Below, piece after piece: positions 1-52,329 of a stretch of DNA of 52,329 nucleotides (position 1 is the stretch's first letter; every line of letters begins with the position of its first letter). The translations under genes were made by a program, and so were the position numbers. The notes beneath the pieces are model-generated. The model saw only the letters and a list, made by a program, of their open reading frames with translations. It did no database searches and had not been told where the DNA came from. The stretch covers positions 1 to 52,329 of the forward strand of contig JALOLK010000017.1 of the NCBI GenBank assembly GCA_025456015.1. Direction: 5' to 3'. This DNA is from Candidatus Nanopelagicales bacterium (GTDB lineage: Bacteria; Actinomycetota; Actinomycetes; S36-B12; CAIYMF01).

Positions 1-1196
1 GCCTCGAACGGGTCCACCCCGAGGATGCCGAGCATGTGCCGCACCGCACCGAGCACCTCGGCCAGTCCCTCGACGGAGTCGCCGGCGAGGATCCGGTTGC
101 CCTGCGAGACCGTCTCGTGCAGCACGGCCAGCGCGGCCGGCACCCCGAGGTCGTCGTCCATGGCTGCGACGAACGCCGCCGGCAGGGGCGCGACCAGCCC
201 GTGGTCGCCCAGCCGCTCGGCGGCGCGCTGCACGAAGCCCTCGAGCCGGCGGTACCCGGCGGCGGCGTCGGCCAGCGCCTCGTCGGAGAACTCGATGTTC
301 GACCGGTAGTGGGCGCTGGCCAGGTAGAACCGCAGCTCGACCGGGCGCACCCGCTTGACCACCTCCGTGACCAGCAGGGAGTTGCCCAGCGACTTGCTCA
401 TCTTCTCGCCGGCGGTGGTGACCCACGCGTTGTGCATCCAGTACTGGGCGAAGCCGTCGCCCGCCGCCCGCGACTGCGCCACCTCGTTCTCGTGGTGCGG
501 GAACACCAGGTCCAGCCCCCCGCCGTGGATGTCGAAGGCCGCACCGAGGTACTCCCCGGCCATCGCGGAGCACTCGAGGTGCCAGCCCGGCCGACCCACG
601 CCCCAGGGCGTCTCCCACCCGGGCCCCTGCCCGCCGCTGCCCTTCCACAGCGCGAAGTCCCGTGGGTCGCGCTTGCGGGCGTTCGGGTCGGCGTCCGCCG
701 CTGGCTGCATCTCGGCCAGCCGCTGCCCGGACAGCGCCCCGTACTCGGGGAACGAGGCCACGTCGAAGTAGACGTCGCCGTCCGAGGCGTAGGCGTGCCC
801 GGCGTCGATGAGCCGGCGCATGAGCGTGATCATCGCCGGGACGTGCCCGGTCGCCCGCGGCTCGAGCGTCGGGGGCAGGCAGCCCAGGATCGCGTAGGCC
901 TCGGCGAAGGCCCGCTCGTAGTGGGCGGCGACGGCCCACCACGGCCGGCCCTCCTCGACCGACTTGGCCAGGATCTTGTCGTCGATGTCGGTCACGTTGC
1001 GCACGAAGGTGACCTCGTACCCGCTGGCCTGCAGCCAGCGGACGAGCACGTCGAAGCTCACCCCGGATCGGATGTGCCCGACGTGCGGCGCGGACTGGAC
1101 CGTCGCCCCGCAGACGTAGATGGACACCCGTCCCGGTTCGAGCGGGACGAACGCGCGGGTGCTGCGCGTCGCGGTGTCGTGCAGGTGCAGGGCCAT
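1..1196 (-). CDS. cysS: cysteinyl-tRNA synthetase, C-terminus beyond left window edge
   Basis: Reverse-strand reading from ATG at 1196: [43 protein letters not shown]...; KMSKSLGN motif near 390; synteny with ispF/ispD/carD. Confidence 0.93.
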
Positions 1197-1267
1197 CCGC
1201 GAATCCTACCGGCGCCCCAGGGCCCGGCCGGGCGACGAGCGGGTGGGCCCCGCCCCGGCCCCCAGCC

Positions 1268-1337
1268 GTATCTGCTCCCGTCGCGCCGATCCTCTCCCGT
1301 CGCGACGGGAGCAGATGCGCCGCGCGGGAGAACCTGC
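1268..1337. repeat. 70-bp imperfect palindromic intergenic element, copy A
   Basis: GTATCTGCTCCCGTCGCGCCGATCCTCTCCCGTC-GC-GACGGGAGCAGATGCGCCGCGCGGGAGAACCTGC; second copy at 29939-30008. Confidence 0.8.
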
Positions 1338-1343
1338 CGCTGG

Positions 1344-1832
1344 TCAGGACCGCGGCACGACCAGGGCGGTCGCGATCGCGGCGACCCCCTCACCACGGCC
1401 GGTCAGGCCGAGGCCGTCGGTGGTGGTGGCCGACAGGCGCACCACCGCGCCGTCCAGGGCTGCGGACAGGGCCGCCTGCGCCTGCTCGCGGCGCGCACCG
1501 ATCCGGGGCCGCTCCCCGACCACCTGCACGGCCACGTTGCCGACCTCGAACCCCGCCGCCCGCACCCGGCGCAGCGTCTCGCCCAGCAGCGCGGCGCCGG
1601 AGGCCCCGGCCCACTCGGGCTGCGCGGTGCCGTAGTTGGAACCGAGATCGCCCAGGCCCGCGGCCGAGAGCAGCGCATCGCACACCGCGTGGGCGGCGAC
1701 GTCGGCGTCGGAGTGCCCGGCCAGGCCCACCTCACCGGGCCAGTCCAGGCAGGCCAGCCGCATGGGCCGGTCCGACCCGGCGGCGGCGAACGGATGGACG
1801 TCCACCCCGATCCCGACCAGCGGCAGCGTCAC
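1344..1832 (-). CDS. ispF: 2-C-methyl-D-erythritol 2,4-cyclodiphosphate synthase
   Basis: GTG start; [33 protein letters not shown] motifs; 4-nt overlap with ispD. Confidence 0.95.
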
Positions 1833-2554
1833 GGCCCCTCCTCCCCCCGCCCGCCGGCGGCGGCGAGCAGGGCCTCGGCCAGCAGCAGGTCCTGCGGCGT
1901 CGTCACCTTGAACGCCTGCGGATCGCCGGGCACCAGCGCCACCGCCAACCCGAGTGCCTCGACCATGCCGGCATCGTCGGTCGCCCCGGGGTCGCCGGTG
2001 GCGTGGGCCCGGCGCAGCACGTCGGCGGGGAAGCCCTGCGGGGTCTGGACCGCCCGCAGCGCCGAGCGGTCCAGGGTGCGCGACCCGCCCGCCGGGTCCA
2101 CGGCGCGGATGGTGTCCACGACCGGCAGGCCGGGCACCACGGCGGGGGCACCGGCCAGCACGGCGTCGATGACGGCACCGATCACGTGGGACGGCACCAG
2201 GCACCGGGCGGCGTCGTGCACGAGGACGACGTCCACCGCGTCGGGCACCACGTCGAGTGCCAGGCGCACCGAGTCCGCGCGCGCCGCGCCGCCGGTGACC
2301 GCCACGACCGGGACGGTGCCGGCCACGGCCGTCGCCGCGGTGGCCATCGACGCCTCGAGGCCCTGCGGACAGGCCAGCACGACCAGCCCCACCCGCGGCT
2401 CGGCGACCAGCCCGCGCACCGCGTGCACGAGGATCGGCTCGCCGGCCAGCAGCGCCATGGCCTTGGGCACCCCCGCCCCGAGGCGCTCGCCGGACCCCGC
2501 GGCCGGGACGATCGCGGCGACGGGGCGGCGGCTCACGGCGCCACCGTAGGGCAC
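1829..2554 (-). CDS. ispD: 2-C-methyl-D-erythritol 4-phosphate cytidylyltransferase (start may be GTG 2536)
   Basis: [20 protein letters not shown] nucleotidyltransferase signature; [11 protein letters not shown]. Confidence 0.95.
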
Positions 2555-2658
2555 GCCACGCGGGTTCCAGCGGTGCCGGGCCAGGTGCGCGGACGGTCGA
2601 GGGGCGTCGCGGCCGATGCGGCCAGGGCCGCCCGAGGCGTCGGGCAGTCGCCAGACGA

Positions 2659-2690
2659 CGACGCCCCCGGGCCACAGGCCGGGGGCGTCG
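2659..2690 (-). terminator. hairpin terminator downstream of carD
   Basis: CGACGCCCCCGG...CCGGGGGCGTCG, 12-bp perfect stem directly after the carD stop. Confidence 0.6.
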
Positions 2691-2707
2691 CAGGATCGAT
2701 CAGCGGA

Positions 2708-3190
2708 TCAGGACTGCAGGACCTCGTCGAGGATGGCCTCGGCCTTGTCCTCGTTCGTGCGCTCGGCCAGGGCCAGCTCGCTGACGAGGATCTGGCGGGC
2801 CTTGCTCAGCATGCGCTTCTCGCCCGCGGACAGGCCGCGCTCGCGCTCGCGGCGCCACAGGTCGCGCACGACCTCGGCGACCTTGATGACATCGCCGGAA
2901 GCCAGCTTCTCGAGGTTCGCCTTGTAGCGGCGCGACCAGTTGGTCGGCTCCTCGGTGTAGGGCTGGCGCAGCACGTCGAAGACGCGGTCCAGGCCCTCGG
3001 CGTTCACCACGTCACGCACGCCGACGAGGTCGACGTTGTCGGAGGGCACCCGAACGGTGAGATCACCTTGCGCGACCCGCAGGACCAGGTACTCCCGGTC
3101 GATGCCCTTGATGGAACGGACCTCGATGGACTCGATGAGGGCGGCCCCATGATGGGGATACACGACCGTGTCGCCAACCTTGAACGTCAT
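2708..3190 (-). CDS. carD: CarD family transcriptional regulator
   Basis: [23 protein letters not shown]...; CarD/CdnL family, matches ORF track. Confidence 0.96.
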
Positions 3191-3277
3191 AGAGCAGTGG
3201 ACCCCTTCCGGTGGACCCCCATCCTACCACGCAGGGGGGTCCCCTCCGTGCCCTCGCGCACCCGCTACAGTGCCGCC

Positions 3278-3781
3278 GTGACCCGCTCGCGCGCCCTCGC
3301 CACCGTCGCCGCCTGCCTCGTCGCCGTGCTCCCCCTGGCCGGCTGCTACCAGGGCTTCGAGGGGACCGTGAGCACGCAGAGCCCCAGCGGCAACGGCACG
3401 GACTTCGAGGTCGGGGACCTCAAGGTGCAGGATGCCACGCTGGTCACGGACCCCGCGGACCCCAGCCGCGCCTCACTCATCATGACCGTCCTGAACGAGG
3501 GTGAGACCGACGACGCCCTGGCCTCGGCCAGCGTCGAGCAGGCGAGCGGGGCGATCACGGGCCCGACCGCGCTGCCCTCCGGCGGGGTGCTGCCCGTGGG
3601 CCTGCCGGGTGCCGCGACGAGCATCGCCGTGGACGGCCTGGCGGCCAAGCCCGGCGACTTCGCGGCGCTCACGGTGTCCTTCGAGGCCGCCGGCTCCACC
3701 CCCGACCCGATCGACGTGAAGGTCGTGGTGGGCGAGGACTACTACGCCGAGTTCGCGCCCGCCGCCGCCCCCGCCCCGTAG
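3278..3781 (+). CDS. secreted lipoprotein, LpqE-like
   Basis: GTG start; lipobox LPLAGC; next to carD as in the mycobacterial lpqE-carD-ispD-ispF-cysS order. Confidence 0.75.
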   Translation: MTRSRALATVAACLVAVLPLAGCYQGFEGTVSTQSPSGNGTDFEVGDLKVQDATLVTDPADPSRASLIMTVLNEGETDDALASASVEQASGAITGPTALPSGGVLPVGLPGAATSIAVDGLAAKPGDFAALTVSFEAAGSTPDPIDVKVVVGEDYYAEFAPAAAPAP

Positions 3782-3784
3782 GCG

Positions 3785-4462
3785 TCAGCCCTCGAACTTG
3801 TAGCCCAGCCCGCGCACGGTCACCAGGTGCACCGGGTGGGCGGGATCCGGCTCCACCTTGGCGCGCAGCCGCTTGACGTGGACGTCGAGGGTCTTGGTGT
3901 CGCCGACGTAGTCCGAGCCCCAGATCCGGTCGATGAGCTGGCCACGGGTGAGCACGCGACCGGCGTTGCGCACCAGGTACTCGAGCAGGTCGAACTCCTT
4001 GAGCGGCAGGTTCACGGCCTGGCCGTTGACCTGCACGAGGTGGCGGTCCGGGTCGATGCGGACCGGGCCGGCCTCGACCACGGGGTCGGCGTCGAACTCC
4101 TCGACGTTGCGCCGCAGCACCGCGCGGATGCGGGCCACCAGCTCGCGGCTGGAGAACGGCTTGGTGACGTAGTCGTCGGCCCCGAGCTCCAGGCCCAGCA
4201 CCTTGTCCAGCTCGGAGTCCTTCGCGGTCACCATGATGATCGGCACCCGCGACTTGGCCCGGATCGTGCGGCACACGTCGGTGCCGGACATCCCGGGCAG
4301 CATGAGATCGAGCAGGATGAGGTCGATCTGCTCGCGCTCGAACGCCGCGAGGGCCTCGGGCCCGGTGCCGGCCAGCGCGACGGTGAACCCCTCCTTGCGC
4401 AGCATGAAGCCCAGCGCGTCGGAGAAGGACTCCTCGTCCTCGACCACCAGGATCCGCGTCAC
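3785..4462 (-). CDS. regX3: OmpR-family response regulator RegX3
   Basis: GTG start; TRILVVEDEESFSDALGFMLRKEGF receiver, winged-helix C-terminus; overlaps senX3 by 4 nt. Confidence 0.92.
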   Translation of the reverse strand: MTRILVVEDEESFSDALGFMLRKEGFTVALAGTGPEALAAFEREQIDLILLDLMLPGMSGTDVCRTIRAKSRVPIIMVTAKDSELDKVLGLELGADDYVTKPFSSRELVARIRAVLRRNVEEFDADPVVEAGPVRIDPDRHLVQVNGQAVNLPLKEFDLLEYLVRNAGRVLTRGQLIDRIWGSDYVGDTKTLDVHVKRLRAKVEPDPAHPVHLVTVRGLGYKFEG

Positions 4463-5697
4463 GTGTCCTCCTTGGGCGGGCTGGGGCGCCCGCGCTTCTT
4501 GCCCTCGCCGAGCTCGGGCAGCCGAATGGTGAACGTCGAGCCCTCGCCCACGCGCGACCACACGTCGCAGTGGCCGCCGTGGTTGGCGCAGACGTGCTTG
4601 ACGATGGCCAGTCCCAGGCCGGTGCCCCCGGTGTCCCGGGAGCGGGCCTGGTCGACCCGGTAGAACCGCTCGAAGATCCGGTCGAGCTCCACGGTGGGGA
4701 TGCCGATCCCCTGGTCGGTCACGGCGATGGTCACCGAGCCCTCGGCCTGGCCGGTGCTCACCGCCACCTTGGTGTTCGCCGGGCTGTAGTTGATGGCGTT
4801 GAGCAGCAGGTTGCGCACGGCGGTCGTGAGCTGGGACTCGACGCCGAGCACCGACAGCCCGGTGATGCCACCGCGCAGCAGCCGGATCTCCTGCTCGCGG
4901 GCGAGCAGCCGCACGTCCTCGCACGCCTGCGCCACGACGTCGTCGACGAGCACGGGCGCCATCGGGTGCAGCGGGTCGATGCCCTCGAGCCGGGAGAGGT
5001 CCATGAGGTCGTTCACCAGCGTGGTGAGCCGACGCGTCTCGATCACCATGCGCGCCGAGAAGCGGGCGACCGCCTCGGGGTCGTCGCGGCCCTCGGCCAC
5101 GGCCTCGGCCAGCAGCGACAGCGCGCCGATCGGGGTCTTCAGCTCGTGGCTGACGTTGGCGACGAAGTCACGGCGCACGTGGTCGAGGCGCTCGGCCTCG
5201 GTCATGTCCTCGACGAGCACGAAGGCCGAGCCGTCCTCCATGGGCGAGACCCGCACGCGCAGGCTCAGCCGCGGCTGGCGCCGGCCCGGGCGCTTGAGCG
5301 ACATGTCGCGCTGCACGACCTGGTCGGAGCGGCGCGCGGCCTCCACCATGGCGGCCACCTCGGGCACCCCGATCGCGCGCCGGCGCACGATCCGCACGGC
5401 CTCCAGCGCCGGGTGCGCCCAGCGCACCAGGCCGTGGGGGTCCACCCAGATCGCCGGGGTCCGCAGGGAGCGCAGCACGCGGCCCAGGTCGCCGGCCAGG
5501 ACGTCGCCCGCCTGGCCGACTGCCAGGCCCTCACCGCGCTCGGCCAGGCCGGCGCTGGGCTCGGCGCCGGGCACGGCGCTGGGCTCGGGGGTGGCCGGCC
5601 CGGGGGTCTCACGCTCGGGACCCGACCCGAGCGTGAGCGGGAACCGGCGCCGCCGGCCCGACGGTGCGGGCTCGACCGCAGGCGTCGACTCGCTCAC
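4459..5697 (-). CDS. senX3: SenX3-like sensor histidine kinase, no obvious TM segment
   Basis: RRDFVANVSHELKTPIGALSLLAEAV H-box; GTGLGLAIVKHV; coupled to regX3. Confidence 0.88.
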   Translation of the reverse strand: MSESTPAVEPAPSGRRRRFPLTLGSGPERETPGPATPEPSAVPGAEPSAGLAERGEGLAVGQAGDVLAGDLGRVLRSLRTPAIWVDPHGLVRWAHPALEAVRIVRRRAIGVPEVAAMVEAARRSDQVVQRDMSLKRPGRRQPRLSLRVRVSPMEDGSAFVLVEDMTEAERLDHVRRDFVANVSHELKTPIGALSLLAEAVAEGRDDPEAVARFSARMVIETRRLTTLVNDLMDLSRLEGIDPLHPMAPVLVDDVVAQACEDVRLLAREQEIRLLRGGITGLSVLGVESQLTTAVRNLLLNAINYSPANTKVAVSTGQAEGSVTIAVTDQGIGIPTVELDRIFERFYRVDQARSRDTGGTGLGLAIVKHVCANHGGHCDVWSRVGEGSTFTIRLPELGEGKKRGRPSPPKEDT

Positions 5698-5758
5698 GCC
5701 GGTCAGGATAGGGGCGCGCCGGAATCGCGGAGCACGTCCTTCGGGGGGCCCCGGCGGT

Positions 5759-5802
5759 ATTCACTCCCGCGGTGGGGATTGTTCACCCGGCGATCACCGC
5801 AA
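5759..5802 (+). promoter_or_regulatory. PHO-box-like 11-bp-phased repeats
   Basis: ATTCACTCCCG/CGGTGGGGATT/GTTCACCCGGC/GATCACCGCAA; three of four 11-mers match GTTCACC-like core. Confidence 0.55.
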
Positions 5803-5863
5803 CGCCACGCGGGTGCGGTCCAGTGCCCCGGTGCGCCCCTAGACTGCCACCAGGAGGACCACC

Positions 5864-6553
5864 ATGCGTGCAGCGTTCCACGAGCAGCTCGACGAGATCA
5901 GCGACCTCCTGGCGGAGATGGCGATCGCGGCTGGTGCCGCGATGAACCAGGCGACCCAGGCCCTGCTCAATGCCGACCTCGCCGCCGCCGAGGCGGTGAT
6001 CTCCGGCGACGACCACCTCGACGAGCTCACCAGCGAGGTCGAGCGGCGGTGCTACGACACCGCCGCCCTGCAGCAGCCGGTGGCCACCGACCTGCGCATC
6101 GTGATCGGCTCGCTGCGCATCTCCTCGTCGCTGGAGCGGATGGGGGACCTCGCGGTCCACGTGGCCAAGCAGGCGCGGCTGCGCTACCCGAACTCCTCGA
6201 TCCCCAACGAGCTCCGGGCGACGTTCGCGCGCATGGGGGCCCTGGCCGACGCGATCACGGCGAAGACGGCCACGGTCATCACGACCAAGGACGTCAGCCT
6301 CGGCCCGGACATCGAGCGCTACGACGCCGAGATGGACCACCTGCACCGCGAGCTGTTCACCGTGGTGCTCTCCCCGTCCTGGGCGCACGGGGTCGAGTCG
6401 GCGATCGACGCCACGCTGCTGTCGCGCTACTACGAGCGCTACGCCGACCACGCGGTGAGCATCGCGCGGCGCGTCATGCACGTGGTCACCGGTGAGCCGT
6501 ACGCGGACACCCAGCTGCTCATCGAGGGCGGTTCCACGGTCCAGGGCAGCTGA
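5864..6553 (+). CDS. phoU: phosphate signalling complex protein PhoU
   Basis: [31 protein letters not shown]...[11 protein letters not shown]; divergent from senX3-regX3. Confidence 0.93.
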
Positions 6554-6582
6554 GCGCGATCCGGCCCGGACCCCGGGCCGAG

Positions 6583-7905
6583 TTGCTGCCCTGCGCGCAG
6601 GCGCGCAAGGTGTACCCCGTGCACCAGCAGGCCCATCCGCTGCGCCGCACGCCGCGGCGCGTGGCGATGATCAGCGTGCACACCTCCCCCCTGGACCAGC
6701 CGGGCACCGGCGACGCCGGCGGCATGAACGTGGCGATCGCCGAGGTGGCCAGGCGCCTGGCGGCCCGCGGCACGCAGGTGGAGGTCTTCACCCGGGCGAC
6801 CTCCGGGGAGCAGCCGCCCCTGGCCGAGCTCGCGCCCGGCGTGCTCGTGCACCATGTGGCCGCCGGGCCCTTCGAGGGCCTGCCCAAGGAGGACCTGCCC
6901 GGGCAGCTGTGCGCGATGACGGCCGGCGTGCTGCGCCGGGAGGCCGCGCGCCGCGAGGGCTGGTACGACCTGGTGCACTCCCACTACTGGCTGTCGGGCC
7001 AGGTGGGCTGGCTGGCCAAGGAGCGCTGGGGGGTGCCGCTGGTCCACACGATGCACACCATGGGCCGGGTGAAGAACCGTTCCCTCGCGCCGGGCGACAC
7101 CCCAGAACCCGAGCTGCGCATCATCGGCGAGCAGCAGGTCGTCGACGCCGCCGACCGGCTCGTGGCCAACACCGCCGCCGAGCGGGAGGACCTCGTCACC
7201 CTCTACGACGCGGAGCCCGGGCTGGTGGACGTGGTCCTGCCCGGGGTGGACCTCGACGCCTTCCACGGCGACGACCGGGCCGCCGCCCGTGCAGCCCTGG
7301 GGTACCGACCGGACGAGCGCGTGGTGCTCTTCGTGGGCCGGATCCAGCCGCTCAAGGCCCCCGACGTGCTCGTGCGTGCGATGGCCGAGCTGACCGCACT
7401 GGACCCCGACCTGGCCGCGCGGACCCGGCTGGTGCTGTGCGGCGGGCCGTCGGGCTCGGGCACCGCCCACCCCACGGCCCTGGCCGACCTGGCGCAGGCG
7501 CTGGGCGTCCCGGCGACCTTCCACCCCGCGCTGGACCGCGCCGCCCTGCGCCAGCAGTACGCCGCCGCCGACGTGGTGGCCGTGCCCTCGCACTCGGAGT
7601 CGTTCGGGCTGGTGGCCGTCGAGGCGCAGGCGTGCGGCACGCCGGTGCTCGCCGCGGACGTCGGCGGCCTGCCGGTGGCCGTGGCCGACGGACGCTCGGG
7701 CCTGCTCGTGCCCGATCACGAGCCGCGCACCTGGGCGGGCTCCCTGATGCGCGTGCTCGCCGACGACGGCCTGCGCGGCCAGCTCGCCGCCGGCGCACGG
7801 CCGCACGCCGAGACGCTGTCGTGGGACCGCACGGTCGAGGGCCTGCTGGGCTCCTACGCCGCGGCCCTGGCCGCCCCCCGCGACACGCTGGCGCGGGTCG
7901 GCTGA
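6583..7905 (+). CDS. mshA: D-inositol-3-phosphate glycosyltransferase (mycothiol)
   Basis: [33 protein letters not shown]4 E-x7-E motif [14 protein letters not shown]. Confidence 0.95.
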
Positions 7906-8390
7906 TGCCCCATCGCGACGTGGCCCGTCGGCTCGCGGCCCTGCTGGTGGCCGAGGGCCTGGAGCACGACGAGGTCGAGCCGGGCCGCTTCGTCGTGGTG
8001 CTGCCCGGACGGGCCAAGCTGCGCACCACCGTGAGCCTGGCGGTGGGCCCGCAGGCCCTCACGGTCAACGCGTTCGTGTGCCGGCGGCCCGACGAGAACG
8101 TCGAGGGCGTCTACCGCTGGCTGCTGCAGCAGAACACCCGGATGCTCGGGGTGGCCTTCGCGCTGGACCGCCTCGGCGACATCTACCTGGTCGGCCGCGT
8201 CCCGGTGGCGGGCCTTCGCGAGGAGGACCTCGACCGCCTGCTCGGCTCGGTGCTGCACGCGGCCGACGAGTCGTTCAACACCCTGCTGCGGCTGGGCTTC
8301 GCCAGTGCGATCCGCCGGGAGCGGGTCTGGCGGCAGGCACGCGGGGAGTCGCTGGCCAACCTCGAGGCGTTCGAGGACCTCGAGGCCTGA
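7905..8390 (+). CDS. YbjN domain-containing protein
   Basis: Start overlaps mshA stop; VYRWLLQQNTRMLGVAFALDRLGDIYLVGRVP; mshA-ybjN-gpmA synteny. Confidence 0.85.
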   Translation: MPHRDVARRLAALLVAEGLEHDEVEPGRFVVVLPGRAKLRTTVSLAVGPQALTVNAFVCRRPDENVEGVYRWLLQQNTRMLGVAFALDRLGDIYLVGRVPVAGLREEDLDRLLGSVLHAADESFNTLLRLGFASAIRRERVWRQARGESLANLEAFEDLEA

Positions 8391-8403
8391 GCCGGGCTGG
8401 ACC

Positions 8404-8425
8404 GTTCACCTCGGGGTCACCCAGC
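8404..8425 (+). promoter_or_regulatory. PHO-box-like direct repeat upstream of gpmA
   Basis: GTTCACCTCGG-GGTCACCCAGC, two adjacent 11-mers. Confidence 0.5.
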
Positions 8426-8468
8426 CGGCCGACGTTCGCCGCGCGCGCGCCCGCCGGGCTGGGCCAGT

Positions 8469-9224
8469 ATGGGCGCCATGACCTACACGCTGATCCTGCT
8501 GCGCCACGGCGAGTCCGAGTGGAACGCCCTGAACCTGTTCACCGGCTGGGTCGACGTGGACCTCACCGCGAAGGGGGAGGCCGAGGCCACCCGCGGCGGG
8601 GACCTGCTGCTCGAGCAGGGGATCCTGCCCGACGTCGCGCACACCTCGCTGCAGAGGCGGGCCATCCGCACCACCAACCTGGCGCTGGAGCGCTGCGAGC
8701 GGCACTGGATCCCGGTGCGTCGCAGCTGGCGGCTCAACGAGCGCCACTACGGCGCGCTGCAGGGCAAGAACAAGAAGGAGACCCTCGAGCAGTACGGCGA
8801 GGAGCGGTTCATGGAGTGGCGGCGCTCGTACGACGTGCCCCCGCCGCCGATCGATCCCGAGGACGAGCACGCCCAGACCCACGACCCGCGCTACGCCGAT
8901 CTCGCCCCCGAGATCCGCCCGGCGACGGAGTGCCTCAAGGACGTCGTGGCCCGCATGCTGCCGTACTGGTACGACGGCATCGTGCCCGACCTGCGCGCTG
9001 GCCGCGCGGTGCTCGTCGGCGCGCACGGCAACTCCCTGCGCGGCCTCGTGAAGCACCTCGAGGGCATGAGCGACGAGGCGGTCATCAAGCTCAACATCCC
9101 GACCGGGATCCCGCTGGTGTACCGGCTCGACGACGACCTGCGACCGACCGTGCCCGGCGGCGAGTACGTCGATCCCGAGGCGGCGGCCGCCGCGGCGGCG
9201 GCGGTGGCCAACCAGGGCAAGTAG
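8469..9224 (+). CDS. gpmA: 2,3-bisphosphoglycerate-dependent phosphoglycerate mutase (start 8469 or 8478)
   Basis: [40 protein letters not shown]. Confidence 0.96.
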
Positions 9225-9235
9225 GCGTTGGGGAG

Positions 9236-9272
9236 GTCGGGCCCGGGTGAGGTGATCGCACCCGGGCCCGAC
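9236..9272. terminator. bidirectional hairpin between convergent gpmA and methyltransferase
   Basis: GTCGGGCCCGGGTG / CACCCGGGCCCGAC 14-bp perfect stem. Confidence 0.75.
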
Positions 9273-9278
9273 GCCTGT

Positions 9279-10097
9279 TCAGCGGACGGCACGGGGTGCG
9301 ACGGCTGACCAGGCCACGGTGCACTCGCCGAGGCGCCAGCGGGCGGGACCGTCGGCGACCGGCCAGCCCTCGGCGCGCAGCGATCCCACGGCGGCCAGCC
9401 ACCGCTGCCGTGGCCCGAACGCCGCCTGCGCGGCTGCCCGGTCCCAGGCGGCGTCGAGGGCGGCCAGCAGGGCATGCACCGGCTCCCCCGCGACGTTGCG
9501 GTGGATCAGCGCCTTGGGCAGCCGGGCGGCCACCTGCGAGGGCCGCACGAGGTGGCGCAGGTCGACGGCCAGGGTGAGCGACTCGGGGCGCCCGGCCGCG
9601 GTGGCGGGCAGGGTCAGCCACGCACCGAGGCGCCCCAGCTCGTCGCAGGTGCCCTCCACCAGCACCCCGTCAGGCACCAGCCGGGCGACCATGGCCGCCC
9701 AGGCCGTGGGCACGGCCGCCTCGTCGTACTGGCGCAGCACGTTGGCCGCGCGGATCACGACCGCGGGCTCGCCATCCGGGGTGGGCACCTCGAACCCGCC
9801 GACCGCGAAGGCCACCCGCGCCGTCGCCAGGGGGTGCGCCGCCGCCACCCGTGCCGGGTCGATCTCGAGGCCCAGCACGCGCGGGATGCGGCCGGTCCGC
9901 CCGCCCAGCCGCTCGGCCAGCTCGAGGGTGGTGACCGGGCTGGCCCCGAAGCCGAGGTCCACGACGAGCGGGTCGGGGTGGGCCCGCAGGGCCCGCGCAG
10001 CGCGGTGGGCGATCCAGCGGTCGACCCGGCGCAGGCGGTTGGGGTTGGTGGTGCCCCGGGTCACGATCCCCAGGGGCGCCCCGGAGCGCGGGGGCAC
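9279..10097 (-). CDS. class I SAM-dependent methyltransferase-like protein
   Basis: VVDLGFGASPVTTLELAERLG motif I-like; ORF track. Confidence 0.65.
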   Translation of the reverse strand: MPPRSGAPLGIVTRGTTNPNRLRRVDRWIAHRAARALRAHPDPLVVDLGFGASPVTTLELAERLGGRTGRIPRVLGLEIDPARVAAAHPLATARVAFAVGGFEVPTPDGEPAVVIRAANVLRQYDEAAVPTAWAAMVARLVPDGVLVEGTCDELGRLGAWLTLPATAAGRPESLTLAVDLRHLVRPSQVAARLPKALIHRNVAGEPVHALLAALDAAWDRAAAQAAFGPRQRWLAAVGSLRAEGWPVADGPARWRLGECTVAWSAVAPRAVR

Positions 10098-10397
10098 CTA
10101 GCGACGGCCGCCGGTGATCTCGATGATCCGCGGGCGGATGTCGAGCAGGTAGACCGCGCTGATGACGATGGCCACGATGCCCAGCAGGCCGATCGGGCTG
10201 CGCCACAGCGCCACGTTGATCAGCCCGATGAGCGCCGCTGCGCCGGTGAGCGCGACCCACAGCTGCTTGGACCGCCGGCCGACGGCCGGGAAGGCATCGG
10301 GGCGGCGGCGCAGGCAGTCGATGAACGCGAAGGCCGCGCCGGCCAGCGTGGCCAGCGAGATGGCGATGAGCAACCAGGCGCCGAGCGTCGGGAACAT
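10098..10397 (-). CDS. DUF2516-like small membrane protein
   Basis: MFPTLGAWLLIAISLATLAGAAFAFIDCLRRRPDAFPA...; adjacent to XRE/HBHA locus as in mycobacteria. Confidence 0.75.
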   Translation of the reverse strand: MFPTLGAWLLIAISLATLAGAAFAFIDCLRRRPDAFPAVGRRSKQLWVALTGAAALIGLINVALWRSPIGLLGIVAIVISAVYLLDIRPRIIEITGGRR

Positions 10398-10464
10398 GGC
10401 AGCAGGGTACGTCGAGGTCGGCCGGCCCGCCCGCAGCGGCGTGACCGACGTCACCCGGCGGATG

Positions 10465-10496
10465 CTTGCAAGCCGCTTGCAATTGCAAGCACTTGC
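10465..10496 (+). promoter_or_regulatory. CTTGCAA operator array overlapping predicted -35 of the XRE gene
   Basis: CTTGCAAgccgCTTGCAATTGCAAGcaCTTGC; 14-bp perfect palindrome 10476-10489; -35 TTGCAA, 17-bp spacer, -10 AATACT, ATG at predicted TSS. Confidence 0.65.
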
Positions 10497-10511
10497 GCGA
10501 ATACTGGAGCC

Positions 10512-10895
10512 ATGGCCAAGATCGACGCCGCGAAGCTGGGCGAGTACATCCGCGAGCAGCGGATGGCCGCCGAGATCTCCGTGCGTCAGCTGGCCAGGAC
10601 CGCCGGTGTCTCCAACCCCTACCTGAGCCAGGTGGAGCGGGGCCTGCGCCGCCCGTCCGCGGAGATCCTCGCCAGGATCGCTGCGGGGCTGCGCATCTCC
10701 GCGGAGACGCTGTACGTGCGGGCCGGGATCCTCGAGGAGCGCGAGGGCGACCGCGCGGTCCTCCTCGCGATCAGCGAGGACCCGACCCTCACCGACCGGC
10801 AGCGCCGGGCGCTGCTGGAGATCTACGCGGCCTTCCAGACCGAGAACTCGGCCCAGCAGGCTGAGTCCCACACAGAAGAGGAACACCTCGCATGA
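10512..10895 (+). CDS. XRE-family helix-turn-helix regulator
   Basis: LGEYIREQRMAAEISVRQLARTAGVSNPYLSQVERGLRRPS HTH. Confidence 0.9.
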   Translation: MAKIDAAKLGEYIREQRMAAEISVRQLARTAGVSNPYLSQVERGLRRPSAEILARIAAGLRISAETLYVRAGILEEREGDRAVLLAISEDPTLTDRQRRALLEIYAAFQTENSAQQAESHTEEEHLA

Positions 10896-11530
10896 CCGAG
10901 CAGACCACTCCCGAGACCGTCGTCGAGACGGCCCAGCACACCGCGAAGGCCGCGGCCGAGACCGTGACCAGCCAGGCCGAGCAGGCCACCACGGCGGCCA
11001 AGAAGACCGCCACCCGTGCCCGCACCACCGCCACCACCAAGGCGACCGCGGCCAAGAAGACCGCCGGCACCAGGGCGACCGCGGCCAAGAAGACCGCCGG
11101 CACCAAGGCGACCGCGGCCAAGAAGACCGCCACCACGCGGGCCACCGCCGCCAAGAAGACCGCCACCAAGGTCGAGGCAAAGGCCGCCGAGGGCCTGCAC
11201 GTGCCCACCGTGGAGGAGGTGCGCGCCATCGTCGGCCGCATCGAGGTCCCGTCCGTGGCTGACGTCCGCGAGGCCGTGGCCAAGGTCGAGCTGCCCACCG
11301 TGGCCGACGTCCGCGAGGCCGTGGCCAAGGTCGAGCTGCCCACCGTCGCCGACGTCCGCGAGGTCGTCGCCAAGGTCGAGCTGCCCACCGTCGCCGACGT
11401 CCGCGAGGTCGTCGCCAAGGTCGAGCTGCCCACCATGGCCGAGCTGCGCCACGACGCCGAGGCCCTGGCCGGCACGGCCCAGGAGCAGGCGACCGCGCTG
11501 TACCGCAAGGTGCTGGCTGTCATCAAGTGA
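10892..11530 (+). CDS. HBHA/histone H1-like repeat protein
   Basis: AAKKT-rich 11-aa repeats then 15-aa PTVADVRExVAKVEL repeats; 4-nt overlap with XRE gene. Confidence 0.85.
   Translation: MTEQTTPETVVETAQHTAKAAAETVTSQAEQATTAAKKTATRARTTATTKATAAKKTAGTRATAAKKTAGTKATAAKKTATTRATAAKKTATKVEAKAAEGLHVPTVEEVRAIVGRIEVPSVADVREAVAKVELPTVADVREAVAKVELPTVADVREVVAKVELPTVADVREVVAKVELPTMAELRHDAEALAGTAQEQATALYRKVLAVIK
11039..11170 (+). repeat. 33-bp tandem repeat x4 (K/R-ATAAKKTA-G/T-T/K)
   Basis: KATAAKKTAGT RATAAKKTAGT KATAAKKTATT RATAAKKTATK. Confidence 0.85.
11204..11428 (+). repeat. 45-bp tandem repeat x5 (PTVADVREAVAKVEL)
   Basis: One diverged unit (PTVEEVRAIVGRIEV) followed by four near-identical units. 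Confidence 0.9.
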
Positions 11531-11558
11531 CCCATCGGCGCCACGGCGCCATCCGCAG

Positions 11559-11586
11559 CGGGGCTCGGCCATCCGGCCGGGCCCCG
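11559..11586. terminator. hairpin between convergent HBHA-like gene and asparaginase
   Basis: CGGGGCtcGGCC-atcc-GGCCggGCCCCG. Confidence 0.5.
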
Positions 11587-11602
11587 TTCGCATGCCCGCC
11601 GC

Positions 11603-12553
11603 TCAGCGCAGGACGGCCTGGACCGCACCCACCGGCCGCCCACCGCCGAGCACGGGGGCGGGACCGGCAGCCTCGAGCACGCCGGCGTCGGTGATGCCCA
11701 GTTCGCGCAGCAGGCCCACCACGACGGCGGCCCGGGCCCGCTCGGACCCGTCGGCAACCTTGAGCGCGCCGGCCCGGCCGTCGGGCAGCGCGAAGGCGTG
11801 CACGGCCTCGGCGCCGTCCTTGGCCACCGCCCCCGGCAGGGCCGCCATGAAGCGCGTGACGTCACGGTCGGTGCCGCCGACGTAGGCGGGGTTGCCGGCC
11901 ATGGCCGAGGCCACCCGCTCGGCGGCGCTGCCGGCCGGGGCCTGCACCAGGCGGCCGAAGGCCCGGGCCAGGCCCACCAGCGAGATGGCGACCACCGGCG
12001 CCCCGCAGCCGTCCACGCCCGAGCCGGCGATGCGCTCCCCGGCCAGGCGTTCCACGCCAGCGACCGCCGCCCGCTGCACGGGGTGGTCCGGGTCGAGGTA
12101 GCCCAGCGTGGGGGCGCCGAGCACCTGCGCGGTGCGCAGCATCGCGGCGTGCTTGCCCGAGCAGTTCTGGGCCAGGGCGCTGGGCCCCCCGCCGGCCTGT
12201 AGCCACGCCACCTGCGCGGCCGCGCCGTAGGGCAGGGCCGGGGCGTTGGCCAGGTCGGCCTCCGTGAGCCCGCCGGCGGCCAGCACCTCGCGCACCGCGG
12301 CGAGGTGGAAGGCCTCCCCGCTGTGCGAGGCCGCGGCCAGCGCCAGGTGCGGCCCCTCGAGGGCGAGACCGGCCTCGACCATGCCCACGGCCTGCAGGGG
12401 CTTGTTCGACGAGCGCGGCAGGACCGGCTCGGCCGGGCTGCCCCAGGCGGCGATGACGCTGCCGTCCGGGTCCACGATCACGGCGTGGCCGGTGTGGACC
12501 GACTCCACCCAGCCGCTGCGCACGACCTGGGCCAGCGGCACCCCCGACTCCAC
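11603..12553 (-). CDS. asparaginase (L-asparaginase II-like)
   Basis: GTG start; RSGWVESVHTGHAVIVDPDG, NCSGKHAAML, SGVDGCGAPV. Confidence 0.88.
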   Translation of the reverse strand: MESGVPLAQVVRSGWVESVHTGHAVIVDPDGSVIAAWGSPAEPVLPRSSNKPLQAVGMVEAGLALEGPHLALAAASHSGEAFHLAAVREVLAAGGLTEADLANAPALPYGAAAQVAWLQAGGGPSALAQNCSGKHAAMLRTAQVLGAPTLGYLDPDHPVQRAAVAGVERLAGERIAGSGVDGCGAPVVAISLVGLARAFGRLVQAPAGSAAERVASAMAGNPAYVGGTDRDVTRFMAALPGAVAKDGAEAVHAFALPDGRAGALKVADGSERARAAVVVGLLRELGITDAGVLEAAGPAPVLGGGRPVGAVQAVLR

Positions 12554-12555
12554 GC

Positions 12556-13386
12556 TCAGCCGCCCGTCGGCAGGCCGAGCAGGGCGCGGGCCCGCGCCGG
12601 GCTCGCCGCGGGCCGCAGCGCCTCGGCGGCGAGCCGGGCGGCCCGCTCCACGAGCTCGGCGTTGTCGCGCACCGGCCGCTTCGGCGCGTAGGTCAGCGTG
12701 TCCTCCATGCCGACGCGCAGGTGCCCGCCCAGGGACAGCGCGCCGAGCATGACCGGCACGCTGGTGCGCCCGATGCCGGTGGCCGACCAGGTGGCACCCG
12801 CGGGCAGCAGCGCGATCCCCGAGGCCAGGGCCTGGGTGGTGCCGGGCATGCCGCCGGGCACGCCCAGGACGAAGTCGGCGTGCACGTGCCCACCCGCGGG
12901 CGCGCCGAAGGTGTCGAGCAGCCGGTGCAGCGCGGTCACGTGGCCCAGCTCGAAGAGCTCGAACTCGGGGAGGATCCCCATCGCCTGGGTGCGCTGGTAG
13001 AGCTCGGCGACGAACGGCCACGGGTTGCTGAACACGTCGTCGCCGAAGTTCACGGTCCCGGTGGTCAGTGAGCACGCGTCCGGCCCGGCGTCGAGGACGG
13101 CCAGCCGCGCCGCGAGGGGATCGGTCACCGCCCCGCCGGTGGACAGCTGCACGATGAGGTCGGTGGCCTCGCGCACCGCCACCACCGTGTCCCGCAGCAA
13201 CCCCGGATCGAGGGTGGGCAGGCCCGCGGCGTCGCGCACGTGCAGGTGGATCATCGCCGCGCCCGCCGCCTGGCAGGCCCGGGCCGTGGCCACGACCGCG
13301 TCGAGGGTCACCGGCAGCGCGGGATGGGCCTGCGGAGGGCTCTCCGCGCCCGTGGGGGCGACCGTGATCAGCGTGGCAGCGGACAT
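12556..13386 (-). CDS. 3-keto-5-aminohexanoate cleavage (BKACE) family protein
   Basis: LITVAPTGAE, AAMIHLHVRDAAGLPTLD, VQLSTGGA, GMEDTLTYAP. Confidence 0.88.
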   Translation of the reverse strand: MSAATLITVAPTGAESPPQAHPALPVTLDAVVATARACQAAGAAMIHLHVRDAAGLPTLDPGLLRDTVVAVREATDLIVQLSTGGAVTDPLAARLAVLDAGPDACSLTTGTVNFGDDVFSNPWPFVAELYQRTQAMGILPEFELFELGHVTALHRLLDTFGAPAGGHVHADFVLGVPGGMPGTTQALASGIALLPAGATWSATGIGRTSVPVMLGALSLGGHLRVGMEDTLTYAPKRPVRDNAELVERAARLAAEALRPAASPARARALLGLPTGG

Positions 13387-13501
13387 GGCGGGCATTCTGG
13401 CACCGCACCGGACCGGTGGCCGCCACGGGCGGACCCCGCGCTCAAGTACCGGATCCGGCATGCCGACGACTCCCAACAGCGAGCGCTGCGAAGGGACTCC
13501 C

Positions 13502-15055
13502 ATGACCATCGAGTCGGTGTCGACCAGTGCGTCGCCGACCGCGGAGCTGCTGCTGCGCGAGGTCGGCGCACGGGGCGCCTCCGGTGTGCTGGAGGTGCGC
13601 CACCCGGACGGCTCCTGTTCGCACGTCTGGGTGCGGGCGGGCCGGATCTACGCCATGCAGGTGCCCGGCTACCGGCCGGCCCTGGGCATCAGGCTGCTCT
13701 CCGGGGGCCTGGTCACCCCCGAGCAGCTCAGCGCCGCCGCGGCGCTGCAGCGCGAGCAGCACCCGACGATGCTCATCGGGCAGGTCCTGGTCGGGCTGGG
13801 CCACGTGGCCCCCGAGGTGGTCACGACCTTCGCCCAGGAGCAGGTGCTCGACCAGGTCGCGGACCTGCTCGACCTGCCGATCCAGTCCGCGGCGTTCCAC
13901 GCCGGCCGGCGCGTGCAGCACGACGTCATCGAGCCCACCGAGGTCGACACGCTCCTGGCCGTGGCGCGGGAGCGCCGGGAGCAGCGCGCCGACGTGCTCG
14001 CCGCCGTCGGCGGCCGGCACGCCGTGCCGCAGCTGGGCGCCCCCGGCGGGCATCCCAGCCGCACCCCCCTGGGCCCCTACGACTGGGCGCTGCTGTGCCG
14101 GGTGGACGGCCGCCGCGACATCACCGAGCTGGCCCGCGTGTGCGGCTACACGCTGCAGGAGGCCGCCCAGATCGTGGCCGACCTCACGCTCACGGGCCTG
14201 CTGCAGCTGCCCGAGCCACCCCGCAACGAGGAGCCACTGGCCACCGTCCTGCCCCTGCGCCCCGGCACGCCCCCGGCCGAGCCGGAGGACCCGCAATGGC
14301 GCTTCGACGGCACGGATGCTGGCGAGCCCGAGCCCGTGGCGCCGGGCACGGCCGCCCTCGAGGGGGGACCGGAGGACGGGCCGTCCGTTGCGGCGAACCT
14401 GCTGGCCGAGCTCAGCGCCTTCGTCCACGACGAGCCGCCGCCGGCCGTGCTGGTGGACGCCGTGCGCCCACCCGCGCCGGAGGCGCTCGCCGAGCCGGCG
14501 GGCATCGCCGTGGATCCGTCGGAAGCGGCAGGCCCGGTGACGGTGCCGCCGCCGTGCGAGGCGCCGGTTGAGGCGCAGCCCGCAGCTGCGGCTCCCCTGG
14601 CCACCGAGCTCGCCGCCCCGGCATCGGACGTCCTGCCGTCCGCTGCGGCTGACGCCGTCCCGGCGCCCCTGCTGTCCGAGCCGCCGGCGCTCGAGCCGGT
14701 CGCCGCCGAGCCCCCGGCGCCGGAGCCCGTGGGCTCCGACACCACGGCCGAGCCCGGTACCGCGGCAACCATGACGGCCGAGCCCACGGCCGCCGAGCCC
14801 GTGGCGGCCGAGCCCATGGCCGCCGAGCCAGTGGCGGCCGAGCCCACGGCCGCCGAGCCGCCGGCACCGCCGATGTTCCCGGCCGGCGCCCCGGTCGGCC
14901 CACCGACCGAGCCCGCGTACCAGGACACCAGCGTCTTCATGCGCGAGCTGTCCAGCCTCAGCGACGCCCCTGCCAACGCCGACGCCCCGGTCGTGACCCG
15001 GATGGTCGTGCCCTTCGCGCCGACGCCGCGCAAGCGGCGGCTCTGGGGCCGCTGA
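13502..15055 (+). CDS. DUF4388 (PATAN-like) domain protein with long Pro/Ala-rich tail
   Basis: ASGVLEVRHPDGSCSHVWVRAGRIYAMQVPG; AEP-repeat linker; C-terminal DTSVFMRELSSL...RKRRLWGR. Confidence 0.75.
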   Translation: MTIESVSTSASPTAELLLREVGARGASGVLEVRHPDGSCSHVWVRAGRIYAMQVPGYRPALGIRLLSGGLVTPEQLSAAAALQREQHPTMLIGQVLVGLGHVAPEVVTTFAQEQVLDQVADLLDLPIQSAAFHAGRRVQHDVIEPTEVDTLLAVARERREQRADVLAAVGGRHAVPQLGAPGGHPSRTPLGPYDWALLCRVDGRRDITELARVCGYTLQEAAQIVADLTLTGLLQLPEPPRNEEPLATVLPLRPGTPPAEPEDPQWRFDGTDAGEPEPVAPGTAALEGGPEDGPSVAANLLAELSAFVHDEPPPAVLVDAVRPPAPEALAEPAGIAVDPSEAAGPVTVPPPCEAPVEAQPAAAAPLATELAAPASDVLPSAAADAVPAPLLSEPPALEPVAAEPPAPEPVGSDTTAEPGTAATMTAEPTAAEPVAAEPMAAEPVAAEPTAAEPPAPPMFPAGAPVGPPTEPAYQDTSVFMRELSSLSDAPANADAPVVTRMVVPFAPTPRKRRLWGR

Positions 15056-15059
15056 CCCG

Positions 15060-15551
15060 TCAGTCGAGCTCGACCAGCAGCGTGACCGGGCCGTCGTTCA
15101 CCAGCTCCACGCGCATGTGCGCGCCGAAGCGGCCCTCGGCGACCCGGGCCCCACGCGCGCGCAGCCGCTCGGCGAAGGCCACCACGAGGGGTTCGGCGAC
15201 CGGCCCCGGTGCGGCCTGCTCCCAGGTGGGCCGCCGGCCCTTGCGGGCCTGCCCGTAGAGGGTGAACTGGCTCACGACGAGCAGCGGCAGGCCCAGGTCC
15301 GAGGCGGACAGCTCCCGCGGCCGGCCCGGCGCTGCCGCCGTGCCGGTGAAGGCCTCCCCCAGCTCGGCCTCGTCGAACAGGCGCAGGTCCAGCACCTTGT
15401 CGGCCAGCCGTGCGGCGATCTCGGGGGTGTCGGTGTGGGTGGCGCCCACGAGCACGCACAGCCCCGGGCCCTCGATGGCCCCGACGACGTCGCCGTCCAC
15501 GACGACCCGCGCGCCGTCCACGCGCTGCACCAACGCCCGCACGGGCGCCAT
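15060..15551 (-). CDS. dtd: D-aminoacyl-tRNA deacylase
   Basis: [45 protein letters not shown]. Confidence 0.95.
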
Positions 15552-15584
15552 CCTCGCACCGGACCCGCGGTCCGCGCCGCCGGC

Positions 15585-17714
<2,130 letters not shown>

Positions 17715-17741
17715 CGGCCCAGCGTGGCACTGCCGGGGGCC

Positions 17742-18773
17742 TCAGGGCGCGACGACGACCTCCTGGCCGGCCACCACGTCGCCGTCGGCCGTGCGGACCA
17801 CGAGGTCGGCGGTGGGGTCGATCGCCCGCTTCACCACGACCGTGGCGATCGGACCGAGCTCGTGGTGGCGGGCCGGGGTGGCCACCCAGCCCACGACCCG
17901 CTCGCCGACCAGGACCGCGTCACCGTGCGCAGGCAGCACGTTGGCCGACCCGTCGAGGTGGGCCAGCGCCAGGCGCCGGGGCGGGCGGCCCAGGTTGTGC
18001 ACCCGGGCGACCGCCTCCTGGCCGCGGTAGCAGCCCTTGGCCAGGTGCACCCCCGCCCCGATCCAGCCGACCTCGTGGGGCAGCGTCCGGTGGTCGGTCT
18101 CGAAGCCCAGCCGGGGCACGGCCGCCGCGGCGCGCAGTGCCTCCAGGGCCCACGTGCCGGCCGGGCCCCCGGACCCGGCGAGGCGGGCCGCGACCGCCTC
18201 GCGCGGCACGAGCACCTCGCGGCCCACGAGGGCGGCGGGTCGCCGGGCGACGTAGCGCGAGGCGTCGCCGCCGCGGTCGGCACCGGCCGGGGTCGGCTGC
18301 CCGCCGCGGTAGTCCCCCGGCACCAGCCACGTGGGCGCCCCGTGCGGGTCGGCCGCGGCGACCGGCTCCCAGACCACGGCCAGGTCCGGCCGCGGGAGGA
18401 CCTCGACGCGCATGAGGAAGCGCATCGCGTCCAGGTACGCGCGCAGGGCCTCACCCGTGCCGGGCTCGACGCAGACCAGCACCTGCTCGCCGGTCTCGAC
18501 GAGGTGCAGCTCGTGCTCGACGTGCCCGTGGGGGCTCAGGATGAGCACCAGCCGTGAGTCGCCCGGGGCGAGGTCGAGCAGGTGCGCGGTGGTGAGGCTG
18601 TGCAGCCAGGTGAGCCGGTCGGCGCCGGTGATGGCCACGACGTCGCGATGCGACAGGTCCACGGCCCCGACGCCGGCCTCGAGGCGGCGCTGCTCGGCGT
18701 GCGGGTCGCCGTAGTGCCACGGCACGGCGGCGTCGACGGATCCTGGCGGGGCGGGGATCGGCTGCGCACTCAC
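17742..18773 (-). CDS. ygfZ: YgfZ/GcvT domain folate-binding protein
   Basis: GTG start; KGCYRGQEAVARVHNLGRPPRRL signature. Confidence 0.9.
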   Translation of the reverse strand: MSAQPIPAPPGSVDAAVPWHYGDPHAEQRRLEAGVGAVDLSHRDVVAITGADRLTWLHSLTTAHLLDLAPGDSRLVLILSPHGHVEHELHLVETGEQVLVCVEPGTGEALRAYLDAMRFLMRVEVLPRPDLAVVWEPVAAADPHGAPTWLVPGDYRGGQPTPAGADRGGDASRYVARRPAALVGREVLVPREAVAARLAGSGGPAGTWALEALRAAAAVPRLGFETDHRTLPHEVGWIGAGVHLAKGCYRGQEAVARVHNLGRPPRRLALAHLDGSANVLPAHGDAVLVGERVVGWVATPARHHELGPIATVVVKRAIDPTADLVVRTADGDVVAGQEVVVAP

Positions 18774-19297
18774 GCGTCGGTCAACGTCGTGGCGGTCTGC
18801 AGGCTTCCCGTGCTCGACCCCGGACCCTCGGGCGGCGCCTCGGGGGCCCGGTCCGGATCGGGGACGGCGTCGACGCGGGCGCACCCGGCGCACCGGCCGT
18901 GCAGGGCCAGGTGGGTGAGGTCCACCTCGAAGCCCGACGCCGCCCGCACCGCGCTGGCCAGGTCCAGTGCCACCGCCAGCGACTCGGAGGCCACCGCACC
19001 GCAGGCCGCGCACACCAGGTGCAGGTGCGGCTCGTCGTCGACCGAGTGGTAGGTGGGGGCGCCGTGGTGCAGGTGGGTGTGGGTGGCCAGGCCGACGGAC
19101 TCGAGCGCCTCGAGCGCGCGGTAGACGGTGGACAGGCTCACGTCGGGCACCGCCACCTGCACGGCGGCGGCGAGCTCGTCGACATCGGCGTGGCCCAGGC
19201 GCGTGAGTGCCTCGAGGACCGCGCGGCGCTGGCCGGTGCTGCGCAGCCCCGCGGCGCGCAGCCGCTCGGCGGCGTCGAGCGAGCGCGCGTCGGCCAT
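18770..19297 (-). CDS. Fur family transcriptional repressor
   Basis: STGQRRAVLEALTRLGHADVDEL; HLHLVCAACGAV and CAGC zinc motifs. Confidence 0.92.
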   Translation of the reverse strand: MADARSLDAAERLRAAGLRSTGQRRAVLEALTRLGHADVDELAAAVQVAVPDVSLSTVYRALEALESVGLATHTHLHHGAPTYHSVDDEPHLHLVCAACGAVASESLAVALDLASAVRAASGFEVDLTHLALHGRCAGCARVDAVPDPDRAPEAPPEGPGSSTGSLQTATTLTDA

Positions 19298-19298
19298 G

Positions 19299-19850
19299 TC
19301 AGGGCGCGGTCGTGGCCGCGGTGGGGCGCTCGGAGCCCTCGGGGATCGGCTCGAGCGCGATCGCGAGGTGGTTGGTCAGCGACTCGCCGACGGCGGCCAT
19401 GTCGTAGGTGGCCAGCAGCCGACCCTGCACGAGGCCGTAGAGCCGGTGCCCGCCGGTGACCTCCTTGGCCGACTCGGTGCGCACGACCGCGTCGGTGGTC
19501 AGCTCGATGCGCGCGCCGGTGACCCGCGCGTCCTGGATGGCGGTGACCTCGACCCGGCCCAGCCACACCTCGACGAACCCGGTGGGGTGCGCGAGCAGCA
19601 GCTCGACCCGGTTGTCGGGGCGCGCCCGCCAGTACCCCGACTCGGTCGCCGCCCGACGGATGCGCGTGTTCTGCGCGTCGACGATCCACGAGACCGCGCG
19701 GTACTCGAGGAAGGGCCGGCCGTCGGAGGCGAACTCCACGACCTGCTCGTAGCGGAACGGCTCGATCGTGGGGTAGCCGCCCTCGCCGATGCCGCCCCAG
19801 CGCCCGATGAGCCAGCTCAGGTGGGCGAGCTCGGGGGGCAGGTCGGCCAC
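19299..19850 (-). CDS. FABP family / nitrobindin-like heme-binding protein
   Basis: GTG start; LSWLIGRWGGIGEGGYPTIEPF. Confidence 0.88.
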   Translation of the reverse strand: MADLPPELAHLSWLIGRWGGIGEGGYPTIEPFRYEQVVEFASDGRPFLEYRAVSWIVDAQNTRIRRAATESGYWRARPDNRVELLLAHPTGFVEVWLGRVEVTAIQDARVTGARIELTTDAVVRTESAKEVTGGHRLYGLVQGRLLATYDMAAVGESLTNHLAIALEPIPEGSERPTAATTAP

Positions 19851-19852
19851 CG

Positions 19853-19960
19853 TCAGGCCTGGCCCTTGTAGAGCTTGTAGACCACGTAGCCGGCGAACCA
19901 GGCGATGAAGATGCTCACCAGGACCAGCAGCCCGGTGAAGAAGAGCTCGATACCGTCCAC
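19853..19960 (-). CDS. 35-aa single-TM small protein
   Basis: VDGIELFFTGLLVLVSIFIAWFAGYVVYKLYKGQA, immediately upstream of the FABP gene; not in ORF track. Confidence 0.6.
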   Translation of the reverse strand: MDGIELFFTGLLVLVSIFIAWFAGYVVYKLYKGQA

Positions 19961-20049
19961 GGGGCGAGTGTAGTGCGGGCCGGCCGGGGGACGGCGGGGC
20001 CCGGCCGCGAGCACCCCCGGGCGCGGCGCGAGGGCCTAGCGTGTGCCCC

Positions 20050-20436
20050 ATGGGCCAGCGCACCCTCGTCGTGAAGTGCACCACCGTGGACCCCGAGCCC
20101 TGCTCGCAGGCGTTCACGGTCGCCGCCACGGCGCTGGCCGCCGGGGCGCGCGTCTCGCTGTGGCTGACCGGGGACGCGACGCTGCTGGCCACCCCGGGCC
20201 GCGCCGAGGGGTTCGCCCTGCCGCACGCCGCCCCCCTGGCGGACCTGCGCGACGCGGTGCTCGCCGAGGGCACGCTCACCGTCTGCACGCAGTGCGCCGC
20301 GCGGCGGGGGCTGGAGGCAGCCGACCTGCTGCCGGGCACGCGGATCGCCGGTGCGGCCGCGTTCGTGGACGAAGTGCTGGCCGAGGGCGCGCAGGCCCTG
20401 GTCTACGGCGCCGGGGGCACGACCCCAGCGTCCTGA
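20050..20436 (+). CDS. DsrE-like family protein (start could be GTG 20041)
   Basis: MGQRTLVVKCTTVDPEPCSQAFTVAATALAAGARVSLWLTGDA; CTQC. Confidence 0.75.
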   Translation: MGQRTLVVKCTTVDPEPCSQAFTVAATALAAGARVSLWLTGDATLLATPGRAEGFALPHAAPLADLRDAVLAEGTLTVCTQCAARRGLEAADLLPGTRIAGAAAFVDEVLAEGAQALVYGAGGTTPAS

Positions 20437-20467
20437 TCCCTGCCCGGTTCGACCGGCTCGGCGGTGC

Positions 20468-20926
20468 TCAGGCGCGGCGCAGGCGCTGGGCGCGCAGGTA
20501 CAGCTCGCACCCGATGCAGACGTCGAAGGCCGCGTTGAGGAAGGCCGCGGCCAGCGCGAGGCCGATCGCCCCGAGGGCCAGCCACGGGGCACCCACGGCG
20601 AAGCCGAGCAGGCCGACCAGGCTGAACGCCAGGCCGCAGGCCTGCGCGAACCGCGGGGCCGCCGGGTCCTCGAGGTGGTCCGGCGGGGCCAGCCGGGGGC
20701 GCACGAGGTGCTTGAACACCAGGCCGTAGGGCTGGCGCGCCGGGCCCGCCACGGTGCCGATCGCGAACACGACGGCCTGCAGGGCGAGCAGCACGGGCGA
20801 GGCCAGCACGAGCGCGGCGGCCAGCACGACGGTGGTGATGGCGGCGCCGAAGCGCGGGCCGCGCGGGTCGAGGCCGGTGGGCCGACGCGTGGGGGTCGTG
20901 GTGGCGTCAGGGGTCACAGCAGTCAT
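20468..20926 (-). CDS. DUF4395 membrane protein
   Basis: DPRGPRFGAAITTVVLAAAL...; FDVCIGCELYL CxxC motif. Confidence 0.88.
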   Translation of the reverse strand: MTAVTPDATTTPTRRPTGLDPRGPRFGAAITTVVLAAALVLASPVLLALQAVVFAIGTVAGPARQPYGLVFKHLVRPRLAPPDHLEDPAAPRFAQACGLAFSLVGLLGFAVGAPWLALGAIGLALAAAFLNAAFDVCIGCELYLRAQRLRRA

Positions 20927-20978
20927 GGGGAGCTCCGGGAGGGGCGGGGATGCGCGGACGCGCCGGACAGGGCGGAGG

Positions 20979-21056
20979 TCAGCGCATGCAACACAGGCAG
21001 GTGCTGGTGCGGCCGTGGTCCACGGCCCGCCGCCTCGTCAGATGCACCTGCTGCAT
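20979..21056 (-). CDS. putative Cys-rich leader peptide (25 aa)
   Basis: MQQVHLTRRRAVDHGRTSTCLCCMR; LTRRxxVDxxRxxxxxC leader pattern; 52 nt upstream of DUF4395; -10 AGGGTA (rc TACCCT) exactly 6 nt before ATG. Confidence 0.75.
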   Translation of the reverse strand: MQQVHLTRRRAVDHGRTSTCLCCMR

Positions 21057-21062
21057 GGCCCG

Positions 21063-21099
21063 AGGGTACCGGCGATCGTGGAAACGTGAACGATCGTTC
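21063..21099 (-). promoter_or_regulatory. predicted leaderless promoter with overlapping GAACGATCGTTC palindrome
   Basis: rc: GTTCAC-17 nt-TACCCT-6 nt-ATG; 12-bp palindrome 21088-21099 overlaps the -35. Confidence 0.5.
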
Positions 21100-21152
21100 C
21101 GGATGGTGAGACACCGCGCTGCCTGGGCGATCGCACCTGTCAGGCTGGGGCC

Positions 21153-21995
21153 ATGACGACACCGCCCCGTGACCGGGCCCCTGGCCGCGGCCGGATCCCC
21201 GAGTCCGACGAGGGCCAGCTGCGCCTGGCCGTCCTGATCGACGCCGACAACGCGCAGGCGGCCGTGATCGAGCAGCTGCTGGCCGAGGTGGCCAGGTTCG
21301 GCGACGCGACGGTCCGGCGGATCTACGGGGACTTCACCTCGCCCAGCAGCGCGTCCTGGAAGCGCGTCCTGCAGCGCAACGCGATCAAGCCGGTGCAGCA
21401 GTTCGCCTACTCCACCGGCAAGAACGCCACCGACAGCACGCTCATCATCGACGCGATGGACCTGCTGTACACCGGCAACTTCGACGGGTTCTGCCTGGTC
21501 ACCAGCGACAGCGACTTCACCGGGCTGGCCATGCGCCTGCGCGAGGAGGGCCTGACCGTGCTCGGCTTCGGGGAGCGCAAGACCCCGGAGGCGTTCCGCA
21601 ACGCCTGCCACCGGTTCGTGTTCGTCGAGGTGCTGCGCGAGGCCGCCGCCGGGGTGGCCAGGGCTCCTGAGCCGCCCGAGGCCGACCAGCGCCCGGACAC
21701 CAGCACCGAGGCCGAGGCGACCGCGGAGCAGCGGACGGGTGCGACTGCCGCGCGGCCGAAGCTGCCGAAGAAGTTCGTGCTCTCGGCCCTGGCCCAGTCC
21801 GCGGACGACGAGGGGTGGGCGCACGTCGGCACCTTCGGCAGCTACCTCAACAAGCTCCAGCCGGACTTCGACCCCCGGCTCTACGGCTACCGCAAGCTCT
21901 CGGACCTCATCCGGGCGCGCACCGACCTGTTCGTCACCGAGGAGCGCCGCGCGCCCGGCGCCAACCAGTCGGCCCTGTACCTGCGCGCGCGCTGA
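21153..21995 (+). CDS. NYN domain + OST-HTH/LOTUS domain protein
   Basis: LAVLIDADNAQAAVIEQLL; LVTSDSDFTGLAMRLREEG; C-terminal PKKFVLSALAQSADDEGWAHVGTFGSYL...LYGYRKLSDLI. Confidence 0.88.
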   Translation: MTTPPRDRAPGRGRIPESDEGQLRLAVLIDADNAQAAVIEQLLAEVARFGDATVRRIYGDFTSPSSASWKRVLQRNAIKPVQQFAYSTGKNATDSTLIIDAMDLLYTGNFDGFCLVTSDSDFTGLAMRLREEGLTVLGFGERKTPEAFRNACHRFVFVEVLREAAAGVARAPEPPEADQRPDTSTEAEATAEQRTGATAARPKLPKKFVLSALAQSADDEGWAHVGTFGSYLNKLQPDFDPRLYGYRKLSDLIRARTDLFVTEERRAPGANQSALYLRAR

Positions 21996-22068
21996 GCCAC
22001 CCGACCCCCGCCCGGGCAGTGGGCCGCGGGCCGGGCATCGGCGTGCCCCGGGTGCTAGGCATGCGGAT

Positions 22069-23661
22069 GTGACCGACGCGCCCGTCCCCGTGGTGGCCCC
22101 CGTGGTGCCGGGCGTGGACGGCGCGCGCGACGCCGTCGACATCGACGACCTGACGGTCGAGGCCGTCGTGGATGTCGGGCGCGGCCGACGGCGGCTGGTG
22201 GTCGGGGCTGCCGCGCTGGAGCGGGTGCGCCGCGCGCGCGAGCACGTCGAGGCGCTCGCCGCCGGGGACCAGCCGGCCTACGGGGTCAGCACCGGGTTCG
22301 GTGCGCTGGCGACTGTCGCGATCCCGCCGGATCGCCGGGTGGCCCTGCAGCGCAGCCTCATCCGCAGCCACGCGGCGGGGATGGGACCGCTGGTCGAGCC
22401 GGCGGCCGTGCGCACGATGATGGCGCTGCGGCTGCACACGCTGTGCTCGGGGCACACCGGGGTGCGCCCGGAGGTGGTCGAGGCGCTCGCGGGGCTGCTC
22501 GACGCCGGGATCGTCCCCGCCGTCCACGAGCACGGGTCGCTGGGCTGCAGCGGCGACCTGGCCCCGCTGGCGCACGTCGCGCTCGTGCTCATGGGCGAGG
22601 GTCATGTCCTGGCCGGCGACGGCACCACCCCGGCACCGGCCGCACCCACACTGGCCGCTGCGGGGCTGACGCCCCTGGTGCTGGCCACGAAGGAGGGCCT
22701 GGCACTCACGAACGGCACCGACGGGATGCTCGCGATGCTCGCCCTGGCTGCCGTCGAGCTGGCCGACCTGCTGCGGGTGGCCGACGTCACCGCGGCGATG
22801 AGCGTGGAGGCCCTGCTGGGCACCGACCGTGCCTTCGCCGAGGACCTCGTCGCCCTGCGGCCCCACCCGGGGCAGGCAGCGTCGGCGGCGAACCTGCGCA
22901 GGCTGCTGGCCGGCTCGGCGATCGTGGCCTCGCACCGGGCCGACCGCACGCACCTGGTGCAGGACGCCTACTCGCTGCGCTGCGCCCCGCAGGTCGCCGG
23001 GGCCGCGCGCGACGCGCTGGGCTACGCGCACGGCGTCGCCACCCGCGAGCTGGCCTCGGCGATCGACAACCCGGTGGTCACCGCTGACGGCCGGGTCGAG
23101 TCCAACGGCAACTTCCACGGGGCGCCGGTCGCCCATGCGCTGGACTTCCTGGCCATTCCCGTCGCGGATGTGGCCTCGATCAGCGAGCGGCGCATCGACC
23201 GGCTGCTCGACCGCAGCCGGAACCAGGGCCTGCCGCCGTTCCTGGCCCACGAGGTGGGCGTGGACTCCGGCGTGATGATCGCCCAGTACACCGCGGCCGG
23301 GATCGTCGCCGAGCTCAAGCGCCTGGCGGTGCCGGCCAGCGTGGACTCGATCCCCACCTCGGCCATGCAGGAGGACCACGTCTCGATGGGCTGGGCGGCC
23401 GGGCGCAAGCTGCTGCGCGCGCTCGGCGGGCTGCGCCAGGTGCTGGCGATCGAGCTGCTCGTCGCCGGTCGCGCCCTGGACCTGCGGGCGCCCCTGGTCC
23501 CCGGGCCCGGGACCGGCGCCGCGCTGGCCGCACTGCGCACGGTGGTGGCCGGGCCGGGCCCCGATCGCGTGCTGGCCGACGAGCTCGCCGCCGCAGACGC
23601 GCTGATCGCCGACGGCCGGCTGCTCGACGCCGTCACGGCCACGGTGGGACCACTGGCATGA
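22069..23661 (+). CDS. hutH: histidine ammonia-lyase
   Basis: GTG start; AYGVSTGFGAL; GSLGCSGDLAPLAH MIO motif. Confidence 0.94.
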   Translation: MTDAPVPVVAPVVPGVDGARDAVDIDDLTVEAVVDVGRGRRRLVVGAAALERVRRAREHVEALAAGDQPAYGVSTGFGALATVAIPPDRRVALQRSLIRSHAAGMGPLVEPAAVRTMMALRLHTLCSGHTGVRPEVVEALAGLLDAGIVPAVHEHGSLGCSGDLAPLAHVALVLMGEGHVLAGDGTTPAPAAPTLAAAGLTPLVLATKEGLALTNGTDGMLAMLALAAVELADLLRVADVTAAMSVEALLGTDRAFAEDLVALRPHPGQAASAANLRRLLAGSAIVASHRADRTHLVQDAYSLRCAPQVAGAARDALGYAHGVATRELASAIDNPVVTADGRVESNGNFHGAPVAHALDFLAIPVADVASISERRIDRLLDRSRNQGLPPFLAHEVGVDSGVMIAQYTAAGIVAELKRLAVPASVDSIPTSAMQEDHVSMGWAAGRKLLRALGGLRQVLAIELLVAGRALDLRAPLVPGPGTGAALAALRTVVAGPGPDRVLADELAAADALIADGRLLDAVTATVGPLA

Positions 23662-23669
23662 GGGGTCCG

Positions 23670-23722
23670 CGTCTGCGTCGTCGATTCCGCCAACTGAGTT
23701 GATGGAATCGACGACGCAGACG
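23670..23722. other. 19-bp perfect inverted repeat between hutH and hutU
   Basis: CGTCTGCGTCGTCGATTCC-gccaactgagttgat-GGAATCGACGACGCAGACG; inner CAACT-G-AGTTG. Confidence 0.85.
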
Positions 23723-23745
23723 GCGAGGGGACGACAGGAGGACGC

Positions 23746-25416
23746 ATGACCCACGACCTCGGCACCCCCGTGCCCGTCCGTGCCCCGCGCGGCACCGCCC
23801 GCAGCGCCCTGGGTTGGCCCCAGGAGGCCGCGCTGCGCATGCTGGCGAACAACCTCGACCCAGCGGTGGCCGAGCACCCCGACGCCCTGGTCGTGTACGG
23901 CGGGACCGGCCGGGCGGCCCGTGACTGGCCCAGCTTCCACGCGCTCGTGCGCACGCTCACCACGCTGCGCGACGACGAGACGATGCTCGTGCAGTCCGGC
24001 CGGCCCGTCGGCGTGCTGCGCACGCACGAGTGGGCCCCACGCGCGCTCATCGCCAACGCCAACCTCGTGGGCGACTGGGCCACCTGGCCGGAGTTCCGCC
24101 GGCTCGAGGCACTGGGCCTGACCATGTACGGCCAGATGACGGCCGGCAGCTGGATCTACATCGGCACGCAGGGCATCGTGCAGGGCACCTACGAGACGTT
24201 CGCCGCGGTGGCCGCCAAGCGGTTCGGCGGCTCGCTGGCCGGCACGCTCACCCTGACCGCGGGCTGCGGCGGCATGGGCGGCGCGCAGCCGCTGGCCGTC
24301 ACGCTCAACGGCGGCGCGTGCCTGATCGTCGACGTCGACGCCTCCCGGCTGGCCAGGCGCGTGGCGCAGCGCTACCTCGACGAGTGGACCGACGACCTCG
24401 ACACGGCCCTCGAGCGAGCGCAGGCCGCCAGGGCGCAGCGCCGCGGCTGGAGCGTCGGGCTCGTCGGCAACGCCGCCGAGGTCCTGCCCGAGCTGCTGCG
24501 CCGCGGGGTGGCGGTCGACATCGTCACCGACCAGACCTCCGCGCACGACCCGCTGGCCTACTGCCCCATCGGCGTGCCCTTCGACCAGTGGCACGAGCTG
24601 GCGGCGGCCGACCCGGAGGCGTTCACCGCGCGAGCCCGGGCGTCGATGGCCCGCCACGTCGAGGCGATGGTCGGATTCCTCGACGCCGGGGCGGAGGTCT
24701 TCGACTACGGCAACTCGATCCGGGGGGAGGCGCAGCTGGCCGGGTACGAGCGCGCGTTCGCCTTCCCCGGGTTCGTGCCGGCGTACATCCGGCCCCTGTT
24801 CTGCGAGGGGCGCGGCCCCTTCCGGTGGGTGGCGCTCTCCGGCGACCCCCGCGACATCGCCGTCACCGACCAGGCCGTGCTGCGGCTGTTCCCCGACAAC
24901 GAGCCGCTGGCGCGGTGGATGCGGGCAGCCGGCGAGCGCATCGCCTTCCAGGGCCTGCCGGCCCGGATCTGCTGGCTGGGCCAGGGCGAGCGCGAGCGCG
25001 CGGGGCTCGAGTTCAACGCGCTCGTGGCATCCGGGGCGATCAGCGCGCCGATCGTCATCGGCCGCGACCACCTCGACACGGGCTCGGTGGCCTCGCCGTA
25101 CCGGGAGACCGAGGCCATGCGCGACGGCTCCGATGCGATCGCGGACTGGCCGCTGCTCAACGCGCTCACCGCGGCCTCGTCGGGGGCCGCCTGGGTCTCG
25201 ATCCACCACGGCGGTGGGGTCGGCATGGGTCGCTCGATCCACGCCGGCCAGGTGAGCGTGGCCGACGGCACGCCGCTGGCTGCCCAGAAGCTGGAACGGG
25301 TGCTGCACAACGATCCCGCCACCGGCGTGCTGCGCCACGCCGACGCCGGCTACGAGCGGGCCCTCGAGGTCGCCGGCGAGCAGGGCCTGCGCATCCCGAT
25401 GCGGGAGGGCCGATGA
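23746..25416 (+). CDS. hutU: urocanate hydratase
   Basis: [44 protein letters not shown]. Confidence 0.96.
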
Positions 25417-25525
25417 GTCCTGGTCCGGCCGTCCTGACCCCGCACGCGCCTGGAACCGACCTGCTGCGCCCGGGGTGTCCGGTGAGCATGCCGGCCCCGA
25501 GCGCGGCCGCGGAGCAGGGGCTCCG

Positions 25526-26740
25526 GTGACCCCCCACCACAGCCTCCTGCTCGACGACATCGGCGAGCTGGTGACGAACGACCCCGCGCTGGCGGAACGG
25601 GGGGCTGAGCCCGACGTTGCGGCCCTCGGGATCGTCCACGACGCGGCCGTCGTGGTCGCGGACGGCCGGGTCGCCTGGGTGGGCCCTGCCGCGCAGGCGC
25701 CCGCCGCCGACGAGCGCCTCGACTGCGCGGGCGGCGCGGTGCTCCCCGGCTTCGTCGACTCGCACGCGCATCTGGTGTTCGCCGGCGAGCGGGCGGGCGA
25801 GTTCGCAGCCCGCATGTCCGGCCGGCCCTACCGGGCGGGTGGGATCGGCACGACGGTGACGGCGACCCGGGCTGCCTCGGATGCCGCGCTGCGCACCAAC
25901 CTGGCCCGGCTCGTCGCCGAGCTGCACGCGGCCGGTGTCACCACCTTCGAGGTGAAGTCGGGCTACGGCCTGACCGTGGCCGACGAGCAGCGGGCCTGCC
26001 GCCTGGCGGCGGAGGTGACCGACGAGGTGACGTTCCTCGGCGCCCACGTGGTGCCCGCCGAGCACGCCCGGGACCGGGCCGGCTACCTCGACCTGCTCAC
26101 CGGGCCGATGCTGGCCGCGGCCGCGCCGCACGCCCGCTGGGCCGACGTCTTCGTCGAGCGCGGGGCGTTCGACGCCGTGGAGGCCCACGTCGTGCTCGAG
26201 GCGGCCGCACGTGCCGGGCTGGGCCTGCGGGTGCACGCCAACCAGCTGGGCCCCGGACCCGGGGCGGCGCTGGCCGCCGCCCACGGCGCAGCCTCAGCCG
26301 ACCACTGCACCCACCTGCGCCGCCGCGACATCGCCGCGCTGGCCGATGCCGGCACCGTCGCGACCCTGCTGCCGGCCGCCGAGCTCGGCACCCGCTCGCC
26401 GTTCCCGGACGCCCGCCGGCTGCTCGCCGCGGGCGTCACGGTGGCGCTGGCGACGGACTGCAACCCCGGCACGGCGTACACGACCTCGATGCCGCTCGTG
26501 ATCGCGCTGGCGGTGTCCGGGATGCGGATGACCCCCGCGGAGGCCGTCCGGGCTGCCACGGCCGGCGGGGCGACCGCCCTGCGCCGCACGGACGTGGGCC
26601 GGATCGTGCCCGGTGGCCCGGCCGACCTGGTGCTGCTCGACGCCCCGAGCCACGTGCACCTGGCCTACCGTCCGGGGGTGCCGCTGCTGCGCGCGGTGTG
26701 GCAGGGGGGTGTCCGGGTGGACCGACGGGAGGCGCCATGA
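25526..26740 (+). CDS. hutI: imidazolonepropionase
   Basis: GTG start; [49 protein letters not shown]. Confidence 0.95.
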
Positions 26741-27645
26741 TCGAGGATCCGCACTGGCCGCGGGCGAGCGCCTGGCTGGCCGACTCGACTGCGCGGCTGC
26801 GCGCCGAGCACCCGCCCAGCAGGCCCGACCTGGTCGTGCTCGGCGTCCCGGCCCACCGCACGTCGCTGTCGCCCACGGGCGCCCACGAGACCCCCGGCGC
26901 GATCCGCGCGGCCCTGGCCCGCTGCTCGACGTGGGTCACCGAGCCGGGCCTGGACCTCGCCGCACTGCGCGTGCTCGACCTGGGGGACCTCGACGAGCCC
27001 GACGGCGCGGACGGCGAGCGGGCGACCATCCAGGCCGTCCGGCAGTACCCGGACGTGCCCGTACTGGCCCTCGGCGGCGACAACTCGATCACCTACGCGG
27101 TGGCGCACGGGGCGTTCGCCGACGGCCTGGTCACCCTCGACGCCCACCACGACCTGCGGGACGGCACGTCGAACGGCTCCCCCGTGCGACGCCTGGTCGA
27201 GGCGGGCCTGGACGCCCGGCGGGTCGTCCAGGTCGGGATCGCGGACTTCGCCAACTCCCCGCAGTACGCCGCCCGTGCCCGCGAGCTCGGGATCACCGTG
27301 GTGCCGCGCGGGGTGCTGGACCGCCGGCCGATCGCCGACGTGATGGCCGAGGCGCTCGAGATCGCCAGCGGCGGCTCGCCCGAGGCCCGGGTGCACGTCG
27401 ACCTCGACGTGGACGTCTGCGACCGGTCCGTCGCCCCCGCCTGCCCGGCGGCGCTGCCCGGTGGCATCAGTGCGCGGCAACTGCGGGAGGTGGCCCGCAT
27501 CGCCGGTGCCGATCCGCGGGTGGTCGCGATCGACGTCACCGAGGTGGACGCCACCGCCGATGCCCCGGACCAGCGCACGGTCCGGCTGGCCGCCCTGTGC
27601 CTGCTCGAGGTCGCGACCGGGGTGCTGCAGCGGCCCCCGGGGTGA
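26737..27645 (+). CDS. hutG: ureohydrolase family, probable formimidoylglutamase
   Basis: [68 protein letters not shown]; overlaps hutI. Confidence 0.85.
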
Positions 27646-27666
27646 GGCTGCGCACGGGCGTGGGAC

Positions 27667-28120
27667 TCAGGCGACCTCGCCGATCGCGGCGATGACATCG
27701 GCCCGTCGCGGCGCGCCGGTGGCCCGCTTGCGGATCCGCCCGGCGGCATCGAGCACGAGCACCGTCGGGGTCCGCGTGATGTCCAGCCGGCGCACGAGCT
27801 CGAGGTGGGACTCGGCATCGACCTCCACGTGCGCGACCCCCTCGACCATCCCGGCGACGTCGCCGAGCACCACGCGGGTGGTCCGGCACGGGGCGCAGAA
27901 CGCCGACGAGAACTGGACCAGCGTGGCCCGGGCCCCCAGCGGCGTGCCGAGGTCGGCCGCACTGAGCCGGTGCGCCGCCGGTACGACCGCATGGTCGACG
28001 GGCGCCAGGGGCTGGCCGTCGACGACCAGGGGCTCGGAGACGTCCTCGGCGCCCAGCGGGTCCTCGGGGACGTCGGGGAGGGCGGGCGAGCACCACGACC
28101 AGGATCAGCACACCCTCCAC
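27667..28120 (-). pseudogene. thioredoxin-like (TlpA/ThiX-type) CDS with apparent N-terminal frameshift
   Basis: Frame ending at 27667 reads ATLVQFSSAFCAPCRTTRVVLGDVAG...TRTPTVLVLDAAGRIRKRATG; in-frame stop at 28105-28107 with no ATG/GTG/TTG before CAPC; hydrophobic [12 protein letters not shown] in another frame from GTG 28120. Confidence 0.6.
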
Positions 28121-28226
28121 GGCCCCTCCAACGTCACCGCCCCGTCCTGCGATTCCCGGCCGGGGCGTATCCTCGTGCCCACGGCCGGCGCCTCGCGGGC
28201 CGTGGCAGGCGCGCGAGGAGGTCCCG

Positions 28227-28952
28227 GTGAGCCGACTGCTGCTCATGACGGCCTCGCTCGGGCCCTCCGGCGACGTCCTGCCCGCGCTGGGCCTGCTGGC
28301 CCACCACGTGCGGGTCCTGCCGGCCGAGGCCAGCGCCCTGCTCGACGCCCCCCGGGCCGACGCGCTGCTCGTGGACGGCCGCCAGAACCTCGCCCACGTG
28401 CGCGCCCTGACCCGCCTCATCCGCCAGACCGGGGTCGACTGCCCGGTCCTGCTCATCACCACCGAGGGCGGCCTGGCGGCGGTGAACGCCGAGTGGGGCA
28501 TCGACGACGTCCTGCTCGAGGCCGCCGGACCGGCCGAGGTGGAGGCCCGGCTGCGCCTGGCGATCGGGCGCATCGCCGTGGCCGAGGAGGCCGAGCTCGA
28601 CGGCGAGCTGCGCCTGGGCGAGCTGGCCATCGACGAGCGGGCCTACAGCGCCCGGATCCGTGGGCGCAGCCTGGACCTCACGTTCAAGGAGTTCGAGCTG
28701 CTGCGCTTCCTGGCCAGCCACGCGGGGCGGGTCTTCACCCGGGCCCAGCTGCTGCAGGAGGTGTGGGGCTACGACTACTTCGGCGGCACCCGCACCGTGG
28801 ACGTCCACGTGCGCCGCCTGCGCGCCAAGCTGGGCGCCGAGCACGAGGCGATGATCGGCACCGTGCGCAACGTCGGCTACCGGTTCGTCCCACCCCGCGC
28901 GGAGGAGGGCCTCGACGTGGCCACGGCAGCCACGCTGCGCGAGACGGTCTGA
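28227..28952 (+). CDS. glnR: GlnR-like atypical OmpR-family response regulator
   Basis: [24 protein letters not shown]...[34 protein letters not shown]; winged-helix; next to mshD as in mycobacteria. Confidence 0.85.
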
Positions 28953-28957
28953 CCCCG

Positions 28958-29890
28958 GTGCACCTGCGCACCACGTCGGCCCTGACCTCCGACGAGGTGG
29001 CCCGGGTGCTCGACCTCGCCGAGGCCGCAGCCACTGCCGACGGCGCCCATCCGCTCAGCGAGCACGTGGTCCTGCACCTGCGCCACGGCGATCCGCATGC
29101 CCTGCACCTGCTCGCCGAGGACGCCTCGGGGGACCTGCTCGGCTATGCCCACCTCGACCTCGGCGACCCCGCCGACGGCCCGGCCGCCGAGCTGGCGGTG
29201 AGCCCGACGGCCCGTCGGCAGGGCGTCGGCGGTGCCCTCATCGACGCGCTCGTGGCGCGCGCGGACCAGGAGCCCGGCCGGCTCCGGCTCTGGGCCCACG
29301 GCAGCGATGCCGCCGCCGGCCACCTCGCCGCGGCCCACGGCTTCGTGCGGGTGCGCCGGCTCTGGCAGATGCGCCGCTCGCTCTACGCCCCGCTCGACCC
29401 GGTGGTGCTGCCCGAGGGCGTGGCCCTGCGCCCCTTCGACCCGCAGCGCGACGCCGACGCCTGGCTGGCGCTGAACGCCCGGGCGTTCCAGGCCCTGCCC
29501 GACCAGGGCGGCTGGACCCATGCCGACCTCGACCGGCGGATGGCCGAGCCGTGGTTCGACCCGGCCGGGTTCCTGCTGGCCCACGACGGTGCCGACCGGC
29601 TCGTCGGCTTCCACTGGACGAAGGTGCACCGCCATGGGCACGGGCACGGCGGGACGGCCGACGGGCACCACCACGACCCGATCGGCGAGGTGTACGTGGT
29701 GGGGGTGGATCCCGACGAGCGCGGGGCGGGCCTGGGCCGGGCGCTCACGCTCGCCGGGCTGCACCACCTGCGCGGCCGTGGCCTGGCCTCCGCGCTGCTG
29801 TTCGTCGACGCCGACAACACCGGTGCCATCGGCCTCTACCGCTCGCTGGGCTTCGCGCCCTGGGACGTCGACACGCTGTTCCGCCGCTGA
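28958..29890 (+). CDS. mshD: mycothiol synthase (tandem GNAT)
   Basis: GTG start; AELAVSPTARRQGVGGALIDAL; GFHWTKVHRHGHGHGG...GEVYVVGVDPDERGAGLGRALT. Confidence 0.94.
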   Translation: MHLRTTSALTSDEVARVLDLAEAAATADGAHPLSEHVVLHLRHGDPHALHLLAEDASGDLLGYAHLDLGDPADGPAAELAVSPTARRQGVGGALIDALVARADQEPGRLRLWAHGSDAAAGHLAAAHGFVRVRRLWQMRRSLYAPLDPVVLPEGVALRPFDPQRDADAWLALNARAFQALPDQGGWTHADLDRRMAEPWFDPAGFLLAHDGADRLVGFHWTKVHRHGHGHGGTADGHHHDPIGEVYVVGVDPDERGAGLGRALTLAGLHHLRGRGLASALLFVDADNTGAIGLYRSLGFAPWDVDTLFRR

Positions 29891-29938
29891 GGTCGGCCAG
29901 CGCGGTCGCCCGACGCTGCCCCACACGCCCCTTCCGGC

Positions 29939-30008
29939 GCAGGTGCTCCCGCCACACCGATCTGCTCCCGTCGTGACGGGAGCAGATGCACCGGACGGGA
30001 GAACCTGC
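29939..30008. repeat. 70-bp imperfect palindromic intergenic element, copy B
   Basis: GCAGGTGCTCCCGCCACACCGATCTGCTCCCGTC-GT-GACGGGAGCAGATGCACCGGACGGGAGAACCTGC; core ATCTGCTCCCGTC/GACGGGAGCAGAT perfect. Confidence 0.88.
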
Positions 30009-30067
30009 GGGGGCTTGGCCGGACTCACTAGACTCGATCGATCCAGGACCGGGCGCGAGGGGGCACG

Positions 30068-32218
30068 ATGACCGAGACCATCGCTGAGCACGACGCCACG
30101 GCGGAGCAGCCCGGGCCGGACGCCGCGCAGGTCGCCGCCAGCGCCACGCCAGCACCGCTGCCGCCCGACCGCTTCGCCGATCGCGAGCTGTCGTGGCTGT
30201 CGTTCAACGAGCGCGTCCTCCAGCTGGCCGAGGACCCGGAGCTGCCGCTGCTCGAGCGCGCCAAGTTCCTGGCCATCTTCGCCTCGAACCTCGACGAGTT
30301 CTTCATGGTCCGGGTCGCCGGGCTCAAGCGGCGCATCGACGCCGGCATCGCGGTGCGCGCGGCCAGCGGCCTGATGCCCCGCGAGCTGCTCGACCTCATC
30401 CTGACCCGCACCCGCGCCCTGGTCGATCGGCACGCCGCGTGCTTCAGCGAGTCCGTGCTGCCCGCCCTGCGCACCCACGGCATCCAGGTGCTGCGCTACC
30501 ACGCGGCCACCGCCGACGAGCAGGCCTCCCTGCGCCGGCTGTTCCTGGACAAGGTGTTCCCGGTGCTGACGCCGCTGGCCGTGGACCCCGCCCACCCGTT
30601 CCCCTACATCTCGGGCCTGAGCCTCAACCTGGCCGTGGTGGTGCGCAACCCGACGACCGGCACCGAGCTGTTCGCCCGCGTGAAGGTGCCGCCGAGCCTG
30701 CCGCGGTTCCTCTCGGTGGGCCACCAGCGCTTCGTGCCGCTCGAGGAGGTCATCGCGGCCAACCTCGCGGACCTGTTCCCGGGCATGGAGATCCTCCAGC
30801 AGCACTCGTTCCGGGTCACGCGCAACGAGGACGTCGAGGTGGAGGAGGACGACGCCGAGAACCTGCTCAAGGCCCTCGAGCGCGAGCTCATGCGCCGGCG
30901 GTTCGGCCCACCCGTGCGCCTCGAGGTGGAGCGCTCGATCGACCCGTACGTCCTCGAGGTGCTCGTGCGCGAGCTCGGGATCTCCGACGAGGAGGTGTTC
31001 GCGCTGCCCGGCCCGCTGGACCTGACGGGGCTGTGGACCATCTACGCGATCGACCGCGACGACCTCAAGGAGACCGCGTTCCTGCCCAAGACCTCCCCGC
31101 AGCTGTCGGAGGTGGAGACCGCCTCGGCCCCCGACGTGCTCGAGGCCATGCGCGACCACGACGTGCTGCTGCACCACCCGTACGACTCGTTCTCCACCAG
31201 CGTGCAGCGCTTCCTCGAGCAGGCGGCCGCGGACCCGAAGGTGCTGGCGATCAAGCAGACCCTCTACCGCACCTCGGGGGACTCCCCCATCGTCGATGCG
31301 CTGATCGACGCCGCGCAGGCCGGCAAGCAGGTGCTGGCCCTGGTCGAGATCAAGGCCCGGTTCGACGAGCAGGCCAACATCAGCTGGGCCCGCAAGCTCG
31401 AGCGCCAGGGCGTGCACGTCGTCTACGGCCTGGTGGGGCTGAAGACCCACTGCAAGCTCAGCATGGTGGTCCGCGACGACGGCGAGCGGCTGCGCCGCTA
31501 CGTCCACATCGGCACCGGCAACTACCACCCGAAGACCGCGCGGCTCTACGAGGACATGGGCCTGCTCACGACCGATCCGGAGGTCGGCGAGGACGTCAGC
31601 CACGTGTTCAACGTGCTCTCGGGCTACTCCATGAACACCACCTACCAGCGCCTGCTCGTGGCGCCGCACTCGATCCGCAGCGGCCTGATCGAGCGCATCG
31701 AGCGCGAGGTGGAGCACCACCGGTCGGGCCGGCCGGCGCGGGTGCGGTTCAAGTGCAACTCGATCGTCGACGAGGCGATCGTGGACGCCCTGTACCGCGC
31801 CTCCCAGGCCGGGGTGCCGGTGGACGTGTGGGTGCGCGGCATCTGCGCGGTGCGCCCGGGCGTGCCCGGGATGAGCGAGAACATCCGGGTCCGCTCGATC
31901 CTCGGCCGGTTCCTCGAGCACTCACGGGCCTACGAGTTCACCAACGGTGGCCGCATCGAGACCTGGATCGGCTCCGCGGACCTCATGCACCGCAACCTGG
32001 ACCGCCGCGTGGAGGTGCTCGTGCGGCTCAGCGACGACCACGCCCAGGACGTCGCGGGGCTGCTCGACCTGGGCTTCGCCGACACGATGAAGGCCTGGAT
32101 CGGCCAGCCCGACGGCACCTGGGTGCGCCACGTGACCCCGGACGGGACCGGCGGGCAGGACCTGCAGGAGTTCCTCATCGAGCGGCGCACGCGGGCCGCC
32201 CGGCGTCGGGCCGGCTGA
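30068..32218 (+). CDS. ppk1: RNA degradosome-type polyphosphate kinase PPK1
   Basis: [70 protein letters not shown]. Confidence 0.97.
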
Positions 32219-32255
32219 GCGGCGCTCCGGCAGGGCGACCAACGGCGCGCGGGCG

Positions 32256-32276
32256 ACGTCCCGGCGCCCGGGACGT
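32256..32276. terminator. hairpin after ppk1
   Basis: ACGTCCCGG-CGC-CCGGGACGT 9-bp perfect stem. Confidence 0.4.
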
Positions 32277-32355
32277 TCACCTGGGCATGGGATGCTGGCG
32301 CGGCCGGTCCGCCCGCGCGCGCCCGGCCCGTTCTCGACGACCTGAGAGGCCCCAC

Positions 32356-33912
32356 GTGAGCGACGACGCCGTCCCCGACCGGATGGTGGAGCACACCCTG
32401 CGCGTCCACGCCCTGTTCCGGATGCCCGAGCTGGCCGGGACCGTCCCGGGCCTGGCCGGCAGCACGATCACCACCGGGATCGCCCGCGTGGATCGCCGCG
32501 ACACCGTGGAGCTGCGCGCGACCTACCACGACACCGCCGACCTGCGGCTCATCCGCTGGGGGGTCCGCCTGCGCCGCCGCGAGGGTGGCCCCGACGAGGG
32601 CTGGCACCTGACGCTGCCCGTGGAGGGCGCCACGGCCGGCAGCCTCGACGAGGTGCGCCTGCCGCTGGACGCCGGCGCGGTGGGCGCGGTGCCCGGCGCG
32701 CTGGCCGACGTCGTCACGCCGCTGGCGCGACGCGAGCCGCTGGTCCCGGTGGCCACGCTGCTGACCGCCCGCACGGTCCACGTGCTGCACGACATGGGCG
32801 GCACCGCAGTGGCCGAGGTGGTCGACGACGTGGTGTCGATCATGGACGGCGACGTCGTGGCCGGCCGCTTCCGCGAGCTCGAGCTGGCCACGCTCACCGG
32901 CGACGCAGGCGTGCTCGACCCGGTGCTGGCCGTGCTCGAGGCCCACGGGGCGATGCCGGGGACCACCAGCAAGCCCGGGGCCGCGCTCGGCCCGCGGGCC
33001 AAGGACGACCCCGACGTGCCCGAGACGGTCCGGGCCACGCCGGACGACCCGGCCGGGGACGCCGTGCACGCCCACCTGGTCACCCACGTGCGCCGCTTCC
33101 TGCTGCAGGACATGCGGGTGCGCCGCGACCTGCCCGACTCGGTGCACCAGATGCGCGTGGCCGCCCGGCGCCTGCGCAGCGGCCTGCGCGTGTTCGCACC
33201 CCTGGTCGACGAGGCCTGGAGCCGGCACCTGCGCGACGAGCTGGGCTGGGCGGCCTCCGAGCTGGGCCTGAGCCGCGACTCCGAGGTGCTGCTGGCCCGC
33301 CTGGATGCCCACGCCGACGAGCTCGACGCGGTCGACGCCGCCCGCATCCACGAGCACATCGACCCGTTCATGCAGGCCAAGGTGCTGGCCGGTCGGGCCG
33401 AGGCCCTCGAGGCGCTGCGCTCCGAGCGCCACCTGGCGCTGCTCGACGCACTGGTCGACGCCGCCAACCATCCCCAGCTCTCCGAGGCCGCTGCCGCACC
33501 GGCCCGCGAGGCGCTGCCGCCCCTGTTCGACAAGGCGTGGCGCAAGCTGGCCAAGGAGGTCAAGGCCCTCGAGCTCGACGGCCCGAGCGACGAGTGGCAC
33601 GAGACCCGGATCACGGCCAAGCGCGCCCGCTACGCCGCGGAGGCCCTCGTGCCGGTGTTCGGCACCCCGGCCAAGGGCCTGGCCACCGCGCTCAGCGACG
33701 TCACCGAGCAGCTCGGCGAGCACCAGGACGCCTCGATCGCCAAGGACACCTGCCGCGAGCTGGCCGAGCACTTCGACGGGCCCACCGGGTTCTCCCTGGG
33801 CCTGCTGCACGCCCACGAGGGCGAGCTCGAGATGGTCGCCCGGGTGGCGCTGATGCAGCGCTGGCCCGACGTGCGGGCCGTGGCCAGGCGCACCGAGCTC
33901 GGGGCAGGCTGA
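32356..33912 (+). CDS. CYTH and CHAD domain-containing protein
   Basis: GTG start; N-terminal YHDTADLRLIRWGVRLRRREGG (CYTH); C-terminal VHQMRVAARRLRSGLRVFAPL...HETRITAKRARYAAE (CHAD). Confidence 0.92.
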   Translation: MSDDAVPDRMVEHTLRVHALFRMPELAGTVPGLAGSTITTGIARVDRRDTVELRATYHDTADLRLIRWGVRLRRREGGPDEGWHLTLPVEGATAGSLDEVRLPLDAGAVGAVPGALADVVTPLARREPLVPVATLLTARTVHVLHDMGGTAVAEVVDDVVSIMDGDVVAGRFRELELATLTGDAGVLDPVLAVLEAHGAMPGTTSKPGAALGPRAKDDPDVPETVRATPDDPAGDAVHAHLVTHVRRFLLQDMRVRRDLPDSVHQMRVAARRLRSGLRVFAPLVDEAWSRHLRDELGWAASELGLSRDSEVLLARLDAHADELDAVDAARIHEHIDPFMQAKVLAGRAEALEALRSERHLALLDALVDAANHPQLSEAAAAPAREALPPLFDKAWRKLAKEVKALELDGPSDEWHETRITAKRARYAAEALVPVFGTPAKGLATALSDVTEQLGEHQDASIAKDTCRELAEHFDGPTGFSLGLLHAHEGELEMVARVALMQRWPDVRAVARRTELGAG

Positions 33913-33919
33913 GGCGAGC

Positions 33920-34858
33920 ATGCCGTCCGCTCCCCGCGACGTGATCCGCGCCGCAGGGGTCGTGCTCACCAGGGGGGTGGGCAGGGACCTCGAGGTGGCG
34001 GTCATCCATCGACGCCGGCGCCGTGACTGGTCGCTGCCCAAGGGCAAGCTCGACCCCGGCGAGCACGCGATCGAGGCCGCGGTGCGCGAGTGCGAGGAGG
34101 AGACCGGGTTCACCTGCGTCCTCGACGTGCCCCTGCCGACCCAGCACTACCGGGTCGACGCCATCCCCAAGGTGGTCGAGTACTGGCGGGCCAGCCTCGT
34201 GGCAGGCGAGTTCGCCGAGAACAAGGAGGTCGACCGGCTGCGCTGGATGCGCCCGCGGGACGCGGCCAAGGTGCTCACCTACCCCCGCGACGCCGACCTC
34301 GTGGCCCTGGCCGCGCGCACGCCCCCGACCATCCCGTTCCTGCTCATGCGCCACACGAGTGCCGAGAAGCGCGCCGACTGGGCGCGCCGGACCGGCCGCG
34401 ACCGCGACGATCCCGCGCGCGGCCTGCTCGAGCGCGGCGAGTGGGAGGCCCGCCGGGTGATCCCCCTGCTGCGGGCGTTCGGCGTGCGCCACCTGCACTC
34501 CTCGGACGCCGAGCGCTGCTTGGCCTCGTTGCGCCCGGCGGCGGCCGCGCTCGGGGCCGGGATCCGGCTGGAGCCCACGATCGCCGAGGACCACTTCCTC
34601 AAGGATCCGGATCCGGGGGTCGCCCGCACGCTCGAGCTCGTGAGCCAGCCGTGGCCGATGGTGCTGTGCTCGCACCGGCCGGTCATCCCGGTCCAGCTGG
34701 CGGCGCTGCGGCGCCTGGCCGGGGGCCCGAGCTTCCCCGACCGGGTCCGGCCGGGCAGCTTCTTCGTGTTCCACCGCACCTGGGTGAACCGGCCCCTGGA
34801 CATGACCGTGCAGGTGGTCGCCGGCGCCCAGCACGACCTGCCGATGCTGCACGCCTGA
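33920..34858 (+). CDS. mutT1: NUDIX hydrolase fused to histidine phosphatase, MutT1-like
   Basis: DWSLPKGKLDPGEHAIEAAVRECEEETGF Nudix box; PFLLMRHTSAEKRADW RHG-type motif. Confidence 0.9.
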   Translation: MPSAPRDVIRAAGVVLTRGVGRDLEVAVIHRRRRRDWSLPKGKLDPGEHAIEAAVRECEEETGFTCVLDVPLPTQHYRVDAIPKVVEYWRASLVAGEFAENKEVDRLRWMRPRDAAKVLTYPRDADLVALAARTPPTIPFLLMRHTSAEKRADWARRTGRDRDDPARGLLERGEWEARRVIPLLRAFGVRHLHSSDAERCLASLRPAAAALGAGIRLEPTIAEDHFLKDPDPGVARTLELVSQPWPMVLCSHRPVIPVQLAALRRLAGGPSFPDRVRPGSFFVFHRTWVNRPLDMTVQVVAGAQHDLPMLHA

Positions 34859-34872
34859 GCGGCCGTCGAGGA

Positions 34873-34956
34873 CGATTCGCTCCGGGTTCTGGAGCGCGCA
34901 CGCACGATCGCTCCAATTCCTGCATCGCGAAGCGGTACCGGACTTGGAGCGAATCG
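34873..34956. repeat. intergenic inverted-repeat cluster between convergent mutT1 and pstB
   Basis: CGATTCGCTCC ... CGATCGCTCCAA ... TTGGAGCGAATCG; 11-bp perfect outer arms 34873-34883 / 34946-34956. Confidence 0.65.
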
Positions 34957-34997
34957 CGAGGGAGTGCGGGCAACGCCGCGCGAAGCGATGCGCCGGA

Positions 34998-35777
34998 TCA
35001 GCCGAAGCGGCCCGAGATGTAGTCCTCGGTGGCCTGCTCCTTGGGGTGGGAGAAGATGTCCGAGGTTGTGCCCGACTCGACGAGCCGGCCCGGCTGGCCG
35101 ACCCCCGCGAGGTTGAAGAAGGCGGTCGTGTCCGAGACGCGGCCGGCCTGCTGCATGTTGTGGGTGACGATGACGATCGTGTAGTCCTCGACCAGCTCGC
35201 GGATCAGGTCCTCGATCGCCAGGGTCGAGATGGGGTCCAGCGCCGAGCACGGCTCGTCCATGAGCAGCACGTCGGGCTTCACGGCGATGGCGCGCGCGAT
35301 GCACAGCCGCTGCTGCTGGCCGCCGGACAGGCCCGAGCCCGGCCGATCGAGCCGGTCCTTGACCTCCTCCCAGAGGTTGGCGCCGCGCAGCGACTCCTCC
35401 ACGACGGCCTCAGCGTCGGACTTGCTCATCCGCTCGCCGGCCAGGCGGACGCCGGCCAGGACGTTCTCCGCGATGGACATGGTCGGGAACGGGTTCGGCC
35501 GCTGGAAGACCATGCCGATCGTGCGCCGCACGTTCACGGGGTCAACGCCAGTGCCGTAGATGTCCTCCCCGTTGAGCAGGACCTTGCCCTTGACGTAGGC
35601 GCCCGGGATCACCTCGTGCATGCGGTTGATCGTGCGCAGGACCGTGGACTTGCCACAGCCGGACGGCCCGATGAACGCCGTGACCGCGTTCTTGGCGACG
35701 GTGAGCGAGACGCCCTCCACGGCCTTGAAGGTGCCGTAGTAGATGTCGACGTCCTGCAGCTCGACGGACTTGCTCAT
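34998..35777 (-). CDS. pstB: phosphate ABC transporter ATP-binding protein
   Basis: [39 protein letters not shown]. Confidence 0.97.
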
Positions 35778-35787
35778 GGGAGCGGGC

Positions 35788-36843
35788 TCACCCCTTCGGG
35801 GCGAAGCGTGCGGCAAGCAGCTTCGCGGTGATGTAGAAGAGCATGACGATGGTGATCAGGACCAGCGCGCCGCCCCAGGCGCGCCCGACCGAGGCGCTGG
35901 TGCCGCTGGTGATCTGGTCCCAGATGAACAGCGGCAGCGAGGCCTGCGGGCCCTCGAGCGGGTTGTAGTTGTAACTCTGGGTCAGGAACGTGGTGAGCAG
36001 CAGGGGGGCGGTCTCGCCGGCGACGCGCGCCACCGAGAGCATCGCGCCGGTCACGATGCCGGCCAGCGCGGTGGGCAGCACCACCTTGAGGATCGTGCGG
36101 AACTTCGGCACGCCGAGGGCGTACGACGCCTCCCGCAGGTCGTTCGGGACGATCTTGAGCATCTCCTCGGTCGTCCTGATGATGACCGGCAGCATGAGGA
36201 TCGCCAGGGCCAGCGCGGCGGCGAATCCGGAGCGCTCCAGGCCCAGGCCCAGCACGAAGGCCGTGAAGATGAACAGGCCGGCGACGATCGAGGGGATGCC
36301 CGTCATCACGTCGACGAAGAAGGAGATGACCTTGGCGAGCCGACCGCGGCCGTACTCGACCAGGTAGATCGCGGCGAGGATGCCCACGGGCACGGCGAAG
36401 GCGGCGGCGATGCCCACCTGCTGCAGCGTGCCGACGATGGCGTGGCCCACGCCGCCGCCCTCGGCGCGCGGGCTGACGTTGCGCATCGAGTCGGTGAGGA
36501 AGGCCCAGCTCATCACCGCCAGGCCCTTGACGAGCACCGTGAACAGCACCGAGACCAGCGGCACGATGGCCGCCACGAAGGTGGAGTACACCAGCGTCGT
36601 CGCGAGGCGGTCCACTGCGTGCCGGCGGCCCTCCACCCGGAAGCTCCAGATGCTCTGGATGACCAGGAAGACCAGGGCGGCGACGATCGCGGTGCCGAAC
36701 CAGCCGGCCAGGCCGGTGGTGAGGTTCAGGGCGAAGGCCGCGGCGACGGCGGAGGCACCGACCGTGGGCGTGGCCCAGCGGGGCAGCTGTCCGCCGATCA
36801 GCGAGCTGGGCTGCGAGCGGGTCGGCATCGTCGTGGTGGCCAT
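35788..36843 (-). CDS. pstA: phosphate ABC transporter permease PstA
   Basis: [57 protein letters not shown]. Confidence 0.95.
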
Positions 36844-36844
36844 G

Positions 36845-37816
36845 TCAGTTGGCTCCTGAGAACTCGGCCCGCCGGGCGATGATGTACCGGGCGACCATGT
36901 TCACCGTCAGGGTCAGGACGAACAGCACCAGGCCACTGGCGATGAGGGCTGACAGGCCGGTGGTCCCGGCCTCGTTCCACTTCAGCGCGATGTTCGCGGC
37001 GAACGTGTTCCCGCCAGGCTCGGTGAGGTGCCAGTTGACCTCGAACTTCGCCGAGAGGATCAGCGCCACGGCGATCGTCTCGCCCAGCGCGCGGCCAAGG
37101 CCCAGCATGGCCGCCGAGATCATGCCCGGCTTGGCGAACGGGAAGACGGCCATCTTCACCATCTCCCAGCGGGTCGCGCCGAGCGCGAGCGCCGCCTCCT
37201 TATGGCCCGGGGGCACCTGCAGGATCACCTCCCGGCTGACCGCCGCGACGGTCGGCAGGATCATGATGCTGAGCACCAGGGAGGCCAGGAACAGGCTCTT
37301 GCCGTACAGGTCCAGGCGGTTGTCGAAGAGGATCGTCCAGCCCACCCAGTCGTTCAGCCAGACCTGGATGCCCTCCGAGCCGGACAGCAGCACCTCGAGG
37401 CCCCACAGGCCGAAGATGATCGAGGGCACGGCGGCGAGCAGGTCGGTGATGAAGGCCAGCGAGCTGGACAACCGCCGGCCGGCGTACAGCGAGATGAACA
37501 GGGCGATCCCGATGCCGACCGGCACGGCGAGCGTCATGGCGATGATCGCCGACACGACCGTGCCGAACAGCAGGGCCCCGATCCCGAAGACCGACGGGTC
37601 CCCGTCGGGGTTCCACGACTGCTCGGTGAGGAAGTTGCCGGTGTTCTCGGCCAGGGACGGGATCGAGCGCCAGATGAGGAACGCGGCGATGGCCGCCATG
37701 ATGACGAGCACCAGCAGGCCGGCGCCCCTCGACACACCGCTGAACGCGCGGTCCCCCCGACGCACGCTGGCACCGCTGATCGACGAGGTGCTCGTCGTGG
37801 TGGACGACTCAGCCAT
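36845..37816 (-). CDS. pstC: phosphate ABC transporter permease PstC
   Basis: LAAVPSIIFGLWGLEVL; EAALALGATRWEMVKMAVFPFAKPGMISAAMLGLGRALGETIAVALIL. Confidence 0.95.
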   Translation of the reverse strand: MAESSTTTSTSSISGASVRRGDRAFSGVSRGAGLLVLVIMAAIAAFLIWRSIPSLAENTGNFLTEQSWNPDGDPSVFGIGALLFGTVVSAIIAMTLAVPVGIGIALFISLYAGRRLSSSLAFITDLLAAVPSIIFGLWGLEVLLSGSEGIQVWLNDWVGWTILFDNRLDLYGKSLFLASLVLSIMILPTVAAVSREVILQVPPGHKEAALALGATRWEMVKMAVFPFAKPGMISAAMLGLGRALGETIAVALILSAKFEVNWHLTEPGGNTFAANIALKWNEAGTTGLSALIASGLVLFVLTLTVNMVARYIIARRAEFSGAN

Positions 37817-37854
37817 CCCTGGTCCTGTTCGGTCGTGTGCAGGTGTGGAGCAGC

Positions 37855-37902
37855 GATCGCGCCGGTGGGTGCTCGGTCAGTGCCACACCCACCGGCGCGA
37901 TC
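37855..37902 (-). promoter_or_regulatory. 17-bp perfect hairpin between pstS and pstC
   Basis: GATCGCGCCGGTGGGTG-14 nt-CACCCACCGGCGCGATC. Confidence 0.75.
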
Positions 37903-37917
37903 ATCGCATCGGGACGA

Positions 37918-39012
37918 TCAGGACAGCGCCTCGACCGAGGACTGGACCTTGGTGAGCAGGTCGCCGGTGATCGGCACGTAGCCGATCTCCTCGAGGATGC
38001 CCTGGCCCTCCGTGCTCGACGCGTACTGCAGGAACGGCTTGACCACATCCAGCTGCTCGGCGGGCAGGCCCGTCTCGCAGGTGATCTGGTAGGTGACCAG
38101 CACGATCGGGTAGGCGTTGGCCTCCGCGATGGTGGGGTCGAGCTCGAGGCCGAGGTCGTTGCCCGAGCCGGTCACGGTGGCCGCGGCGATGGCGTTGGCC
38201 GCGTTGGCCGAGGTCGCCTCCACGGCACCGCCGCCGTTGTCGACCTTGGCGGCCTTGAGGTCACCGTCGAGGACGAAGCTCAGCTCGACGTAGCCGATCG
38301 AGTTCTTCGTGGACGTCAGCGAGGAGGCGACGCCGTCGCTGCCCTTCGAGCCCTGGCCGCCCGGCGCGGTCCAGGCCTTGCCAACCTCGTAGGTCCAGGC
38401 GTCGGGCACGGTGGCGGCGAGGTAGCTGTTGAAGTTCTGGGTGGTGCCCGACTCGTCGCTGCGGTGGAACTGCGCGATCGGGGCGTCAGGCAGGGCCACG
38501 CCCTGGTTGAGCTCGGCGATCTTCGGATCGTTCCACTTGGTGATGGAGCTGTCGAAGATCCCGGCGATGACCTCGGGGGTGAGGGTCAGGCTGTCGACGC
38601 CGTCGACGTTGTAGGCGATCGCGATCGCGCCGCCGACCAGCGGGATGTGGATGGCCGGACCGCTGGCGCACCGTGCATCGGCCGCCGCCTGCTCCTCGTC
38701 CTTCATCACGGCGTCGGAGCCGGCGAAGGCCGTCTGGTTGTTGGTGAAGTCCTGGATGCCGGCCCCGGACCCGTTGGCCTGGTAGTCGATGGTGACCTCA
38801 GGGTTGGCGCTCTGGAAGGCGTTGACCCACTCGGCCATCGCGTTCTTCTGCGCCGACGAGCCGGAGGCTTTGATGCTGCCCGAGACAGCGGTGCCGCCGC
38901 CAGCGCCACCGGTCGCGCCGGTGTCGGCCTGGTCGGCATCGCTGCAGCCAGCCAGGGTCAGGGCGAGCGCGGCCGCGACGGCTGCGGTCGGGATGAGGCG
39001 GTGCTTCACCAT
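37918..39012 (-). CDS. pstS: phosphate ABC transporter substrate-binding lipoprotein PstS
   Basis: Lipobox LTLAGC; GSIKASGSSAQKNAMAEWVNAFQ; DYQANGSGAGIQDFTNNQTAFAGSDAVM. Confidence 0.96.
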   Translation of the reverse strand: MVKHRLIPTAAVAAALALTLAGCSDADQADTGATGGAGGGTAVSGSIKASGSSAQKNAMAEWVNAFQSANPEVTIDYQANGSGAGIQDFTNNQTAFAGSDAVMKDEEQAAADARCASGPAIHIPLVGGAIAIAYNVDGVDSLTLTPEVIAGIFDSSITKWNDPKIAELNQGVALPDAPIAQFHRSDESGTTQNFNSYLAATVPDAWTYEVGKAWTAPGGQGSKGSDGVASSLTSTKNSIGYVELSFVLDGDLKAAKVDNGGGAVEATSANAANAIAAATVTGSGNDLGLELDPTIAEANAYPIVLVTYQITCETGLPAEQLDVVKPFLQYASSTEGQGILEEIGYVPITGDLLTKVQSSVEALS

Positions 39013-39085
39013 GTGCTCCTTGGTTCTGTCCGTGGCTTGGTTGCCGAGCCGGACGGTAGGGGCCTGATCCGAATGCGCGGCATGG

Positions 39086-39107
39086 AGTCGGTGAACTGCA
39101 GGTGAAC
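39086..39107 (-). promoter_or_regulatory. PHO box upstream of pstS
   Basis: Minus strand GTTCACCTGCA-GTTCACCGACT, two perfect GTTCACC cores 11 bp apart. Confidence 0.75.
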
Positions 39108-39204
39108 GCCGCCCATCGACTCGGTCCAGCCCGAGCGCCCCCGGCTCGGAAATCGGACGAAACGTGGCGGGGATCAGCCCCGGCCGGGGTCGCGCCAGTC
39201 CCGC

Positions 39205-40125
39205 TCAGACGGTGGCGACGGCGGGGAACACGCCCGCGCGCGGCAGGTACGCGGGCAGGTCGCGACCGAGCAGCTCTCCAAGCCAGGCACTGGCCGCGAT
39301 CGCCGCATCGAGATCCACGCCGGTCTGGTACCCGCTGCGGTGCAGGGCGTAGACGAGGTCCTCGGTCGCGATGTTGCCCGTGGCGCGCGGGGCGAACGGG
39401 CAGCCGCCGATGCCACCCAGGCTCGCGTCGAGGACGCTGACGCCGGCATCAGCGGCGGCCAGGGCGTTGGCGTACCCGGTGTTGCGGGTGTTGTGGAAGT
39501 GCGCGCGCAGGCGCAGGTCGCCGGTCAGGGCGCGCGTGGCGGCGACCCGCGCCGCCACGTCGGACGGCACGGCCACCCCGATGGTGTCGGCCAGGGCGAC
39601 CTCGGCGACGCCGGTCGCCGCCACGGCGTCGACCACCCGACGCAGGCGGTCCATCGGCACCTCGCCGGAGAAGGGGCACCCGAACGCCACCGACAGGGTG
39701 ACCGTGGGCACGATGCCCGCAGCCCGAGCCAGTGGCGCCACCTCGGCGACCACCGCGATCGCGTCGTCGGTGCCCATGCCCTGGTTGCGGTGGCTGAACT
39801 CCTCGGAGACCCCGACCACGCAGTTGACCTCGTCGACCCCGGCGGCGGCGGCCCGGTGGAAGCCGCGCGTGTTGAGCACCAGGCCGATCCACGAGGCCGG
39901 GCCGGGCACCGAGGCACGCACGCCCGCGACGACGGCTTCACCGTCGGCCATCTGGGGCACCAGCCGGGGGTTCACGAACGATGCGATCTCGGCCCGGCGC
40001 AGGCCTGCCGCCGCGCAGCGCGCGACGAGCTCGACCTTCTGCTCGGTGCTCAGCCGCGCCGCGTCGTTCTGCAGCCCGTCACGCGCGCTGACCTCGACCA
40101 GCTCGACGCGCTCATCCGCGCTCAC
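39205..40125 (-). CDS. hydroxymethylglutaryl-CoA lyase family protein
   Basis: GTG start; VELVEVSARDGLQNDAARLSTEQK; SVAFGCPFSGEV; HFHNTRNTGYANALAA; GGCPFAPRATGN. Confidence 0.9.
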   Translation of the reverse strand: MSADERVELVEVSARDGLQNDAARLSTEQKVELVARCAAAGLRRAEIASFVNPRLVPQMADGEAVVAGVRASVPGPASWIGLVLNTRGFHRAAAAGVDEVNCVVGVSEEFSHRNQGMGTDDAIAVVAEVAPLARAAGIVPTVTLSVAFGCPFSGEVPMDRLRRVVDAVAATGVAEVALADTIGVAVPSDVAARVAATRALTGDLRLRAHFHNTRNTGYANALAAADAGVSVLDASLGGIGGCPFAPRATGNIATEDLVYALHRSGYQTGVDLDAAIAASAWLGELLGRDLPAYLPRAGVFPAVATV

Positions 40126-40325
40126 GCGAGCGCGTACCCCGCCTCGTCGACGGCCGCGGCGACCTGCTCGCGCGACGGCTCCGGGTCGGCGGTCACGGTG
40201 ACCACGCCGGACTCGAGCTCGACCTCGACTGCCTGGACGCCGTCGATCGCCGACACCTCGTCGGTCACCGCCTGCACGCAGTGGGCGCAGGTCATGCCGG
40301 TCACGGTCCAGGTGCTCGTCGCCAT
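40122..40325 (-). CDS. heavy-metal-associated (CopZ-like) chaperone
   Basis: WTVTGMTCAHCVQAVTDEVSAIDGV HMA motif; overlaps the HMGL start. Confidence 0.92.
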   Translation of the reverse strand: MATSTWTVTGMTCAHCVQAVTDEVSAIDGVQAVEVELESGVVTVTADPEPSREQVAAAVDEAGYALA

Positions 40326-40384
40326 GGGCCCAAGGGTAGTCCCGACGGCACGCCCGCGTAGGCTCGCGGCGGAGGAGGCGCCGG

Positions 40385-40570
40385 ATGGGCAAGCAGGATT
40401 CCGAGGTGACGAAGGGTGGTCCGCTGCACATCGCGGAGCAGGGCAACTTCAGTCACGCCATCTGCGACTGCGGGTGGCGCGGCCCGGGCCGGCGCTCGCG
40501 GAAGAAGGCCCGCGAGGACGGGGCGCACCACCTCGACGACCAGTGCAAGGCGGTCAGGAAGGGGCACTGA
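40385..40570 (+). CDS. 61-aa hypothetical, candidate zinc-ribbon-like
   Basis: HAICDCGWRGPGRRSRKKAREDGAHHLDDQC; intact ORF with start after glgC/copZ gap. Confidence 0.6.
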   Translation: MGKQDSEVTKGGPLHIAEQGNFSHAICDCGWRGPGRRSRKKAREDGAHHLDDQCKAVRKGH

Positions 40571-40582
40571 GCGCCCGGGCGG

Positions 40583-41752
40583 TCAGACCCGGATGCCCTT
40601 GCCGACTGCCACGATCCCGTTCGTGGAGACGGTGAAGCGCTCGCGATCGGCCTCGACGTGCACGCCGATCTGCGCGCCGTCGGGCACGGTGACGTTCTTG
40701 TCCAGGATGGCGTTGCGCACCACCGCGCCGCGGCCGATCCGCACCCCGGGCATGAGCACCGCACCCTCGACGTAGGCACCCTGCGCCACGCGGACGTCCT
40801 GGGCCAGCACCGAGGAGCGGACGTGCCCACCGGCGATGACCGAGCCCGCGCCGATGATCGACTCGTGGGCGTTGCCGCCCTCCACGAACTTCGCCGGCGG
40901 CGGCGAGCCCAGCGTCGAGGTGATGATCTCCATGTGCGCCTCGTGGTAGGCGTCGATCGAGCCGACGTCCTTCCAGTAGGCCTTGTCGCGCTCGGTCTCG
41001 CCGGGGATCACGTTCGTGCCGAAGTCGTACACGTGGGCCATCCCCTGCGAGGTCAGCGCCGGGATGACGTTGCCGCCCATGTCGTGCACCGAGCTGTCGT
41101 CGGCGGCGTCGGCGCGCAGCGTCTCGACCAGCCACTCCCGGGTGAAGATGTAGTTGCCCATGGAGATGAACGACTCGTCGGGGCTGCCCGGGATGCCGGG
41201 CGGGTCGGGCACCTTCTCGTGGAACGCCTTGATCTTCGTGGAGCCCGCGTCCTGCTCGATCACGCCGAACTCGGTGGCCTCGGCACGGGGCTTGCGGATG
41301 CCCGCCACGGTGACCGCCGCCCCGCTGTCGATGTGCTGGGCGAGCATCTGGCGCGGGTCCATCCGGTAGATGTTGTCGGCGCCGAAGACCAGCAGGTAGT
41401 CCGGGTTCTCGTCCTCGATGAGGTTCAGGCTCTGGTAGATCGCGTCCGCCGAGCCGGTGTACCAGCGGGGGCCGAGGCGCTGCTGGGCCGGCACGGCGGT
41501 GACGTAGTCGCCCAGGATCGCCGGCATGGCCCAGGTCTGGGTGATGTGCCGGTCCAGCGAGTGCGACTTGTACTGCGTGAGCACCGCGATGCGGGCGAAC
41601 CCGGCGTTCACCAGGTTGCTCAGCACGAAGTCGACGAGGCGGTAGGCCCCGCCGAAGGGGACTGCAGGCTTGGCTCGGTCCGCCGTCAGCGGCATGAGCC
41701 GCTTGCCCTCGCCGCCGGCCAGCACGATGCCCAGGACCCGAGGAGTCGACAT
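40583..41752 (-). CDS. glgC: glucose-1-phosphate adenylyltransferase
   Basis: [41 protein letters not shown]. Confidence 0.97.
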
Positions 41753-41907
41753 GCTGCCACCGTAGCCAGCGTGCCGGCTCGCCGTCGCGTCGGGGATGGT
41801 GCGCTGAGCACGGGTTCGGCCACGGTTCGCCGACCCGCCGCCCGGCCGTGCGGCGGCGCGGCCCGCACCGCGCATCGGCGCGCCGGCCCGGCCTACGCTG
41901 GCCGACC

Positions 41908-43077
41908 ATGAGGATCGGACTGCTCACCCGCGAATGGCCGCCCGAGGCGTACGGCGGTGCCGGCGTGCACGTGGAGTACCTCACCCGTGAGCTGCGCAGG
42001 CTCATCGACGTCGACGTCCAGTGCTGGGGTGCCCCCCGCGAGGACGCCACGGCCCACCAGGTGCCCGAGACGCTCGCCGGGGCCAACGCCTCCCTGCAGA
42101 CCATGGGGATCGACCTGGCCCAGGTGGCGGCGCTGCGCGACGTCGAGCTCGTGCACTCGCACACCTGGTACGCCAACTTCGCCGGCCACGTCGCGGGGAT
42201 CTACCTCGACGTGCCCCACGTGATCTCGGCGCACTCCCTGGAGCCGCGCCGGCCGTGGAAGGCCGAGCAGCTCGGCGGCGGATACCGGCTCAGCTCGTGG
42301 ATCGAGCGGACCTCCTACGAGGGCGCCGACCGGATCATCGCGGTCTCGCACGGCATGCGCGCCGACGTGCTCGACTGCTACCCGGCCGTGGACCCCGACC
42401 TCGTCGAGGTGGTGCACAACGGCATCGACACCGAGCTCTACCAGCCCGACCCGAACACCGACCTCATCGAGGCCGTCGGCATCGACCCGAACCGGCCGTA
42501 CGTGCTGTTCGTCGGGCGGATCACGCGGCAGAAGGGCATCGCCCACCTGCTGCGCGCGGCCGAGCAGATGGAGGCCGACATCCCGCTGGTGCTCATCGCC
42601 TCCTCGCCGGACACCCCCGAGCTCGGCGCCGAGGTGGAGGCCGGCGTGGCCACCCTGCGCGAGCGCAAGGGCGCGGCGAACATGGTGTGGGTCAACGAGC
42701 ACCTCAGCCGCGCGCACCTCGTGCAGGCCCTCACCCACGCCGGCGTGTTCGCCTGCCCCTCGGTGTACGAGCCGCTGGGCATCGTGAACCTCGAGGCGAT
42801 GGCCTGCCAGACCGCCGTGGTGGCCAGCGACGTCGGCGGCATCCCCGAGGTGGTCGTCGAGGGCGAGACCGGGCACCTCGTGCACTACGACGAGGCCGAC
42901 CCGGTGGGCTTCGAGGCCGGCATCGGCGAGGCGCTGAACCGGGTCATGGCCGACCCGGCGCGGGCGCAGGCCATGGGCGAGGCGGGCCGGGTCCGTGCCG
43001 TCGAGCAGTTCGGCTGGGACCGGATCGCGCGCAGCACGGTCGAGGTCTACCAGCGCGCGATCGACGGCCGCGGCTAG
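41908..43077 (+). CDS. glgA: GT4 glycogen synthase / alpha-maltose-1-phosphate synthase
   Basis: [42 protein letters not shown]; divergent from glgC as in the mycobacterial glgM-glgC pair. Confidence 0.92.
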
Positions 43078-43124
43078 GCTCGCCCGACCCAGCCGACCAG
43101 CGGCCCGGCCAGAAGGAGCACCGC

Positions 43125-44636
43125 ATGGAGTTCGATCCGCAGCGCGGGATCGACTTCCCCGTCGACGCGGGTCGGCAGTCGTCGATGGCCACCGGCCAGG
43201 CCGTCTTCGCCGACGCCGCACGGGCGACCGACCCGGCACTGGCCGCGCAGATCGAGGCGGTCGGCACGTGGCGCAAGGGGTACCTGGCCCCGGCCCGCGA
43301 CCTCGTGGAGTCGGGCCTGCGCGCGTCGGGCGGCTCGGTCCAGATGAGCCGCGACGGGCTGGCCAGCCTGTACCAGCGGTTCACCTTCACCCGCGACGGC
43401 CGGCAGATGTCGGTGCCGGAGGCGTTCGCCAGCCTGGACGAGCCCGCCTTCGCCACGGCCGAGGTGGTGGGCACCGGCCGGGCGGTGACCGAGCTGGCGA
43501 TCCCGTACCACGGCCGGCTCCTGGTCGGCGCCGACCTGCGCCACCAGCTCGATGTCTGGGTGGCCAACGGGGTCGTCGAGCCCAGCTTCGCGCACGCCCT
43601 CGAGCTGCTCATCGCCCACCCCGAGTGGCTGGACCTCACCGGCGAGCACGTGGCGGTCCTCGGCGCCGGGGCGGAGATGGGCCCCACGACCTGCCTGCTC
43701 GACTGGGGCGCGACCGTCTGGGGCGTGGACCTGCCCCGACCCGAGCTGTGGCGGCGGGTCATCGCCGACGCCGAGCACCGGGCCGGCCGCCTGCGCGTGC
43801 CGGTACCCGCCTCCGGCGGGCTGGACCGCTCCGCGCTGACTGGCTCCGCGCTGGCTGCGCTCGCCGGGGCGGACCTGCTCACCCAGGCCCCCGAGGTGCG
43901 CACCTGGCTGGCCGGCATCCCGGGGCCGTTCACGTTGGGGAACTACGTGTACGCCGACGGCCCGCTGCACGTGCGAGCCTCCCTGGCCATCGACGCGATC
44001 GGGGCTGACCTCGCGGCCGCCGGGCGCGACGTCATGCTCGCCTGGCTGGCCACGCCCACCGACGTGTTCGCCGCGCCGATCGAGGCGGTCGAGGAGTCCC
44101 GGCGGCGGTGGCGCTCGGCGGGGCTCTGGCGCTACGCCCGCTCGCCGCTGCGCCTGGCCGGGGCGTTCGAGCGCAACTACCCGGAGACCGTGTGGACCGC
44201 CACCGGTGTCGAGTACGGCATCTGCGACTGCCTCGTGCCCCAACAGGGTCCCAACTACCTGCTCGCCAAGCGGCTGCAGCGCTGGCGCGCGATGGCCGCC
44301 CGCGAGGACGGGGTCCGGGTGTCGCTGAACGTCGCCCCGAGCACGCGCACCCACTCGGTGGTGAAGAACAAGGCCCTGGCTGCCGCGTACGCGGGGGCCG
44401 GGCGGTTCGGCCTGGAGATCTTCGAGCCGGAGACGTCGAACGCGATCATGGCCGCCCTGCTCGTGCACGACCTGCGCAACCCGAAGGCCTCGTCGAACCC
44501 GGACGTGCCGATCGTGCACCCGATGCAGCTGTTCGTGGACGGCGCCTGCCACGGCGGCCTGTGGCGCTCGGAGTACGCCGCGCGCTCGGTGCTGGGCCTG
44601 GCGGCGGTCGCGGGGATGTTCGAGCGCAACGCCTGA
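43125..44636 (+). CDS. uncharacterised protein with Rossmann-like motif
   Basis: MEFDPQRGIDFPVDAGRQSS...VAVLGAGAEMGPTTCLLDWGATVWGVDL; intact 503-aa ORF. Confidence 0.7.
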   Translation: MEFDPQRGIDFPVDAGRQSSMATGQAVFADAARATDPALAAQIEAVGTWRKGYLAPARDLVESGLRASGGSVQMSRDGLASLYQRFTFTRDGRQMSVPEAFASLDEPAFATAEVVGTGRAVTELAIPYHGRLLVGADLRHQLDVWVANGVVEPSFAHALELLIAHPEWLDLTGEHVAVLGAGAEMGPTTCLLDWGATVWGVDLPRPELWRRVIADAEHRAGRLRVPVPASGGLDRSALTGSALAALAGADLLTQAPEVRTWLAGIPGPFTLGNYVYADGPLHVRASLAIDAIGADLAAAGRDVMLAWLATPTDVFAAPIEAVEESRRRWRSAGLWRYARSPLRLAGAFERNYPETVWTATGVEYGICDCLVPQQGPNYLLAKRLQRWRAMAAREDGVRVSLNVAPSTRTHSVVKNKALAAAYAGAGRFGLEIFEPETSNAIMAALLVHDLRNPKASSNPDVPIVHPMQLFVDGACHGGLWRSEYAARSVLGLAAVAGMFERNA

Positions 44637-44660
44637 ACCGGGCGCGCGGCGAACCGGCAG

Positions 44661-44861
44661 CTACTTCAGGGCGCGCTTGAAGTAGGCGTGCCGGGCGGCG
44701 TCGGCACGGCTGCGCAGCTTGGCCAGGTCCACCGCCGTGTCCTTCTTCACCTTGGCGGGCAGGCCGTCGCCCAGGACGGTCGCGAGGAGGTCGGCGTACT
44801 TCACCTCGGCCCGGCGCCAGTCGTCGAAGGCCTTCTCCGTCTTGCTCCCGCTGTCTGCCAT
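44661..44861 (-). CDS. 66-aa hypothetical protein
   Basis: MADSGSKTEKAFDDWRRAEVKYADLLATVLGDGLPAKVKKDTAVDL... Confidence 0.6.
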   Translation of the reverse strand: MADSGSKTEKAFDDWRRAEVKYADLLATVLGDGLPAKVKKDTAVDLAKLRSRADAARHAYFKRALK

Positions 44862-45111
44862 GGCGCGACCGTACGGGCCCTGCGTGAACACGCGCCGACG
44901 GGGGTGACACCTGCCGTCCACCTCGGGGCACGACCCGTTCGAACGCGGCGGGAACGGGTGGTGAACAGCAGCCGTGCGTGTCCAACGGAACCGCCGAAGG
45001 TCCCGGATCCGCAGTGCCAGCCTGCCCGGATGTCGGGCCGCTCAGCGACCGGGCCCGCCAGCGCGCTGCACCTACGGTGAGCACGCCCCCTCCCTGCGAT
45101 GGAGACACACC

Positions 45112-47708
<2,597 letters not shown>

Positions 47709-47709
<1 letters not shown>

Positions 47710-48758
47710 TGCGCGTCGCGATCAAGCACACGGGCACGCTGGTCGACACCGACGGGCGGGTGATCGGCCACGACGCGGGGGCGACCCTGGTCCGCCGGCT
47801 GCTGCGGGTGTTCCCGGAGGCGGTGCTCGTCGGGCCCGGACCGCGGCGCTGCGACGGGTTCGACATGCTGCCGCTGGAGTTCCTCGGCGGGGCGGTCACC
47901 ACGGTCATCAACATGGACGTGCTGGACTCGGTCAGCGTGTGGAGCACCTTGCGGGACACCTGCGACGAGCCGGCGCTCATGAACTTCGTGTGGTTCAGCG
48001 CCTCGAAGCACCAGCACCAGGTCGAGCGGGCCGCGCTGGCGCTGTCGTGCGGGCTGTTCCCGACCTTCGCCAACTCCGAGCGCACCGCCACGGAGGTCCG
48101 CGAGATCGTGCGCGCCTGGACCGTCCCGGCGGTCTTCGAGTCCAGCCGGATGGCCTGGGTGAACCTCGGCATCCGCCTCGAGCACGTCCAGCCGCGGCTC
48201 GAGCCGGAGGTCCCGGTGGTCCGCTACCCGGCCATCTACATGTCCGAGCGCAAGCAGCCGCGCGTGTTCCTCGAGGTGGTCGAGCGGCTCGCGAAGCGCA
48301 CGCCGATCCGGGTCGAGGCCCGGCTGCACGAGTCGCACCTCATCAGCGCGCCGGCCATGCGGCTGTCCCGGCGTGACTGGGCGTGGGTCGGCCCGCTGAC
48401 CGCCACCCGGGAGGACTACTGGCACGACCTGGCCCGCACCACGGCGTTCCTGGCCACGGCGCGCGAGGAGTCCTACGGCCTGGCCTACGTCGAGGCCCTC
48501 GTGGCTGGCGCGGTGGGCGTGTTCCCCGATCGGGCCTGGGCGCGCGCGCTCGTGCCGGCGGGCTACCCGTTCTTCTACCGGAGCACCGAGGAGGCCGAGG
48601 CGATGCTGGAGCGGGCCGTGACCGACACCGCGGGGTGCCGCGCCGCGATCGACGCCGCCGCCGGTGGCAGCTTCGCCAGCTGGCTGGCCGACCGCCACGA
48701 CGACGACCAGTTCGAGCGGGCCATCGCGCACCGGGTGAAGGAGTGGTTCGGCGGCTGA
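47709..48758 (+). CDS. glycosyltransferase-like (GT-B C-terminal) protein
   Basis: TGATG overlap with pyrophosphatase; ATAREESYGLAYVEALVAGAVGVFPDR resembles GT-B donor-site region. Confidence 0.6.
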
Positions 48759-48789
48759 GGCCGGCCTGCGGCGTTCCCTCGGGTCGACC

Positions 48790-49608
48790 TCAGGGCAGGT
48801 CGAGGACCATGCCCTCCGCTGCCACCAGCACGTGGTCGCTGCCGAACTCCGCGGTGATCTTGTCCAGCGCCTCGTCGGTGCGGTGCGGCCCGTGGTGGAA
48901 CAGCACCAGGCGCGCGGCACCGACCCGCTCGGCCAGGTCGATGGCCTCGTCGATCGTGGCGTGGCCGTAGTCGACCGCCCGGGGCCGCTCGTAGTCGAGG
49001 AACTGGGCGTCGTGCACGAGCGCGTCCACGCCCTGCATGGCCTCCAGTGCCGCCTCGCTGACCCCAGCGGCCGGCGCGTGGTCGGGCACGTACGCCAGGC
49101 AAGCGCCCCCCGCCGCCACCCGGTAGCCGTAGCTGCGCCCGCCCTTGTGGGCCACGTCGAAGGGCAGCACCTCGTACCCCTCCGCACGGAAGGGCTCCGG
49201 CTCGGCGGCCGTGAAGCTCCAGGCGCCCTGCAGCCCCTCGGGGGTGATCGGGAACGACGGCGGGGACATGAACCGCGCCACCAGGTCGCGGCCGGACAGC
49301 CCGCCCTCGGCCGGGACGACCATGTCGGCGCGCGAGTCCGGCCGGTCCCCGCCGGCGAAGAACGGGATGCCCTGGACGTGGTCCCAGTGCAGGTGGCTGA
49401 TGAGGATGGTGCCGGCGAAGGCGTCGGGGGCCAGCAGGCCGGTGAGGGCGCGGATGCCCGTGCCCGCGTCGAGGCACAGGTCGGGCCGGGCCGTGGCGTC
49501 CGGCGCGACCGCCAGGCAGGACGTGTGACCCCCGTACCGGATGAAGTCGGCGCCGGGCGCGGGGGTGGACCCACGGACCCCCAGGAACGTCACGCGCACG
49601 ATCGCCAC
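48790..49608 (-). CDS. MBL-fold metallo-hydrolase
   Basis: GTG start; VTFLGVRGSTPAPG; LISHLHWDHVQGIPFF; DALVHDAQFLDYE; LVLFHHGPHRTDEALD. Confidence 0.9.
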   Translation of the reverse strand: MAIVRVTFLGVRGSTPAPGADFIRYGGHTSCLAVAPDATARPDLCLDAGTGIRALTGLLAPDAFAGTILISHLHWDHVQGIPFFAGGDRPDSRADMVVPAEGGLSGRDLVARFMSPPSFPITPEGLQGAWSFTAAEPEPFRAEGYEVLPFDVAHKGGRSYGYRVAAGGACLAYVPDHAPAAGVSEAALEAMQGVDALVHDAQFLDYERPRAVDYGHATIDEAIDLAERVGAARLVLFHHGPHRTDEALDKITAEFGSDHVLVAAEGMVLDLP

Positions 49609-49700
49609 CTCTCCCGACGACCGTGGTCGCCCTGCTATGGCACCCCGCCTATGCCATCGTGGTGCAGATTCCACCACTTGACCAACCTCGATGGGGTGAC

Positions 49701-52329
49701 ATGGCCGACCTGCGCCGGCACGTGCCGCCGTTGACCCTCACGTGGGACGCCGAGGCGCCGGGCGAACGGTGGCGCGCCCTCGACGGCACGCTGGTGTTCG
49801 CCGACGTCTCCGGGTTCACCGCGCTGACCGAGAAGCTGTCGCGCCGGGGCCGCATCGGCGCCGAGGAGATCGTCGAGACGCTGAACCGGGTCTTCGGGCC
49901 GATGCTGCAGATCGCGGCCACCCGCGGCGGGGAGCTGCTGAAGTTCGGCGGGGATGCCCTGCTGTTCCTGTTCCGCGGCCCGGACCACCCCGAGCAGGCC
50001 TGCGACGCTGCGGTCGAGATGCGCGCCGCGCTGCGCGAGGCCGCGGCCGTGCCCACCTCGGTGGGCCGGCTGTCGCTGTCGATGTCGGTGGGCGTGCACG
50101 CCGGTGAGATCCACCTGTTCCTCGTGGGTGAGCCGACCCGCGAGCTGCTCATCCTCGGGCCCGGCGCCACGGCCACGGCGGACACGGAGAAGGCGGCGGA
50201 GGCCGGCCAGATCGCGGTGAGCCCGCAGACCGCCGCGCGGCTGCCCACCGGCGCGGTGAAGGACCGTGGCGACGGCGTGCTGCTGCTGCGCCGGCGCAGT
50301 GCGCACACCCGGGCCCCGGGCGCGGCACCCCTGCCGCCGGCCGACGACGCGCTGCTGGGCAGCCTGTTCCCGCACGCCCTGGGCGCCTACCTGGGCCCGG
50401 CGATCCCGGACCCGGAGCACCGGCTGGCCTCGATCGCGTTCATCCGGTTCTCCGGCACGGACGCGATGCTGTCCGGGCCCGGGCCCGATGCGCTCGCCGA
50501 AGCGCTGCACCGGACCGTGGCGCTGGTCGAGGAGGCGCTGGCCCCCGAGGGGATCACCATGCTGGCCACCGACCTGGACAGCGACGGGGGGAAGTTCTTC
50601 CTCGGCTCGGGCATCCCGGCGGCCTTCGAGGACAACGAGGGCCGCATGCTGCGCGCGCTGCGCCGGATCGCCGACGCCGACGCGCCGCTGCCGCTGCAGC
50701 TCGGCGTGAACCGCGGCCACGTCTTCGCCGCCGAGGTCGGCATCGAGCAGCGCGGTGCCTACACGGGCATGGGCGACACGACGAACACCGCCGCGCGCAT
50801 CTGCGCCAAGGCGCCGCCGGGGCGGCTCTACGCGCACCCGGCGGTGCTCGAGCACGCCCGCACCCGCTTCGCGGTGACCCCGGCCGGGCCCTTCCCGATG
50901 AAGGGCAAGGCCGTCCCGCTGCTCGTGTACGACGTGGGCGAGGAGCTCGGCACGCGCGAGGAGGCCGCTGCCGACACCGCCCTGCCGTTCCTGGGCCGGG
51001 ATGCGGAGGTGGCCGCGGCACGAGCGGCCCTCACGAGCGCGCTCGACGGCGCGGGAGGTGTGCTCACCGTGGTGGGCGGGACGGGCCTGGGCAAGAGCCG
51101 CCTGGTCGCCGAGGCGCTGGCCGCAGTGCCCGTCGACCACCGGATCGTCGTGCGCTCCGAGCCGTACGGGGCAGCCAGCCCCTACCGGGTGGTGCGCGAC
51201 CCGCTGCGCGCGCTGCTGCGCCTGGAGCGCGACACCCCCGAGGCGATGGGGCAGGCCTTGCTGGCCGCCGTGTCCCGGGTGGCCCCCGAGCTGCTGCCGA
51301 TGGCGCCGCTGCTCGCCGACGTCGCGCAGGTGGAGGTGCCCAGCACGCCCGAGGTCGACCAGCTCGACCCGCAGTACCGGCCCGAGCGGCTGGCCGACAC
51401 GGTCATCGCGCTCGTCGAGCGGGCGATGCCCGGGCGCATCGCGCTCATCGCCGAGGAGTCCCACTGGGCGGACGCGGCCTCCGCGGCCATGCTCGACCGC
51501 GTGGCCCTGGCCGCGGCGGGGCGGCCGTGGGCGGTGGTGGCGATCCGTCGCCCGGATGCCGGTGGGTTCGCGCCGTCGATCGGGGAGCGGGTCGAGGTCG
51601 GGCCGCTGCCGCCCGAGGTGGTGGAGCGCCTCGTCATCGCCGCGACGGAGGCCACGCCGCTGCGCCCGCACGAGATCGCCGCGGTGGTGGAGCGGGCCGA
51701 GGGCAGTCCGCTGTTCGTCAGCGAGGTCACCCGCGTCGCGCTGACCACCGGTTCGATGGAAGCGCTGCCCGAGTCCGTGGGCGCGGCGATGGCCACCCAG
51801 ATCGACGCCCTGCCACCGGACTCGCGGCGCATCCTGCGGTACTGCGCGGTGCTCGGTCGCAGCTTCCGGCTCACGGTGCTGCGCGAGGTGCTCACCGCCG
51901 ACGGGCTGGCCCTGCATCCCTCCGACGTGGCCGGCCTGGCCGGGTTCCTCGAGCCGGACGGGCCCGGGCGCATGCGCTTCCGCAACAGCCTCGTGCGAGA
52001 CGCGGCGTACGAGGGGCTGGCGTACAAGATCCGGGCCCGGATGCACCGGACGGCCGGCGAGACCCTGGAGCGCCTCAGCACTGACCTCGATGCCGACGCG
52101 CCGATGCTCGCCCTGCACTTCTGGCGAGCCGGGGACGTCGAGCGGACCTGGACGTACGCCCGACGGGCCGGCGAGGACGCGCGCCGTGCCTACGCCAATG
52201 TCGACGCTGCCGAGCTCTACGAGCGGGCGCTGGACGTCAGCCGGCGCGTACCGGGCGTGACCGACGCGGACCGCGCCGAGCTGTGGGCGACCCTGGGCGA
52301 GCTGCGCGAGCTGGCCGGTGTGCTGGACG
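49701..52329 (+). CDS. tandem cyclase-homology domain + AAA/STAND ATPase protein, partial at right edge
   Basis: FADVSGFTALTEKLSRRGRIGAEEIVETLN (CHD1); RGAYTGMGDTTNTAARI (CHD2); FLGRDAEVAAARAAL...VVGGTGLGKSRLVAEAL (Walker A); open to the window end. Confidence 0.88.
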   Translation, partial: MADLRRHVPPLTLTWDAEAPGERWRALDGTLVFADVSGFTALTEKLSRRGRIGAEEIVETLNRVFGPMLQIAATRGGELLKFGGDALLFLFRGPDHPEQACDAAVEMRAALREAAAVPTSVGRLSLSMSVGVHAGEIHLFLVGEPTRELLILGPGATATADTEKAAEAGQIAVSPQTAARLPTGAVKDRGDGVLLLRRRSAHTRAPGAAPLPPADDALLGSLFPHALGAYLGPAIPDPEHRLASIAFIRFSGTDAMLSGPGPDALAEALHRTVALVEEALAPEGITMLATDLDSDGGKFFLGSGIPAAFEDNEGRMLRALRRIADADAPLPLQLGVNRGHVFAAEVGIEQRGAYTGMGDTTNTAARICAKAPPGRLYAHPAVLEHARTRFAVTPAGPFPMKGKAVPLLVYDVGEELGTREEAAADTALPFLGRDAEVAAARAALTSALDGAGGVLTVVGGTGLGKSRLVAEALAAVPVDHRIVVRSEPYGAASPYRVVRDPLRALLRLERDTPEAMGQALLAAVSRVAPELLPMAPLLADVAQVEVPSTPEVDQLDPQYRPERLADTVIALVERAMPGRIALIAEESHWADAASAAMLDRVALAAAGRPWAVVAIRRPDAGGFAPSIGERVEVGPLPPEVVERLVIAATEATPLRPHEIAAVVERAEGSPLFVSEVTRVALTTGSMEALPESVGAAMATQIDALPPDSRRILRYCAVLGRSFRLTVLREVLTADGLALHPSDVAGLAGFLEPDGPGRMRFRNSLVRDAAYEGLAYKIRARMHRTAGETLERLSTDLDADAPMLALHFWRAGDVERTWTYARRAGEDARRAYANVDAAELYERALDVSRRVPGVTDADRAELWATLGELRELAGVLD

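Follow-up and report, generated by a model that had tools for sequence, protein, structure and literature searches.

Short cysteine-codon leaders upstream of actinobacterial cys operons were described by Seliverstov et al. in 2005, and a Rho mechanism like that of the tna operon was proposed for them (PMC1262725). In Mycobacterium smegmatis, ribosome occupancy has been reported for such a leader and for the genes downstream of it (PMC4633059), and two further reports give experimental proof of cysteine-dependent control for mycobacterial leaders of this type (PMC9031893; PMC13236596), the second also describing a mechanism that masks the Shine-Dalgarno (SD) sequence. The M. smegmatis gene MSMEG_5788 encodes an integral membrane protein and is followed by MSMEG_5789 (sulfurtransferase) and MSMEG_5790 (SseC) (PMC5445863). 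As mycobacterial-type leaders lie directly before DUF4395 and then cysA2, an order that matches MSMEG_5788–5790, we infer that MSMEG_5788 is a DUF4395 gene. In NCBIfam, the family of M. smegmatis Ms5788A and the M. tuberculosis cysA2 leader is represented by NF042933 ('Ms5788A family Cys-rich leader peptide'), with the traits of a leaderless transcript (5′ AUG/GUG), Cys codons clustered near the stop and a sulfur operon of membrane protein, cysA2 and sseC. Related models are NF042934 ('putative leader peptide', cis_reg_atten) and NF042936, the Ms4527A family found before nirA/sulfite reductase.

The window considered here is the whole stretch of DNA analysed, 52,329 nucleotides from a draft Candidatus Nanopelagicales genome (2.75 Mb, 163 contigs, 78% complete), and it carries the following elements.

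20468–20926, minus strand: gene for DUF4395, predicted to be a helical membrane protein of 152 aa (PF14340, E = 8.9e-43)
20927–20978, minus strand: spacer separating the leader from DUF4395, rich in C and poor in G, a possible Rho-loading region by composition
20933–20936, minus strand: GGAG Shine-Dalgarno sequence of DUF4395, from sequence
20979–21056, minus strand: leader peptide ORF MQQVHLTRRRAVDHGRTSTCLCCMR, 25 codons plus TGA, from translation and the NF042933 match (below cut-off)
21063–21068, minus strand: −10 element (TACCCT), separated by 6 nt from the leader ATG, from sequence, with a predicted transcription start site (TSS) at 21056

Coordinates and translation confirm the 25-aa ORF, containing CLCC, that the preliminary description had placed 52 nt before a DUF4395 gene on the same strand: its stop lies 52 nt from the DUF4395 ATG (20926), both on the minus strand. 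TACCCT at 21063–21068 likewise stands exactly 6 nt before the leader ATG, as described. This spacing is common among the homologues: of 47 leaders, 42 have TANNNT at a distance of 6 or 7 nt from the start codon (other offsets occur only 4 times), and the base immediately preceding the start codon is C, again in 42/47. Because the offset is fixed at 6–7 nt in 42/47, the leader mRNAs are very probably leaderless, with their putative TSS at the start codon; by sequence geometry the window leader thus has the leaderless-transcript trait of NF042933 and the leaderless layout proposed for it earlier.

The closest NCBIfam model to the window leader is NF042933 (E = 3.7e-8, 32.9 bits), whose cut-off of 45 is not reached; the score against NF042934 is 19.2 bits, where the cut-off of 27 is not reached either. 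The NF042933 cut-off is also missed by the leader of a sister species (29.4 bits) and by a leader lying directly before cysA2 (44.0 bits), and is passed by the one mycobacterial-type leader that was scored (56.3 bits). The likeness to the Ms5788A family lies in the leaderless short ORF, the LT[KR]RRxVDxxR core, the Cys codons before the stop (here CLCC, codons 20–23, the clustering typical of NF042933), a Cys nine residues after the motif Asp (Asp+9) that is encoded by UGU in most members, and the position directly before a gene for DUF4395 or an integral membrane protein. In contrast to that family, the window leader has three Cys codons rather than 5–8 and scores below the cut-off, cysA2 and sseC were found neither behind DUF4395 nor elsewhere in the genome, and SD sequestration was not detected. 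With NF042934 it shares the RRxVDxxRxxSxxC core and UGU at Asp+9 (29/30 tested), but the NF042934 leaders stand before a wide range of other genes (sulfurtransferase, sulfite reductase and others), and a single genome can hold up to ~10 of them in one family of the class that has large genomes. A leader of the Ms4527A sort stands before sulfite reductase at C27:31308; the window leader is closer to Ms5788A and has no NF042936 match. Judged from its sequence, the window leader is a reduced variant of the known cysteine attenuator, in keeping with its preliminary assignment to a leaderless Cys-leader type for which the mycobacterial reports show cysteine-responsive attenuation, NF042933 being the closest model.

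A comparison across DUF4395 orthologues, of the sort proposed in the preliminary description, finds that the leader recurs, upstream of DUF4395 in 30 of the 49 DUF4395 loci of the order Nanopelagicales; more leaders are present in Streptosporangiales, Nocardioides and another class of the phylum, and a family of the same class has mycobacterial-type polycysteine leaders before DUF4395. The conserved motif occupies the following segment.

21015–21041, minus strand: codons 6–14, LTRRRAVDH, containing the conserved motif LT[KR]RRxVD with synonymous codons free, from leader comparison

All 19 leaders of an alignment share residues L6, R9, R10, V12 and D13, and across 43 leaders these residues are encoded by many synonymous codons; selection therefore acts on the peptide. 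The sister species is represented by a Candidatus Nanopelagicales MAG of the same genus (G001, locus L093), whose DUF4395 is 87% identical to that of the window. Between the two genomes the leader DNA is 95% identical; identity is lower in the 60 nt before it (65%), in the spacer (56%) and in the core of DUF4395 (72%). (The sister DUF4395, L017/L093, also has an N-terminal low-complexity Ala/Pro-rich repeat, AGSTAPAA, that is absent from the window.) On these comparisons, the window leader is not a chance ORF.

The cysteines themselves are conserved in a particular way.

20988–20999, minus strand: Cys cluster C20-L-C22-C23 (TGC CTG TGT TGC), from sequence
20991–20993, minus strand: TGT at codon 22, encoding the near-invariant Asp+9 Cys, from leader comparison

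A Cys lies exactly nine residues after the motif Asp in 41 of 43 DUF4395 leaders, while the Cys runs vary, and its codon is TGT in 39 of those 41. The other Cys positions of the DUF4395 leaders favour TGC (21/23 at Asp+2, 18/24 at Asp+7), and the difference in codon between Asp+9 and the other positions is significant (p = 8e-12, uncorrected for relatedness); the permutation tests of this study also ignore relatedness among the sequences. A wider NF042934 search, whose leaders mostly precede other genes although a few are the same DUF4395/cysA2 leaders, gave an Asp+9 Cys in 30/33 non-redundant leaders, TGT in 29/30 of them; UGU is thus used in 68/71 over both samples. TGT is a rare codon; the genes of the window use TGC for Cys in 29 of 29 cases. 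Two more leaders in the window genome both have TGT at Asp+9, one preceding sulfite reductase (G000:C27:31308, L057) and the other beta-carbonic anhydrase (G000:C106:160, L058; its frame looks broken after ~53 codons). In the sister species Cys23 is replaced by Arg and codon 22 is still TGT. Thus, the Cys cluster emphasized in the preliminary description is present, but it is not the conserved part, which is the single UGU nine residues after Asp. We present as new a near-invariant core, apparent from the leader alignments, of LT[KR]RRxVD plus one UGU Cys at Asp+9; no mention of the UGU rule was found in the literature covered, which does not include the main experimental study (Canestrari 2020). 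The fixed Asp+9 UGU would provide a simple signature for the whole leader family and would distinguish the site of sensing from the Cys runs, which vary.

Beyond DUF4395 in the window lies a DsrE family gene (20050–20436, plus strand) that is convergent, and DUF4395 is accordingly monocistronic, as had been proposed; having DUF4395 directly behind the leader is, by contrast, the family norm and not the special arrangement that was first supposed. In many relatives the order is leader-DUF4395-cysA2(-sseC), with sseC (DUF1416) after cysA2. There are 19 loci with cysA2 directly after DUF4395 (one at 270 nt), and all 19 have the leader, compared with 0/19 loci without leader in which cysA2 follows DUF4395 (p = 9e-6). 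The window has DUF4395 only of the NF042933 sulfur operon, and the order has all three genes behind the same leader. CysA2 and SseC were not found in either genome of the window's genus, an absence that is weaker evidence genome-wide because these genomes are incomplete (78% and 85%), but the local order DUF4395-DsrE excludes cysA2-sseC from the window operon. Within the same family, both proteins are also absent from G004 and G007 (95–98% complete) and from G008 and G012 (95–99% complete), and CysA2 from G017; three genomes without CysA2/SseC retain only distant paralogues (~30% identity), and the same searches recover both proteins in G002, G003 and G010. Every genome without CysA2/SseC keeps leader-DUF4395, which supports the earlier notion of a 'minimal version' for the window genus and several other lineages. 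Most economically, these lineages lost cysA2-sseC, or the two genes never became part of the operon, and DUF4395 was left as the target. In the sister genome, the interval between DUF4395 and DsrE was considered as a site for cysA2-sseC and holds instead an alpha/beta hydrolase gene on the other strand. In two relatives that lack cysA2 (L018 and L045), the gene after leader-DUF4395 appears peroxiredoxin-like by eye, suggesting other redox or sulfur partners. In the DUF4395 protein a CxGC motif is invariant; its structure model (pLDDT 93.7) has six helices and no solved structural relatives at E ≤ 0.001.

Taking the evidence together, we consider it probable that the leader is the translated 5′ peptide of a leaderless DUF4395 mRNA, an Ms5788A homologue at which cysteine-dependent stalling raises DUF4395 expression. 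Initiating at the 5′ AUG, ribosomes would translate LTRRRAVD and come to codon 22, the UGU for Cys that lies nine residues beyond Asp13. A shortage of charged Cys-tRNA would make them stall at UGU22, and the stalled ribosome would increase the expression of DUF4395, a membrane protein linked to sulfur metabolism. The cysteine response of the window leader and its direction are predicted by homology. Conservation, promoter geometry, the fixed UGU, the cysA2-sseC synteny and SD pairing in relatives count for this mechanism; scores below both NCBIfam cut-offs and the lack of an SD pairing signal in the window and the sister count against it. If it is correct, cysteine controls DUF4395 directly, also in lineages that no longer have the sulfurtransferase genes, and a role for DUF4395 in sulfur uptake or handling is indicated.

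How the ribosome position would be read out is less clear-cut. A readout by translation attenuation, in which the leader end pairs with the DUF4395 SD and a ribosome stalled on the Cys codons frees it, is conceivable, although we judge it somewhat less than probable. Over 43 non-redundant loci, pairing between each leader and its own SD averages −9.83 kcal/mol versus −8.38 kcal/mol for permuted pairs (p < 5e-5), the effect persists when the 26 GGAG-type loci are taken alone (p = 5e-5), and released RNA buries the SD more deeply with its native leader end than with a shuffled one (p = 1.7e-6); by this covariation the leader end of the relatives is, on average, paired with the DUF4395 SD. On the other hand, the 17 loci without a GGAG core are not significant alone (p = 0.16), the effect is absent in the window and the sister (z = +0.69 and +1.80 against shuffled sequence), and the only local match in the window is the 5-bp CUCCG/CGGAG, common by chance at such G+C content. 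In simulations of stalling the SD opens in 36 loci and closes in 2, but because the shortened RNA gives this result trivially, these counts were set aside and the permutation and shuffle tests used instead; simulated stalling in the window does not clearly free the DUF4395 SD. For the window genus, SD sequestration by the leader end is therefore unsupported by the permutation, shuffle and stalling tests. The full-length fold of the window buries the SD against codons 4–6, a fold that the sister does not share. Codons 4–6 of the sister leader (L017) contain GCUCC, complementary to its GGAGC SD, a possible alternative masking element in the genus.

A classical trp-type transcription attenuator is not supported, given the lack of an intrinsic terminator between leader and gene (no terminator-like sites were found in 20400–21200), and an Rfam search matched no family at the leader locus. 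The same lack of intrinsic terminators fits a Rho readout as in the tna operon, proposed for actinobacterial cys leaders by Seliverstov et al. (2005; PMC1262725), in which the spacer would load Rho and the ribosome position in the leader would gate transcription into DUF4395. C accounts for 61% and G for 24% of the spacer's first 38 nt, a C content matched by only 0.05% of the contig's 38-nt windows, a second such stretch lies at 20876–20913, and C exceeds G in 42/47 spacers. Yet C-richness is a matter of composition only, with 13 such stretches in the contig, and a ribosome stalled at codon 22 leaves the spacer uncovered, which predicts more rather than less termination on starvation; we regard this readout as rather unlikely. 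The window and sister spacers (61–66% C) are the most C-rich among eight spacers compared. The ~100 nt running from the leader stop into the start of DUF4395 (20876–20978, minus strand) are C-rich and G-poor throughout, and among the most C-rich of the contig.

That the short ORF is translated without any cysteine sensing, either coupling to and boosting DUF4395 translation by re-initiation or producing a stable small protein, is improbable. Coupling through upstream leaderless ORFs has been discussed for mycobacteria (PMC4633059), and the invariant LxxRRxVD with free codons indicates that the peptide itself is constrained; but the position of the Cys is fixed, as is its rare codon, and the leader family is tied to sulfur genes (sulfurtransferase, sulfite reductase). 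That the leader is a random ORF which happens to contain Cys codons, short ORFs being plentiful in the G+C-rich DNA of the window, is ruled out by comparative data, namely the retention of the leader across families and orders, its promoter geometry and the island of conservation against the sister genome.

Returning to cysteine-dependent stalling as the preferred mechanism, the question arises why an attenuator that reads codons should conserve an N-terminal peptide motif across a phylum. The spacing between the conserved motif and the UGU codon is constant, which suggests an involvement of the nascent chain in the stall. Tentatively, Cys-rich leaders could act as a bipartite sensor instead of simply reading a run of Cys codons, LT[KR]RRxVD in the exit tunnel and one slow, near-invariant UGU at a fixed distance from it together setting a sharp cysteine threshold, and the window leader, which has no target but DUF4395, might then, just as tentatively, be the smallest natural example. 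In TnaC of E. coli, arrest by the nascent peptide has a Rho readout, an Asp is at a fixed distance upstream of the arrest site, and a Rho-loading region follows the leader. The conserved residues, including Asp, and the putative Rho-loading region of the window make TnaC a possible parallel only: the leader sequence and the ligand differ, and arrest by the nascent peptide is a candidate mechanism here.

Finally, comparison of the regions upstream of the leaders reveals a further element.

21097–21112, minus strand: operator-like sequence GTCTCACCATCCGGAA, located at −56 relative to the ATG, from leader upstream comparison

Of the 47 leaders, 16 have the operator-like consensus GTCTCACCATNTGGAC at −58 to −56, the window leader among them. 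In a genome search for an operator regulon, the window site was the sole exact match and weaker matches occurred at control level. Through this element, a shared sulfur regulator could possibly act above the attenuator. In some loci the element is a near-perfect palindrome (GTCCACAATGTGGAC), and the two other leaders of the window genome, those of sulfite reductase and carbonic anhydrase, have similar operator-like sequences upstream at ~−57.
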